Of a DNA stretch of 54,195 bases, positions 1 through 54,195 are shown one piece after another. Each line of letters starts with the position of its first letter. The stretch's first letter is position 1. The stretch lies in contig QWHH01000017.1 of the NCBI GenBank assembly GCA_021404785.1, forward strand, positions 1 to 54,195, read 5' to 3'. The notes under the pieces were generated by a model, which did no database searches, was not told the origin of the DNA, and was given only the letters and a program-made list of their open reading frames with translations. This DNA comes from Lysobacterales bacterium PRO7 (GTDB lineage: Bacteria > Pseudomonadota > Gammaproteobacteria > Xanthomonadales > Rhodanobacteraceae). The translations under genes and the position numbers were made by a program.

Positions 1-2130
1 GCCGGTGGCCGGCGTCGCCGTCACCGCCGTGCCGCTCGCACCGTAGTTCACCGTCTGCGGTGAACTGCCCGTGATGCTGCCGTTCGCGCCTGCCGTGTAG
101 GTCAGCGTGTAGGTGTTCGTTGTGCACGTCACCGTCACGTTGGTCACGTTCGCCGTGATGCTCGCGCCGCTGCCGTTCGTCACCGCGCAGGTCTGGCCCG
201 CGGGCTGTGACGCCACGCTCACCGTCCAGCCCGAACCCGACTGCAACGGCGTCGTGAACGTGAAGCCGCCATTGGTCGTGAACGATTGCGTCTGCGAGCT
301 CGTCGGCGTCGTACCGTTCAGGGCAAGCTGCACCGTGCCGGTCAAGCCGCTGATCGTGCCGCCGATGGTGTAGGTGGCGGTTGATCCGCAGCCCGGGAAC
401 TTGAACGAACCGATGCGTGTCTGCCAATTACCCGCCGTGCCATTGGCCTGGGTGTCGTAATACTCGGTGGTGTACCAGAACGTGCAATCGTCGCTCGGGT
501 CGATTGTCATCGACGAATAATCGCCCCAGCGGTAACACGCGGCACCGCCGCAATTGTTGGCCTGTCCGCCGCCGCCGGTGACCAGCGCCACCTCGCTTTG
601 CGGCAGCGTGTTCAGCGGATCGCCCGCGAGGCGGCCCGCGTAATAGATGCTTGGGTAATCCGTGGCACTCGAACGGCTGTAGCCGATCGCCATGTTGCCA
701 GACCCGTCCACCGCCAGCGCTGGCATCCAGCGATGTTTGGTGGTGTCCGGCGCATAGATCTGCTGCTGCACCGGCGTGGTAACGATCGTGCCGCCGCTCA
801 CATTCACCTGTACCCATTGAGGCTGCGCGGGTACGGTCGGCGTACCACCGCCTCCCGTTGTATGCACCACCCACAAGGATTCGGCGCTGCCGATCTTGCG
901 GTACTGCACGCGCTGCATGACGCGGTCTTCGAGGCTGTCCAGCAAGGTGCTCGATCCTTGCTGTGGAATGTAATGCCCGCCGTTGTAGTTGTATGAAGCG
1001 TGCGGAACCGAAGTCGCCGCGCTCACGGTGCCGCCGCCGCCGCAATTGGCGCCCGGCGTGAACTTGCGAACATTGAGACCGTAAATTGATTGAGATTCGG
1101 CGACGAAATATTCCGGCGTGCCGGCCGGAGGCAACGATCCGGCACTGCTGCCAAGCAGATCGGCGGGGAAGAGGGAAAATTCGTTCGCTGTGGCGTAACT
1201 CAAGAAGCCGATGGAACTGGTGAGCGCATTGCCCGCGTACATGTCGGTGGTGCTGAACGATGCCACGATCGAACCCGCGTAGGCTCCGCTTGGCTCGGTA
1301 AATCCGTTGGCGCCCATGTACAGACAACCATCGTTCCAGAGACCGAACTTGGGATAGTCGTTGAGCGTGCCCGCAGGCGGGCCGCCGCTGGCGCCGGTAT
1401 CCACCCGCACCGCGTAGAACCGCCAGCCGCCGCCGACCGGATCGCCGGTCTTGGAAACGGCGATGCATTGGTAAAACGGAGTGGCGGGCTTTCCGGCCGT
1501 GACGCCGAAGGCAAAGTCGGTGATGATCCAGCGGTCACTGCGTGGATCGTGCACCACGACAGGATCGCCGCGGTTCTGGTTCAAGCAGATTGTTGGGGTA
1601 CCGGAAATGGACCACAACTGGTTGATGGTGAAACTGGCGGCCAGTGCACCTGTCGATTTGTCGAATACACCCATGGCCGTGTTCACCGACTGGATGTAAT
1701 ACGTCGGACCCACGTCGCCATTGGTATCCGGCGGCCAGCCGCCGCCCGCCTGGCCACCATTGACGGCCGTGGTGAACCCAAGTCCTGCAAAATTTGCCAT
1801 CGTCGATGGCATCGGCCCGGACATCTCGACGCTCGGCGGAGTCCGCGATGCTTCCGGCCCCGGCGGCGGCTTCTGGTTCGGCGGTTCCTCGTATTCGTTG
1901 AGCAGCAAATAATATTCCGGCGGCGTATAGGTCTGCGGCAAGGTGCGCAGGTCGCCGTCGAATTCGGTCGGGTACGCAAGCGGCAGGGCGACGGTCGTCG
2001 CTGCCGGCGGTGGTTGCGGCGCCTGTTGCGAATACGCCGGCGCCGACGAAAGTACCGCAAGTACCGCTGCCGAGACAACGAGCTTCGTATCGCGCACGAT
2101 GTGCGCGATTGAAAACTTATCAATACGCAT
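1..2130 (-). CDS. Secreted beta-rich protein with C-terminal InlB-like repeats (3' end outside window)
   Basis: An open frame of 710 codons runs from an ATG at 2130 to the left edge with no stop, so the gene is partial at its 3' end. A GGGGA Shine-Dalgarno-like run lies about 9 nt before the ATG. Residues 1-34 form a signal peptide ending AYS-Q. After a proline-rich linker (about 35-105) comes a 450-residue aromatic- and Gly-rich region resembling secreted beta-propeller/sialidase-like proteins (for example VHDPRSDRWIITDF and YRWGDYSSMTIDP). From about residue 600 there is a TVGG-type carbohydrate-surface repeat (GGTISGLTGTVQLALNG through QPAGQTCAV), then the start of an InlB B-repeat/Bacterial_repeat unit (YTLTYTAGANGSITG). 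Such tails are common on exported proteins of Xanthomonadales. Function unknown; extracellular adhesion or a surface enzyme are guesses. Total length cannot be seen. Confidence 0.85.
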   Translation of the reverse strand, partial: MRIDKFSIAHIVRDTKLVVSAAVLAVLSSAPAYSQQAPQPPPAATTVALPLAYPTEFDGDLRTLPQTYTPPEYYLLLNEYEEPPNQKPPPGPEASRTPPSVEMSGPMPSTMANFAGLGFTTAVNGGQAGGGWPPDTNGDVGPTYYIQSVNTAMGVFDKSTGALAASFTINQLWSISGTPTICLNQNRGDPVVVHDPRSDRWIITDFAFGVTAGKPATPFYQCIAVSKTGDPVGGGWRFYAVRVDTGASGGPPAGTLNDYPKFGLWNDGCLYMGANGFTEPSGAYAGSIVASFSTTDMYAGNALTSSIGFLSYATANEFSLFPADLLGSSAGSLPPAGTPEYFVAESQSIYGLNVRKFTPGANCGGGGTVSAATSVPHASYNYNGGHYIPQQGSSTLLDSLEDRVMQRVQYRKIGSAESLWVVHTTGGGGTPTVPAQPQWVQVNVSGGTIVTTPVQQQIYAPDTTKHRWMPALAVDGSGNMAIGYSRSSATDYPSIYYAGRLAGDPLNTLPQSEVALVTGGGGQANNCGGAACYRWGDYSSMTIDPSDDCTFWYTTEYYDTQANGTAGNWQTRIGSFKFPGCGSTATYTIGGTISGLTGTVQLALNGTTPTSSQTQSFTTNGGFTFTTPLQSGSGWTVSVASQPAGQTCAVTNGSGASITANVTNVTVTCTTNTYTLTYTAGANGSITGSSPQTVNYGASGTAVTATPATG

Positions 2131-2151
2131 CTGGAATCATCCCCAAATAAA

Positions 2152-2170
2152 ATTCGCTTTTCGTGCGAAT
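2152..2170. other. Short inverted repeat in the leader of the secreted-protein gene
   Basis: ATTCGC and GCGAAT flank a 7-nt loop about 22 nt upstream of the ATG at 2130. It could be a leader hairpin or an operator. I see no convincing -35/-10 pair in the 172-bp gap to the neighbouring gene. Confidence 0.3.
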
Positions 2171-2302
2171 CGTTCTGCTTGCATGCCAGCAACTGCCTGA
2201 CACGCCCCCACAGCGACCCTAACCAAGCGCGTGGACTATACGGGCGCCGAAAGTCGCAGGCAACTATCCGCCTGTGGATGTATGGACAATCGTTACCTGT
2301 AC

Positions 2303-3427
2303 CTAGCGCCGCAATGCGCTGACCCGAAACGCATCGCCCATCTGCCCCGGCAACGTGAGCCGCTTGACCTGCTGCGCCAGCGCGTAGCGCGCGGTTTCGT
2401 CGGCCGCGTTCGCATACGCATCCGCGAATACTTCATCCAATCCATGCTGGACGAGAAATTGCGCCTGCGTTTCGAACGCGACGGTTTTGAATCCCCTCGC
2501 CCCACCCGCTTTGATCAATGCGTCGAAATCCACATGCGCGGTGATGTCCTGTAGTCCCGGCAGGATCAGCGGATTGGCGTGCGCGCGGTGCCGGTAATGG
2601 CAACGCAAGGTGCCGTGTGCGCGTTGCGGCGAATAGTATTCGGCTTGCGCGTAACCGTAGTCGATAAACAATGCCGTGCCATTCTGCATCTGGCGAGTGA
2701 TTTCGGCAAACCATGGCGCGAGCATCGTGCAGATTTCGGATGAATACGGCTGCAGCAAAGACGTTGCATCCGGAATGATCTTCGCCACTGCGGCGCGCAG
2801 ACTTTCATCGGCGCGGCACTCACTCCAGACAAATTGCCAGTCATCGTCGATGCCGACCCTGCGTTCGAACACATCGCCATTGTGCAGCGCGAACAAACGT
2901 ACCGGCAGCGCATCGATCACTTCGTTGGCGATCAGCGCTCCACGCCATGCCTGCGCGGGCGGTGCATCCAGCCATTCGCAGCGACTTTCCAGATGCGGAC
3001 TATGCTGCAAAATGCGCATCTGTTGGCGCTGGCGCAAATCGGCGCTGCGTTCGAGCAGACGATAGCGTTGCGGCAATGCGTCCAGCCGTTCGAGTTCGAC
3101 GAGTAATTCCGCAGCGAGCGCGCCCGAACCGGGACCGAGTTCGAGAATGTCGCCATGCGTTTCGCGCAGCACGGGAGCCAGCGCACGTGCGAGACAGCGC
3201 GCGAACACGAAGCCGAGTTCTGGCGCGGTGACGAAATCGCCCGCCGCGCCGAACTTGGCCGCGCCCGCGCTGTAGTAACCCAGGCCCGGCGCATACAGGG
3301 CCAGTTCCATGTAGCGCGCGAAATCCAGCGCGCCGCCCGCAGCGTCGATCTCGCCGCGGATAAGCGCGGCAACGCGCTCGCTATGCGCAAGCTCGTCGGG
3401 ACTGGGCGGGGGCAAATCGACGCGCAC
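2303..3427 (-). CDS. SAM-dependent methyltransferase, MidA/NDUFAF7 (COG1565) family
   Basis: Class I methyltransferase of the COG1565/DUF185 family, related to mitochondrial NDUFAF7/MidA, which methylates an arginine of a complex I subunit. The bacterial substrate is unknown. Visible signatures are the family N-terminus (LPPPSPDELAHSERVAALI, then FARYMELALYAPGLGYYSAG and FGAAGDFVTAPELG), the SAM glycine loop ILELGPGSGALAAELL, and LIANEVIDALPV. The frame is open to an ATG at 3511 and another at 3466. Both would extend into the divergent reductase gene, and the extra residues do not look like the family. I chose GTG 3427, which puts about five residues before the conserved LPPP and has a GGAA about 6-10 nt upstream; the start is the least certain part. 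The gene is divergent from pteridine reductase with only 37 bp between starts. Confidence 0.88.
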   Translation of the reverse strand: MRVDLPPPSPDELAHSERVAALIRGEIDAAGGALDFARYMELALYAPGLGYYSAGAAKFGAAGDFVTAPELGFVFARCLARALAPVLRETHGDILELGPGSGALAAELLVELERLDALPQRYRLLERSADLRQRQQMRILQHSPHLESRCEWLDAPPAQAWRGALIANEVIDALPVRLFALHNGDVFERRVGIDDDWQFVWSECRADESLRAAVAKIIPDATSLLQPYSSEICTMLAPWFAEITRQMQNGTALFIDYGYAQAEYYSPQRAHGTLRCHYRHRAHANPLILPGLQDITAHVDFDALIKAGGARGFKTVAFETQAQFLVQHGLDEVFADAYANAADETARYALAQQVKRLTLPGQMGDAFRVSALRR

Positions 3428-3464
3428 GCTGGCGTTCCGCGAAAAAATGGAGTGCAATCCTGCC

Positions 3465-4208
3465 ATGAATGAGCAACAACGTCCCGTCGCCCTGATCACC
3501 GGAGCGGCCAAGCGCGTCGGCGCGCAGATCGCACGCAGCTTGCACGGTGCGGGTTACGACCTCGCCCTGCACTATCGCCATTCGCGTGGCGAGATGGATG
3601 CGTTGTGCGCGGAACTGAACATGGCGCGCAACGGTAGCGCACAGGCCATCCAGGCCGAGCTTGCGGATGTGGAAGTGATGCCGCGCATCGTCGAGGCCTG
3701 CATCACCCGCTTCGGCCGGCTCGACGCGCTGGTGAACAACGCCTCGGCGTTCTACGCAACACCGGTGGGAAGTGTCACGCCGACGCAGTGGGAAGAATTG
3801 TTCGCCAGCAATGCACGCGCACCGTTTTTCCTGGCGCAAGCCGCAGCACCGCATCTGCAAGCCGCGCACGGCGCCATCGTCAACATGGCGGACATCTATG
3901 CCGAGCGCCCCCTGCCCGGGCATGCGGTGTACTGCATGGCCAAGGCCGCGCTGGTGATGATGACGCTGGCGCTGGCCAAGGAACTCGGGCCGAAGGTGCG
4001 CGTCAATGCCATCGCGCCGGGCGCCGTGCTGTGGCCGGAATCCGGCAAGGCGTATGCGGATCAGAAGGAGCTTGTCGCGCGCACGCCGCTCAAGCGCGCG
4101 GGTTCACCTGAGGATGTTGCCGCCGCCGTACTGTTCCTGCTGCGCGACGCGAAATTCACGACCGGGCAGATTCTGAAAGTGGACGGCGGGCGGGCGTTGG
4201 CGATTTAA
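3465..4208 (+). CDS. Pteridine reductase (short-chain dehydrogenase, FolM/PTR1-like)
   Basis: 247-residue SDR enzyme. The Rossmann motif TGAAKRVG has the TGxxxRxG form typical of PTR1/FolM rather than the generic TGxxxGxG. It is followed by VNNASAFY, the catalytic YCMAK (YxxxK) and a GQILKVDGGRAL C-terminus. It probably reduces dihydrobiopterin or dihydromonapterin (or dihydrofolate) with NADPH. Placement beside folK and folB supports a folate/pterin role. I chose ATG 3465 over the in-frame ATG 3447, because 3465 begins with MNEQQRPVALITGAAK as in the family. The last four bases overlap the convergent folK stop. Confidence 0.93.
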   Translation: MNEQQRPVALITGAAKRVGAQIARSLHGAGYDLALHYRHSRGEMDALCAELNMARNGSAQAIQAELADVEVMPRIVEACITRFGRLDALVNNASAFYATPVGSVTPTQWEELFASNARAPFFLAQAAAPHLQAAHGAIVNMADIYAERPLPGHAVYCMAKAALVMMTLALAKELGPKVRVNAIAPGAVLWPESGKAYADQKELVARTPLKRAGSPEDVAAAVLFLLRDAKFTTGQILKVDGGRALAI

Positions 4209-4690
4209 AGGTCGGCAACCCGCGTGGAGTGATCCTTCTCTTTGGGGAATTCGTGCCAAAGCTGCCCTATCATCTTGCCCAGAACGGGATGCTTCGCGTC
4301 CGCCGCGATATCCGCCAGCGGCTTGAGCACGAAGGCGTATTTCAGTTCGGGCCGCGGAATCTCCAGGTTACCCGGCCCCTTCACGACCTGATCACCGAAC
4401 AGCACGATATCGACATCGAGCGTGCGGCTGGAAAAACGCGGCACGTCGCGGCGTCGGCCATGCCGATCCTCAAGCGCGTGCAGCCAATCATTGAGTACGC
4501 TGACGCCAACATCCGTGTCGATGCCGGCGGCGAGGTTGAGGAAATCCGGACCATCGAAACCGATGGCGGGAAAGCGATACACCGGCGAAATGATGATGTC
4601 GCCGAAGCGGCCATGCAGTTCGCGCAGCGCCGCGCGCAGATTCGCTTCCGGTTCCAGGTTCGAGCCGAGGCTGAGCCAGGCACGGGTCAT
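4205..4690 (-). CDS. folK: 2-amino-4-hydroxy-6-hydroxymethyldihydropteridine pyrophosphokinase (HPPK)
   Basis: 161 residues, the usual HPPK size. It transfers pyrophosphate from ATP to 6-hydroxymethyl-7,8-dihydropterin in folate synthesis. The N-terminus WLSLGSNLEPEANLRAAL and the metal-binding signature SSRTLDVDIVLFGD (the two Mg-binding Asp) are intact, as is IPRPELKYAFVLKPL. The ATG overlaps the TGA of folB in an ATGA, so translation is probably coupled. It is the last gene of the tsaD-folB-folK run. Confidence 0.95.
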   Translation of the reverse strand: MTRAWLSLGSNLEPEANLRAALRELHGRFGDIIISPVYRFPAIGFDGPDFLNLAAGIDTDVGVSVLNDWLHALEDRHGRRRDVPRFSSRTLDVDIVLFGDQVVKGPGNLEIPRPELKYAFVLKPLADIAADAKHPVLGKMIGQLWHEFPKEKDHSTRVADL

Positions 4691-5049
4691 GCGTTTGGCT
4701 TCCCGCCCCGCTCAATCATCACGCCTACCGCCTTCGATCCCGTCACCGCGCCGGGCTTGGACAATTTCAGCCGCAACCACGCCACGCCGAATTCCTCGCG
4801 CACGATCTGCGCGCAGCGTTCGGCCAGGGTTTCCACAAGTTCAAAATGGGATTCTTCCACAAATACAATCAGACGCTTGGCGATCTTCTTGTAATCGAGT
4901 GTGTCCTCGATCTTGTCGCTCGCCGCCGGTTTACGGTTGTCGAAAGCCATTTCCAGGTCCAGCGCCACGGTTTGCCGGATCTTGCGTTCCCAATCGTAGA
5001 TGCCGATGACGGTTTCGATGCGCAGCTCTTCGATGAACACGACATCCAT
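4687..5049 (-). CDS. folB: Dihydroneopterin aldolase
   Basis: 120 residues, beginning [21 protein letters not shown]. The last seven residues carry the family IGIYDWER motif. LVETLAERCAQIV and LKLSKPGAVTGSKAVGV are the substrate pocket and catalytic Lys region of DHNA aldolase/epimerase. It forms 6-hydroxymethyl-dihydropterin for the HPPK encoded next. The ATG at 5049 shares its A with the TGA of tsaD (TGATG). The frame is open far upstream, but that extension is only the antisense of tsaD. Confidence 0.95.
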   Translation of the reverse strand: MDVVFIEELRIETVIGIYDWERKIRQTVALDLEMAFDNRKPAASDKIEDTLDYKKIAKRLIVFVEESHFELVETLAERCAQIVREEFGVAWLRLKLSKPGAVTGSKAVGVMIERGGKPNA

Positions 5050-6110
5050 CACGCAGCCTCCAGCGGCGCCAGCGATTCCAGATCCCAGCGCGGCGCGACC
5101 TTGATCGCCGCGTCGTCGTGCAGCCCGGCCTGCAGGCGCAGCGCGCCGGCCAGCGCGATCATTGCGCCGTTGTCGGTGCAGAATTCCAGGCGTGGAAAAT
5201 ACACACGGAAGCCATCGCGTTGCGCCGCCTCGGCGAGCTTGGCGCGCAGCTTGCGATTCGCGCCGACACCACCGGCAATGACCAGTCGGGTCGCGCCGAC
5301 CTGTTCCAGTGCGCGCCGGCATTTGATCAGCAGGGTTTCGACAATGGCATCCTCGAAACCGCGCGCGATATCGGCCTTGGCGTTCGCCTCGTCCGCATGC
5401 TGCTGATAGGCGAGCAGAACTTGCGTCTTCAATCCCGAGAAACTGAAATCCAGCCCGGGCCGATCGGTCATCGGACGCGAAAACCTGAACTTGCCCGGCG
5501 CGCCGGATTCGGCCAGCTTGGCCAGCGCGGGGCCGCCCGGATACGGCAATCCCATCAGCTTGGCGGTCTTGTCGAAGGCCTCGCCGGCAGCATCGTCGAG
5601 GGTGTCGCCGAGCAGGCGGTAGCGGCCGATGGCGGTGACTTCAATCAGCATCGAATGCCCGCCCGACACCAGCAGGGCCACAAACGGCGGCTGCGGCGGA
5701 TCGGCCTCGAGCAAGGGCGCGAGCAGGTGCCCTTCCATGTGATGCACGCCAATCGCGGGCACATCCAGCGCCCAGGCCTGCGCGCGCGCGCAGGAGGCGC
5801 CAACCAGCAAGGCGCCAACCAGACCCGGCCCGGCCGTGTAGGCGACCCCGCCGAGTTCGCGTGTGCTCATTCCGGCCTTGGACAGGGTTTCGCGGATCAG
5901 GGGCAGCAGCTTGCGCACATGGTCGCGGCTGGCCAGTTCCGGCACCACGCCGCCATAGTCCGCGTGCATCTTGATCTGGCTGTACAGGGTATGCGCGACC
6001 AGGCCCCGAGCCGGATCGAACACCGCCACCCCGGTTTCGTCGCAGGAGGTCTCGATGCCAAGCACTGGGCCCGGCACAGGACCCGATTTTGCAATTTTCT
6101 GGTTCGACAC
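5049..6110 (-). CDS. tsaD: tRNA N6-adenosine threonylcarbamoyltransferase TsaD
   Basis: Catalyses the last step of t6A37 synthesis on ANN-decoding tRNAs, with TsaB/Tsa[13 protein letters not shown] opens the fold. HHMEGH (metal-binding His pair), [33 protein letters not shown] and [10 protein letters not shown] are all present. The frame is open to 6266, inside rpsU. I used GTG 6110, giving 353 residues and the N-terminus [13 protein letters not shown] 6077 (342) and GTG 6065 (339) are nearer the usual 337 and remain possible. None has a good Shine-Dalgarno, so the transcript may be nearly leaderless. Divergent from rpsU, as in many gammaproteobacteria. Confidence 0.92.
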
Positions 6111-6118
6111 GGTAAAAT
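6089..6118 (+). promoter_or_regulatory. Sigma70-type promoter of rpsU
   Basis: TTGCAA at 6089-6094 and TAAAAT at 6113-6118 are separated by 18 bp, giving a start near 6125 and a leader of about 40 nt before the rpsU ATG. It overlaps the 5' end of the divergent tsaD. Confidence 0.6.
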
Positions 6119-6128
6119 ATGCGGCTCG

Positions 6129-6142
6129 CCCGATAGATCGGG
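6129..6142 (+). promoter_or_regulatory. Inverted repeat in rpsU leader
   Basis: CCCGAT and ATCGGG are separated by 2 nt, so the RNA would form a 5-bp stem with a TAGA tetraloop. It sits just after the predicted start site and before the GGAG of rpsU. It may be a protein-binding or mRNA-stability element. Confidence 0.35.
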
Positions 6143-6165
6143 TATTAGTGTACAGCGGAGACCCC

Positions 6166-6381
6166 ATGCCCAACGTCAAAGTTCGCGAGAACGAGCCTTT
6201 CGAGTTCGCGCTGCGCCGCTTCAAGCGCACCTGCGAGAAGGCCGGCGTGCTGGCCGAAACGCGCAAGCGCGAGTTCTACGAAAAGCCGACGCAGGAACGC
6301 AAGCGCAAGGCCGCCGCCGCGGTGAAGCGCCATCTGCGCCGCGTTTCGCGCGACGTGACCAAGCGCAAGCGCTTGTACTGA
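6166..6381 (+). CDS. rpsU: 30S ribosomal protein S21
   Basis: 71 residues, the standard bS21 length: [19 protein letters not shown], then [20 protein letters not shown] and a very basic tail ending KRKRLY. GGAG stands 5 nt before the ATG. It opens the rpsU-yqeY-pspC-dnaG run, the local form of the macromolecular-synthesis operon. An intrinsic terminator follows, so S21 can be made in excess over the downstream genes. Confidence 0.97.
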
Positions 6382-6406
6382 AGCTTGCGTTTACGTGATT
6401 TCACGG

Positions 6407-6436
6407 ACCGGCGTTGCGCAAGCGGCGCCGGTTTTT
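6407..6436 (+). terminator. Intrinsic terminator/attenuator after rpsU
   Basis: ACCGGCG (6407-6413) pairs with CGCCGGT (6426-6432) around a 12-nt loop and runs into TTTTT (6432-6436). The loop itself contains TTGCGCAA. It probably allows partial read-through to yqeY and dnaG, as between rpsU and dnaG in E. coli. Confidence 0.75.
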
Positions 6437-6461
6437 GTGTTTTTGGAACGGGATAAATGTC

Positions 6462-6914
6462 ATGAGCCTCAAAATCAAACTCACCGACGACATGAAGGCC
6501 GCGATGAAGGGCGGCGACAAGGATCGGCTCGGCACGATTCGCCTGATCAATGCGGCGATCAAGCAGCGCGAAGTCGATGAGCGCATCACGTTGGACGATG
6601 CACAAGTATTGTCCGTGCTGGAGAAGATGCTCAAGCAGCGCCGCGATTCGATCACGCAGTTCGAAGCCGCCAACCGCAACGACCTGGCCGACAAGGAAAA
6701 GGCCGAGGTCGTGGTGATTCAGGCTTACCTGCCCGCACAGATGACGCCAGCGGAAGTCGATGCCGCGATCGCCGCCGCGATCGCCGAATCCGGCGCGACC
6801 GGCCCGAAGGACATGGGCAAGGTGATGGGATTAGTCAAACCCAAGGTCGCCGGCCGCACCGACATGGGCAAATTGTCGGAACTGGTGAAGGCGAAATTGG
6901 CGGCGCTGGGCTGA
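6462..6914 (+). CDS. yqeY: GatB/YqeY domain-containing protein
   Basis: 150-residue YqeY family protein, related to the tRNA-binding tail of GatB. MSLKIKLTDDMKAAMKGGDK, RLINAAIKQREVDER, YLPAQMTPAEVDAAI and GPKDMGKVMGLVKPKVAGRTDMGKLSELVK are family hallmarks. The in-frame ATG 6414 lies inside the rpsU terminator. I therefore used ATG 6462, which has GGGA upstream. Its biochemical role is unsettled; it is often found between rpsU and dnaG. Confidence 0.93.
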   Translation: MSLKIKLTDDMKAAMKGGDKDRLGTIRLINAAIKQREVDERITLDDAQVLSVLEKMLKQRRDSITQFEAANRNDLADKEKAEVVVIQAYLPAQMTPAEVDAAIAAAIAESGATGPKDMGKVMGLVKPKVAGRTDMGKLSELVKAKLAALG

Positions 6915-6956
6915 TCCGCCGCGTAAACTGACGGCTTGTCCGCCGGAGTTGCTCAA

Positions 6957-7154
6957 ATGACCGATCTGAAGCCCCTGCGCCGCTCGCGCAACGACCGCAA
7001 GATCGCCGGCGTCTGCGGCGGCCTGGCCGAGCATTTCGGCCTTGACCCCACCTACACGCGCATCGGCTATGTGCTGTTGTCGATCTTGTCCGCCGCGTTT
7101 CCCGGCACGCTGATCTACCTGATCCTGTGGTGGCTGGTGCCGGAAGAAGATTGA
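6957..7154 (+). CDS. Small PspC-domain membrane protein
   Basis: 65 residues. PLRRSRNDRKIAGVCGGLAEHFGLDPTYTR is a classical PspC N-terminus, followed by one transmembrane segment (about 42-60, LLSILSAAFPGTLIYLILWWLV). GGAG precedes ATG 6957; the upstream ATG at 6936 gives a non-family extension. PspC proteins signal in envelope stress, but stand-alone short forms like this are uncharacterised. It lies between yqeY and dnaG with 42- and 26-bp gaps, so it is probably co-transcribed. Confidence 0.88.
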   Translation: MTDLKPLRRSRNDRKIAGVCGGLAEHFGLDPTYTRIGYVLLSILSAAFPGTLIYLILWWLVPEED

Positions 7155-7180
7155 GCGGCGGTAGTTGCGCCGAGATCCCC

Positions 7181-8923
7181 ATGGCTGGCCGCATCCCCGA
7201 AAAATTCATCGACGACCTGCTCGCCCGCGTCGACATCGTCGAGGTGATCGAGCAGCGCGTGCCGCTGAAGAAGGCCGGGCGCGACTGGACGGCGCGCTGC
7301 CCGTTCCACGACGAGCGTTCGCCGTCGTTCACGGTAAGTCCAAACAAGCAGTTCTACCACTGCTTCGGTTGCGGCGCGCACGGCAGCGCGATCAAGTTCC
7401 TGATGGAATACGACCGCATGGAATTTCCCGATGCGGTCGAGGAATTGGCCTCGCGCGTCGGCCTGAAAGTGCCATACGAAGGCGGCGGCAAGCGCACGCC
7501 GGTCGAGGATTCGGCGGATCTTTACACAGTGCTGGACGCCTGCGCGAAGTTCTACCAGCAAGAACTGCGCAAGAATGACAAGGCGCGCGCGTACTTCGAT
7601 GCGCGCGGGCTGGATGCCGCAACCATTGAACGCTTCAGTCTCGGCTACGCGCCGGATGGCTGGGACGGACTCAAGAACGCGCTCGGCACCTCGGCGCAGC
7701 GGATCACGCTGCTGGAAAAATCCGGCATGCTCACACGCGGCGAGCGCGGAACGCCTTATGACCGTTTCCGCGACCGCGTGATGTTTCCGATCCAGGATCG
7801 GCGCGGTCGCGTGATCGCGTTCGGTGGAAGGATTCTCGAAAAGACCGAAGACTCGGGCGCGAAGTATCTCAACTCGCCCGAAACGCCGCTGTTCCACAAG
7901 GGACAGCAACTGTTCGCGCTGTGGCAGGTGCGCCAGGCCCACAGCAAGATCCCACGCCTGATCGTGGTGGAAGGCTACATGGATGTGATCGCACTGTTCC
8001 AGCACGGCGTCACGCAGGCCGTCGCCACGCTCGGTACTGCAACCACGCGTGACCATGCCGAGTTGCTTTTCAGAAATTGTGCAGATGTATACTTCTGCTT
8101 CGACGGCGACCGCGCCGGGCGCGGCGCGGCATGGAAAGCGGTCGAATCAGTGCTGCCGCGCATGCGCGACGGGCGCCAGGCGTTTTTTCTGTTCCTGCCC
8201 GATGGCGAAGATCCGGATTCGTTGATCCGCAAGGAAGGCCAGTCCGGTTTCGAGGAACGCCTGAAGAACGCTACGCCGCTATCCGAATTTTTCTTCGCCG
8301 AACTCTCGCACGATGTGAACCTTGCCAGTCTCGACGGCAAGGCACGTCTGGCCGAACACGCGCGACCCTTGCTGAGGCAGATACCCGACGGCGCATTCCG
8401 CGACCTGATGCTCGGCGAACTCGACCGCATCACGAACGTGAAGCTACGTGTCGATGCACCCGCAACCACGCCGCGCAAATCCGTGCGACCGCAGGAACGT
8501 ACCCTGGTGCGCAGCGCCGTTGCATTGCTCGTGCAGCATCCGGCCTTCGCGGAAAGTTTGCAGCCACCGTGGCTGTTCGCGACGCTGCGTCAGCCGGGCA
8601 TCGGGCTGCTCGCCGAACTTATCGCGCTGTGCCGCGAACGTCCAACAATGTCGACCGCGATCCTGCTCGAACATTTCGAAGGCCGCGAGGAAGCGCGCGC
8701 GCTGCACAAACTCGCGATCCTGGATTTTCCCGGCGATAACGACGCGCTGCGCGCGGAGTTCGTCGACGCGATCCGCCAGCTCGATCGGCAAACGCACCAG
8801 CAGCGCCTGGACGATTTGCTGAAAAAACAAGAGGATACCGCGCTGGGTGCGGACGAAAAGGACGAATTACGCCGTTTGCTGGCGGGGAAAAACGCGCCCC
8901 ACCCGCCGGCAAGCCCTGATTGA
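7181..8923 (+). CDS. dnaG: DNA primase
   Basis: 580 residues, the normal size. It makes RNA primers at the replication fork. The CHC2 zinc finger uses C40, H43, C61 and C64. The TOPRIM domain has EGYMD near 263-267 and FDGDRAG near 306. The C-terminal region (about 440-580) has the helical look of the DnaB-interaction domain. The N-terminus MAGRIPEKFIDDLLARVDIVEVI fixes ATG 7181; the further upstream frame overlaps the pspC-like gene. rpoD does not follow. Confidence 0.97.
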   Translation: MAGRIPEKFIDDLLARVDIVEVIEQRVPLKKAGRDWTARCPFHDERSPSFTVSPNKQFYHCFGCGAHGSAIKFLMEYDRMEFPDAVEELASRVGLKVPYEGGGKRTPVEDSADLYTVLDACAKFYQQELRKNDKARAYFDARGLDAATIERFSLGYAPDGWDGLKNALGTSAQRITLLEKSGMLTRGERGTPYDRFRDRVMFPIQDRRGRVIAFGGRILEKTEDSGAKYLNSPETPLFHKGQQLFALWQVRQAHSKIPRLIVVEGYMDVIALFQHGVTQAVATLGTATTRDHAELLFRNCADVYFCFDGDRAGRGAAWKAVESVLPRMRDGRQAFFLFLPDGEDPDSLIRKEGQSGFEERLKNATPLSEFFFAELSHDVNLASLDGKARLAEHARPLLRQIPDGAFRDLMLGELDRITNVKLRVDAPATTPRKSVRPQERTLVRSAVALLVQHPAFAESLQPPWLFATLRQPGIGLLAELIALCRERPTMSTAILLEHFEGREEARALHKLAILDFPGDNDALRAEFVDAIRQLDRQTHQQRLDDLLKKQEDTALGADEKDELRRLLAGKNAPHPPASPD

Positions 8924-9124
8924 CCCCTGCGGGAGGGAATTCGCAACGCGTGCAGTTCTCAGGTACACTCGCGTCGCTGTAATTGCCAGGGTCACGGTGA
9001 ATTGTGGCCTGATGCGGTCAATCTCACGATTAGCTTCATCGCCATCCACGCTTATTCCTTAGCAAGACAGTCGCAACCTGGAATGTTTCCGGCTGCGTCA
9101 TTCCCATTGTTTCAGGAGTTTGTC
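8924..9124 (+). promoter_or_regulatory. Putative promoter and long leader of the cold-shock gene
   Basis: This 201-bp gap holds no convincing gene. TACACT at 8964-8969 could be a -10 box; its -35 is poor (TTCGCA near 8940). A start near 8976 would give a leader of about 150 nt, as expected for cspA-type mRNAs whose leader structure responds to cold. AGGAG at 9114-9118 is a strong ribosome binding site. Confidence 0.4.
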
Positions 9125-9334
9125 ATGGCAGAACGTCAGATTGGTACCGTCAAGTGGTTTAACGATGCGAAGGGTTTTGGTTTCATCACGCCGGAAAGCG
9201 GTCCGGACCTGTTCGTGCATTTCCGTTCCATCCAGGGCGGCGGGTTCAAGACCCTCGCCGAAGGCCAGCGCGTCAGCTTCGTCGCCGTGCAGGGCCAGAA
9301 AGGCATGCAGGCCGATGAAGTGCAGTTGGCGTAA
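9125..9334 (+). CDS. Cold-shock protein (CspA family)
   Basis: 69 residues, a single cold-shock domain that binds single-stranded RNA or DNA as a chaperone. RNP1 (KGFGFI within [13 protein letters not shown]) and RNP2 (DLFVHF) are present. RNP2 is followed by [11 protein letters not shown] in place of the commoner SAIQ. ATG 9125 follows a strong AGGAG. It is monocistronic, bounded by the strong terminator at 9357-9390. Confidence 0.95.
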
Positions 9335-9356
9335 GCCCCGCACCACATAGGTACGC

Positions 9357-9390
9357 AAAAAACCCCGGTCAGCAATGGCCGGGGTTTTTT
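9357..9390 (+). terminator. Strong intrinsic terminator after the cold-shock gene
   Basis: AAAAAACCCCGG (9357-9368) pairs with CCGGGGTTTTTT (9379-9390) around a 10-nt loop. The A/T arms make it usable on both strands. Confidence 0.9.
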
Positions 9391-9429
9391 ATTCAGGCAA
9401 CACCCGCACAGCCAGCCGTGTAGAAACCG

Positions 9430-9606
9430 ATGCCCAAACCGAACTACAAATACGACAAGCGCCAACGCGATATCGCAAAGAAAAAGAAGCAGGACGAGAA
9501 GCGTCTGAAAAAGCTGGAAAAGGGTCGCGGTGCAGGCGCTGACACGCCAACCACAACACCCGACGCCGGTACGACCGACGCCACCATGCAACAGCACGAC
9601 GCCTGA
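9430..9606 (+). CDS. Lysine-rich small protein of unknown function (58 aa)
   Basis: ATG 9430 to TGA 9604-9606. The protein starts MPKPNYKYDKRQRDIAKKKK, continues with a charged helix (QDEKRLKKLEKGRG) and ends in a Thr/Asp-rich tail (residues 38-58). Codon use is typical for the genome, with third-position G/C in most codons. A similar MPKPNYKYEKRQRD opening is, from memory, frequent in hypothetical proteins of this group. The basic helix suggests nucleic-acid or ribosome association, but that is a guess. No clear Shine-Dalgarno; it lies just after the terminator at 9357-9390. Confidence 0.65.
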   Translation: MPKPNYKYDKRQRDIAKKKKQDEKRLKKLEKGRGAGADTPTTTPDAGTTDATMQQHDA

Positions 9607-9613
9607 ACAAGCC

Positions 9614-9639
9614 GTCACCCCAGCCTGCGCGGGAATGAC
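9614..9639. repeat. Fragment resembling a dispersed GTCATTCCCGCG repeat
   Basis: On the minus strand this reads GTCATTCCCGCG followed by an imperfect complementary half. It resembles short palindromic repeats scattered in many proteobacterial genomes. Only one copy is seen here, so the call rests on resemblance. Confidence 0.35.
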
Positions 9640-9653
9640 GAACAAAGACTTAT

Positions 9654-9667
9654 TCAGGTTTCCCTGA
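9654..9667 (-). terminator. Weak hairpin after the nSTAND gene
   Basis: TCAGG and CCTGA enclose GAAA on the minus strand, 5 nt after the stop of the nSTAND gene. There is only a short downstream T content, so it is at best a weak terminator or a 3'-end stabiliser. Confidence 0.3.
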
Positions 9668-9671
9668 CGAT

Positions 9672-12600
9672 TCAGCCGCTCTGCGGTGTGCGGGCCGCCA
9701 CGATCAAGCCGGATACGTAACGCATGTCCGCCAGCTTCTGCGCTTCTGCCGAAGCGCCTCCGATCAGTTTTCCAGCCTCGTCGAGATCGGCCTTGCGCTG
9801 CTTCTGGCCAGCCGCATCCGCCGGCGCGGCGATCGCACTCACGTACAACGCGTAGGCGAAATCTCGGCGGAATTGCACGCCGTGCGCACCGGCTTGCTGT
9901 TGTTCGCGGTAATACGCCAGCGCCGGCTGCAGGATCTTGTTCGCCTCGTCGTCGCGGCCCTGCAGGGCGACCGCGTTGGCGAGCACGGCAGCGATGCTCG
10001 ACTTCAGCTGGCGCGGATCGCCGCTGTCGAACGGAGCCGGTGGCACCTGCGACCAGCGCAGTGCCAACGCCTCGGCCTGCGCGTAGTCGCCGAGCTGGAG
10101 CGCCGCGCGTGCAGCGGTCCCCAGATTGCCGCGCAGCATATTGGTTCGAACATTGACGCCGGTTATGTTGTCCGCAGGGACCTTGACCGGCTCGACCTGG
10201 GCAACCAAAGCAGTAGCCGATGCCAGCGCGACCTTGGGTTCGCCCTCCAGCAATTGCAGATTGGCACCCACGACACGCTGGTCCGCGTTGGCAAGCAGCG
10301 CGCGCCGGGGGTCGTTGGCGGCCAGCTGTGCGATATATTCGTTTGTGTCGTGGGCGAACGACTTCATCGACTGCGCGGCGCCCGCCGCATCGCCGGCCTC
10401 GGCCTGCATGTTCGCGAGTCCGAGCCATTGATACCAGATCCGCGGCCCGAGGCTGGAAGGCAGGCGCTTGTCCTGTTCCAGTGCGAACAGGGAATGCATC
10501 GTCGCAATGGCGTTGGCGATTTCGCCGCGATCGAATTGCTCGTCCGCGGTTCCACGCAGGGCTACCGTCCAATACCACCAAGCTTCCAGATTCGAGGGAT
10601 CGGATCGCACCCACTCCTCGCTCGCCTGCACGGCGCGCCGGGCGTAGTCCGCTGCGGTTGCATCGTCGTGGCGGCGCTCGGCCACCTCGCTCAGCAAACC
10701 CGCGGCAAGCACGCGGTTCAAGAGCGAATGCAAGTCGCTCGGGCGCCGTGCCAGCACTTTTTCGGCAAGCTCATACACCTCTTGTTCGAGTTGTTGCGCC
10801 GCGTCGACTTTGCCGAGCAGCAGCAGGACACGGGCCTCGGAATCGGCCGTATCGGCATACGAGGAGGCCGCGTTCAGATCCGACAGGTCCAATGCACCGA
10901 TGCCGGTCAACACCTTGCGTGCTTCCTCGCAGGTGGCGACTGACTGCGCGTTGGGCTGGGTGTGGCTGAGATAATTCAGGTCGTCGCCGTACAACTGGCG
11001 CACGCGCCGTGACGGATGGTCGCCGTACACCAAGGGCTTGAGCAGATCGGCCGCCTGCTGCAATTGCACCGCCGTGCCGCGGCCGCCGCGGATCACGGTC
11101 GAGCCCTGCTCGTACAGCGCCAGCGCCAGGCCATAAACGACGTCTTCGCCGTGATTGCCGGCGGCGTGCAATTTTTCGAACTCCGACTGGGCTTCGCCGA
11201 AGCTCTTGAAGGCTGCTTCCGCCTTGCCGGCGGCGCTCAATGACGCGCCTTCGCGCACCAGCGCCATCGCGCGGTTGATCCGTGTTTGCGGCGTGACCAG
11301 TTGCGGCGGCAAGCTGTCGTAGTAGGCGACGGCTTTCTGGGCGAGCTTGCCCAGCGTGTCCAGCCGCCCGGTCGGCGCCAGCTCGGTGTAAAAATCCTCG
11401 ATCAGGAAGCTGACCAGCTTCTCGGCGTTGCTGCGCGAGTTCTGCGCATCGAGTTCCGCGCTGCGGGCACGGCGCATGTTGATCCAGCCGAAGATCGCGC
11501 CGGCGACGGCGAGCAGCATCAGCACGATGCACACGCTGGCGATCGTGCGTGCGCGCACCAGGGCGCGATGCACCGCCGCTTCGCGTTCACGCTGCGCGGC
11601 GAGCTGGCGTTCGGCTTCCTCGCGCGCTTCGCGTTCGCGGCGCGAGTTGCGGCTGGCCAGCACGACGGCGCACAAAACGTCGTGGGTGAGTTCGACACGG
11701 CGCATGTCGAGGCGCTCTTCGATGCGCAGCAGGCGACGATTGACCAGGGTCGCCAGCGCATCCGGCGCAGCGCCGGCGGCGGCGAGCGCCTTGCCGACAC
11801 GTTCTTCGGCGAGACTTTCGCGATAGCCGGATTCGGTCAACAAATCGTCTTCGACCACGCGGCGCACGCCGGCGGGCTGGTCGGCCAGCGAACGTTCGTA
11901 GAATTCGGACAGGATCGTGTCGCGCGAGCCGGCCAGCAGGTCGGCGGAAATTTCCCGACGCTTCTGGCCCAGTCGAACCGTATTGAGTTCGCGGCAAACC
12001 AGGCTGAGCAGCGATGGTTCGATTTCCGCGTTCGCCAGCTCAGAGCCGCCGGCAACGAAACGCACGATGGCTTCGGCGACTTCCTGCGACACCAGCTTGC
12101 CACCCGGCTTGACCACTGCACTCAGCGCCTGAACGCCGTTCATGCGCGCCAGACGCATGCGGTTCTGGGTGATCGACGGCATGATCGTCTTGACACCCTC
12201 CAGATGCGCCAGATAGTCCTCGCGCAGCGCAATCAGGATGCGGTAATCGGCACGCGCGAAATCGAAATCGGCGGACGCGTTATCGTCGTTTTCGATGCGT
12301 TCTTCGAGCGCGACCGGCGGACGGTTTTCCACCAGATCGGCAAGATCCTCAAGAAACTGCTTGGCACGCAAGCGTCCTGTATCGTCAGCCTGACCGAGCG
12401 TGAAGATTTCTTCGAACTGGTCGAAGATCAGCAGCGGCATCAGCGTGTTGCCGTCGCGGTCGCGCAGCAGGTCCTCCCGGTGATGCAGGAATTCCCACAG
12501 CGACTCGCCCTCGATCGCGCTGCCCGGGCGTGTCCAATGTCCGGCTTCGGCCGTGGCGCGCAGGATCGCCTGCTTGATCTGTTCGGACGGCGGCGGCGAT

Positions 12601-12878
12601 TCGGGCGCGTAATCGACGCGCACGTACACCGGGCAAAAACCTTCGGTACGCAGCCGCGGCACCAGGCCAGCGCGCAGCAACGAGGTCTTGCCCAGGCCCG
12701 ACTGGCCGAACAGCACGGTCAGCAGTTTGCGTTGTACGCGCCGCGCAAGCTCCGCAGCTTCCTCGTCGCGGCCGTGGAAGTAGGCGCGGGTTTCCTCGGA
12801 ATACGAAAACAGGCCCAGCCACGGATTTTCCGGGTCGAGCGTGACCGTATCACCGGCGCGAGCGGTGTTGTCGTTCAT
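9672..12878 (-). CDS. nSTAND-type ATPase with membrane anchor and helical-repeat tail
   Basis: 1068 residues. PENPWLGLFSYSEETRAYFHGRDEE (about 16-40) is the typical entry to nSTAND1 domains. Walker A is GQSGLGKTS at 58-66, Walker B is LLIFDQFEE at 149-157, and a winged-helix-like region follows (about 250-400). A charged Arg/Glu coiled coil (about 405-440) leads to one predicted transmembrane helix (about 444-466, IASVCIVLMLLAVAGAIFGW). The last 600 residues are Ala/Leu-rich helical repeats of TPR type, opening with EKLVSFLIEDFYTELAPTGRLDTLGKL. No effector domain is visible in the chain. GGGAGAA precedes ATG 12878, which overlaps the stop of the SIR2/TIR gene in an ATGA. STAND proteins oligomerise on sensing a ligand; here the likely effector is the coupled TIR protein. 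Defence or stress signalling is inference. Confidence 0.88.
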   Translation of the reverse strand: MNDNTARAGDTVTLDPENPWLGLFSYSEETRAYFHGRDEEAAELARRVQRKLLTVLFGQSGLGKTSLLRAGLVPRLRTEGFCPVYVRVDYAPESPPPSEQIKQAILRATAEAGHWTRPGSAIEGESLWEFLHHREDLLRDRDGNTLMPLLIFDQFEEIFTLGQADDTGRLRAKQFLEDLADLVENRPPVALEERIENDDNASADFDFARADYRILIALREDYLAHLEGVKTIMPSITQNRMRLARMNGVQALSAVVKPGGKLVSQEVAEAIVRFVAGGSELANAEIEPSLLSLVCRELNTVRLGQKRREISADLLAGSRDTILSEFYERSLADQPAGVRRVVEDDLLTESGYRESLAEERVGKALAAAGAAPDALATLVNRRLLRIEERLDMRRVELTHDVLCAVVLASRNSRREREAREEAERQLAAQREREAAVHRALVRARTIASVCIVLMLLAVAGAIFGWINMRRARSAELDAQNSRSNAEKLVSFLIEDFYTELAPTGRLDTLGKLAQKAVAYYDSLPPQLVTPQTRINRAMALVREGASLSAAGKAEAAFKSFGEAQSEFEKLHAAGNHGEDVVYGLALALYEQGSTVIRGGRGTAVQLQQAADLLKPLVYGDHPSRRVRQLYGDDLNYLSHTQPNAQSVATCEEARKVLTGIGALDLSDLNAASSYADTADSEARVLLLLGKVDAAQQLEQEVYELAEKVLARRPSDLHSLLNRVLAAGLLSEVAERRHDDATAADYARRAVQASEEWVRSDPSNLEAWWYWTVALRGTADEQFDRGEIANAIATMHSLFALEQDKRLPSSLGPRIWYQWLGLANMQAEAGDAAGAAQSMKSFAHDTNEYIAQLAANDPRRALLANADQRVVGANLQLLEGEPKVALASATALVAQVEPVKVPADNITGVNVRTNMLRGNLGTAARAALQLGDYAQAEALALRWSQVPPAPFDSGDPRQLKSSIAAVLANAVALQGRDDEANKILQPALAYYREQQQAGAHGVQFRRDFAYALYVSAIAAPADAAGQKQRKADLDEAGKLIGGASAEAQKLADMRYVSGLIVAARTPQSG

Positions 12879-14263
12879 GCGCTTCTCCCGCTGAACAACT
12901 CGCGCAATCGGCGCAGGAACTCCGGCGTTGCCTCGCCTTGCGCAAGGCGCGTCATGTGCACGGCCTTGAATTGCTCCGGCACCAGGGCGGTGGCTTCGGG
13001 CGTGTCGTCGATGCACACCGGAAGCATGAACACCGCGCCTTCGGCGATGCTGCGGCTGCGATCCACGGCGTAGCTCCACTCGCGACGGAAGTAGGCCTCG
13101 TGGCGGCGCTGCGTGGTCGCGGAAATCACCGGGACGAAGAAACTGCAGCGTGCGATGTTCGCGCGGATCTTGCGGTCGTAGTCGTCGCCGCCTTCGAGGC
13201 GATCCAGATCGAACCAGGTCGTCAGGCCCGCTGCGTCCATGCCCGCCTTCAGGTGCTGCACGGCGGGCAGGTCTTCGCGCGCGTAGCTGATGAAGATCGC
13301 GTTTTCCGGCATCTCGCGCGCGGGCGGCAGAAAGCGTTGCGGCGCGCTGCCACCGTTCGCTGCAGATGCCGGTCGTTGGCGCGCGCTCCAGCGCGCATGC
13401 AACTCGGCGACAAACGATTCCGCGCCGCCGTACACGCGCGTGCGCACGCTGACCTGCTGCAGGAACGCGACCAGGCGCTCGTCTTTCGAGGTGTGGTCGT
13501 CGGCGAACACTTCGGTGAAATCGCGCGGATCCGACAGGCGCTTGCGTTTGGCCATGCGCAGGAACAGCCGCGCCAGCCAGTTGGAAAAATCGCTGCCGAT
13601 CAGCAGCAGGTGGTTGTGCTCGAGTTCGTGAAAGAGCTTTTCGGGCGTCAGGTGCTCGGACTGCAACGCACAGATGAACTCGAGCATGTCTTCGTCGGAT
13701 AGCACATACGTCGGCGAAGCGGACAGCCGCCCGAGCAGGTGGTACACCATCGTGCGCCGCGAATCGGCACGTTCGACGGGCAAGTCGGCAACGCGGTTCG
13801 GCGCGTAGGCGACGACTTCGGTGGACGGCTGGCCGCCGAAGCGTTCGAGGTTGAGCGCGTTTTCCAGCAGCGGATCGAACGTGGTGGTGACGAACAAATC
13901 GAAATCGGTGATCTGCGCCAGTTGCCGCAGCGCCTGCGGCGGCTCGAACTGCACCTCGCGCATGATCGAACGCAGGCGCGTGTAGGCCTCCTCGCGCCGG
14001 CCGCGCTGGCCGAGGTAGCTGCACATCACGTCGTTGAGCGAAAGCGGTTGCGGCAGTGCGGAAGTATCCACCGCGAGTCGCGCCGCGAGTTTCTCGGCCA
14101 GCCAGACATACAGCGGTCGCAAGCCGGTGTCGGTCTGCACACGCAAAAGGTCGGGCCCGATGATCGGGATGACCCGGTGTTCCTCGATGTAATTGAGCAG
14201 GTCGTCCCAGGCGTCGTCGTCGAAGGCCTGCGGCAAGCTCGTTGCGGCCAAAGGAGTCGTCAT
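12875..14263 (-). CDS. SIR2-like domain fused to a TIR domain
   Basis: 462 residues. The N-terminal half looks like a SIR2_2 fold: VIPIIGPDLL (31-40), FDLFVTTTFDPLLENAL (near 119-135), VYHLLGRL (near 171-179), LSDEDMLEFI and LLLIGSDFSNWLARLFLR. The C-terminal third (about 318-455) is a TIR_2 domain: IFISYAREDLPAVQHLKAG, LTTWFDLDRLEGGDDY, then FRREWSYAV with a candidate catalytic Glu. SIR2 positions normally occupied by Asn (TTNYD) and His (LHG) read TTTFD and LLG. The SIR2 part may therefore be a non-catalytic sensor, and TIR the NAD-consuming effector. I chose ATG 14263, with AGGGGAAA upstream, over 14305. Its TGA overlaps the ATPase start. No signal peptide. Role in immunity is inferred from domain logic. 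Confidence 0.85.
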   Translation of the reverse strand: MTTPLAATSLPQAFDDDAWDDLLNYIEEHRVIPIIGPDLLRVQTDTGLRPLYVWLAEKLAARLAVDTSALPQPLSLNDVMCSYLGQRGRREEAYTRLRSIMREVQFEPPQALRQLAQITDFDLFVTTTFDPLLENALNLERFGGQPSTEVVAYAPNRVADLPVERADSRRTMVYHLLGRLSASPTYVLSDEDMLEFICALQSEHLTPEKLFHELEHNHLLLIGSDFSNWLARLFLRMAKRKRLSDPRDFTEVFADDHTSKDERLVAFLQQVSVRTRVYGGAESFVAELHARWSARQRPASAANGGSAPQRFLPPAREMPENAIFISYAREDLPAVQHLKAGMDAAGLTTWFDLDRLEGGDDYDRKIRANIARCSFFVPVISATTQRRHEAYFRREWSYAVDRSRSIAEGAVFMLPVCIDDTPEATALVPEQFKAVHMTRLAQGEATPEFLRRLRELFSGRSA

Positions 14264-14364
14264 GTTTTCCCCTGCACGAAAGGCATCTTGATGCACCGGT
14301 CGCACAGTCTACGCCAAATTTTGCGGTGGCAGCTCGCTGCGGCAATGCAACAAAAGCGGCCTGT

Positions 14365-14922
14365 TCAATCGTCCTTGCCGCCGCCCGGTATCACCGTCGG
14401 ATCGCATTTGCCGTCGCCCTTGTCGAAGACGATGCGCCAATGTCCATCGGTCTGTTTGCGCCAGATCGAGTTGAAGCGCGCGACGCACTTGCCGCTCGCG
14501 TCGTAGACGGGGCCGGTGGTGTAGGCGAGATCCTTCATGTTCCAGTTCACACGAGTCGGTTCCCAGGAAAACGGAGCGGCCGCCGCGTCGAAGTACGGCT
14601 TCCATTCTTCCAGGACGGCATCTTTGCCCAGCAGCGCACCATTCTTGTTGAAGAACACCGCGGCGTCGTCGAGAAACTCGGCAAACGCCTTGAAGTCGCG
14701 ATCCGCCATGGTCCTGGCGAAGGCGCATTCGGTTTCGATCACCTCCCTCCCGATACCGGGACGCTGGCGCGTCGTGCCATTGCAGCCTGCCCCATCGTCG
14801 GCGGGGCGCATGATCGGCTTCGAACTGGTTACCGGCTTGTGCGCAACGCTGTTGCAGCCTGCCAGTGCCAGCACACTGGCATACACAATCGCTGTCTTCG
14901 GGATCGAATGCTTCATGTTCAT
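14365..14922 (-). CDS. Lipoprotein with SnoaL/NTF2-like (DUF4440-type) domain
   Basis: 185 residues. MNMKHSIPKTAIVYASVLALAGCNS is a lipoprotein signal with lipobox LAGC. EVIETECAFARTMADRDFKAFAEFLDDAAVFFNKNGALLGKDAVLEEWKPYF and the tail WRIVFDKGDGKCDPTV fit the NTF2-like calcium/calmodulin-kinase-II-association or SnoaL family. These are cone-shaped ligand-binding or enzymatic folds. Its ATG at 14922 shares a base with the stop of the upstream oxidoreductase (TGATG). It is the last gene of a five-gene operon. Function unknown. Confidence 0.85.
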   Translation of the reverse strand: MNMKHSIPKTAIVYASVLALAGCNSVAHKPVTSSKPIMRPADDGAGCNGTTRQRPGIGREVIETECAFARTMADRDFKAFAEFLDDAAVFFNKNGALLGKDAVLEEWKPYFDAAAAPFSWEPTRVNWNMKDLAYTTGPVYDASGKCVARFNSIWRKQTDGHWRIVFDKGDGKCDPTVIPGGGKDD

Positions 14923-16436
14923 CAGCGCAAATCCTTGATGATCGCCTGTGCCGCGTTGCGTCCACTCGCGCCGCTGATGCCGCCGCCTCCGTGCACGCCG
15001 CTGCCGCACAGGAACAAGCCATCGACTGGGGTGGCGTGTTTCGACCAGCCCGGCAGCGGGCGCATGAAGAAGATCTGGTCGAGGATCAACTGGCCGTGAT
15101 TGAGATCGCCCTCGCTCAGGCCGTAGGTCGATTCCAGGTCGCGCGGCGTTATCACATGCATGCGTTTCACTGACGCCTTGAAGCCGGGGCAATGCGCATC
15201 CAGTGTGTCGACGGCGCGCTGCCCGACGATGCTGTTCGCAGCGCTCCGGTCGGTATTGCGCAATGCATACGGCGCGAACTGGAAATGCATCGAGACGACA
15301 TTGCATTCCTTAGTCGAAGATGATGTCGTGACTTCCAGATACGGTTCTTTCGAGATCTCGCCGTACTTTGCCGCGTCGTAGGCGCGCTCGAGGTAACGGA
15401 TCGACGGTGCGACAGCGAGCGTGCCTTCGGGCAAGCCATGCTGTCCGTTCGTTTGGACATGCACTTTCGCCACACAGCCGCGCAGTTTGATCGATTGCGC
15501 CTGCCAGACGAACTCCGGTGGCAGTTCGGCGGCGCCGACGAGCTTGAGCAACGTATAGCGCGGGTCGGCAGCCGACAGGATCAACGGCGCCGGGATTTCC
15601 TCCCCGCTCGCCAGCCGCACACCGGTTGCGCGCTCGCGATCGACGATGATCGATTGCACGTCGACCGACGTGCGCACTTCACCGCCGCGCGCTTTCAGCG
15701 CATCGACGAGCGCGGTCGTGATGCTGCCGACGCCACCGGCAACCGGCTGGTGCGCAAGTCCGCCGCGATTGAGCCAGTTGTGCATCAGCGTGAATCCCGT
15801 TCCGGCCGACATCGGCCCGAGCGTCACGCCATGGATCGCGAGCGCGGCAATGGCCGCGCGCAGCGCGTCGGATTCGAACCAGTTGTCGGTGAACTCTTCG
15901 GCGGACATCGACATCGCGCGCACGCAGCGGAACATGTCGCGACCACCGAGTCGTCGCAGTTTCCACAGCAGACTGGCGAGTGGCAGGCCTTCGCGGACCG
16001 GCGCGAAATGCAGCAAGCGCGGCATCGGCGTGCGGTACGCCGCATCGAGGAATGCTGCAGCGCGATCCATGAACGCGACGAATTCAGGCCAGCGCTCCGC
16101 GTCGCGAGCGGAGAACTCGCGGATGGCGTCGCGCGCACGCACGGGGTCGGCGTCGATCGTCAGGCGCCTGCCGTCGCCGAGCAGGCACACGTAAGGCGAA
16201 CGCGCGGACGCCGCGGGCAGATTCAGGCCAAGGTCGCGCACGATGTCCGGCCGCAGCTGCGCACTCGCGTGCAACGAATTGGCGCTGAAGCCGTCGCCAA
16301 ACGATTCGGTCACCAGCTGGCCGCCGGCAATCCCGCGCCGTTCGAACACGAGCACTTTCCTGCCAGCCTTGGCGAGGTAGTTCGCAGCGACGAGTCCGTT
16401 GTGCCCGGCGCCGATGATGATTGCGTCGTAGGCCAT
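14922..16436 (-). CDS. NAD(P)/FAD-dependent oxidoreductase, phytoene-desaturase/PYROXD2 type (copy 2)
   Basis: 504 residues. The FAD Rossmann motif is IGAGHNG at 8-14, followed by KVLVFERRGIAGG. The family C-terminus GLFLCGSGVHGGGGISGASGRNAAQAI is intact. Members resemble phytoene dehydrogenases and human PYROXD2 and remove hydrogen from unknown substrates. No carotenoid genes are nearby, so carotenoid desaturation is unlikely. It is a diverged paralogue of the gene directly upstream, separated by 1 nt, which suggests an ancient tandem duplication and possibly a heteromeric enzyme. Confidence 0.88.
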   Translation of the reverse strand: MAYDAIIIGAGHNGLVAANYLAKAGRKVLVFERRGIAGGQLVTESFGDGFSANSLHASAQLRPDIVRDLGLNLPAASARSPYVCLLGDGRRLTIDADPVRARDAIREFSARDAERWPEFVAFMDRAAAFLDAAYRTPMPRLLHFAPVREGLPLASLLWKLRRLGGRDMFRCVRAMSMSAEEFTDNWFESDALRAAIAALAIHGVTLGPMSAGTGFTLMHNWLNRGGLAHQPVAGGVGSITTALVDALKARGGEVRTSVDVQSIIVDRERATGVRLASGEEIPAPLILSAADPRYTLLKLVGAAELPPEFVWQAQSIKLRGCVAKVHVQTNGQHGLPEGTLAVAPSIRYLERAYDAAKYGEISKEPYLEVTTSSSTKECNVVSMHFQFAPYALRNTDRSAANSIVGQRAVDTLDAHCPGFKASVKRMHVITPRDLESTYGLSEGDLNHGQLILDQIFFMRPLPGWSKHATPVDGLFLCGSGVHGGGGISGASGRNAAQAIIKDLR

Positions 16437-16437
16437 G

Positions 16438-18021
16438 TCAGCCGCCGTCCTTGAGGATCGCGTCAGCCGCGAGCTTGCCCGGCGCGCCCATCACGCCGCC
16501 GCCCGGATGCGCGCCGGCCGCGCCGAAGTAGTAGCCCGGCAGCGGCGTGCGGAAATCGGCCCACTGCGGCGCGGGTCGGAAGAAGAACAACTGGTGCAGC
16601 AGCAGTTCGCCGTGGAAGATGTTGCCGCCGGTAATGCCGGCAATGCGCTCGATGTCCTTCGGCGTGATCACCTGCTTGCCGACGATGCATTGGCGGATGT
16701 TCGGCGCATATTTCTCGATCGTCGAGATCACCGTCTCGCCGAACGCGTCGCGCTTGGCGTCGTCCCAGCCGCCTTCGATGTCGTACGGCGCGTACTGCAC
16801 GAAGCACGACATCACGTGATGACCCGGCGGCGCCATGTCGCGGTCGATCATCGACGGGATGATCATGTCGATGTACGGGTTCTTCGAGAACTGGCCGTAC
16901 TTGGCCTCGTCGTAGGCGCGCTCGATATAGTCGACGCTCGGGCTGATCGAGATCGCGCCGCGGTGCAGCGGACCTTCGCCGGGCAGGCAGGTGAAGTCCG
17001 GCAGCGCGTTCAGCGCGATGTTGACCTTGCCCGATGAGCCGCGCACGCGGAAACCCTTGATCGACTGTACGAAGTCGTCCGGCAGATGTTTGCCGTCGAC
17101 GAACTGCAGGAACGTGCGCTTTGGGTCGGCCGCGGAGAGCACGATCTTCGCGCGCAACTCGTCGCCGTTCTGCAGCGCCACGCCGGCGGCGACCCCGCCC
17201 TTGACGATAACCTTGTCGACCGGCGCATTCGTGCGGATTTCCACGCCCAAAGCGCGCGCGGAACTGGCAATCGCCGCCGACACGCCACCGGTGCCGTTCT
17301 TGGCGAAGCCCCAGGCGCGAAATGCACCGTCGATCTCACCCATGTAGTGATGCAGCAGCACGTACGCCGTGCCCGGCGAACGTGGGCCGAGGAACGTACC
17401 GATGATGCCGCTCGCCGATTTCGTACCTTTGAGCGGATCGAACTCGAACCACTCGTCGAGCAGGTCGGCCGAGGATTGCGTGACCAGCTTGGCGATGCGA
17501 TACAGCTCCTTTTCGCTCAAGCTGCGCGCGTACTGGCCGAGCTTGAGCAGGCCGAGCAGGTCGCGTGGGCTCAAGCTGGATGGATCAGGCGGCACCATCG
17601 AGATGATCGGCTTGATCGCCTTCGCCGCGCGCGCCATCACCCGCGAGTATTCGTCATAGGCCTCGGCGTCTTTTGGCGAGTGACGATAGACCTCCTGGCG
17701 CGTCAGATCGTGGTCGTCCCAACTGCCCAGGTAATCGCCGTTGTCGAGCGGTGTGACCGTGCTCGGCAGCGGCAGGATCTTCAAGCCGTGCTTTGGTAAT
17801 TCCAGATCGCGGATGATTTCGGGCCGCAGCAGGCTGACGACATAGCTGAACTCGGTGAAGCGATAGCCCGGGAAGATTTCCTCGGTCATCGCCGCGCCGC
17901 CGACGATTTCGCGGCGTTCGAGGATCACGACCTTCTTGCCCGCGCGTGCGAGGTATGAAGCGGCAACCAGGCCGTTGTGGCCCGCGCCGATGACGATGGC
18001 GTCGTATTGGTTGGCGGCCAT
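16438..18021 (-). CDS. NAD(P)/FAD-dependent oxidoreductase, phytoene-desaturase/PYROXD2 type (copy 1)
   Basis: 527 residues with ATG 18021 (528 if GTG 18024 is used). The FAD motif is IGAGHNG at 11-17, then KKVVILERREIVGG. The C-terminus YYFGAAGAHPGGGVMGAPGKLAADAIL matches the PYROXD2-like family. The GcvT-like stop and this start overlap as GTGATG, so coupling holds with either start. It shares the same fold and ends as copy 2 but differs through the middle. The substrate is unknown; the GcvT-like partner suggests a methylated amine or amino-acid-like compound. Confidence 0.9.
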   Translation of the reverse strand: MAANQYDAIVIGAGHNGLVAASYLARAGKKVVILERREIVGGAAMTEEIFPGYRFTEFSYVVSLLRPEIIRDLELPKHGLKILPLPSTVTPLDNGDYLGSWDDHDLTRQEVYRHSPKDAEAYDEYSRVMARAAKAIKPIISMVPPDPSSLSPRDLLGLLKLGQYARSLSEKELYRIAKLVTQSSADLLDEWFEFDPLKGTKSASGIIGTFLGPRSPGTAYVLLHHYMGEIDGAFRAWGFAKNGTGGVSAAIASSARALGVEIRTNAPVDKVIVKGGVAAGVALQNGDELRAKIVLSAADPKRTFLQFVDGKHLPDDFVQSIKGFRVRGSSGKVNIALNALPDFTCLPGEGPLHRGAISISPSVDYIERAYDEAKYGQFSKNPYIDMIIPSMIDRDMAPPGHHVMSCFVQYAPYDIEGGWDDAKRDAFGETVISTIEKYAPNIRQCIVGKQVITPKDIERIAGITGGNIFHGELLLHQLFFFRPAPQWADFRTPLPGYYFGAAGAHPGGGVMGAPGKLAADAILKDGG

Positions 18022-19217
18022 CACTTACGCTTCCATTCCGGTTCATAGAACGGCGTCTTCACCACCGTCGCCGGCGCGTGCAGGCGATGATGTTCGACCG
18101 TCACTTCCATCGCCACGCGTGTGCCCGGCTCAAAGTGCGGCCGCTGCAAATGCGCGAGTGCGATGTATTTCTTCAGCACCGGCGACCAGGTGCTCGTCGA
18201 GGCGTAGCCGATCTGTTTGCCGTTGTGCATCACCGGCAGGCTAGCGCGGATCGCCATGCCGGGAATCTGTGGCGGCAGGCCGACGCTTGCGTAGAGCTTC
18301 TCGAGACCTTCCCATTCGATCTCCAGCCCGACAAGCCTCCATGCCGAGCCTTCCTTGTACTCGCGTTCGAGCGCACGACGACCGACGAAATAGCCGGGCT
18401 TGTCGAGCGCGACGGTCCAGCCCAGGCCCATCTCGAACGGCGTGGATTTCTGGCCCGCAATCCACGCATGGCTCGTCGCCGTGTAGTCGACGTCGATCAT
18501 GAACAGGCCCGCTTCGACGCGCGCCATGTCCATCGCGAGTATCCCGCACGGCACGATGCCGTAATCGCGACCGGCCTCGATCAGCGCATCCCACAGCGTC
18601 AGCGCCTTGTCCGCCGGCATCCAGATTTCATAGCCGAGGTCGCCGGTGTAGCCGGTGCGCGAAATTGTCACCGGCACGCCGGCCAGCTTGGTTTCCGTCA
18701 GGCGGAAGAACTTGAGCTTGTCGAGCGACTTCGCGCAGACCTTGTTGAGGATCGTGCGCGACTTGGGGCCTTGCAGGCTCAGCGCGGCGACCTGGTCGGT
18801 GACTTCGCTGATCGTCACATCCATGCCGACCGCGTTCATCGCCAGCCAGCGCAGCGACGGCTCGGCAGAAGTCAGGCGGAATTTCGTGTCGGACAGCCGC
18901 GAGATCGTGCCGTCGTCGAGCATTTTCCCGTCGTCGTCGCACCAGCCGGTGTAGAACACCTGGCCGACGGCCATCTTCAGCACGTCGCGCGGCGTCATCC
19001 GGTGCAGCAGTTTCGCCGCATCGGGGCCTTCGATGATGTATTTCATCAGCGGCGTGATGTCGATAAGTGCAGCAGCGTCGCGGATGGCCCAGTACTCGCG
19101 ATCGAGCACGAGATCGTACGAACCCGCCACGATGTAGCCGGCCCAGCGCCGCCAGTTCTGCGGCAGGCTGAGTTTCGACGTGCGTTCGTGGAACGGCGTG
19201 CGTTTCAGATCGAACAT
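18021..19217 (-). CDS. GcvT-like aminomethyltransferase-family protein
   Basis: 398 residues of the folate-binding GcvT/YgfZ/DmdA superfamily: YDLVLDREYWAIRDAAALIDIT, VGQVFYTGWCDDDGKMLDDGT, ALSLQGPKSRTIL, SRTGYTGDLGYEIWMPAD and CGILAMDMARVEAGLFMIDVDY. GcvT relatives move one-carbon units to tetrahydrofolate. The genuine glycine-cleavage partners (gcvH, gcvP) are absent, so this is more likely a specialised demethylase or one-carbon enzyme working with the FAD oxidoreductases. It starts 4 nt after the glutathione peroxidase stop. Confidence 0.9.
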   Translation of the reverse strand: MFDLKRTPFHERTSKLSLPQNWRRWAGYIVAGSYDLVLDREYWAIRDAAALIDITPLMKYIIEGPDAAKLLHRMTPRDVLKMAVGQVFYTGWCDDDGKMLDDGTISRLSDTKFRLTSAEPSLRWLAMNAVGMDVTISEVTDQVAALSLQGPKSRTILNKVCAKSLDKLKFFRLTETKLAGVPVTISRTGYTGDLGYEIWMPADKALTLWDALIEAGRDYGIVPCGILAMDMARVEAGLFMIDVDYTATSHAWIAGQKSTPFEMGLGWTVALDKPGYFVGRRALEREYKEGSAWRLVGLEIEWEGLEKLYASVGLPPQIPGMAIRASLPVMHNGKQIGYASTSTWSPVLKKYIALAHLQRPHFEPGTRVAMEVTVEHHRLHAPATVVKTPFYEPEWKRK

Positions 19218-19221
19218 GAAG

Positions 19222-19701
19222 TCACAACGCCGCCGCGATGTCTTTCTCGATTTTTTCCGGCGTATCTGTGGGTGCGTAGCGTGTCACCACCTTGCCGTCT
19301 GCATCGACCAGGAACTTGGTGAAGTTCCACTTGATCGATTCGCTGCCGAGCAGGCCCTTGGCCTGGGACTTAAGGTATTTGTACAACGGATGCGCATTCG
19401 CGCCGTTGACCTCGACCTTGGCGAACATCGGAAACTTCACGTCGTAGGTGAGCGCGCAGAAGTTTTTGATTTCGGCCTCGTCGCCGGGCTCCTGATGACC
19501 GAACTGATCGCACGGGAAACCCAGCACGACGACGCCCTTGTCCTTGAACCTTTCGTACAGCGCTTCGAGTCCGGTGTATTGCGGCGTGAATCCGCACTTG
19601 CTGGCGACATTGACCACGAGCAGGGTCTTGCCCTTGTAGGCGGACAGTTTCTGCTCGTCGCCGTCGATGGTCCTGGCGGAAAAATCGTAGACGCTGGTCA
19701 T
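19222..19701 (-). CDS. Glutathione peroxidase family thiol peroxidase
   Basis: 159 residues. The peroxidatic Cys is in NVASKCGFTPQYTGLEAL (about residue 36), with FPCDQFGHQEPG and the WNFTKFLVD Trp region. It uses Cys, not selenocysteine, and resembles bacterial BtuE/BsaA enzymes that usually take electrons from thioredoxin. GGAG precedes the ATG. It heads the GPx-gcvT-like-FAD-FAD-lipoprotein operon, 40 bp after ctaB, so read-through from ctaB is possible. Confidence 0.95.
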   Translation of the reverse strand: MTSVYDFSARTIDGDEQKLSAYKGKTLLVVNVASKCGFTPQYTGLEALYERFKDKGVVVLGFPCDQFGHQEPGDEAEIKNFCALTYDVKFPMFAKVEVNGANAHPLYKYLKSQAKGLLGSESIKWNFTKFLVDADGKVVTRYAPTDTPEKIEKDIAAAL

Positions 19702-19741
19702 GGCGTTGCTCCAGAACGTATTGATGCGGCAGTTTAACGCG

Positions 19742-20653
19742 TCATCCGATCCGGTGCAGATCCATCACCGTGCGCCGCAACGGCGTCGAATCGATGTAGT
19801 GATCGACCAGCATGAAGGCGAACAGCGCCATCAGGTAGATGATCGAATAATTGAACACGCGCATGGCGAAGCGCTCGTCCGGCGGATCGAGCAGCTTGAC
19901 CGCGTAGTAGACGAATCCCGCGCCGAGCACGAGCGCGCCGCCAAGGTAGAACAGGCCGCTCATGCCGGCCAGGTACGGCAGCAGGGTCACGATGACGAGC
20001 AGCACGGTGTAGAACAACACATGCCAGCGCGTGTATTGAACGCCATGCGTGACCGGCAGCATCGGCACCTGCGCACGCGAGTAGTCGTCACGGCGGAAGA
20101 TCGCCAACGCCCAGAAATGCGGCGGCGTCCATACGAAGATGATCAGCACCAGCAACAACGCGAAGGGATGCACCTCGTTGGTCACCGCCGCCCAGCCGAG
20201 CAATGGCGGCACCGCGCCGGCGATGCCGCCGATGACGATGTTCTGCGGCGTGGCACGCTTGAGGAACGCCGTGTAGACCACGGCGTAGCCGATCAGTCCG
20301 GCGAACGTGAGCGCGGCGGTGAGCGGATTGACGAAAACGACCAACACTACCATCGACAGCATGCCGATCAGGCTCGCGAACACGAATACCTGCATCGAAT
20401 TCAGGTGCCCGGTCGCCAGCGGCCGGTGCGCTGTGCGCGCCATCACCTTGTCGATGCGGCGGTCGATGAGCTGGTTGAACGCCGCGGCGGACGAGGACGC
20501 CAGCCAGATGCCGAGCGTGCCGAAGACCAGCGCGCGCCACGGCGGCAGGCCGGGCACGGCGAGGAACATGCCGATCACGGCGCAGAACACCAGCAACGCG
20601 ACGATGCGCGGCTTGGTCAGTTCCCAGTATTCGTGGGCCACATCAAATTTCAT
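19742..20653 (-). CDS. ctaB: Protoheme IX farnesyltransferase (heme O synthase)
   Basis: 303-residue UbiA-family membrane prenyltransferase with about nine transmembrane segments. It adds farnesyl to heme b to make heme o for the aa3 oxidase. The Asp-rich motif [20 protein letters not shown] and the second loop [15 protein letters not shown] are intact. Start ATG 20653 gives [18 protein letters not shown]; the longer frame to 20713 is unlikely. Oddly, another ctaB start coding [17 protein letters not shown] lies at 23454 beside ctaA, and the DNA between the two is foreign-looking. This gene seems to have received a new 5' end. Confidence 0.95.
20601..20623. repeat. Left 23-bp direct repeat (within ctaB codons)
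   Basis: 23 nt starting ACGATGCGCGGC are identical to 23405-23427 in the same orientation. They encode the ELTKPRIV region of CtaB. They bound the lower-GC island. Confidence 0.9.
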
Positions 20654-20730
20654 AGGACGAGATGTATCTACTTTTCCAACCCTGCGAAAGATCCCACAGG
20701 CGATCTCAATCACCGAGTGCGCTCATTACA

Positions 20731-21933
20731 TTACACACCGGCGAATGACAGCTGAAGCTGAAATGCAATGGCCATCAATGCGAATAGCACGCTCGATACA
20801 ACCAGATATACGCGCTCAACCCGCTGATTCTTCAACGCGTAGCCTATTCCAATTGCCAACGGGAATAGACCCATTCCGTAACGCGACATCGAGGCGATCG
20901 ATCCTGTCAGAGCCGGAACAATCAAACCCAAAACCAGAAATAACCCAAGCCAACGTTGACCGCGTCGAAATGCCAGCCAGTACGACGTAGCCATTCCTAC
21001 AACGAACACAAGGAAGTTCAAATGACGGAGATTTCCGTCTGACGCCAATACCCAAGGTTTAGCCAAAACAACGCCCAACGCCTTGATCGGAAGCTCAAAG
21101 TGACGGCCCCAAACACTTTGCAGGTCGACAAAGGCAAGCGCGTCGCCAGAAGCTCGGTAAAGCATTCCCATGAAAACGACCAGACCGAGCGGCATCAGTC
21201 CCACGACAATCCATGCCCGGCGCGGCACTTCGTTGCGCTTTTCCCAAAGCCACAAGAGGAGCGCCATGACAAGAAACAGTCCTGCCAAACGGCATGCGCA
21301 GGCAGCAATGCCAAGCAACGCTCCCCACGACCATTGACGCGCAAGTATCGCGTAGGCGGTCGCCGCGGTCACCAACACGAACAGCGACTCGCTCCACGGC
21401 ATAGAGAAAAAATAGCTGGTCGGAAAAAACCCGAGCGCGAGCACCGCGCGATCTGCAACAACTGCCTCGTATCCGAGCGCGCTGCACAAGCGATGCAGCA
21501 TTACCAGGGCCAGCAGGAAATAAACGTTGGCGAGCACGATGCCGACCATTGGACTCGACCCGAACCAAGGCGTTAGCGCACGCCAGATCATCGGATGCAG
21601 TGGGAACGATGCCCAATTGGTGACGCGACTCGTATCGAACGATCGTACCTCATAGCCACCCTGCGCGATGCCGTAGTACAACCCGCCGTCATTGTAGACC
21701 GCCATCCGATCAAGGTCCTTCAGAACCGTTTCGGAGTGGAGTTCGATAAATGGCGCACCGATTCGATGGTTCGTCCCGGAATCAATCTCGAGGCCGGCAA
21801 CCGACGCCCAAATCAAAAATAAGAGTAATCGCGAGCACACAAAAACCGTAGACGCGATCATTGCTGCACGCTTCCAGTCAGTACTTGCAATTCGCAGTGA
21901 GGAATTACTCGGAATCATACGATCTTCAAGCAT
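20731..21933 (-). CDS. PIG-V/mannosyltransferase-like integral membrane glycosyltransferase
   Basis: 400 residues with about ten hydrophobic segments. A first-loop motif DGGLYYGIAQGGY (compare D..HYL.IA..GY) and FFPTSYFFSMPWSESLFVLV fit the PIG-V/GT-C family that transfers sugars from polyprenyl-phosphate donors across the membrane. Codon use is less GC-biased than the flanking cox genes, suggesting transfer. GTG 21936 and ATG 21918 are alternative starts. It precedes ctaB by 77 nt on the same strand and may now provide read-through to it. Donor and acceptor are unknown. Confidence 0.75.
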   Translation of the reverse strand: MLEDRMIPSNSSLRIASTDWKRAAMIASTVFVCSRLLLFLIWASVAGLEIDSGTNHRIGAPFIELHSETVLKDLDRMAVYNDGGLYYGIAQGGYEVRSFDTSRVTNWASFPLHPMIWRALTPWFGSSPMVGIVLANVYFLLALVMLHRLCSALGYEAVVADRAVLALGFFPTSYFFSMPWSESLFVLVTAATAYAILARQWSWGALLGIAACACRLAGLFLVMALLLWLWEKRNEVPRRAWIVVGLMPLGLVVFMGMLYRASGDALAFVDLQSVWGRHFELPIKALGVVLAKPWVLASDGNLRHLNFLVFVVGMATSYWLAFRRGQRWLGLFLVLGLIVPALTGSIASMSRYGMGLFPLAIGIGYALKNQRVERVYLVVSSVLFALMAIAFQLQLSFAGV

Positions 21934-22060
21934 CACTTCAGTCCGTTCGAACAGAGATTTTCATAACAGTGCGCACGCACGAATAATTGGTGGAAGTCTT
22001 TCACCAACATGTATCGCCGTTGCTCCACGGTAAGTCAATTCGTGACGCATTTCACAGTAC

Positions 22061-22072
22061 CCCCCCCCCCCA
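22061..22072. repeat. Homopolymeric C12 tract
   Basis: Twelve consecutive C in an otherwise AT-rich intergenic region, about 210 bp upstream of the hydrolase-like gene and 130 bp upstream of the glycosyltransferase. Tracts like this are prone to slippage. Confidence 0.95.
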
Positions 22073-22210
22073 AACTAGATTAGTCTAAAACATCCTTTTT
22101 GCTTTTTCTCAAACCTAGGATGAAAAAAACTCGAAATACTAATGCAATCCATTCTACTCGCGGGACGGACAATCGTGTTCTATCGGTTTTGGATTCGCCT
22201 GACGCAGTTT

Positions 22211-22255
22211 CAATTCGTGAATTGCTAGAACAAAGTATTCACAATCCACGATTGT
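22211..22255. promoter_or_regulatory. Paired palindromes upstream of the hydrolase-like gene
   Basis: CAATTCGTGAATTG (22211-22224) is a perfect 6-bp palindrome about a GT centre. ACAAT-ccacg-ATTGT (22241-22255) follows. Both sit 27-71 bp before the start codon, where a regulator could bind. No regulator gene is visible in the island. Confidence 0.35.
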
Positions 22256-22281
22256 ATTGACTTTACAACGGAGTACAAGTG

Positions 22282-23271
22282 ATGGCCAGAATCAAATTGT
22301 TATTCACATTAAGTATTTCTCTCTTCGTCATTTATGCGCATGCACAAGTAGCATCGGGGATATCAAGAGGAGGAAGTAATTTCAATTGGTACACTGTCGT
22401 CAATTGTGATCGCGAACCATATGGAGTGATTGTAAATTACAACACGCAAACTACTGGTATTCGGGCAGAACTCGGAAAGATCAGAAATGCTGGCCAAAAC
22501 AATCTGCGATTGATGTTATTTTTCGGTCACGGGCTCAGCTCCGGGACACTAATGGACTCGACCGGCGGTGCGCTTTCAGCACAAAATACGGCTAATCTCA
22601 ATGGCCTTCTAAGGGATATTTATAATTACGGTTTCAGTGAAGTCGAGATTTCTTTTTCGCCGCAAGGACCCAACGACCCTAATCAATGGGCCTCGTTGAA
22701 CACCACCATGGCTGCGGAAAATTGGAGTGTAATAAATTCTGTGCATCAGGGCATACAGAACCCAGGCTTGTATCGCATTTATTACGACCTGGGTAATGAA
22801 ATGATGACAAATAGTCAGAGCAATGCTCGCTACAGGTACATGAAATACATTTGGCCGAAATACTATTCCCTGTATTCGAATCTATATGATACTGTCGGAT
22901 TCAGCTTTGCGTCTGCCGAGATCAACGCTATCAGCAACATGGGCGCGATTTACGGTCACTACTCATACCCGGTGATGGCTGACGTTCACATTTACCCTTA
23001 TGGCGGCAACTCTGCGGCTGACATCCTTTATGCCGCTGCGCATAATCTTGCAACAATTGGTCCTGTGTCTGGAGGGTATCGTTTTGTAATCGGCGAAGCC
23101 AATTTCAATAATGCCACTGATGCTGCATCCATGGCACTGGAGCTCAATTCCTTGTCGTCTCACGACAGTAAACCATTTTATCTGATGCAATGGCCAATCG
23201 ACCCTGCCAGTCCAAACTGCCCGGTCGCGGATGTCTCGCCATTCAACAATTATATCGCTCACGGTTTCTAA
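22282..23271 (+). CDS. Secreted glycoside-hydrolase-like (TIM-barrel, clan A style) protein
   Basis: 329 residues with signal peptide cleaved near AHA-Q (about 21-22). The chain has the look of a (beta/alpha)8 glycosidase: LRLMLFFGHGLSSGTLMD, a conserved-looking acid/base candidate E173 in YYDLGNEMM, VMADVHIYPYGG, and a nucleophile candidate E272 in RFVIGEANFN, ending YLMQWPIDP. No specific GH family is assigned. Base composition is markedly AT-rich, with many AAT, ATT and TTA codons unlike the neighbours, so it is probably acquired. GGAG stands 8 nt before ATG 22282; GTG 22279 is possible. Confidence 0.7.
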   Translation: MARIKLLFTLSISLFVIYAHAQVASGISRGGSNFNWYTVVNCDREPYGVIVNYNTQTTGIRAELGKIRNAGQNNLRLMLFFGHGLSSGTLMDSTGGALSAQNTANLNGLLRDIYNYGFSEVEISFSPQGPNDPNQWASLNTTMAAENWSVINSVHQGIQNPGLYRIYYDLGNEMMTNSQSNARYRYMKYIWPKYYSLYSNLYDTVGFSFASAEINAISNMGAIYGHYSYPVMADVHIYPYGGNSAADILYAAAHNLATIGPVSGGYRFVIGEANFNNATDAASMALELNSLSSHDSKPFYLMQWPIDPASPNCPVADVSPFNNYIAHGF

Positions 23272-23284
23272 TTTTCCGACGGGG

Positions 23285-23319
23285 GCGGTTGCATAGTTGC
23301 GCAACCGCTCTTTGGTTTT
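23285..23319 (+). terminator. Intrinsic terminator of the hydrolase-like gene
   Basis: GCGGTTGC (23285-23292) pairs with GCAACCGC (23301-23308) around 8 nt and is followed by a T-rich stretch (TCTTTGGTTTT), 13 bp after the stop. Confidence 0.75.
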
Positions 23320-23328
23320 CATCCAAAA

Positions 23329-23454
23329 TTATTTGGCCGACAAGCCGCCAAATCTAGATGCGTACGACACACTTCGGGTTTGCGCGCAACCATACCAAAA
23401 GACCACGATGCGCGGCTTGGTCAGTTCAAGGTATTGGCGGGCGATGGCGATCAT
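23329..23454 (-). pseudogene. Decapitated ctaB 5' fragment next to ctaA
   Basis: ATG 23454 opens a 41-codon frame. Its first 18 residues, [18 protein letters not shown], are a typical heme O synthase start. From residue 19 on (FWYGCAQTR...) the sequence is unrelated and stops at 23329-23331. It lies 9 nt after the ctaA stop, where an intact ctaB would be expected. Homology to ctaB ends at the island border near 23405. It is best read as the original ctaB start, cut off by the island. Confidence 0.8.
23405..23427. repeat. Right 23-bp direct repeat (in the ctaB relic)
   Basis: Identical to 20601-20623, same orientation. Beyond it the two ctaB starts diverge but stay alignable (GTATT and GGGC blocks), showing homologous rather than duplicated sequence. 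Confidence 0.9.
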
Positions 23455-23463
23455 GCGATCAGT

Positions 23464-24471
23464 CTAGCGTGGCGCCGGGCGCAGGCGCACGGCCAGCGCA
23501 AGCAGCGCGAACAGCAGCAGCGCGGCGCCGAAGTTGTGCGCGGCGGCCACCGGCAATGGCAGTGCGAACATGACATTACTTATCCCCAAGCACACCTGCG
23601 CGATCAACAGCGCGCCGACGGCGATGCCGTAGCCGCGTAATGCCGGGACGCGCGCGGTGCGGATCGCGAGCGGCAGCACATGCGCGAACACGACCAGCGC
23701 ACCGATGCGATGCACCATCTGGATCGCCACGCGCGCGGGCCCATCAAGCACGCCGCCTTCGTAATCCACGCCGATGTGACGCAGCACGATGAAGGCCTGG
23801 TGGAAATCCATCGCCGGCCACCATTGCATGAGGCAGGTCGGGAAATCCGTGCCGCAGGACAGCGCGGCGTAGTTGCTGCTGGTCCAGCCGCCGAGCGCGA
23901 TCTGGAGGGCGACGAGCACGATGCCGGCAATCGTCATCCGACGCAGACTCGGCGCATCCACTCGCGTCGTTGCGTCCAGACTCAAGCGCAATGCCGTGTA
24001 GGCAAGCAGCGCGAACATCGCCATGCCGCCGACCAGGTGTGACGTCACCACCAGCGGCAGCAGCTTCCACGTCACCGTCCACATGCCGAGTGCGGCCTGG
24101 AAGAAGATGAATCCGGTAGCGGCGTAGGAAACCAGCGCGAGCCGGCCGATTTCGCGCCGGCGAACCCAGGCCCACGCCGCCAGCGCGAACGTGAGCAGAC
24201 TCAGCACGCCGACCAGGATGCGGTGCACTTGCTCGCGCCAGGCCTTGTCGGCCTCGAACGGGCGCTGCGGGAAATTCGCGTCGGCATGCGCGATCTCGTG
24301 CGCGTGCACCGGCCAGGTCAGTTTGCCGTAGCAGGTCGGCCAATCCGGGCACGACAGGCCTGCGTTGGACAGGCGCACGAACGCGCCGAACACGATCACG
24401 ACGAGGGAAAAGGCAGCGGCGGCCCAGGCCAGGCGCCGCATTCCGGATAGCGGGAAGCGAAGGATGGCCAT
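23464..24471 (-). CDS. ctaA: Heme A synthase (COX15/CtaA)
   Basis: 335 residues with eight transmembrane segments. It oxidises the C8 methyl of heme o to make heme a. Signatures are GAFVRLSNAGLSCPDWPTCYG, HRILVGVL, SHLVGGMAMF and HRIGALVVFAH, including the paired heme-ligand His. The ATG shares a base with the stop of the upstream gene (TGATG). The stop is followed 9 nt later by the truncated ctaB. Confidence 0.96.
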   Translation of the reverse strand: MAILRFPLSGMRRLAWAAAAFSLVVIVFGAFVRLSNAGLSCPDWPTCYGKLTWPVHAHEIAHADANFPQRPFEADKAWREQVHRILVGVLSLLTFALAAWAWVRRREIGRLALVSYAATGFIFFQAALGMWTVTWKLLPLVVTSHLVGGMAMFALLAYTALRLSLDATTRVDAPSLRRMTIAGIVLVALQIALGGWTSSNYAALSCGTDFPTCLMQWWPAMDFHQAFIVLRHIGVDYEGGVLDGPARVAIQMVHRIGALVVFAHVLPLAIRTARVPALRGYGIAVGALLIAQVCLGISNVMFALPLPVAAAHNFGAALLLFALLALAVRLRPAPR

Positions 24472-25019
24472 CAGTAGAGGATCTTGGTGATGTCGCGGCG
24501 CAAGCCCTGCGCGGAATAGCCGTCGGCATAGCGCAACATCAGTTGTCCGCGTGGATCGACCAGGGCCAGGGCGAGTTCATCGGCGCCGGCGGGGCGCGCG
24601 AAGGCAAACGCGCCGGAATCCTCGCGTCCGATTTGCAGCGGTGCGCGCGCTGCGGCGAAACCATCCGGCAATGGCGCGCCGAGATACAGCACGCGCAGGC
24701 GGTCGGCGTTGCGGCCCAGCGTGATGCGCATGCGCAAGGCTTCGTCGAGTCGCGCCTGGCAGTTTTGCGCGCAGCCCGGACCGGACAGCAGCACCATGGT
24801 CCAGCGGTATTGCGCGTCCTGCCATGCGTATCGGCTGCCGTCGGCGAGCATGACGGAAGCCGACGACACGTCATGTGCCGGGTGCACCAGGATCCCGCTT
24901 TGCATGGTCTTTTGCGGTTCCCAGCCGCCCGAGCGCAGCAGGAATGCGGCGGCAAGCGGGATCGCGAACACGAGGGCTATGCCGATCAGGGCCAGACGAT
25001 TTCGAGTAGTGCGGTTCAT
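24471..25019 (-). CDS. Membrane-anchored cytochrome oxidase assembly-like protein with CxxxC
   Basis: 182 residues: one N-terminal membrane anchor (about 9-29), then a periplasmic domain. The stretch WTMVLLSGPGCAQNCQARLDEAL and RLRVLYLGAPLPDG recall the SCO1/thioredoxin fold, with Cys-x3-Cys where SCO proteins bind copper. A His that would complete an SCO copper site is not evident. Position between SURF1 and ctaA supports a role in oxidase maturation. ATG 25019 is used; GTG 25028 overlapping the SURF1 stop (GTGA) is equally possible. Confidence 0.8.
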   Translation of the reverse strand: MNRTTRNRLALIGIALVFAIPLAAAFLLRSGGWEPQKTMQSGILVHPAHDVSSASVMLADGSRYAWQDAQYRWTMVLLSGPGCAQNCQARLDEALRMRITLGRNADRLRVLYLGAPLPDGFAAARAPLQIGREDSGAFAFARPAGADELALALVDPRGQLMLRYADGYSAQGLRRDITKILY

Positions 25020-25024
25020 TCGAT

Positions 25025-25756
25025 TCACTTTTCCACTTTTACCCAATGCAGCACGATGAAGATGATCAGGGCGACGATCGCGAAGCCGAACCAGGTGACC
25101 GCGTAACCGATGTGACGCTCGGGCGGGAACACCTGCGGTTTCCAGTTCCGCGCAAAAGCATTCCCCGGCTCCGGGTCGAGCAGCAGCATGCGCGGCTGCA
25201 CGGTGCGCCCGAGATCTGCCGCAATCGCCCTGGCATCGAGGAACAGCGTCAGTTTCGGCCACGTCGCCTGTCCCGGCAATGCGTTGCCGCCCAGGCGCAG
25301 TCCGCCGCCCGGGAATGGCGCGTACAACCCGGTCAATACGGTTTCACCGGCCGGCGGCGCGGGCGCCGTCGGCGCGACTCCGGAAGCGTGGCTCCACGCC
25401 ACCCAGCCGCGATCCACCAGGAGCAAATCCGATTGCCCGTCGATCGCAAACGCACCGATCGCGTGCACGCCGACCCGATCGCCGTTGAACTGCTCGTCGA
25501 GCCAATAGCCGCGATCGGCGACGAAATGCCCGCTGACGCGCAGGTGCGGATAGCGCTGCGAATCCGCCGCTGCCGCGCGCGCCTGCGCGAAATCCAGCGT
25601 CGGTGCGTTGGCCGCATCGGCAAACGCCGCGAACAACTGGCGCTTCTGCGCCGCGCGATCGACCTGCCATGCACCGAGCGCGCAAAACGCCATCACGCCA
25701 AATGCGGTCAGGACCCACGCGAACACAGTCGGCCGCCGCCAGCGTCGCGTCGTCAT
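25025..25756 (-). CDS. SURF1 family cytochrome oxidase assembly protein
   Basis: 243 residues. Two transmembrane helices, at about 10-30 and the C-terminus (VTWFGFAIVALIIFIVLHW), flank a periplasmic domain. The family motif GAWQVDRAAQKRQL, LLLVDRGWV and PERHIGYAVTWFG are present. SURF1 assists heme a insertion into CoxA. It is followed at once by the SCO-like gene. Confidence 0.93.
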   Translation of the reverse strand: MTTRRWRRPTVFAWVLTAFGVMAFCALGAWQVDRAAQKRQLFAAFADAANAPTLDFAQARAAAADSQRYPHLRVSGHFVADRGYWLDEQFNGDRVGVHAIGAFAIDGQSDLLLVDRGWVAWSHASGVAPTAPAPPAGETVLTGLYAPFPGGGLRLGGNALPGQATWPKLTLFLDARAIAADLGRTVQPRMLLLDPEPGNAFARNWKPQVFPPERHIGYAVTWFGFAIVALIIFIVLHWVKVEK

Positions 25757-25762
25757 CGCGCT

Positions 25763-25781
25763 GCGGCGTTATACTCGCCGC
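25763..25781 (+). promoter_or_regulatory. -10 box inside an inverted repeat upstream of the DUF2909 gene
   Basis: TATACT (25770-25775) lies in the loop of GCGGCG/CGCCGC. The -35 region is poor. The repeat could serve as an operator in the 48-bp gap between divergent SURF1 and DUF2909 genes. Confidence 0.4.
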
Positions 25782-25804
25782 GCCCCGCCACGGAACACCC
25801 GCCC

Positions 25805-26014
25805 ATGTGGACTACGCTCTTCGTCATCGCGTTCTTTATCGTGATTCTCTGGAACCTGGGCGCCGGCCTGTACTACATGATGACCGACAAGGGCACCACC
25901 AACCGCACGGTGCGCGCGCTGACCTGGCGCATCGGCTTGTCGGTGCTGCTGATCCTGCTGGTGATTCTGGGCATCTTGACCGGCGTCATCCACCCGCACG
26001 GCGTCGGTCGCTAG
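25805..26014 (+). CDS. Twin transmembrane protein, DUF2909 family
   Basis: 69 residues with two hydrophobic helices, at about 4-26 (LFVIAFFIVILWNLGAGLYYM) and 43-62 (IGLSVLLILLVILGILTGV), joined by a TDKGTTNRTVRALTWR loop typical of DUF2909. It usually lies by cox genes and may help assemble the oxidase, though that is untested. It is the only plus-strand gene inside the minus-strand cox block. Confidence 0.88.
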   Translation: MWTTLFVIAFFIVILWNLGAGLYYMMTDKGTTNRTVRALTWRIGLSVLLILLVILGILTGVIHPHGVGR

Positions 26015-26018
26015 ACGC

Positions 26019-26888
26019 TTACAGCACGTAGACGAAGATAAACAGGCCCAGCCACACCACGTCGACGAAGTGCCAGTACCACGCCACCGCCTCGAAGGCG
26101 AAGTGATGGTCCTTGGTGAAATGGCCCTTGAAACAGCGGAACCAGATCACCGTAAGCATGATCGCGCCCAGCGTCACGTGCATGCCGTGGAAGCCCGTGA
26201 GCATGAAGAACGTGGATCCGTAGATACCCGTGTCGAGGGTCAAATTGAACTTGGTGTAGGCCTCGATGTACTCGTGTGCCTGGAAATTCAGGAACAGTGC
26301 GCCGAGCACGACCGTGGCGCCGAGCCAGATCAGCAGATGCTTGCGGTTGCCGGCGCGCAACGCATGGTGGGCAATCGTGATGGTTACGCCCGACGAGAGC
26401 AGGATCAGGGTGTTGAGCAGCGGCACGCCCCATGCCGGCATGGTCTGGAAGATACCTCCGACCTGGTCCGGCCCGTTCGTAGGCCAGGCGGCCACGAAAT
26501 CCTTCCACAGGAAAAAGTTGGTGAGCGCACCATCGCCGGAGCCGCCGTACCACGGGATCGAGAAATTGCGCACATAGAACAGCGCGCCGAAGAATGCGCC
26601 GAAGAACATCACTTCGGAGAAGATGAACCACATCATGCCCATGCGGAACGAGGTGTCCACCTGCTTGGTGTACATACCGCCCAGCGATTCGCCGATCACC
26701 GTGCGGAACCAGCCGAACATCATCGACAGGATGCAGGCGATGCCCAGCGCCATCACCCACTTGCCGGGGTCGAACTCATTCATCCACAGGGCGGCGCCGC
26801 CTACCGTGAAGAACAGGCCGAACGAGCCGAGGATCGGCCAGTGCGTGCCGTGCGGAACGTAGTAGGAGCCTTGTGCTTGCGATGACAT
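26019..26888 (-). CDS. coxC: Cytochrome c oxidase subunit III
   Basis: 289 residues, seven transmembrane helices. VPHGTHWPILGSFGLFFTVGG, MWFIFSEVMFFGAFFGALFYVR, QAHEYIEAYTKFN, TGFHGMHVTLGAIML and AWYWHFVDVVWLGLFIFVYVL are classical subunit III motifs, including the Glu in FSEVMFF near the D-channel entrance. It is placed after ctaG with 12 nt between. Confidence 0.97.
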   Translation of the reverse strand: MSSQAQGSYYVPHGTHWPILGSFGLFFTVGGAALWMNEFDPGKWVMALGIACILSMMFGWFRTVIGESLGGMYTKQVDTSFRMGMMWFIFSEVMFFGAFFGALFYVRNFSIPWYGGSGDGALTNFFLWKDFVAAWPTNGPDQVGGIFQTMPAWGVPLLNTLILLSSGVTITIAHHALRAGNRKHLLIWLGATVVLGALFLNFQAHEYIEAYTKFNLTLDTGIYGSTFFMLTGFHGMHVTLGAIMLTVIWFRCFKGHFTKDHHFAFEAVAWYWHFVDVVWLGLFIFVYVL

Positions 26889-26900
26889 GTTCGATTCCCG

Positions 26901-27494
26901 TCAACTATTTGGGGGTTGTGTGGCTTGTGTCTGTTCGGCCAGCTTCTTGGTCGCCGGGCGGTTGTTGTAGAAAGTGTACGACAGCGTCAGGGTGTCGATG
27001 GTCTTCGGCAATTTCGGATCGACCACGAACTTGACCGGCATGCGCCGCGATTCGCCGGGCTTGAGCACCTGTTCGGTGAAGCAGAAGCATTCGATCTTGT
27101 TGAAGTAGGGCGAGCCTTGCGATGGCGCGATGCTGGGCACGGCATTGCCGACAATCGCCGTTTGCGCCTTGTTCGCCGCATCGTACCAGGCGTCATTGAC
27201 CGCGCCCGGATGCACGCGCATCGTGACCTGCTCCGGCGCGAAGCTCCAGTCGAGCTGGCTGTTGACGTTACCGACGAACTGCACCGTGACCCAGCGCGAT
27301 TCGTCCACGCGGAAGCCCTTGGCGCTGTCGGCAGTGTTGTAGATCTTGTTGCGGAACACGTGTTCGCAGGCAATGCGGTACAACGGCACGCAGGCGAATC
27401 CGAACAGGAACATCGCCCCGCACACGGCCAGCGCGCGCGTGAGCAGCCGCTTGTTGCGCTGGATGGAATTGCCGGCAGCAGTGTCGTCTACCAT
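26901..27494 (-). CDS. ctaG: Cytochrome c oxidase assembly protein CtaG/Cox11
   Basis: 197 residues. N-terminal membrane anchor (about 20-38), a periplasmic Ig-like domain, and the copper-binding motif ECFCFTEQ followed by LKPGESRRMPVKFVVDP. It delivers CuB to subunit I. I used ATG 27494, whose A is shared with the stop of the 43-residue upstream gene (TGATG). The longer frame to 27563 is antisense noise across that gene. Confidence 0.95.
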   Translation of the reverse strand: MVDDTAAGNSIQRNKRLLTRALAVCGAMFLFGFACVPLYRIACEHVFRNKIYNTADSAKGFRVDESRWVTVQFVGNVNSQLDWSFAPEQVTMRVHPGAVNDAWYDAANKAQTAIVGNAVPSIAPSQGSPYFNKIECFCFTEQVLKPGESRRMPVKFVVDPKLPKTIDTLTLSYTFYNNRPATKKLAEQTQATQPPNS

Positions 27495-27625
27495 CAGTGC
27501 GACAGCCCCTGGGCAAGGAAGAACAGCAGGTAGATCGCCACCGCCGCGACCGCGACGATCCATGCCGTGCGCCGCGCTTTGGCGCGGCGTTGGTCGGACT
27601 CAGTCTTGGCGGATGTCTGCTTCAT
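27494..27625 (-). CDS. 43-residue single-helix membrane protein between coxA and ctaG
   Basis: ATG 27625 to TGA 27494-27496. MKQTSAKTESDQRRAKARR is a charged, basic N-terminus, and TAWIVAVAAVAIYLLFFLAQ is one membrane helix ending QGLSH. It overlaps ctaG by TGATG, so it is translationally coupled. Small proteins of this form are, from memory, found at the same place in other proteobacterial cox operons and are named cytochrome oxidase small assembly proteins. It probably acts with CtaG in the membrane; the evidence is positional. Confidence 0.8.
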   Translation of the reverse strand: MKQTSAKTESDQRRAKARRTAWIVAVAAVAIYLLFFLAQGLSH

Positions 27626-27641
27626 GCCTTACTTGATAAGT

Positions 27642-27659
27642 GCGGCCACGGATGGCCGC
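27642..27659 (-). other. Intercistronic hairpin 2 (coxA/small gene gap)
   Basis: GCGGCCA and TGGCCGC, 7-bp stem with a 4-nt loop and no T-tract, hence more likely a processing or stability element than a terminator. Confidence 0.6.
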
Positions 27660-27671
27660 TTCGTGATCTTT

Positions 27672-27689
27672 GCGATCATGGACGATCGC
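27672..27689 (-). other. Intercistronic hairpin 1 just after coxA
   Basis: GCGATC and GATCGC, 6-bp stem with a 6-nt loop, immediately after the coxA stop. With the next hairpin it may protect coxA mRNA and lower expression of the assembly genes. Confidence 0.55.
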
Positions 27690-27690
27690 A

Positions 27691-29307
27691 TCAATGCGAC
27701 ACGTCGCCGTGTGCCAGGTCCTCATCATGGATGACCGGTGGCGTGGAGAAGGTATGGAACGGCGCCGGCGAAGGCACCGTCCACTCCAGTCCATGCGCAC
27801 CTTCCCACGCACGCGCTGCAGCCGGCGCGCCATGTTTCTTCGAATGCCACAGAATGAAGAAGAACATGAACGGAGTCAGGTACATGCCATAGGCGCCGAT
27901 CGTGGACACGAGGTTCCAGTCGGCAAACGCGACGTTGTAGTCGGGAATGCGGCGCGGCATGCCGGCCAGGCCGAGGAAATGCTGCGGGAAGAACAGCACG
28001 TTGACGAACACCGCGCTCCACCAGAAGTGCACCTTGGCCCAAGTTTCGTTGTACATCCGGCCCGTCCACTTCGGCCACCAGTAGTAGATCGCGCCGATGA
28101 TCGCAAACAGCGCGCCGGTGACGAGTACGTAGTGGAAGTGTGCAACGACGAAGTAGGTGTCCTGGTACTGGAAGTCGGCCGGCACCAGCGCCAGCATCAC
28201 GCCGGAGAAACCGCCGATCGTGAACAGCACGATGAACGCAATCGCCCACAACATCGGTGCCTCGAAGGTCATCGAACCGCCCCACATCGTCGACACCCAG
28301 TTGAACACCTTCACGCCGGTCGGGATGGCGATCAGCATGGTCGCGTACATGAAGTACAGCTCGCCGCCCAACGGCATGCCGACCGTGAACATGTGGTGAC
28401 CCCAGACGATGAACGACAGGAACGCAATCGAGGCCAGTGCGTAGACCATCGCCTGGTAACCGAACAACGGCTTGCGGCTGAACGTCGGCACGATCTCGGA
28501 GATGATGCCGAACGCCGGCAGGATCATGATGTACACCTCGGGGTGCCCGAAGAACCAGAAGATGTGCTGGTACATCACCGGATCGCCGCCGCCGGCGGCA
28601 TTGAAGAAGCTGGTGCCGAAATAGCGGTCGGTGAGCAGCATGGTCACCGCGCCGGCAAGTACCGGCATCACCGCGATCAGCAGGAACGCGGTGATCAGCC
28701 ATGACCACACGAACACCGGCATCTTGAGCAGGTCCATGCCCGGCGCGCGCATGTTGAGGATGGTTGCGATGATGTTGATCGCGCCCATGATCGAGGAAAT
28801 GCCCATGAGATGGATCGAGAACACCATCAGGGCCACGCTGTCGCCGCCCTGGATGGACAGCGGTGGATACATGGTCCAGCCGCCGGCCGGCGCACCGCCC
28901 GGGATGAACAGGGTGGACAGCAACAGGAAGAACGCAAACGGCAGGATCCAGAACGACCAGTTGTTCATGCGCGGCAGCGCCATGTCCGGCGCGCCGATCA
29001 TCATCGGGATCATCCAGTTCGCGAGGCCGACGAAGCTCGGCATGATCGCGCCGAAGATCATCACCAGGCCGTGCATGGTGGTCATTTCATTGAAGAAATA
29101 CGGCTGCACGAATTGCAGGCCGGGCTTCATCAGTTCGGTACGGATCACGCCCGAGAACGCGGCACCGACGCAGACCATGATGAACGCGAAGATCAGGTAC
29201 AGCGTGCCGATGTCCTTGTGATTGGTCGAGTATACCCAGCGATGCAGGAAGCCGTGCGGCTTGTCGTCGTGGTGATCGTCGTGGTGTGCGGTAGCGTGGG
29301 TAGTCAT
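27691..29307 (-). CDS. coxA: Cytochrome c oxidase subunit I
   Basis: 538 residues, twelve transmembrane helices, the catalytic heme a/a3-CuB subunit. [21 protein letters not shown] holds the CuB His cross-linked to Tyr and the E of an A1-type oxidase. WGHHMFTVG has the CuB His pair, and [11 protein letters not shown] the heme ligands. The N-terminus is His/Asp-rich ([15 protein letters not shown], residues 4-18), which could bind metal but is common in this group. It lies 55 bp after coxB. Confidence 0.98.
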
Positions 29308-29362
29308 GACAGCCTCGTGGAGCGCGGTGTTACGAACGGATATTCGGAATCGGACTGATCAA

Positions 29363-30271
29363 TTACGGAGCGGACGGCGCCGCGGTCGGAGACGCCGCCG
29401 GCGCATCCGCCTTGGTGGCGAGCGCTTCCTGCTCGTCCAGCCACTTGGTGAATTCGGCCTTCGGCACGGCCTTGACCACGATCGGCATGAAGCCGTGGTC
29501 CTGGCCGCACAGCTCGGCGCACTGGCCGCGATAGATGCCCGGCTCGTGGATGCTGGTCCAGTCGTCGTTGATGATTCCGGGGATCGCGTCCTGCTTCCAG
29601 CCCAGTTGCGGCACCCACCAGGCGTGGATCACGTCATCGCCGGTGACCACGAAACGGATCTTCGTGTCGGTCGGCAGCACCAGTGGATGGTCGACGTCGA
29701 GCAGATAGGTATTGCGCTCCACGCCTTGGTAATCCTTGTCCTTGACCGCCCAGGGATCTTGGCCCGAGCGCAGTTCGCGGGTGCGATCCGAACGCGGATC
29801 GATGCGCGAAATGAAATGCACGTGATAAGGCTTTTCGCCGACATTGAGGTAATCGTAACCCCATTTCCATTGGTAGCCGGTGATTTTCACCGTCATGTCG
29901 GATTGTTCGGTGTAGGCCATCTTGATCATGATGTTGGTCGCCGGCCAGGCCAGTGCGACCAGGATCAGTATCGGCACGATCGTCCAGATGGTTTCGGCAA
30001 CCGTGTTGTGGCTCCAGGTTGCCGGCACGGCGCCCTTGGACTTGCGGAACTTGACCATGGCCACGATCATCGCGCCGAACACGACCACGCCGATCGCGAT
30101 GCACACGTACAGGCCCCACATGTGCAGGTCGTAGACCTCGCGCGAGGTCTGCGTGACGCCCGGCGTCATGTTCAGCTGCCACGGTTCGGCCAGCGCGTGC
30201 GCCGCACCCGCAACGGCGGTCAGCGCGACCCCCAATCCCAACTTCCCCTGCATCGATCCGGCAGCCTTCAT
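29363..30271 (-). CDS. coxB: Cytochrome c oxidase subunit II
   Basis: 302 residues. Signal peptide ending about AHA-LA, two transmembrane helices, then a cupredoxin domain with the aromatic patch YQWKWGYDY and the CuA ligands in CAELCGQDHGFMPIVV (Cys-x3-Cys-x3-His-x2-Met). A low-complexity Ala/Pro tail follows (about 285-302). No cytochrome c domain is fused. It accepts electrons from cytochrome c. Confidence 0.97.
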   Translation of the reverse strand: MKAAGSMQGKLGLGVALTAVAGAAHALAEPWQLNMTPGVTQTSREVYDLHMWGLYVCIAIGVVVFGAMIVAMVKFRKSKGAVPATWSHNTVAETIWTIVPILILVALAWPATNIMIKMAYTEQSDMTVKITGYQWKWGYDYLNVGEKPYHVHFISRIDPRSDRTRELRSGQDPWAVKDKDYQGVERNTYLLDVDHPLVLPTDTKIRFVVTGDDVIHAWWVPQLGWKQDAIPGIINDDWTSIHEPGIYRGQCAELCGQDHGFMPIVVKAVPKAEFTKWLDEQEALATKADAPAASPTAAPSAP

Positions 30272-30296
30272 TAGTGTTCTACCTTGTCCCGAGTTC

Positions 30297-30782
30297 TTAA
30301 GTCCTGCCGCGCGAGTTCGTCTCGCGCAGCAGTCGTTCCAATCGTTGCGCCAAGTCCTTGCGCTCGACGTCGTTCAGGAACGCGCCAATTTCCGTTTCGC
30401 GTCCGTGCGAGCCAAGCCACAACCGGCTCGGCCAGCCCGGCCAGCGTCCCGCCTCCAAGCGCACCCGCACCCAGTAGGGATGGTAGTGCGCCGTCGCCAC
30501 GCCCGCGATTTCCACATCCTGTGGCGTGATCGTGATCGACTGCCCGTGCGCGCTTGCGCGCCAGACCCGCACCACACACCACGCCGTCACCGCCAGTACC
30601 AGCACCGCGAACGGCGGCGCCAGCACGATACCGCGCGCCGCTGCCAGTCCGGCGAATCCCATCGCCGCGACGCTTTGCGCAACCAGATACCCGATCAGCC
30701 CGGCGCGCGACAATGAGCGGTGCGGCACAACCTCGACCGAAACCGCATCCTGCCTCGCTACTGCTGGAGCTACCCGAATCAT
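30297..30782 (-). CDS. DUF2244 membrane protein
   Basis: 161 residues from ATG 30782 (ATG 30797 or 30836 also open). VEVVPHRSLSRAGLIGYLV, two close transmembrane helices (about 30-70), then ITPQDVEIAGVATAHYHPYWVRVRLE and LGSHGRETEIGAFLNDVERKDLAQRLERLL fit DUF2244. This family of unknown role usually sits immediately before coxB, here by 25 bp. It probably heads the cox operon and is divergent from putA. Confidence 0.85.
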   Translation of the reverse strand: MIRVAPAVARQDAVSVEVVPHRSLSRAGLIGYLVAQSVAAMGFAGLAAARGIVLAPPFAVLVLAVTAWCVVRVWRASAHGQSITITPQDVEIAGVATAHYHPYWVRVRLEAGRWPGWPSRLWLGSHGRETEIGAFLNDVERKDLAQRLERLLRETNSRGRT

Positions 30783-30876
30783 CGCAAGTCGGCGCATCAA
30801 CCCGTGAATGATAGTGAGCGCGGCTGACGCGGGCAAGTTTGGGCAAACTTCCCGGGCCGCGGGCCCGCACCTGAAT

Positions 30877-30882
30877 TACAAT
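30877..30882 (+). promoter_or_regulatory. Possible -10 box of putA
   Basis: TACAAT lies 26 bp before the putA ATG in the divergent gap; no good -35 is at the right distance, so an activator may be needed. Confidence 0.35.
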
Positions 30883-30907
30883 GGGCGACCACGAACGATC
30901 GGCCACG

Positions 30908-33900
30908 ATGAACGCCATTCTCGCCTCCGAACTGCCCGGTCCCGGCGACCCAGCGCGCACGCGCATGACCGCCGCCTATTGCCGCGACGAAACGCTGGCG
31001 ATGGACGAACTCGTCGCCCAGGCCTCGTTGCCGCCGACTGAGCGCGACCTTGTCCTCGCCCGCGCCACCGAGCTCGTCGCGCGCGTGCGCGCCAAGGCCA
31101 GCCAGCAAACCGCGGTCGAATCCTTCATGCGCCAGTACGATCTTTCCAGCGAGGAAGGCGTGCTGCTGATGTGCGTGGCCGAGGCCCTGCTGCGCATTCC
31201 GGACAAGGACACCGCCGACAAGCTCATCGCCGACAAGCTCGGCGAAGCCGATTGGGAAAAGCATCTGGGCAAGAGCGATTCAGTGCTGGTCAACGCCGGC
31301 ACTTGGGGCCTCATGCTCACCGGCAAGTTCATCACCCTCGGTGAAGACACGCGCCGCAATTTCGCTGGCGCGCTGCGGCGCCTGGTCGGCCGTTCCGGCG
31401 AGCCCGTCATCCGTCTCGCCGTGCGCCAGGGCATGCGCATCATGGGGCACCAGTTCGTGATGGGCCGCACCATCGGTGAAGCGCTGGATCGCGCCGACGA
31501 AAAAGACAACCGCATCTACCGCTATTCCTACGACATGCTCGGCGAAGCGGCGCTGACCCAGCCCGACGCCGAACGCTACATGCAGGCCTACCGCGACGCA
31601 ATCTCCGCACTGGGCGCGCGCGGACCCTTCAAAGACGTGCTTGATGCGCCGAGCATCTCGATCAAACTTTCCGCCCTGCATCCGCGCTACGAAGTCGGCA
31701 AACGCGCACGCGTGCATGCGGAATTGACGGCAAAGCTGCTCGAACTCGCGCAGCTTGCGAAGAAAAACGGCATCGGCCTGACCGTGGATGCCGAGGAAGC
31801 GGACCGACTGGAACTCTCGCTCGAAGTCATCGCCGCCGTGCATGCCGACGCTACGCTCGCCGGCTGGGATGGCTATGGCCTCGCCGTGCAGGCGTACCAG
31901 CGCCGCGCACCGTTCGTGATCGATTGGCTGGCCGAACAATCGAAAAAAGTCGGACGCCGGTTCTGCGTGCGCCTGGTCAAGGGCGCGTACTGGGATTCGG
32001 AAGTCAAGCGCGCGCAGGAAGGCGGCCATGCCGGCTATCCGGTCTACACGCGCAAACCGAACACCGACGTGTCGTATCTTGCCTGTGCGCGCAAACTGTT
32101 CGATTACGGCGGCGCGTTCTATCCGGCCTTTGCCACGCACAACGCGCACACCATCGCGGCGATCCACCACATGGCGCGCGGGCGTCCGTTCGAGTTCCAG
32201 CGTCTGCACGGCATGGGCACGGATTTGTACGCCGAAGTGATGGGTCCGAAAAACCTCGATGTGCCTTGCCGCGTGTATGCGCCGGTCGGATCGCACGAAG
32301 ACCTGCTGCCGTATCTGGTGCGCCGCCTGCTCGAAAACGGCGCGAACACCAGCTTCGTCAATCGCATTGTCGATGAAAGCGTGCCGATCAAGGATCTGGT
32401 CGCCGATCCGGTCGAAGTCGTGCGCGCCAACACGATCAAGCCACATCCACGCATTCCCCAGCCGATCGATCTTTACGAATCGGCAGACAGTAGCCAACGA
32501 CGGAAAAATTCCATGGGCGTTAATTTCGGCAACGACAACGAACTGCGCGCGCTTGCAGAAGCCGTCGCAAAAGCCCCGACGAACTGGGCAGCGACGCCAC
32601 TGGTGCCGGGCGCGAAATCCTGCGAAGCGCTGCAGGACGTGACCAATCCCGCCGACCGGCGCGAGAAGATCGGCGCCAAGCAGCAATCCGATCAGGCGAC
32701 CATCGAACGCGCACTGACCAACGCGCACGCCGCACAACCCGCATGGGATGCCCTGCCCGCCGCCTCGCGCGCGACGATCCTGGAAAACGCCGCGGATCTG
32801 CTCGAACAACGCCGCGCCCAGTTCATCGCCCTGTGCGTGCGCGAAGCCGGCAAGACCCTCGCCGCCGCCGTTTCCGAAGTGCGCGAAGCCGCCGACATGT
32901 GCCGCTACTACGCCGCCATGGCGCGCAAGCTGATGGGCAAACCTGAGGCGCTGACCGGCCCGACCGGCGAATCGAACGAGATTTCATTGCACGGCCGCGG
33001 CGTGTTCGTTTGCATCTCGCCGTGGAATTTTCCGCTGGCGATTTTCACCGGCCAGGTTGCGGCCGCGCTCGCCGCCGGAAATTCCGTGATTGCAAAACCC
33101 GCCGATCAAACCGTACTGATCGGCTATCACGCAGTGAAGTTGCTGCACGAGGCCGGCGTGCCGGAAGCCGTGCTGCAATTCGTGCCCGGCAAGGGCTCGA
33201 TGATCGGCAATACCTTGCTGACCAAACCCGAGGTCGCCGGTGTGTGCATGACCGGCTCCACCGAAACCGCGTGGACGATCAATCGCACCCTCGCCGCACG
33301 CAACGCGCAGATTGCGAGCTTGATTGCCGAGACCGGCGGCCAGAACGCGCTGATCGCCGATTCGTCCGCCTTGCCCGAACAACTGGTGAAGGACGCGATC
33401 GCGTCCGCCTTCGATTCCGCCGGCCAACGCTGTTCAGCCGCGCGCGTGCTGTTCGTGCAAGACGACATCGCCGACAAGGTGATCGCCATGCTCGCCGGCG
33501 CGATGGATGAACTGAAAGTTGGCGATCCGGCCCTGCTTTCGACCGACGTCGGCCCGGTTATCGACGAACCTTCGCGCAAGAGCCTCGCCGACCACGCCGC
33601 GCGCATGGACAAGGAAGCCAAACTCATCAAGGAAGTGCAACTCGGCCCGGATTGCGCGAACGGCACCTTCCTCGCGCCGCGCGCGTACGAGCTGAAATCC
33701 TTATCGCAACTCACCCACGAAGTTTTCGGCCCGATCCTGCACGTGATCCGCTGGAAATCCAGCGAACTCGACCAGGTCATCGACGCGATCAACGCGACCG
33801 GCTTCGGCCTCACGCTCGGCATCCACAGCCGCATTGATTCCACCATCGCGCACATTTCGCAACGCGCGAAAGTCGGCAACTGCTATGTCAACCGCAACCA

Positions 33901-34069
33901 AATCGGCGCTGTTGTCGGCGTGCAACCGTTCGGCGGCGAGGGACTCTCCGGAACGGGGCCGAAAGCCGGCGGGCCGCATTACCTGCTGCGCTTTGTCACC
34001 GAGCGCACGTTGACGATCAACACGACCGCGGCGGGTGGGAATGCGTCGTTGTTGACGTTGGGGGAGTAG
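30908..34069 (+). CDS. putA: Bifunctional proline dehydrogenase / L-glutamate-gamma-semialdehyde dehydrogenase
   Basis: 1053 residues. It oxidises proline to glutamate with FAD and NAD and channels the intermediate. The proline dehydrogenase barrel includes RIYRYSYDMLGEAALT, SIKLSALHPRYE, VRLVKGAYWDSEVK and YPAFATHNAHT. The dehydrogenase half has SPWNFPLAIFTGQ, the Glu of LIAETGGQN (about 807) and the catalytic Cys of GQRCSAARV (about 841). There is no N-terminal ribbon-helix-helix domain, so it is not the self-repressing trifunctional form. ATG 30908 gives MNAILASEL. It is divergent from DUF2244. Confidence 0.97.
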   Translation: MNAILASELPGPGDPARTRMTAAYCRDETLAMDELVAQASLPPTERDLVLARATELVARVRAKASQQTAVESFMRQYDLSSEEGVLLMCVAEALLRIPDKDTADKLIADKLGEADWEKHLGKSDSVLVNAGTWGLMLTGKFITLGEDTRRNFAGALRRLVGRSGEPVIRLAVRQGMRIMGHQFVMGRTIGEALDRADEKDNRIYRYSYDMLGEAALTQPDAERYMQAYRDAISALGARGPFKDVLDAPSISIKLSALHPRYEVGKRARVHAELTAKLLELAQLAKKNGIGLTVDAEEADRLELSLEVIAAVHADATLAGWDGYGLAVQAYQRRAPFVIDWLAEQSKKVGRRFCVRLVKGAYWDSEVKRAQEGGHAGYPVYTRKPNTDVSYLACARKLFDYGGAFYPAFATHNAHTIAAIHHMARGRPFEFQRLHGMGTDLYAEVMGPKNLDVPCRVYAPVGSHEDLLPYLVRRLLENGANTSFVNRIVDESVPIKDLVADPVEVVRANTIKPHPRIPQPIDLYESADSSQRRKNSMGVNFGNDNELRALAEAVAKAPTNWAATPLVPGAKSCEALQDVTNPADRREKIGAKQQSDQATIERALTNAHAAQPAWDALPAASRATILENAADLLEQRRAQFIALCVREAGKTLAAAVSEVREAADMCRYYAAMARKLMGKPEALTGPTGESNEISLHGRGVFVCISPWNFPLAIFTGQVAAALAAGNSVIAKPADQTVLIGYHAVKLLHEAGVPEAVLQFVPGKGSMIGNTLLTKPEVAGVCMTGSTETAWTINRTLAARNAQIASLIAETGGQNALIADSSALPEQLVKDAIASAFDSAGQRCSAARVLFVQDDIADKVIAMLAGAMDELKVGDPALLSTDVGPVIDEPSRKSLADHAARMDKEAKLIKEVQLGPDCANGTFLAPRAYELKSLSQLTHEVFGPILHVIRWKSSELDQVIDAINATGFGLTLGIHSRIDSTIAHISQRAKVGNCYVNRNQIGAVVGVQPFGGEGLSGTGPKAGGPHYLLRFVTERTLTINTTAAGGNASLLTLGE

Positions 34070-34092
34070 GCCACTACTCGGGATTGAAGCGC

Positions 34093-34953
34093 ATGGACGA
34101 GGGTAAAGGTAGTAACGCCGGTTATGTCTATGTTCTGACGTCGAGCCAGACGAACCTAATAAAAATCGGCGGGACAGACTATCCGCCGCTTAAGCGTATC
34201 CGGGAAATCAATTCGACTCAGCCGTACAAGAACCTAGGACCCTGGACGCTCGCGGACTTCCGACAGGTAACCGATTGGCGGGCAACGGAGTACGCACTCC
34301 ACTACACTTTTCGCAGCAAGTTCGCCCAAGAAGTGTCAGGGCAGAGAGAACTGTTCAGGCTTTCGCAACAAGCAGCGTCGGAGCATTTACAGAAAATCGA
34401 CTCAGCCCAGATTCTGGGAAAACCAAAGGTCGACCGACTATTTCAAGATGAAGTGTTCGCGGCGTTCATCCTGAAGCTTTTCAGCTTTACGGGCTTGACC
34501 CACTGGCTCGATCAACAAGGTGCCTGGACCTTCGTTCTCTTCCCTTCAACGAACCGCGGAAGATACTTCACGATCAACATCGGTCCCCATGAAGTTGCAT
34601 TCAGCACGCTGCCAAGAAAAATGGCACCGGCGGTTCACATGATTCTCATGGACAAGCTCATCCTGGATTTCGAGGAAGTTGGTCATTGGCTCCGCAATCA
34701 TTCTGGTGGCATCTCCGAGAATGCATACGCCAGCGCGTTACCGCGTTCGGCCAGCATCCATTTTGAAGGAACGTTCAATGACGTAAATGAATTTTTTCGG
34801 CTAGATGGCGTTCGTAGGGCGCTGATCGCGTATTGGTCAGAAGCCTTGATCGGCCTTAAAGAAAGAGACTCACTCAGTGCGTTTTCCAGATTCCATAATT
34901 GGAATGCTGTTGCAGAAATTCACGCCAGACTTAAGACAGCAAGTAACCAGTAG
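34093..34953 (+). CDS. GIY-YIG / T5orf172 (Mug113-like) domain protein
   Basis: 286 residues. GYVYVLTSSQTNLIKIGGT, PPLKRIREINSTQP, ATEYALHYTF and GQRELFRLS give the T5orf172/Mug113 GIY-YIG pattern in the first 100 residues. Such domains occur in phage and mobile-element proteins and may be nucleases. The remaining 180 residues are unrecognised. GC content and codon use are clearly lower than in putA 23 bp upstream, consistent with transfer. TTG 34084 is an alternative start. Confidence 0.7.
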   Translation: MDEGKGSNAGYVYVLTSSQTNLIKIGGTDYPPLKRIREINSTQPYKNLGPWTLADFRQVTDWRATEYALHYTFRSKFAQEVSGQRELFRLSQQAASEHLQKIDSAQILGKPKVDRLFQDEVFAAFILKLFSFTGLTHWLDQQGAWTFVLFPSTNRGRYFTINIGPHEVAFSTLPRKMAPAVHMILMDKLILDFEEVGHWLRNHSGGISENAYASALPRSASIHFEGTFNDVNEFFRLDGVRRALIAYWSEALIGLKERDSLSAFSRFHNWNAVAEIHARLKTASNQ

Positions 34954-35241
34954 AGCGGGTTGTGCAACACCGCGCCGTCGCGGCGCCGAGCATCGCAGGC
35001 TGGACGGGAATGTGCCGTATGGGCGCGACGATGGACCGCCGCGATTGCGAAGCAGTACACGGGCGCACTGTCTGAGCAACCCCGGCCAGCCGAGAAGCGC
35101 AGGGCATTCCGATTCGCCGGATGCGAAGCGGAACGCCGCGTCCGGCGCAAAGCCGTTTTGGTTACTTTTTCGGCTGGAAAAGTAACCCGCTCGACCGCAG
35201 GCCGAGTGGAAGCTTTGCTTCGTCGGCCCCGCCAGTCCGAA
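34954..35241. repeat. Non-coding repeat-like segment with a long hairpin
   Basis: 288 bp without a credible gene. GGTTACTTTT (35160-35169) and AAAAGTAACC (35178-35187) form a perfect 10-bp stem with an 8-nt loop. The surrounding text (GCAAAGCCGTTTTGGTTAC, then AAGTAACCCGCTC) resembles a sequence I associate with dispersed copies in Xanthomonadales genomes. Only one copy is seen here. It separates the GIY-YIG gene from the toxin-antitoxin pair. Confidence 0.5.
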
Positions 35242-35544
35242 TCATGCAATCCCGGCAGAAAGTTTCAGCCCCAGCGCCTTGACGACTTTCATGATCGTAT
35301 CGAAGCTGGGATTGGATTCGCCGGATAGCGACTTGTAGAGGCTCTCCCGTCCGATGCCGGTTTCGCGCGCGAGCTGCGTCATGCCGCGCGCGCGCGCAAT
35401 CGTTCCCAACGCCTTGGCGATGAACGCGGAGTCGCCGCCGGCTTCTTCGAAGCACGCCTGAAGATACGCCTGACAATCCTCATCGGTCTTCAGATACTCG
35501 GCGGAATCCCACCGGGCGAGTTTTACTTTCACGTTTTTCTTCAT
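35242..35544 (-). CDS. Antitoxin, HigA-like/COG3636 DNA-binding protein
   Basis: 100 residues. KLARWDSAEYLKTDEDCQAYLQACFEEAG is the family N-terminus, and GMTQLARETGIGRESLYKSLSGESNPSFDTIMKVVKALGL is a Cro/C1-type helix-turn-helix. It should neutralise the RelE-fold toxin encoded 3 nt upstream and repress their shared promoter. Confidence 0.92.
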   Translation of the reverse strand: MKKNVKVKLARWDSAEYLKTDEDCQAYLQACFEEAGGDSAFIAKALGTIARARGMTQLARETGIGRESLYKSLSGESNPSFDTIMKVVKALGLKLSAGIA

Positions 35545-35547
35545 GGC

Positions 35548-35841
35548 TCACCTGATTGATTTGAGCAAATCCCTTGCTGCTGCAATGTCGGCGGCTTGCG
35601 TGGACTTGTCGCCACCGATCAGGAGAATGACGATCTCAAGTCCGCGCACGGTGTAGTACAGACGATAGCCGGGACCGTAAGCGATGCGCAGTTCCGAGAT
35701 GCCGCCGCCGGCCGATTTGTGATCGCCGAAATTTCCGTCTTCCACGCGATCGATGCGTGCCTGGATGCGAACCCTGGCTTGACGATCCTTGAGTCTGGAA
35801 AACCAGGCGTCGAAGAATGGCGTCGTCAGGACGGTATACAT
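35548..35841 (-). CDS. Toxin, HigB/RelE-fold addiction module killer protein (COG3657)
   Basis: 97 residues. TPFFDAWFSRLKDRQARVRIQARIDRVEDGNFGDHKSAGGGISELRIAYGPGYRLYYTVRG and LLIGGDKSTQAADIAAARDLLKSI match the Gp49/COG3657 family, predicted ribosome-dependent mRNA interferases. It is the first gene of the pair, ahead of the antitoxin, as usual for this family. Confidence 0.93.
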   Translation of the reverse strand: MYTVLTTPFFDAWFSRLKDRQARVRIQARIDRVEDGNFGDHKSAGGGISELRIAYGPGYRLYYTVRGLEIVILLIGGDKSTQAADIAAARDLLKSIR

Positions 35842-35849
35842 CGGTGCTC

Positions 35850-35878
35850 ATCGTATCCTAAAGAATACACAATTTCAA
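35850..35878 (-). promoter_or_regulatory. Promoter and operator of the toxin-antitoxin pair
   Basis: On the minus strand TTGAAA (35873-35878) and TACGAT (35850-35855) are 17 bp apart. The imperfect palindrome GTATTC-TTTA-GGATAC (35853-35868) fills the spacer, where the antitoxin could bind and autoregulate. Confidence 0.65.
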
Positions 35879-35938
35879 CCCGCCTATTGGCGCACGCATA
35901 CGGACCGGGCAGACAGGTGCGGTTCCGCAACACGAACT

Positions 35939-35959
35939 TTTACCCCCGTCCGGGGTAAA
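35939..35959. promoter_or_regulatory. Perfect 8-bp palindrome just upstream of gspA
   Basis: TTTACCCC and GGGGTAAA flank 5 nt and end 8 bp before the gspA ATG. The right arm carries the only Shine-Dalgarno-like GGGG, so a hairpin or bound protein would hide the ribosome binding site. Confidence 0.55.
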
Positions 35960-35967
35960 GTATTCCT

Positions 35968-37563
35968 ATGTACCTTGAGTTCTACGGCCTCAAAGAGCCG
36001 CCCTTCTCGATCACCCCCGATCCGCGCTACGTTTTTTTGAGCGAGCGCCACCGGGACGCGCTCGCGCACCTGTTGTACGGCATCGGCAAGGGCGGTAGCG
36101 GCGGCTTCGTGCAACTGACCGGCGAGGTCGGCACCGGCAAGACCACGCTGTGCCGGCTGCTGCTGGACCAATTGCCGGAAAACACGCGCGTGGCGCTGGT
36201 GCTCAATCCGAAACTGTCGCCGGTGGAATTGCTCGAGACGATCTGCGAGGAGTTGAAACTCGACATCGCCGGCAAGAAGGGCAGCCTCAAGGCGCTGGTG
36301 GATACGCTCAATATCTACCTGCTCGACGCGTACGCGCAGGGCTTGCGCGTGGTGCTGATCGTGGATGAAGCGCAGGAATTGTCAGTGGAAGCACTGGAAC
36401 AGGTGCGCCTGCTCACGAACCTGGAAACGCCAACGCAGAAACTGCTGCAAATCATCTTGCTTGGCCAGCCGGAATTGCGCGAAAAATTGCACCAGCCGGA
36501 ACTGCGCCAGCTCGCCCAGCGCATCACCGCGCGCTATCACCTCATGCCCCTGGATCGTGCGGAAACCGAAGCCTATGTGCGCCATCGCGTAGCCGTGGCC
36601 GGCGCGGCGCGTTCGCCCTTTTCACGCCTCGGGTTGCGCGCGTTGTATAAACGTTCGGGCGGCGTGCCGCGCGTGATCAACGTGGTAGCCGACCGCGCAT
36701 TGATGGCCGGCTTCGCGCGCGAGCAGGATGCGCTCGGCGAGCGCCTGATCGACCGCGCCGCGGACGAAACCTTGCCCGGTAATGCACGCTACTGGATGCA
36801 TCGCCACGGACGCTGGCTGACCGCAACGGCGGTGTTGATCCTCGCTACCGGAGTGACGTCGTGGTTCTGGTTGCATCGCGTGCCGCCGCCCGTAACCGAA
36901 GCCCTTGCCAAACCTGCTCCACCGCCGGTCGAAAACACGCTGGAATCGCTGCGCCGCACGATAGCGCATACACCGGACGCGGATCTCACCGCATGGACGC
37001 AATTGCTCGGTCGCTGGCAGGTGAACTCCGCGCAGGTGACGGTGCGCGACGCGGCGCATTGCCCTGGTGTCATCACCGCGGGCCTGGATTGCCTGCGCGG
37101 CACCGGCACACTGGAGCAGCTCGCGCGTTTCGATCGCCCGCTGATCCTCACCCTGCACGACGGCGACACGCAAGCCGACGCGCTGCTGCTTGGTGTGGAT
37201 GCGCAACACGTCAAACTCGCGATCGGCGGAACCACGCACACGTTGACAAAGTCCGATCTCGCCGACGTGTGGAAGGGCGAGTTCAGCGCGGTCTGGCAAT
37301 TGCCGCCCGGCATTCCCGCCACTTTGCATCAAGGCGATGCCGGTCCCGGGGTCGCCTGGGTCAAGGCGCAACTGGCGCGGATGGATGGCGGCAAGGCCGA
37401 CGACACGGGGCCTGCCTATTTCGACGCGGTGCTGGAAGAACGCGTGCGCAAGCTGCAAATCGCCTACGGCATCAAGCCGGACGGCATCGTCGGGCCGGAG
37501 ACCCTGTTCGCATTGTCCGCGCTGGCCGAATCCGGGCCGCACCTGTACCGCAAGGTAGAATAG
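35968..37563 (+). CDS. gspA: GspA/ExeA-like AAA ATPase with peptidoglycan-binding domain
   Basis: 531 residues. MYLEFYGLKEPPFSITPDPRY is the classical start. Walker A is GEVGTGKTT (52-60) and Walker B VLIVDEAQEL (about 130-139). One transmembrane helix lies near 278-298, followed by a periplasmic part ending in a PG_binding_1 domain (VRKLQIAYGIKPDGIVGPETLFALS). GspA-GspB (ExeAB) uses ATP to place the type II secretion secretin through peptidoglycan. No gsp structural genes are in the window. gspB follows by 26 bp. Confidence 0.93.
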   Translation: MYLEFYGLKEPPFSITPDPRYVFLSERHRDALAHLLYGIGKGGSGGFVQLTGEVGTGKTTLCRLLLDQLPENTRVALVLNPKLSPVELLETICEELKLDIAGKKGSLKALVDTLNIYLLDAYAQGLRVVLIVDEAQELSVEALEQVRLLTNLETPTQKLLQIILLGQPELREKLHQPELRQLAQRITARYHLMPLDRAETEAYVRHRVAVAGAARSPFSRLGLRALYKRSGGVPRVINVVADRALMAGFAREQDALGERLIDRAADETLPGNARYWMHRHGRWLTATAVLILATGVTSWFWLHRVPPPVTEALAKPAPPPVENTLESLRRTIAHTPDADLTAWTQLLGRWQVNSAQVTVRDAAHCPGVITAGLDCLRGTGTLEQLARFDRPLILTLHDGDTQADALLLGVDAQHVKLAIGGTTHTLTKSDLADVWKGEFSAVWQLPPGIPATLHQGDAGPGVAWVKAQLARMDGGKADDTGPAYFDAVLEERVRKLQIAYGIKPDGIVGPETLFALSALAESGPHLYRKVE

Positions 37564-37589
37564 GCGGCTGCGAACCCGCCAATGCATCC

Positions 37590-38402
37590 ATGTCACTGAT
37601 TCTCGAAGCGTTGAAAAAGTCCGAGGCCAACCGGCGCCTGGGCCAGGCTCCGGACCTCGGCACGCCGTTCTCGCCAGCGCGGCGCGAGCGCAGCCCGCTG
37701 TGGGCGGTGGTTGTGATCGTGCTGGCGCTGGGCGCTGGCGCGTGGTGGTGGTTCGGTGGCGGTCACGACTCTGCTGCTCCGGTCGTACCGCCGACATTGA
37801 CGCCATCCGCAAAGCACACTGTTGCCGTTCAAACGCCAGAACCGAGCACCCTGCCCGCGCAGCAGGATACGGCACGTGTTAACCGACAGGCGCCGACGAA
37901 CCAGCAACAATTCTGGGTTGCTGCGCAACGCACGCGGGATGGGCACCCACCCGCGCAACAAGACATCAAGCCCGCACCTGCACCGCTTCCTGCCGTGGAG
38001 CCACATCGTGCACCTGCCGCGCCCATAGCCACGCAGGCGGTGGCAAGCACGCCGAAGCCAGCCGAGCTGCACACGCCACAGCCGCACCCGGAAAACGTAG
38101 TGCCGTCAACTCATCTCGCACCCGCGCCACCTGCCGTTGCTGCACCGCCTGCGCTGCCAAGACTCGACGTTCCGACGTATTACGACCTGCCCTTCGCCAC
38201 GCGCAAGGCGCTGCCCGCGCTCAGCATGAGCATGCACGTCTATACCGCCGATCCGAAACAGCGTTTCATCATTCTCGACGGCACCCGCATGGCCGAGGGC
38301 GACAGCATGCCGGACAACGTGTCGCTGCGTGAAATCCGCCCCGATGGCGTGATCCTCGAATTCCAGGGCCAGCGTTTCTTCTTCCCGCGCGACGGGCGCT
38401 AG
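37590..38402 (+). CDS. gspB: General secretion pathway protein GspB
   Basis: 270 residues. MSLILEALKKSEANRRLGQAP is diagnostic. One transmembrane helix follows (about 37-53), then a long Pro/Ala-rich periplasmic linker (about 60-190). The C-terminal T2SSB domain has MHVYTADPKQRFIILDGTRMAEGD and ILEFQGQRFFFPR. It partners GspA in secretin assembly. The rhomboid gene follows after 6 nt. Confidence 0.92.
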   Translation: MSLILEALKKSEANRRLGQAPDLGTPFSPARRERSPLWAVVVIVLALGAGAWWWFGGGHDSAAPVVPPTLTPSAKHTVAVQTPEPSTLPAQQDTARVNRQAPTNQQQFWVAAQRTRDGHPPAQQDIKPAPAPLPAVEPHRAPAAPIATQAVASTPKPAELHTPQPHPENVVPSTHLAPAPPAVAAPPALPRLDVPTYYDLPFATRKALPALSMSMHVYTADPKQRFIILDGTRMAEGDSMPDNVSLREIRPDGVILEFQGQRFFFPRDGR

Positions 38403-38408
38403 AGCGAC

Positions 38409-39092
38409 GTGTTCGTCCGCCTCGAACAGCGACGCAAACCGGCGCCGCCGTGGGCGACGATCACGTTGATCACGATCTGCGTGGTGGTCTTTGCCGCACT
38501 CACTTTTTTGCCGCCGGATGCGCGCGCGTCGATGCTGCGGCACTGGGGCACGATCCCGTCGAGCCTGTTTGATGCAACGACTCCGCTGACCGCACAATGG
38601 CTGCTCCTGCATCCGGCCCGCCTGTTCACCGCCTTGTTCATTCATGTCGGCTGGCTGCACCTGATCGGCAACATGCTGTTCCTGATGATCTTCGGGTTGC
38701 CCGCCGAACGCAGCCTCGGCTCGATGCGATTTCTGCTGCTTTTCCTGGTCGGCGGCGCACTGGCCAATCTCGCCGGCGCGCTGACTCTGGCAAACGCGAA
38801 TGCGCCGCTCGTCGGCTCCAGCGGCGCGGTATCGGCCATCGTCGGCGCGTATTTCGCCCTGTTCCCGCGCGCGCGCCTGGGCCTGGTGTTGCCGCTCGGA
38901 CTATTCCTGGAATTCGTCCGCGTCCCCGCCGCCGCCCTGATCGGGTTCTGGATCGGCCTGCAATTCCTGTTCACCTTCGTCGGTCCCGCGTTCGGCGCAG
39001 TCGCGTGGTGGACCCACATCGCCGGTTTCGGCATCGGCATCGCGTTTGCGCTGGTTTCCAGGCCAGCGATCGCCCGCAGGTTACGCGAATAA
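38409..39092 (+). CDS. Rhomboid family intramembrane serine protease
   Basis: 227 residues, about six transmembrane helices, GTG start. HVGWLHLIGNMLFL holds the oxyanion His/Asn. The nucleophile Ser is in GSSGAVSAIVGAY, and the catalytic His in WWTHIAGFGIG. It cleaves membrane proteins; targets are unknown. It is packed 6 nt behind gspB, so it is probably co-transcribed. It converges with ctpA, 6 bp between stops. Confidence 0.92.
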   Translation: MFVRLEQRRKPAPPWATITLITICVVVFAALTFLPPDARASMLRHWGTIPSSLFDATTPLTAQWLLLHPARLFTALFIHVGWLHLIGNMLFLMIFGLPAERSLGSMRFLLLFLVGGALANLAGALTLANANAPLVGSSGAVSAIVGAYFALFPRARLGLVLPLGLFLEFVRVPAAALIGFWIGLQFLFTFVGPAFGAVAWWTHIAGFGIGIAFALVSRPAIARRLRE

Positions 39093-39098
39093 ACCGTC

Positions 39099-40403
39099 TC
39101 AGTTCTTGGCAGGAGCCCCCGCGGGCGCCTGTCGCAGTGCCATGCCCTTGAGCACAATCAACGCCTGATTGAGCGCGTAATCGTCGAGCAGACCGTCGCT
39201 GGCGCCGTCGCGTTCACTGTTCTTTTCGCCCTCGAGTTCGCCTTTCAGGTGACCCGGCAGATCGCGCTCGCCGCGGATGACAGACGGTGCCGCATCACGC
39301 ACGCTCAGCTTGAGGTTCGCCAGTTCGATGTCCGGTGTGATGCCAGCCGCCTGGATCGAAGTGCCGTTCGGCGTGTAGTAGCGCGCCGTGGTGAGCTTGA
39401 CCGCGTGCGTGTCGTCGATTGGCAGTACGGTCTGCACCGATCCCTTGCCAAACGTGCGCCGGCCGATGACCACGGCGCGATGGTTGTCCTTGAGCGCGCC
39501 GGTAACGATCTCGGCCGCCGAAGCGGTGCCGTTGTCGACCAGGACGACGAGCGGTGCGCCGTCGAGCAGGTCGCCGGGCGTCGCGTTGAAACTCAGGTCC
39601 GACTGTTTCAGGCGCCCGCGCGTGGTGACGATCACGCCGGAATCCAGGAAGTCGTCGCTGATTTCCACCGCCGAGGTCAGCAGTCCGCCGGGATTGCTGC
39701 GCAGATCGAGTACTGCGCCGCGCAGCGGATGTTCCTTCGCCAGCAACTTGCCGAGCTTGCTGCGCAATTCGTTGCCGGTGTCTTCCTGGAACTGGACTAC
39801 GCGGATGTAGACGTAGCCCGGCTCGAGCTCGCGCACGCGCACGCTGGCGACACGGATCGCCTCGCGCGTGAGCGTGTAGTCCTCTGGCGCGCTGGCGTCT
39901 TCGTGCAGGATGGAAAGTTTCACTTTCGTCCCGGCCTTGCCGCGCAACAAGTCGACGGCCTGGTTCGCGTTGTCCGCGGTGATCGCGGTGCCATCGATGC
40001 GCACGATGATGTCGCCGGGCTTGATCCCAGCGCGCGCCGCCGGCGTGTCGTCGATCGGCGCGACCACGCGCAAGGCGCCGTTCAGGGTAACCACTTCGAT
40101 GCCGAGTCCGTCGTAACTGCCGCTGGTGTCCTCATTCAGCGCCTGCATGCCGGTGGAATCCAGGTATTCGCTGTGCGGATCCAGACCCGTGAGCATGCCG
40201 CGGATGGCGTTTTGCATCATGGTCTTGTCGTCGACCGGATCTACGTAGGCCTGCTTGACCAGATCGAACACCGCCGTGAACTGGCGGATGTCGGACATGC
40301 TCACGCCGGTTTTTGCCGCAGGCGGCGGCGCTGACTTGACCTCGTCGGCGTGCAATGCCAGCGGAGCAAGCATCAGGAAAACACACAAGGAAGTTCGCAA
40401 CAT
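39099..40403 (-). CDS. ctpA: S41 family C-terminal processing peptidase
   Basis: 434 residues. Signal peptide to about HADE, N-terminal S41 segment, PDZ domain (YDGLGIEV through AARAGIKPGDIIVRIDG), then the protease core with Ser in NGTASAAEIVTGAL and Lys in RRTFGKGSVQT. It is a periplasmic Ser/Lys protease that trims cell-wall hydrolases or exported proteins. ATG 40403 is chosen; TTG 40415 adds four residues. It sits behind envC and gpmI, a cluster conserved in gammaproteobacteria. Confidence 0.94.
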   Translation of the reverse strand: MLRTSLCVFLMLAPLALHADEVKSAPPPAAKTGVSMSDIRQFTAVFDLVKQAYVDPVDDKTMMQNAIRGMLTGLDPHSEYLDSTGMQALNEDTSGSYDGLGIEVVTLNGALRVVAPIDDTPAARAGIKPGDIIVRIDGTAITADNANQAVDLLRGKAGTKVKLSILHEDASAPEDYTLTREAIRVASVRVRELEPGYVYIRVVQFQEDTGNELRSKLGKLLAKEHPLRGAVLDLRSNPGGLLTSAVEISDDFLDSGVIVTTRGRLKQSDLSFNATPGDLLDGAPLVVLVDNGTASAAEIVTGALKDNHRAVVIGRRTFGKGSVQTVLPIDDTHAVKLTTARYYTPNGTSIQAAGITPDIELANLKLSVRDAAPSVIRGERDLPGHLKGELEGEKNSERDGASDGLLDDYALNQALIVLKGMALRQAPAGAPAKN

Positions 40404-40452
40404 GGGAATCACCAATTGCAGCTTGCGGCCATTATAGGCACCGCGCGTGGGT

Positions 40453-41625
40453 TCAACGTGAAGCGGACTTCAACCAGGGTACGGGGTCGATCGCCTTGCC
40501 CTGATGGCGCAACTCGAAATACAGCCCCGGCGACGGCCGGCCGCCGCTGTCGCCGCTGGTGGCGATCGCGACACCGGCATCGACCCAATCGCCGACGTCT
40601 TTCAGCAGGCTTTCGTTGTAGCCGTACAAGCTCAGGTAGCCATCGCCGTGATCGATGATCAGCAGCAGGCCATAACCGCGCAGCCAGTCGGCGAACACGA
40701 CGCGGCCATGCGCGACAGCGCGCACGGTCGCGCCGGATGGCGCGGCGATGAGCAGACCCTGGTTGGCGCGGTCGGTTCCATTGCCGGCGCCGAATTTTTC
40801 CACCACGCGGCCGCGCATCGGCCACGGCAGTTGACCGCGCAAGCTGGCGAACGACTGCGCGCCAGCGAGATTTTTCGGGATGTCGGCGAAGATATCGCGT
40901 AGTTTCGCGATCAGGTCGGTCAACGCCTTTTCGTCGCGACTGAGCGCGGCGAGGCGGCTTTTCTGGTCTTTCAAGGTCGCATCGAGGTTGCTCAGCGCCT
41001 GCTGGCGCGCAAGACGCTCGGCATCGAACTGCTTGGCCCGGTCGACTTGATCGGCGCGTGATTTTTCCAGGGTCGCTTTCTGCGCCACGATGTCGTCTTG
41101 CACCTTCGCCAGCGCATCGAGATTCTGCATCAACGCATCGATCTCGCCAATCCGCGCATGCTCGAAGTAGCGGTAGTAGGCAAGCATGCGCGCGATGTCG
41201 GCGGCCTTGTCCTGCGCGAGCAGGAGCTTGAGTTCTTCGCCGCGGCCCATCGCGTAAGCTGAACGCAGCAGCGCGGCCAACGCGTCGCGTTGATCCTTGA
41301 GCTTGTCGTCCAGCGCGGCTCGTTGTTTGAACAGATCGTCGAGCCTGGCCTGTTGTTCCTTGATCCGGCCGTCGAGCATGCGCAGTTGCTTGGCTGTCGC
41401 AGCGATCTTCAATTCTTGCTCGCGCAACGCCGTCAGCGCATCGCCGCGCCTGGCGTTGGTGTCCTGTTGCGCAGCGGCCAGATCGTGGATTTGCGCGCGA
41501 ACCTGTTCGAGCTTTTGCCGGGCTTGCGCCTCTTGCGCGGAACGCCGGGCATCATCGTCCTGGGCGCTTGCATTGGCGAAAACGCACATCAGGAAAAGAA
41601 ATGCGATGGGAAAACGACGGATCAA
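40453..41625 (-). CDS. Murein hydrolase activator, EnvC-like
   Basis: 390 residues. The N-terminal signal MIRRFPIAFLFLMCVFANASA gives the start, which is a TTG overlapping the gpmI stop as TTGA. Long coiled coil (about 25-260), then an M23/LytM domain: GTDRANQGLLIAAPSGATVRAVAHGRVVFA, DHGDGYLSLYGY, LYFELRHQG. The usual metal-binding HxGxD site reads NQGLL, so the domain looks catalytically dead. This fits EnvC, which activates amidases at division. Confidence 0.92.
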   Translation of the reverse strand: MIRRFPIAFLFLMCVFANASAQDDDARRSAQEAQARQKLEQVRAQIHDLAAAQQDTNARRGDALTALREQELKIAATAKQLRMLDGRIKEQQARLDDLFKQRAALDDKLKDQRDALAALLRSAYAMGRGEELKLLLAQDKAADIARMLAYYRYFEHARIGEIDALMQNLDALAKVQDDIVAQKATLEKSRADQVDRAKQFDAERLARQQALSNLDATLKDQKSRLAALSRDEKALTDLIAKLRDIFADIPKNLAGAQSFASLRGQLPWPMRGRVVEKFGAGNGTDRANQGLLIAAPSGATVRAVAHGRVVFADWLRGYGLLLIIDHGDGYLSLYGYNESLLKDVGDWVDAGVAIATSGDSGGRPSPGLYFELRHQGKAIDPVPWLKSASR

Positions 41626-43142
41626 ACAAACGTCACCAATGAGTGCCCCGTCATCTGTGCCGGCTGCGTGACTCCCATCAGCGCGAGCACCGTCGGAGCG
41701 AGGTCGCGCAGCGATCCCGGCACGAGTGTCGCTGGACGACCAACATAAACCAGCGGCACCGGCCCGACCGTGTGTTGGGTGTGTGGCTGGCCATCGTCGG
41801 CGCGCATCTGCTCCAGGTTACCGTGGTCGGCGCTGATCAGCATCTCGCCGCCGGCCGCACGGATCGCGGCTTCGAGCCTGCCGAGCGCGACGTCGACGGC
41901 TTCCACCGCCTTGATCGCCGCGTCGAGCTTGCCGCTGTGCCCGACCATGTCGGCGTTGGCGAGGTTGCACACGATGAAGTCGTACTTGCCGCTTCCAATC
42001 GCGGCGACGAGTTTGTCCGTAACTTCAGGGCAGCTCATTTCCGGCTGCAAGTCGTAGGTGGCGACCTTCGGACTCGGCACGAGGATGCGGTCCTCGCCGG
42101 GATACGGTTGCTCGCGTCCGCCGGAGAAAAAGAACGTGACGTGCGCGTATTTTTCCGTTTCAGCAATACGCAATTGTTTCAAGCCCAGCGATGCCAAATA
42201 CTCACCGAGCGAATTTTCCAGCGATTGCGGCGGATACGCCTCGGCGGTCACGCGCAGATCGTCGCTGTAATGCGTCAGCGTGACGAAGGCGGATAGGCGA
42301 ATCTTGCGCTGGCGCGCGAAGCCGGAAAAATCCGGATCAACAAAAACCTGCGTGAGTTGGCGCGCACGATCGGCGCGGAAATTCATGAACACGATGGCGT
42401 CGCCATCTGCAATTTTCGTCGCCGCACCGATGATCGTCGGCTTGACGAATTCGTCGGTTTCGCCGCGCGCGTAGGCGGCATCGAGCGCCGCGAGCGCGCT
42501 TTCGGCATGGCATTGGGCCGCACCATCGGCGATTGCATCGTAAGCGAGCCTGACGCGTTCCCAGCGCTTGTCGCGATCCATCGCGTAGTAGCGCCCGCCA
42601 ACGGTGGCAATGTGCGCATTGCCGAGCACAGCACATCGCGCCTGCAATTTCTCCAGCGAAGCGCGCGCACTTTGCGGCGGCGTATCGCGACCGTCGAGGA
42701 ACGCGTGCACGGCGACGCGTTCGACGCCGTTCCTTTTCGCCATGTCGAGCAAAGCGAAGATGTGATCCTCACTGCTGTGCACGCCACCGGGACTGAGCAA
42801 TCCGAAAACGTGCAGGGTCGTATGCTTCGCTGCCGCGCAGGCGCCGAGCAGCGCAGGATTGGCGAAGAACGTGCCGTCTTCGATCGCCGCATCGATGCGG
42901 GTCAGATCCTGGTACACGATGCGCCCGGCACCGATGTTCATGTGGCCGACCTCGGAATTGCCCATCTGCCCGTCCGGCAGGCCGACGAACTTGCCATGGG
43001 TCTGCACCAGCGTGCGCGGGCAGGTCGCGAGCAGGCGTCGCCAATTCGGCGCGTTCGCCTGCGCGATCGCGTTGTTGTCACGCGCCTCGCGGTGGCCCCA
43101 GCCATCCAGGATCAGCATCAACACGGGTTTGGGTCGGGACAC
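41622..43142 (-). CDS. gpmI: 2,3-bisphosphoglycerate-independent phosphoglycerate mutase
   Basis: 506 residues. It interconverts 3- and 2-phosphoglycerate with two Mn ions. LMLILDGWG, the phosphoserine site GNSEVGHMNIGAGR (Ser63), FLDGRDTPP, RYYAMDRDKRWER, MNFRADRARQL, NLANADMVGHSG and SADHGNLEQM are all present. GTG 43142 (MSRPKPVLML) matches the family better than the TTG at 43157. It leads the gpmI-envC-ctpA operon. Confidence 0.95.
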   Translation of the reverse strand: MSRPKPVLMLILDGWGHREARDNNAIAQANAPNWRRLLATCPRTLVQTHGKFVGLPDGQMGNSEVGHMNIGAGRIVYQDLTRIDAAIEDGTFFANPALLGACAAAKHTTLHVFGLLSPGGVHSSEDHIFALLDMAKRNGVERVAVHAFLDGRDTPPQSARASLEKLQARCAVLGNAHIATVGGRYYAMDRDKRWERVRLAYDAIADGAAQCHAESALAALDAAYARGETDEFVKPTIIGAATKIADGDAIVFMNFRADRARQLTQVFVDPDFSGFARQRKIRLSAFVTLTHYSDDLRVTAEAYPPQSLENSLGEYLASLGLKQLRIAETEKYAHVTFFFSGGREQPYPGEDRILVPSPKVATYDLQPEMSCPEVTDKLVAAIGSGKYDFIVCNLANADMVGHSGKLDAAIKAVEAVDVALGRLEAAIRAAGGEMLISADHGNLEQMRADDGQPHTQHTVGPVPLVYVGRPATLVPGSLRDLAPTVLALMGVTQPAQMTGHSLVTFV

Positions 43143-43233
43143 GGCGAAGTCTCGCAATGGATGGATAATGGTAGCCGATTAAACCTTGCGACGGTCCTCC
43201 GCATCTGACCGAACAGGCATCCTGGAGAATCCC

Positions 43234-43902
43234 ATGAAACGAATTACGTTGTTCGTCATGTCCGCCTTGCTCGTCACTGGTGTCGCCGCAGCGGCCGGCA
43301 ACGCTGATCTGGACATCGACAAGGTCAATGGCAGCATCCATGTTCCTGACAACGCCACGGTCGGCAAGTTGTCCACGGTCAACGGCAGCATTCATGTCGG
43401 TGACGGCGCGCATGCCGCTGACGCGTCCACGGTCAACGGCAGCATTCATCTGGGCGCCAACGTGACGATCGACGCACTGGACACCGTGAACGGCGGCATC
43501 CACGTCGGCGCCGGCACGAAAATCGCCAAGACCATCGAGGCGGTCAACGGCTCGATTTCGCTGGCGGCGGGCACGGATGTCGCAGGCAAAGTGTCCAACG
43601 TCAACGGCGGCATCGCGCTGACGGCGGCACATGTCGGTGGCGGCATCGAAACGACCTCGGGCGACATCGACATCGGCGCGAATTCCCGCGTTGATGGCGG
43701 AATCCTGGTGAACCAGGACAACAGCTGGTTCCACTTCGGCGTCAGTCGCGATCCACGCGTCGTCATCGGCCCGCACGCGGTCGTGCAGGGCGACATGGTG
43801 TTCAAGCGCACCGTGCAGCTTTATGTGAGCGACAGCGCCACGGTGGGCAAGATCGAGGGTGCGAAGCCGGTCACGTTCACGGGCGACAAGCCGCCGCAGT
43901 AA
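43234..43902 (+). CDS. Exported VNGSI-repeat protein, predicted beta-solenoid
   Basis: 222 residues. Signal peptide to about AAAAG. From residue 25 a repeat of about 18 residues carries VNGSIHV, then VNGSIHVGDG, VNGSIHLGAN, VNGGIHVGAG, VNGSISLAAG and VNGGIALTAA. This is the pattern of a right-handed beta-helix, as in DUF4097/putative adhesin or polymer-forming proteins. The C-terminal 70 residues break the pattern. GGAG precedes ATG 43234. It is divergent from gpmI and followed by an M28 peptidase. Function unknown; an envelope or surface role is inferred. Confidence 0.82.
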   Translation: MKRITLFVMSALLVTGVAAAAGNADLDIDKVNGSIHVPDNATVGKLSTVNGSIHVGDGAHAADASTVNGSIHLGANVTIDALDTVNGGIHVGAGTKIAKTIEAVNGSISLAAGTDVAGKVSNVNGGIALTAAHVGGGIETTSGDIDIGANSRVDGGILVNQDNSWFHFGVSRDPRVVIGPHAVVQGDMVFKRTVQLYVSDSATVGKIEGAKPVTFTGDKPPQ

Positions 43903-43939
43903 TCCTACAATCGGGACTTCGCGTTCGCCGGAGTCCCTC

Positions 43940-45655
43940 ATGCGCAAGCTGCCCGCACTAGTCCTCGTCTGCCTGCTCGCCGCCTGCGGGCAGTCGACCG
44001 CGCCGGAACCGGCCAAAACAGCCGCAGCGCCCGCGCCAAAACCCGAACCGATCAAGCCCACCACCGACGGGCATTTCTCGCCGCAAATCAACGCCGCAGA
44101 CTTTGCCGGCTACGACAAGCGCCTGTCTTCGGACGAATTCGAAGGCCGCAAGCCGGGCACGATCGGCGAGCGCATGACGACGACCTACCTGATCGACCAG
44201 TTCAAGAGCATGGGTCTGAAGCCCGGCAATGGCGACAGTTACCTGCAAGCCGTGCCGGCCGTGGAAACGACCTTGCTCGATGGCGCCAAGGTCGCGCTCG
44301 ATGTAAGCGAGGGCGGCAAAGTGGAAACGTATACTTATCGCAACGACCTCATCGTCGGTACGCTGCAGAACGTGCCGGACGTGGCGATCACGGACGCCGA
44401 CCTCGTGTTCGCCGGCTACGGCATCGTCGCGCCGGAATACCATTGGAACGATTACGCCGGTCTCGACGTCAAGGGCAAGATCGTGATTGTGCTGGTCAAC
44501 GATCCCGGCCATGCTGACCCGGCCCTGTTCAAGGGCAAGAACATGACCTACTACGGGCGCTGGACGTACAAATACGAAGAAGCCGCGCGCCAGGGCGCGG
44601 CCGGCTGCCTGATCGTGCACGAAACCGGCGCGGCCGGTTATCCATGGGAAGTGGTGGTCAACAGTTGGAGCGGTCCACAGTTCAGCCTGGTTCCCGAAGC
44701 ATCCACGCCGCCGCGCCTGGCCGTGGCCGGCTGGCTGACCGGCGATGCGGCGAAGCGCCTGTTCGCGGCTGCCGGTGCGGACCTCGACACACTCGAAAAA
44801 GCCGCCGCGACGCCGGGCTTCGTGCCGGTCCCGCTCAAGGCGACGGCATCGATCGCCTTCCACAACCAGATCCGCAACATGCAGACCGACAACGTGCTTG
44901 CACTGGTGCCCGGAAGCACGCGCAAGGACGAGGTCATCGTCTACTCCGCGCACTGGGATCACTTCGGCCGCGACCCGACGCTGAATGGCGACCAGATCTA
45001 CAACGGTGCGGTCGACAACGGCACCGGCTTGTCCGCTCTGCTCGAAATCGCCGACGCGTTCGCGCACCAGAATCCACCGCCGCAGCGTTCGATCCTGTTC
45101 CTCGCACCGACGATGGAAGAAGCAGGACTGCTCGGTTCGCAGTACTACACGCTGCACCCGGTTTTCCCGCTGACGAAAACCGTCGCCGACATCAACATGG
45201 ACGAACTCATCCCCATGGGCCGCACCCGCGACATGGAGATTATCGGTTTCGGCCAGTCGCAGATGGATCAGTACCTCGCCGACGCACTTAAACCCGCGGG
45301 CCGCACGATCAGTCCCGACGCGGAGCCGGAAAACGGATTCTTCTATCGCTCCGACCAGCTCAACTTCGCGCGTCGCGGCGTGCCGGTGCTATACGCGCAA
45401 GTCGGCTTCGACAAGCTCAATGGCGGTGTCGCCGCAGGTCGCGCGGCGTATGATGATTTCACCGCGCACCGCTACCACAAGCCCGCGGACAACTACGATC
45501 CGAACTGGGATCTGTCCGGCGTGATCGAAGACGTGCGGGCGTTGTATGCCGTCGGCAAGCGACTCGCGGATGAATCCACATTCCCGCAATGGCTGCCCGG
45601 CAGCCAGTTCGGTGCCATTCGCGAAGCATCGATGCAGGCGGCGGAAAAGCACTGA
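43940..45655 (+). CDS. M28 family metallopeptidase lipoprotein
   Basis: 571 residues. MRKLPALVLVCLLAACGQ is a lipoprotein signal with lipobox LAAC. A PA-type insert lies near 150-310. The M28 zinc site is spread over YSAHWDHFG, NGAVDNGTGLSALLEIA, PTMEEAGLLGSQ, NMDELIP and HRYHKPADNYD. It is probably a periplasmic or outer-membrane aminopeptidase. ATG 43940 is chosen by the signal peptide, with GGAG upstream. Confidence 0.93.
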   Translation: MRKLPALVLVCLLAACGQSTAPEPAKTAAAPAPKPEPIKPTTDGHFSPQINAADFAGYDKRLSSDEFEGRKPGTIGERMTTTYLIDQFKSMGLKPGNGDSYLQAVPAVETTLLDGAKVALDVSEGGKVETYTYRNDLIVGTLQNVPDVAITDADLVFAGYGIVAPEYHWNDYAGLDVKGKIVIVLVNDPGHADPALFKGKNMTYYGRWTYKYEEAARQGAAGCLIVHETGAAGYPWEVVVNSWSGPQFSLVPEASTPPRLAVAGWLTGDAAKRLFAAAGADLDTLEKAAATPGFVPVPLKATASIAFHNQIRNMQTDNVLALVPGSTRKDEVIVYSAHWDHFGRDPTLNGDQIYNGAVDNGTGLSALLEIADAFAHQNPPPQRSILFLAPTMEEAGLLGSQYYTLHPVFPLTKTVADINMDELIPMGRTRDMEIIGFGQSQMDQYLADALKPAGRTISPDAEPENGFFYRSDQLNFARRGVPVLYAQVGFDKLNGGVAAGRAAYDDFTAHRYHKPADNYDPNWDLSGVIEDVRALYAVGKRLADESTFPQWLPGSQFGAIREASMQAAEKH

Positions 45656-45668
45656 CGCGAATGCCGCG

Positions 45669-46346
45669 ATGGATTTTTCTTTCCTCATTCCGTTGCTCTA
45701 CGCCAGCGCCGTCATCGCGACGCTGATCGCGCTGGCTCAAGCCTTCGCCGTGCGCCGACATTGGCGCGCGCAGCGACGATTCGCTTGCGCGTATCGCGGC
45801 GCATGGTTTGCCGTTTTCCTGCTGCTCGCGATCCTGCTCGCCGGCATGGGCTTGGCCTTGCGCGGCTACGCCCTGCTTAGCGCCGAAGCGCCGGTCGCAA
45901 CCGTGCAGGCGCGCCAACTTGGATCCCAGTGGTTCGGCGTGCGCGTGGATTTTCCCGATGGCACGCATCGCAGCGTCGACCTGCACGGCGACGAATGGCA
46001 GCTCGACGCGCGCGTGATCAAGTGGGCGCCGCACGCGGTAGCGCTCGGGGCCAAACCCTTGTTTCGCGTCGATCGGCTTTCCGGTCGCTACCGCGACGCC
46101 ACGCAAGCAGGCGCAACCTTGCCGACCGTTGTCGCGCTGGACGCGGATTCCGTCGTCGATCTGTGGCAACTCAAACAAAATTTCCCGCACTGGCTACCGT
46201 GGCTGGATGCCGATTACGGCAGCGCCGCCTTCCTGCCGCTGGTCGATGGCGGCAATTACGCCGTTACCATCAGCCCGCTCGGTGGCCTCGTCGCGCGTCC
46301 GGCAGACGCGGCAACAGCGGAAAAACTCAAGGCGAGCTCTTGGTAG
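45669..46346 (+). CDS. Two-helix membrane protein of unknown function
   Basis: 225 residues. Two transmembrane helices (about 4-26 and 43-66) are followed by a soluble domain of about 155 residues: VATVQARQLGSQWFGVRVDFPDGTHRSVDLHGDEWQLDARVIKW, then DLWQLKQNFPHWLPWLDADYGSAAFLPL. I do not recognise the family. Homologues in this order are often named multidrug or cation efflux proteins without basis. It begins 13 nt after the M28 stop, so it is probably co-transcribed. Its last 20 bases overlap the convergent GNAT gene. Confidence 0.8.
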   Translation: MDFSFLIPLLYASAVIATLIALAQAFAVRRHWRAQRRFACAYRGAWFAVFLLLAILLAGMGLALRGYALLSAEAPVATVQARQLGSQWFGVRVDFPDGTHRSVDLHGDEWQLDARVIKWAPHAVALGAKPLFRVDRLSGRYRDATQAGATLPTVVALDADSVVDLWQLKQNFPHWLPWLDADYGSAAFLPLVDGGNYAVTISPLGGLVARPADAATAEKLKASSW

Positions 46347-46809
46347 ATTTTTCCACGCGCAGGATTTTCTCGTACCGCCACGCGTCCGCGCCGTCTTCGT
46401 AAAAACGGGCGCACGCGCCGAAACGGCGATAGCCGAGTTTTTCGTACAGCGCGATCGCGCCAATGTTCTTCTGCGCCACTTCCAGGCGCATGCGCGTGCA
46501 ACCCCGCGTGCGCGCACCGCGCTCGACAGCCCGCAACAGCGCCTTGGCGATGCCGCGGCCACGCGCCGCATCGTCCACGGCGATGGAATACAGACGCGCG
46601 ACGCTGCTGCCCTTGCGGAACAGCACGACCGCCTTGCCCAGCAGGCCGCTCGTATCCACCGCCGCGAGTACGAGTGCGCGCGGATTGGTCAGGTGATGGC
46701 GGTACTGGCGCGGCGAGAGGTGATCGGTCGTGAACGCGCGCCGCTCCAGCGCGACCAAAGCGGGCAGGTCGGCGAGGGTGGCGTGGCGGATGCGGATCGT
46801 GGGAGACAT
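46327..46809 (-). CDS. GNAT N-acetyltransferase (RimI-like)
   Basis: 160 residues. IRIRHATLADLPALVALERRAF opens the fold, and VDDAARGRGIAKALL is the acetyl-CoA loop (RGRGIA). LEVAQKNIGAIALYEKLGYRRF is the C-terminal motif. ATG 46809 has GGGAG-like context; the frame to 46878 is not family-like. It is divergent from the RimK-like ligase, a pairing reported for RLAN/ATP-grasp systems, so the two may modify the same peptide. Confidence 0.9.
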   Translation of the reverse strand: MSPTIRIRHATLADLPALVALERRAFTTDHLSPRQYRHHLTNPRALVLAAVDTSGLLGKAVVLFRKGSSVARLYSIAVDDAARGRGIAKALLRAVERGARTRGCTRMRLEVAQKNIGAIALYEKLGYRRFGACARFYEDGADAWRYEKILRVEKSTKSSP

Positions 46810-46925
46810 GGCCGCGCAGCCTAGGCCAGCGCTTCGAATGACGCAATGCTGAATGCGAGAACACTCGCGCTTGCGCACGGTTTCGACTGTGTCAAACTAG
46901 CCCCCCGAGCCTTGCGCCGACACCC

Positions 46926-47012
46926 ATGTCCGAGCCTCCACAATTTCAGCGAGCTTCCTTGCCCGCGCCAGAGCGGCCATCCGGTCCGCACTTTTTGAAT
47001 TTTGTGTACTGA
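46926..47012 (+). CDS. Possible 28-residue leader or substrate peptide upstream of the RimK-like gene
   Basis: ATG 46926 to TGA 47010-47012 encodes MSEPPQFQRASLPAPERPSG then PHFLNFVY, ending 6 nt before the ligase ATG. There is no clear Shine-Dalgarno. It could be a translated leader, a peptide substrate for the ligase, or chance. Confidence 0.25.
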   Translation: MSEPPQFQRASLPAPERPSGPHFLNFVY

Positions 47013-47018
47013 CCACCG

Positions 47019-48503
47019 ATGAGTCGATTAGTCATCGTGGTGGAGAAGGCATCGGACTGGGGTTCGTATTTCCCGTCCGACAATGTTGTCGCCGCGCAGG
47101 ATTACCTCAAGGAATCCATAAGTCTGGACGACGAACGCGTGCAGGTGATCAACCTGTGCCGCAGTTACAAGTACCTGGGCATCGGCTACTACGTCTCGCT
47201 GCTCGCCGAGGCACGCGGGCACAAGGTGATCCCGTCGGTACGCACAATCAACGATCTGCGCAAGCGCGCGCTGTACGGCCTCGACATCGAGGACCTCAAC
47301 CAGAAGCTCACGAATTTCCTGCCCGCCGGCGGCCGCGACACGACCGACCTGGGTGTACTGGTGTACTTCGGCGAGACCAGCTACGCGGCGCTGTCGGATC
47401 TGGCGCGCCAGGTTTTTGAAACCTTTCCCTGCCCGATCCTGCGCCTGGAGTTCGAACGCGACAAGGTCTGGCAGATCAGCGCGATCAAGCCGGCCAGCCT
47501 GCACACGCTTGCCGATCCGCAGGAAGATTCCTTCGCCGAGGCGCTGGACAAGTTCTCGAAGAAACTCTGGCGCAAACCGCGCGCGCGTCGCCAGTATCGC
47601 TACGACATCGCCATGCTGGCCGACCCGAACGAGCAGATGCCGCCATCGAACAAGCGCGCGTTGAAGTCCTTCATCGAAGCCGGTCGCGAACTCGCCATCG
47701 AGGTGGAAACGATCGGCAAGAACGATTACTCGAGCCTCGCCGAATACGACGGCCTGTTCATCCGCGAAACAACGGCGCTGGACAGCCACACCTACCGCTT
47801 CGCCAACAAGGCCGAGAAAGAAGGCATGGTGGTGATCGACGATCCGGGTTCGATCCTCAAGTGCACGAACAAGATCTACCTGCACGACCTGCTCAAGTCG
47901 CGCAAACTGCCGACGCCGAAAACCGAAATCATCTACCGCGACGACGGCAAACGCCTGGAGGAATTGCCCGACTTACTCGGTTTCCCGATCGTGCTGAAAA
48001 TTCCAGACGGTTCGTTCTCGCGCGGCATCGTGAAAGTGGAAACGCCCGAGCAGCTCAAGATCGCGGTGGACGATCTGTTCCAGCACACCGCGCTGGTGCT
48101 GGCGCAGGAATTCGTGTTCACCGAGTTCGACTGGCGCATCGGTGTACTCGACGGTGAGGCGCTGTACGCCTGCCAATACTTCATGTCACGCGGCCACTGG
48201 CAGATATACAACCACGGCGCTAACGCGACGCAGAAGTCCGGCGGGTTCAAGACACTGCCCGTGCGCAGCGCGCCGGCGGACATCGTCAAGCTCGCGCTGA
48301 AGGCGACTGCACCGATCGGCGACGGGCTCTATGGTGTCGACCTCAAGCAGGTCGGCAGCCGCAACGTGGTGATCGAAGTCAACGACAACCCGTCCATCGA
48401 TGCCGGCGTGGAAGACGCTTATCTCGGCGACGACCTGTACCGGCGCATCATGTCCGAATTCCTGCGGCGCATGGAGAAGAAGCGCCTCGGCATCAAGGAC
48501 TGA
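47019..48503 (+). CDS. RLAN-domain RimK-like ATP-grasp ligase
   Basis: 494 residues. The N-terminal region (about 1-200, RLVIVVEKASDWGSYFPSDNVVAAQDYL, YYVSLLAEARGHKVIPS) fits the RimK-like ATP-grasp N-terminal domain. The ATP-grasp core follows: NKIYLHDLLKSRKLPTPKT, LGFPIVLKIPDGSFSRGIVKV, AQEFVFTEFDWRIGVLDGE and the metal-binding VVIEVNDNPSIDAG. These enzymes add amino acids to peptides or proteins through acyl-phosphates; the substrate here is unknown. A GNAT gene is divergent. Its 3' end overlaps a small membrane-protein gene by 85 bp. Confidence 0.93.
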   Translation: MSRLVIVVEKASDWGSYFPSDNVVAAQDYLKESISLDDERVQVINLCRSYKYLGIGYYVSLLAEARGHKVIPSVRTINDLRKRALYGLDIEDLNQKLTNFLPAGGRDTTDLGVLVYFGETSYAALSDLARQVFETFPCPILRLEFERDKVWQISAIKPASLHTLADPQEDSFAEALDKFSKKLWRKPRARRQYRYDIAMLADPNEQMPPSNKRALKSFIEAGRELAIEVETIGKNDYSSLAEYDGLFIRETTALDSHTYRFANKAEKEGMVVIDDPGSILKCTNKIYLHDLLKSRKLPTPKTEIIYRDDGKRLEELPDLLGFPIVLKIPDGSFSRGIVKVETPEQLKIAVDDLFQHTALVLAQEFVFTEFDWRIGVLDGEALYACQYFMSRGHWQIYNHGANATQKSGGFKTLPVRSAPADIVKLALKATAPIGDGLYGVDLKQVGSRNVVIEVNDNPSIDAGVEDAYLGDDLYRRIMSEFLRRMEKKRLGIKD

Positions 48504-48778
48504 TCACGGCGCAAGCGCCGGGCTTGCCGCGCGGGCCGGCGGCGGTGCGTTCGCCTGACGAGGAACGAACGCGCCACCGCCAGCAAACTGTGCCGGCGCA
48601 GCAGGACAAGGTCGATCACGGGCGCGACGATCAGCCAGAACGGCAGCCAGCCCAGCAATGGATCGTGTCCGCGCAGTGGCGGGAATAGCCCGCACATCAC
48701 CGCGCCGGCGGCAATCCAGCTCCACAGCAGGTTTTCGATGGCGTTCGTACGCGTGACCGGATTCGACATGCCCGACAT
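48419..48778 (-). CDS. Small two-helix membrane protein
   Basis: 119 residues from ATG 48778, with AGGGAGA about 8 nt upstream. Residues 14-70 give two hydrophobic helices (NLLWSWIAAGAVMCGLF and GWLPFWLIVAPVIDLVLL). The remaining half is Arg-rich and read antisense to the ligase gene, so the functional part may be only the first 85 residues. Similar GWLPFWL proteins exist in Lysobacter-like bacteria as far as I recall. Function unknown. Confidence 0.55.
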   Translation of the reverse strand: MSGMSNPVTRTNAIENLLWSWIAAGAVMCGLFPPLRGHDPLLGWLPFWLIVAPVIDLVLLRRHSLLAVARSFLVRRTHRRRPARQARRLRRDQSLMPRRFFSMRRRNSDMMRRYRSSPR

Positions 48779-48851
48779 GGATAATCTCCCTCGTTGCGAC
48801 GGGCGCATCTTCACCCTTGCCGGTCTCACTGATTGAGATCGCGCGCTCGTC

Positions 48852-48857
48852 TATACT
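48852..48857 (+). promoter_or_regulatory. -10 box of the Kef-type antiporter gene
   Basis: TATACT ends 7 bp before GTG 48865. The implied start site almost coincides with the GTG and no ribosome binding site is present, which suggests a leaderless mRNA. The -35 (CTGATT, 48829-48834) is weak. Confidence 0.5.
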
Positions 48858-48864
48858 GCCGCGC

Positions 48865-50664
48865 GTGGAAACCCCGCACTTCCTGCAGTACGCCGTAATG
48901 TTCCTCGCCACCGCAGTGATAGCGGTGTCGCTATCGCGGCGTGCGGGCCTGGGCGCAGTGCTCGGCTATCTGGCTGCCGGCGCCGTGATCGGCCCGCATG
49001 TGCTCGGGCTTGCGCCGGACATGAGCCAGGCCTCGCAATTTTCCGAGCTCGGCGTGATCTTTTTGCTGTTCATCATCGGCCTTGAGCTTTCCCCACAACG
49101 GCTGTGGGTCATGCGGCGCGCGGTTTTCGGCGCAGGTGCCGCGCAGGTCGTGGTGTCGGCCTTGCTGCTCGGTGGCGCCGCCTGGCTGGCGGGTGTCCAG
49201 CGCAACTCCGCACTGATCATCGGCCTGGGTCTCGCCCTGTCGTCGACCGCGCTCGGCTTGCAGATCCTGGCCGAACGCAAGGAACTGGCGAGTCCGTATG
49301 GGCGCATCGCCTTCGCAATCCTGCTGTTCCAGGACATCGCCGCGATTCCAATCCTTGCCCTGATCCCGCTGCTCGGCACGCATGCGACTGCCGTGTCGCC
49401 GGAGGCCGAAGGCCTGACCGTGGTGAAAATCATTACCGTGATCGCCGCGGTCGTGGTCGGTGGCAGGTGGCTGCTGCGTCCGATTTTCCGCACCGTCGCC
49501 GGCCTGGGCATTCCCGAGGTTTTCACGGCGACGGCACTGTTGGTCGTGCTCGGCGTGGCCTGGCTCATGCAACTGGCCGGCATGCAGATGTCGCTCGGCG
49601 CGTTCCTCGCCGGCGTACTGCTCGCCGATTCCGAATACCGCCACGAAATCGAAGCGCAGATCGAGCCGTTCAAGGGTTTGCTGCTCGGCCTGTTCTTCCT
49701 CAGCGTCGGGGTCTCACTGGATCTGGGTCTGATCGGGCGCGAGCCGTTGCAAATCGCAGCGATTGTCGCGGCGCTGCTCGCGCTCAAGTCGGCGGTCCTG
49801 CTCGCGATCGGCAAGCTGTCGGGCAAGCTCGACGTCGCCGGCGGCTTGCGCCTGGCGACGGTTTTGGCCGGTGGCGGCGAATTTGCTTTCGTCGTCTTCG
49901 ATCTGGCCGCGCAGCACGGCTTGCTGGTGAGCGCGCAACACGATGCGCTGGTCGTCGCGGTCACCTTGTCGATGGCGCTCACGCCACTGTCGATGATCGT
50001 GGTATCGCGCTGGCTGGCGACGCGCAAACCACCCGCGCCACCGCCATTCGATGCGATCGTCGACGAGCATCCGCGCGTGATCATCGCCGGCTACGGCCGC
50101 ATGGGCCAGATCGTGTCGCGCATCCTGCGCGCCCAGCGCATCGCGTTCACCGCGCTGGAGACTTCCGCCGAGCAGGTTGATTTCTCGCGCCGCTTCGGCA
50201 GCCACATCTATTTTGGCGACCCGGCACGACCGGAGCTGTTGCGCGCCGCGGGCGCGGACAAGGCTGAAATCTTTGTTCTCGCCACCGATGACCCGGAAGC
50301 GAACCTGCGCACTGCGCGCATGGTCAAGCGCACGTTTCCGCACCTGAAAATCGTCGCGCGCGCGCGCAATCGCCAGCACGCATTCCGCCTGATGGACCTC
50401 AGCATTGCGGATGCCGACGTCGTACGCGAAACCCTGTACTCGAGCCTGGAAATGACGCGTCGCGTGCTGATCGACCTCGGGCTGGATCCCGCACTGGCAA
50501 CCGAACACGTGGAGAAATTCCGCGTGCACGATGCGCACCTGTTGCAGGCCCAGTATCTGGTCTACGACGATGAAGCGGCACTGGTGCAAACCAGCAAGGA
50601 GGCGCTCGTCGACCTGGGGCGCTTGTTCGAGGCTGATCGCGGTGACGAGACGCCTGCCGCGTGA
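48865..50664 (+). CDS. Monovalent cation:proton antiporter-2 (KefB/KefC family)
   Basis: 599 residues. Twelve-helix CPA2 domain (about 1-385) with LGYLAAGAVIGPHVLGL, FLLFIIGLELSPQRLW, GLGLALSSTALGLQIL and the LLFQDIAAIP antiporter motif. The TrkA-N/RCK domain starts near 403 (VIIAGYGRMGQIVSRIL). It expels K+ (or exchanges Na+) with protons, controlled by nucleotide or glutathione adducts. The frame opens at TTG 48817, but GTG 48865 (METPHFLQYAVMF) fits the family better. Confidence 0.93.
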   Translation: METPHFLQYAVMFLATAVIAVSLSRRAGLGAVLGYLAAGAVIGPHVLGLAPDMSQASQFSELGVIFLLFIIGLELSPQRLWVMRRAVFGAGAAQVVVSALLLGGAAWLAGVQRNSALIIGLGLALSSTALGLQILAERKELASPYGRIAFAILLFQDIAAIPILALIPLLGTHATAVSPEAEGLTVVKIITVIAAVVVGGRWLLRPIFRTVAGLGIPEVFTATALLVVLGVAWLMQLAGMQMSLGAFLAGVLLADSEYRHEIEAQIEPFKGLLLGLFFLSVGVSLDLGLIGREPLQIAAIVAALLALKSAVLLAIGKLSGKLDVAGGLRLATVLAGGGEFAFVVFDLAAQHGLLVSAQHDALVVAVTLSMALTPLSMIVVSRWLATRKPPAPPPFDAIVDEHPRVIIAGYGRMGQIVSRILRAQRIAFTALETSAEQVDFSRRFGSHIYFGDPARPELLRAAGADKAEIFVLATDDPEANLRTARMVKRTFPHLKIVARARNRQHAFRLMDLSIADADVVRETLYSSLEMTRRVLIDLGLDPALATEHVEKFRVHDAHLLQAQYLVYDDEAALVQTSKEALVDLGRLFEADRGDETPAA

Positions 50665-50675
50665 GCCTGCCGCGA

Positions 50676-53600
50676 TCAGATCGCCCAGCGCCGGGTGGAA
50701 TCGCCGCCGAGTTCCGCCGCAACGTCCACGAAGCCGAGCCGGTGCGCCACTTCGCGCGGCGTGCGCTCAAGCAGGTCCCGCGCAGAACGATCCGCGCCTA
50801 CCTTGAGCAGCGCGCGCGCAGGCAAGAGCAGGCCGTGCATCGCGCAGGCGTGCAGCGGCCCGACGCCGCGTTCATCCTGCACGTCGATCCCTGCACCGTG
50901 TCCACGCAATACCTCGAGCAGGCCGAGCAGCGCCTTCTGGTCTGCGCCACTGCGTGGCGGTGCGTGTGCGCCGAGCAGGATCAGCAATGGGGTCTGTCCA
51001 TCGGCGTTGCGCGCATCGACGGTGGCGCCGGCATCCAGCAGCATTTCGAACAGACGTCGCGCCGCCTGCGCATCGCCTCCGGCGAATGCGAATTGTGCGG
51101 CGGCGTGCAGCGGGCGCATGCCGAGTGCGTCGGCGCCATCTGCCTGAGCAGCGTGCGCAAGCAGTACTTCGGTGGCTTCCACATCGCCGCGTCCTGCCGC
51201 CGCCATCAGCGCCGTGCGGTCGCCGGCCAGTGGCTGGTCGACGCTGGCGCCACGCGCGATCAGCAATTCCATGATGTCCTTGTGGCCCGCAGCCAGCGCC
51301 GAGCTCAACGCCGTTGCGCCATCGCCTGCCGCGTGCGCAGGATTCGCGCCCCGATCGAGCAGTAACGCAACGACCTGTGCTTGCCCGCGTCCGGCCGCAT
51401 GCAGCAAGGCGCTGGCGCCGTAGCCGTCGATGGCATCCACAGGCAGTCCCAATTCCAGCAACTTGCCCACCGCATCCGCGTCGCCGATGGAAGCCGCAGC
51501 GATGGTGTCAGTGCCGCGCAAGCGCCGGCACGGCAACTTCCAGGCTGGCCAATTCAGCCAACGCTGTACGCCGGATTGTCCGCGCGCCAGAGCCGTTCCG
51601 AGCGGGGTTTCATTATTGCTCGCGCGCACTTCCGGGTCAGCGCCGGCGCGCAGCAGCATCTTGATAGCTGCTTCGCAGGCCGCTGCCGGTGCCACAAGCG
51701 CGGAGAACAAAGGCGTGCGGCCATGCCGGTCGCGTGCCTGCGGATCGGCGCCACCGTCGAGCAAGCGCTTGGCAAGGTCGAGCCAACCGTGGGCAATCGC
51801 GAGCATGAGTGGCGTCCTGCCGTCGGCTTCAGCGCGGAAGACCTCGGCTCCGCGATCGACGAGGATCAATGCAAGGGTTTGCGCGTCCGCACCGGCGGCG
51901 TCTGCTGCGCAGCCGGTGCACAGTTGCGCGATGGCATTCGTGCCCGCAGGCTGCACGCCGGCATCGACCAGATCGCGCGCGGCCCGGATTCCGGCTGGCA
52001 GACAGGCGATGGCATGCTGCAAGAGCGTGCTGCCTTCCAGGCTCGTGTTCGGGTCCAGGCCATGCTGGAGAAGCCAGCGCCGCGGCGCCGCATCCGCATG
52101 CACGATCAATTCGACAAACAGCTGTGCAAGCGTTGCTGCCGGCCACTCACGAACGCACACAGAAAATCCATCGACAATATGCCAATGCCCAAAGCGCAAC
52201 GCATCGAGTAAATGCGCGGGGGAGTCGTTCGCGTGTGTTTGCGCCGGCGCAATGCCGGGCTGGTTTGCCGGGCGCGGAAAATCCGGATCGATCAAGGCGA
52301 CGATATTCCAGCGTCCGGCAGCGGCCGCGCACTCCACGGCGCGTCTTCCATCCTTTCCGACAAGTTGGCGTGAGATGCCCAGGGCAAGCAGTCTCTTTAC
52401 GGTTTCTTCGCCAGCGCGCAACGACTGCGCGGCGATCGTGAGCGCACTGCGCCCGGCCACATCGACGGCGTCCGGCGGCGGCCGTTGCGCGATCAATACA
52501 TCGAGCACGGCGTGTGCATCGGCACGAGCGGCTTCCATCAATGCGGTGGTTCCTTGCGCATCGGCGAGGTCTACACGCGCACCCGCCTCGATCAGCGCAC
52601 TGGCAATCGCGGTGTGCCCGTGCAATGCCGCCGCCATCAGTGCGGTACGCTGCATGACATCGCGGACATCCACGCGCGCCTTGCGCTTGAGCAGCATGCG
52701 TACGCCTTGCTCGTCATCTTCCTCGACGGATGCCGCCGCGATCAACGCGGGCTGTCCCGGCCCGTTTTCGATCTTGGCGCCACGATCGAGCAGGAATCGA
52801 ACGAGCTCCCAGTTTGCGGCTTCGCAAGCACGCGCCAATGGCGACTGACCTTCGCGGTTGATGGCGTCGATACGCGCGCCAGCATCACACAACAATGCGG
52901 CGACGACAGGAGTTGTGCTCATTGCCGCGTGATGCAGGGGCGTGTTGCCTTCTGCATCCGCACAATTCGGGGTAGCGCCATTGGTGAGCAGCGTCATCAC
53001 GGCATCCGGTCGGCCATCGCGGCTGTCGCGTGTTGCCGCGATCAGCAGCGGCAACCCCGCATGTATTTGATGCAGATTCGCACCCTTCGCAATGAAGCCG
53101 CGCAAAAGACGATTGTCCGGGCTGAGTACGGCCAGCACCAAGGCACTGCGCTGGTCGCGTTCGCCCGCCGGCGGAACGCCATCGGGATTGGCGCCGTGTT
53201 CGAGTGCAGACAACGCAAGCTGAGTCTGGCCAGCACGCACGCAGCGCAACAGCATGGCGTCGAGATCTTCGACGCCGAGGCTGACGGGCGCGATGTCCGG
53301 CGTGCGCTCGTATATTTCATCCGCAGCCATCGTTGCCGCCGTTGGCTGCGCAGATTCACCACGTGCGCGTTGGCGGTCGTCGAGAACCGCTACCGCGCTG
53401 CGCTGGAGAACCACCCAGATCAGCGGCAAAGCCGCCACCGCATATGCACCAAGCGTAATTGGTCGAGTGTCCGGCGAAATCGGCATACCAAATCCTGCCA
53501 ATGCAAGCGCGCCCTGAGCCAGTGCCAGCAGGGCGATCGCAGCCAGCAGTCCATGGCCAAAGAACAATTCGTTGTCAGCGGTCAGTTTCCATGCCTCGGC

Positions 53601-54050
53601 CAGAACCCCATCCGACTGCATCACGCCAACAGCGCGCGCGCGCCGGTGTCGAGCGCCCATGGCGGCCAAGCCATAGGCTGGCCAGATGCGCCACAGCAGC
53701 AGCAAGGCAAGTACCGTAGCCGCCGAGACGACCAGCACTTGCCCCAGTGAAATGGCTCCACGCAATTCATGCAGCGGGTATCCCAGCAAGATTGCACTGA
53801 GCAAGGTATAGCCGCAAAGCAACCCGAAGAACACGAATGCGCCGCGCCACGTATCACGCCAACTCTCGTTCCGGCGCAATTGCGCGAAGCTGCTGATAAC
53901 CACCGAACCGGCAGCATCGGCAACCAACAGTGCGAGAAGCGACAGGACGCCGGTAGTGAAAGCGGCAGTCAGATATCCGGCAAGTACGATGACAAGGCTG
54001 GCGATGATCGATCTTGCATTGTCCGCCCAAGGCAATCGTCTTTTCGGCAT
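50676..54050 (-). CDS. Large membrane-anchored ankyrin-repeat protein
   Basis: 1124 residues. About five or six transmembrane helices lie in residues 10-245 (IIASLVIVLAGYLTAAFTTGVLSLLALLVADAAG and others). From about 280 to the end there are some 20 ankyrin repeats, for example NTPLHHAAMSTTPVVAALLCDAGARIDAIN and RTALMAAAGRGDVEATEVLLAHAAQADG. The repeat array faces one side of the inner membrane and should bind proteins; partners are unknown. ATG 54050 is chosen; the frame to 54104 runs into the rRNA terminator. It converges with the antiporter gene, 11 bp between stops. Confidence 0.9.
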   Translation of the reverse strand: MPKRRLPWADNARSIIASLVIVLAGYLTAAFTTGVLSLLALLVADAAGSVVISSFAQLRRNESWRDTWRGAFVFFGLLCGYTLLSAILLGYPLHELRGAISLGQVLVVSAATVLALLLLWRIWPAYGLAAMGARHRRARAVGVMQSDGVLAEAWKLTADNELFFGHGLLAAIALLALAQGALALAGFGMPISPDTRPITLGAYAVAALPLIWVVLQRSAVAVLDDRQRARGESAQPTAATMAADEIYERTPDIAPVSLGVEDLDAMLLRCVRAGQTQLALSALEHGANPDGVPPAGERDQRSALVLAVLSPDNRLLRGFIAKGANLHQIHAGLPLLIAATRDSRDGRPDAVMTLLTNGATPNCADAEGNTPLHHAAMSTTPVVAALLCDAGARIDAINREGQSPLARACEAANWELVRFLLDRGAKIENGPGQPALIAAASVEEDDEQGVRMLLKRKARVDVRDVMQRTALMAAALHGHTAIASALIEAGARVDLADAQGTTALMEAARADAHAVLDVLIAQRPPPDAVDVAGRSALTIAAQSLRAGEETVKRLLALGISRQLVGKDGRRAVECAAAAGRWNIVALIDPDFPRPANQPGIAPAQTHANDSPAHLLDALRFGHWHIVDGFSVCVREWPAATLAQLFVELIVHADAAPRRWLLQHGLDPNTSLEGSTLLQHAIACLPAGIRAARDLVDAGVQPAGTNAIAQLCTGCAADAAGADAQTLALILVDRGAEVFRAEADGRTPLMLAIAHGWLDLAKRLLDGGADPQARDRHGRTPLFSALVAPAAACEAAIKMLLRAGADPEVRASNNETPLGTALARGQSGVQRWLNWPAWKLPCRRLRGTDTIAAASIGDADAVGKLLELGLPVDAIDGYGASALLHAAGRGQAQVVALLLDRGANPAHAAGDGATALSSALAAGHKDIMELLIARGASVDQPLAGDRTALMAAAGRGDVEATEVLLAHAAQADGADALGMRPLHAAAQFAFAGGDAQAARRLFEMLLDAGATVDARNADGQTPLLILLGAHAPPRSGADQKALLGLLEVLRGHGAGIDVQDERGVGPLHACAMHGLLLPARALLKVGADRSARDLLERTPREVAHRLGFVDVAAELGGDSTRRWAI

Positions 54051-54102
54051 CTTGCTTGCGAATCGGGAACTGGCAGGCGCGAGTATATCGGCACGCGCAA
54101 AC

Positions 54103-54133
54103 AAAAACCCCCTGATCTTGCGACCAGGGGGTT
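54103..54133 (-). terminator. rRNA operon terminator
   Basis: AACCCCCTG (minus strand 54133-54125) pairs with CAGGGGGTT (54114-54106), a perfect 9-bp stem with a 10-nt loop, then TTTTT (54107-54103). It lies about 10 nt after the 5S end. Confidence 0.92.
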
Positions 54134-54142
54134 GGGTAAAGT

Positions 54143-54195
54143 GCTCAGCAATGACCTACTCTCACATGGCTTAAGCCACACTACCATCGGCGCGG
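54143..54195 (-). rRNA. rrf: 5S ribosomal RNA, 3' part
   Basis: The minus strand reads CCGCGCCGATGGTAGTGTGG, then a short CTTAAGCCATG stem, GAGAGTAGGTCATTGC and the 3' end. This is the standard 3' half of bacterial 5S rRNA. The 5' half and the 23S/16S genes lie beyond the right edge. The exact 3' end is estimated to within a few bases. Confidence 0.93.

Follow-up and report, generated by a model that had tools for sequence, protein, structure and literature searches.

Organisation of the locus

In the window, by which we mean the whole stretch of 54,195 nucleotides analysed here, we identified two overlapping genes on the reverse strand, the first encoding a protein with SIR2-like and TIR domains and the second an nSTAND1 ATPase (Table 1). 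The pair is flanked by housekeeping genes, including dnaG, a cold-shock gene and FAD oxidoreductases. A sequence-only reading of the window had proposed this layout: an ATGA overlap, SIR2-like and TIR domains joined in one protein, an nSTAND ATPase with a membrane helix and a long helical tail, an effector supplied by the neighbouring gene, and housekeeping loci on both sides. Each of these features was recovered in our analysis. Its view that the SIR2-like domain consumes NAD as an effector was not supported, as both catalytic positions known from ThsA are lost in every sequence checked. A scan for promoters and terminators remained at chance level and no tandem repeats were found at the pair.

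Table 1. Features of the gene pair, with positions in the window.
Feature	Position	Strand	Details
SIR2-like/TIR protein, first gene of the pair	12875..14263	-	462 aa; ATG at 14263, stop at 12875
SIR2-like domain	13370..14206	-	aa 20-298, as delimited by model and alignment; predicted catalytically dead scaffold
Thr128 codon	13880..13882	-	aligned to ThsA Asn112; Thr in 78/78 rows
Leu177 codon	13733..13735	-	aligned to ThsA His152; Leu 63, Phe 14, Met 1 of 78
TIR domain	12944..13303	-	aa 321-440
Glu395 codon	13079..13081	-	putative TIR catalytic glutamate; 78/78 rows
ATGA start/stop overlap of both genes	12875..12878	-	4-base overlap in 58/76 relatives
nSTAND1 ATPase, second gene; carries a membrane helix and a solenoid tail	9672..12878	-	1068 aa; ATG at 12878, stop at 9672
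nSTAND1 NTPase module	11592..12824	-	aa 19-429; Lys64 (Walker A) 12687-12689, Asp153 12420-12422
Single predicted membrane helix	11487..11543	-	aa 446-464; NTPase side more positively charged
TPR-like alpha-solenoid tail	9690..11366	-	aa 505-1063; fast-evolving, putative extracytoplasmic sensor

The SIR2-like/TIR protein

Both domains of the first protein were recognised by Pfam above the curated cut-offs, as SIR2_2 (PF13289; residues 123–262, 6.4e-13) and TIR_2 (PF13676; residues 323–440, 1.4e-16), and no SLOG family match was present in this protein. PADLOC returned TIR-region or weak matches, including the ThsB profile at E 0.033. By fold comparison, the SIR2 domain strongly matched the SIR2 domains of ThsA, DSR2 and Avs5; the top two ThsA matches were excluded because their alignments span both domains, giving an rmsd near 16.

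When the SIR2 domain was aligned with ThsA by sequence, neither of the two ThsA catalytic residues (Asn and His) was found in any of the 78 rows, which represent 74 of the 80 loci, the window and three far relatives. The six loci outside this alignment (L089, L100, L122, L133, the broken L097 and the partial L120) were considered together with the far relatives L176, L177, L178 and L179, and threonine and leucine or phenylalanine were present in all ten of these sequences that cover the two positions. Based on the loss of both catalytic residues, the SIR2 domain is probably a scaffold and not an enzyme, and given the replacement of Asn by Thr and of His by Leu, Phe or Met throughout the alignment we rejected it as an active effector. 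Of the two domains, only TIR looks enzymatic, since its glutamate is kept in every row of the alignment and in all nine of the additional sequences that cover the position. This residue, Glu395, aligns with a glutamate of AbTIR that we take to be catalytic. The SIR2-TIR protein is under strong purifying selection in the sequence pairs compared, with the TIR domain among its most constrained parts (dN/dS 0.02–0.09 in two pairs).

The nSTAND1 ATPase

The nSTAND1 family (PF20703) matched the second protein with an E-value of 6.1e-31 and 108.8 bits against a cut-off of 27.1. Its Walker A motif reads GQSGLGKTS and its Walker B-like motif LLIFDQFEE; residues G58, G61, G63, K64, T65 and D153 do not vary across 57 aligned sequences, the window's own among them. 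The nSTAND1 match is preceded by 18 residues, and the effector is encoded by a separate gene. Against PADLOC, the ATPase gave no match with an E-value of 0.1 or lower.

A single hydrophobic helix follows the NTPase module and is conserved among relatives, but is absent at that place in the far relative L058. Together with the charge bias around it, the hydropathy of this conserved helix suggests that the ATPase lies in the cytosol and that the sensor, which evolves fast, lies outside. In the predicted model the tail consists entirely of helices, with most pLDDT values above 90, and the ATPase part is poor, residues 22–69 with the P-loop falling under 50. The protein has the C-terminal, sensor-like repeat domain expected of an nSTAND1 STAND ATPase. 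The putative sensor changes fast and is swapped among relatives, being represented by either TPR or WD40 repeats.

Linkage and distribution of the pair

The ATPase gene follows the SIR2-TIR gene in 76 of the 80 relatives fetched; three of the four misses correspond to contig ends, and L122 is an orphan SIR2-TIR gene. Because the genes are linked in this way and show purifying selection in the sequence pairs compared, a chance overlap of open reading frames is excluded. The pair occurs as a patchy insertion at differing sites in Lysobacterales, Betaproteobacteria and Verrucomicrobiota, and phyla are interleaved in the tree. A housekeeping pair at a fixed locus is ruled out by nine dnaG regions of the genus that are without the pair (L160–L168). 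Eight assemblies contributed to this set, together with an additional dnaG contig of G007 that may be a contaminant, and the survey set aside the fragmentary dnaG contigs of G004, G005, G009 and G016.

A search of 50,697 phage records gave no match (E 1e-10), and none was confirmed in viral contigs. Among 72,556 plasmid records there was one distant match, 30% identical, on a 2.56 Mb Paraburkholderia replicon. Phage or plasmid cargo was thus not borne out.

Genomic neighbourhood

In the main clade the neighbours of the pair are largely housekeeping genes. Recurrent neighbours among relatives are SLOG-membrane, TPR-S and TIR-TPR genes, and MAP3K_TRAF_bd was also seen; in 47 of the 80 loci, many of them with short flanks, no partner of these three recurrent kinds was seen. 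Extra TIR genes lie beside the pair in 15 of the 80 loci, with a maximum of six in one, and TIR-TPR arrays flank it in some Verrucomicrobiota and Betaproteobacteria. A two-helix membrane protein adjoins the pair in 18 loci and carries a SLOG domain in 15; several of its Pfam matches to SLATT/DUF4231 fall below the cut-off. This membrane partner may read an NAD-derived signal. The window locus is without it, and one is found elsewhere in the same genome (L149 9244-10932), beside a TIR-TPR gene; an example adjacent to the pair is the SLOG gene at L064 8041-9792 in a relative. Within the genus, the pair and the SLOG gene did not co-occur significantly (5/6 versus 4/11, p 0.13).

Near genes (125 of 192 eligible) matched 43 PADLOC families, against 14 for far genes (125 of 195). 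Genes below 90 aa, genes 2.5–4.5 kb away, the pair itself and clusters of TIR, SLOG or TRAF type were dropped before this count. With three exceptions, the 25 near families listed were represented by a single member each. In our reading, part of the near matches probably stems from models akin to housekeeping enzymes (DnaG-like, Cas3-like and ABC-type), so that no clear defence enrichment emerges and a defence island near the pair is not convincing from these samples. Ten candidate genes tried as the source of the PADLOC matches gave none. One member matches DpdF models at 3.3e-261. A type III-B CRISPR locus lies near the pair in one relative and a caspase gene in another.

The sequence-only reading had regarded the pair as a candidate defence or cell-death module and had called for a search for it across genomes and near defence genes. 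Neither of the outcomes that it had named as refuting was observed: the genes do stay together, as a linked and patchily distributed unit that is not universal and is not confined to a single site. The defence role itself is only weakly supported, with few neighbours matching defence models, and its links to defence are the single CRISPR and caspase cases and the recurrent SLOG-membrane, TPR-S and TIR-TPR genes, without clear PADLOC enrichment.

Proposed mechanism and alternatives

We place the pair as a variant of TIR/STAND conflict systems and consider it a candidate module for cell suicide or for defence against phage. To the reading as a mobile two-gene alarm module, in which a membrane STAND switch works with a dead-SIR2/TIR NAD cleaver and which ends in arrest or death, we give an even chance. 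Consistent with it in the sequences are the linkage and the domain content, the loss of the SIR2 residues and retention of the TIR glutamate, the conserved hydrophobic helix, a membrane partner that recurs, purifying selection, the patchy pattern of insertion and the interleaving of phyla in the tree. In the arrangement that we infer, for topology, assembly, enzymatic product, trigger and biological purpose alike, the nSTAND1 protein would be a membrane-anchored switch with its ATPase in the cytosol and one helix across the inner membrane. Its TPR-like tail would sense a trigger outside, such as envelope damage or a component of a phage or competitor, and ATP-driven assembly of the ATPase would gather the SIR2-TIR protein. 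The dead SIR2 domain would act as docking site and oligomer scaffold, pairing the TIR domains as catalysis needs; TIR would then cleave NAD, either draining the NAD pool or making an ADP-ribose-type signal. The SLOG/two-helix membrane protein, which some genomes encode next to the pair and this one encodes elsewhere, could read that signal and open the membrane, and the affected cell would arrest or die. More tentatively, and with somewhat less than even confidence, we propose that the whole forms a transmembrane STAND receptor with an exchangeable outside sensor (TPR or WD40), a cytosolic switch, a pseudo-sirtuin adaptor, a TIR signal and a SLOG membrane effector. It would be an immune receptor that detects its trigger at the envelope and passes the alarm inward through an NAD-derived messenger, a dead enzyme having been taken over as the scaffold for its assembly.

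The same genes could serve signalling without defence, as a transmembrane stress or developmental sensor whose TIR-made messenger alters physiology with no killing or phage arrest. The many loci with housekeeping neighbours and little PADLOC signal, the putative extracytoplasmic sensor, the strong purifying selection on the effector and the zero matches in the phage records and viral contigs searched are in keeping with such a role, but the patchy insertion and interleaved phyla, the fast change and swapping of the sensor, the type III-B CRISPR and caspase neighbours and the conflict-type partners (SLOG/SLATT, TPR-S and MAP3K_TRAF_bd) fit conflict better, and we consider this explanation unlikely.

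The state of the SIR2 and TIR domains bears on two further explanations. The loss of both ThsA catalytic positions in 78 of 78 rows makes it decidedly improbable that the pair depletes NAD directly in the manner of Avs5 or DSR2, with SIR2 and TIR both active and a SLOG effector unnecessary, even though Pfam recognises both domains, the SIR2 fold match is strong and no recurrent partner of the three kinds was seen in 47 of the 80 loci (many with short flanks). We think it highly improbable that the SIR2-TIR protein is an adaptor only, a non-enzymatic TIR scaffold recruiting other TIR proteins such as those of flanking TIR-TPR arrays. The loci with extra TIR genes, up to six in one, speak for it; the invariant TIR glutamate, the strong constraint on the TIR domain and the 65 of 80 loci with no extra TIR gene in the flanks covered speak against it.

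Most bacterial STAND immune switches studied so far are soluble and sense phage proteins within the cell. A membrane-crossing STAND protein with its tail outside would mean that bacteria also watch their envelope with STAND machinery, in parallel with the surface receptors of animals and plants. If strong selection maintains a sirtuin fold that has lost its catalytic residues, this would also show a route from enzyme to assembly scaffold.

Relation to known systems

Among the matches listed from open-licence literature, by titles and the starts of abstracts, we found no description of a SIR2-TIR and nSTAND ATPase pair, which at this scope is weak evidence of absence. The pair resembles Avs/AVAST type 5 (SIR2-STAND) in combining a SIR2 fold with a STAND ATPase, and EfAvs5 and AVAST5 filaments are among its structural matches. 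In contrast to Avs/AVAST systems, its effector is separate and not fused N-terminally to the ATPase; compared with type 5, the SIR2 catalytic residues are lost, a TIR domain is added and a membrane helix follows the ATPase. With Thoeris (ThsA SIR2-SLOG and ThsB TIR) it shares, in some relatives, a TIR, a SIR2-like and a SLOG domain in one neighbourhood, and its SIR2 domain matches ThsA by both sequence and fold. Unlike in Thoeris, TIR is fused to an apparently dead SIR2 domain, SLOG belongs to a membrane protein of its own and the linked partner is a STAND ATPase; relative to ThsA, Thr128 and Leu177 take the places of Asn112 and His152, and the chain contains no SLOG domain.

Nucleotide-signalling systems of the TIR/SLOG/SLATT kind were reportedly set out by Burroughs, Aravind and colleagues in 2015. 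In some relatives the TIR gene likewise adjoins a SLATT-type two-helix membrane protein, but here it is tied to a STAND ATPase. SLATT prediction is treated in passages of two articles (PMC7159879; PMC9503650).

A published article (eLife 2021, PMC8195603) already describes TIR genes that pair with STAND genes by way of bDLD3 domains, so an effector acting in trans is not unprecedented. The same article names nSTAND1 as one STAND clade in conflict systems, and the nSTAND1-centred and bDLD3 systems that it presents have, like the pair, a STAND ATPase, C-terminal sensor-type domains and a TIR domain from a neighbouring gene. The pair differs from them in that its ATPase carries a membrane helix and its sensor is predicted to lie outside; in place of the Death-like/EAD adaptor, for which Pfam gave no match here, the link between the two proteins seems to be the dead SIR2 domain.

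Linkage of the two genes

Among the 149 genomes searched for the effector, counting the window's own, 22 gave some match, and in 12 of them no more than the TIR part is covered. In each of the 10 with a full-length match, the ATPase gene lies next to it in the same orientation. A scan of a public genome collection returned 106 relatives, of which 80 were kept, and an ATPase ORF lies downstream of the effector in 76 of these 80 loci, a few of these ORFs being truncated by contig ends or apparently broken. The exact four-base overlap is found in 58 of the 76 linked loci and a small gene intervenes in five. Of the four loci that lack an ATPase ORF, three end no more than 132 bases short of the contig end; the fourth, L122, is an orphan. 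The 1,933 bases downstream of this orphan SIR2-TIR gene hold no ATPase match, and the next ORF was read from its sequence as Crp/Fnr-like. In five Verrucomicrobiota loci, a gene of the 23S_rRNA_IVP type separates the SIR2-TIR and ATPase genes (Pfam on L102 only).

The SIR2-like and TIR domains

The SIR2-like domain of the effector aligns to the Thoeris protein ThsA (E 0.005), with Thr128 and Leu177 in place of Asn112 and His152, respectively. In ThsA, the N112A and H152A substitutions abolished NAD cleavage, a result qualified for H152A by its additional disturbance of oligomerisation (PMC7272460). Position 128 is threonine in all 78 aligned effectors, and position 177 is leucine in 63, phenylalanine in 14 and methionine in one; ten further effectors outside this alignment show the same pattern at the ThsA catalytic positions. 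His175, two residues from Leu177, is a glutamine in 2 of the 78 and is unconserved in the farthest rows. By structure search, the fold still resembles those of DSR2, ThsA, SPARSA, KomBC and Avs5, in entries whose titles name filaments, helical assemblies or tetramers. Purifying selection acts on the domain (dN/dS 0.03–0.11 in two sequence pairs). This dead-looking domain is most simply read as a scaffold. In the TIR domain, Glu395 is kept in 78 of 78 effectors and aligns to a glutamate that is catalytic in AbTIR; this domain looks live and is a putative enzyme.

Predicted topology and the putative sensor tail

Every one of the 57 full-length homologues tested has a hydrophobic helix after the ATPase module; the prediction made a single call in 47 of them and a second call, overlapping or weaker, in the other 10. 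A helix also lies near the same place in five of six distant homologues (the exception is L058). Lysine and arginine are commoner on the ATPase side of the helix in 56 of 63 proteins, equal in six and fewer in one (L058 excluded), and cysteines are fewer in the tail (0.22 versus 0.72 per 100 residues). Because the helix is conserved, the Lys/Arg bias is towards the ATPase side and the tail is cysteine-poor, the ATPase module probably faces the cytosol, with the tail on the outer side of the membrane.

The tail is the fast-evolving part of the protein: its identity to the window (from residue 530 on) is 0.28–0.41 versus 0.74–0.84 for the ATPase, and its dN/dS in four pairs is 0.17–0.31 versus 0.04–0.12, with no value above 1 in any region of the proteins compared. 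Far relatives carry WD40 matches in the tail (G078, G029, G091, where it is weakest, and one of two G468 copies). Since the first part of the tail in the window's protein shares homology with the central part of TIR-TM-TPR proteins, sensors seem to be common to the TIR-TM-TPR and STAND-pair designs.

In the window's genome, the SLOG gene lies on a separate contig, in a second TIR system where its neighbours are a small ORF and a gene of the TIR-TM-TPR type. A TIR-TM-TPR gene is again next to a SLOG gene in G002, G007, G012, G016, G028, G034 and G039, accompanied by a small ORF in all except G002, and with a different orientation in G034. Tandem arrays of TIR-TPR-like paralogues also occur near a SLOG gene (Pfam on one member), with two paralogues in G039 and seven in G056.

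Neighbouring genes

Clustering of neighbour genes placed a two-helix membrane protein near the pair in 18 of 80 loci. Its N-terminal part is SLOG-type in 15, and 13 of these genes are no more than 600 bases from the pair, on one strand or the other; L108, L130 and L136 encode short forms without SLOG. A SLOG-type gene adjoins the ATPase gene in G007 and the pair in G010 (locus L064) and G468. SLATT/DUF4231 matches clear the cut-off in L064 and fall short of it in several others. SLOG-type genes are carried by 18 of 61 relatives, from which chance would account for well under one locus of 80, a rough estimate as other taxa may differ. The three loci with SLOG-less partners have in common an ORF of about 159 residues without known function.

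A second cluster occupies seven other loci; its sole tested member, in L106, has MAP3K_TRAF_bd and TPR-S matches, and one stretch aligns with the SLOG part. Extra TIR genes lie near the pair in 15 loci (11 Verrucomicrobiota, three Betaproteobacteria and one Gammaproteobacteria). Any of the three partner types is present in 33 of 80 loci, and in 23 of the 36 where both flanks reach at least 3 kb. Caspase and trypsin genes lie downstream of the pair in G029, and Cas_NE0113, SLATT_5, a RAMP and Cmr2 adjoin it in G091.

Distribution and probable transfer

The occurrence of the pair is patchy. Full-length effectors are carried by 5 of 17 genomes in the window's genus, and for matches at E 1e-20, partial ones included, the figures are 16 of 234 genomes for its family and 4 of 369 sampled for its class. 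The pair adjoins dnaG in the window as well as in G012 and G014, as does the ATPase part on a G007 contig; nine other dnaG regions of the genus are without the pair, and in G006 and G010 it is on contigs with different neighbours. Verrucomicrobiota and Pseudomonadota interleave in the unrooted tree of 78 rows, where branches with good support require two or more changes for Verrucomicrobiota. This interleaving, and an effector identity of 71–77% between the window and Verrucomicrobiota rows when dnaG falls to 74% inside the window's own genus, points to transfer, with within-genus dnaG as the housekeeping yardstick.

In the window, the cold-shock gene and dnaG are on the same side of the pair, and in G012 and G014 the cold-shock gene is on the opposite side; either it or the pair may therefore have undergone more than one move here.

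Proposed mechanism

Based on the anatomy of the two proteins, a trigger outside the cytosol would act on the tail of the ATPase protein, ATP would power its assembly, the SIR2-TIR protein would dock through its dead-looking SIR2 domain, and the TIR domain would cleave NAD, leading to NAD loss, a signal to a SLOG membrane effector, or both. Phage defence is a plausible purpose, and programmed death on envelope attack fits equally well. TIR, SIR2 and STAND parts are widely combined and this kind of system is already known; pairs of TIR and STAND genes linked by bDLD3 have been described (PMC8195603). None of the literature matches listed describes a SIR2-TIR fusion partnered by a membrane nSTAND protein.

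Other features of the window

One region of lower GC (0.44 at 22001–23000) holds a PIG-V mannosyltransferase match slightly below cut-off and an ORF without a Pfam match, and was possibly acquired.

Coordinates of features in the window and in fetched loci (L numbers, local coordinates)
Feature	Location	Strand
TIR-TM-TPR gene (730 aa), 109-aa ORF and SLOG-membrane gene, in a row	G000:C14, L149 9244-13448	-
TIR-TPR-like arrays	L156 7841-11436; L157 3506-16299	
Orphan SIR2-TIR gene	L122 1955-3310	
23S_rRNA_IVP-type intervening gene	L102 2317-2715; L087 6001-6399; L099 11103-11474; L101 11385-11756; L106 11431-11829	
Separate ORF of about 159 aa	L130 14550-15029; L136 14546-15025	
Cold-shock gene	window 9128-9334	
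Counterparts compared with it	L049 177-386; L051 3176-3385	
Lower-GC region	window 20731-23271	
Ankyrin-repeat protein, 1142 aa	window 50676-54104	-
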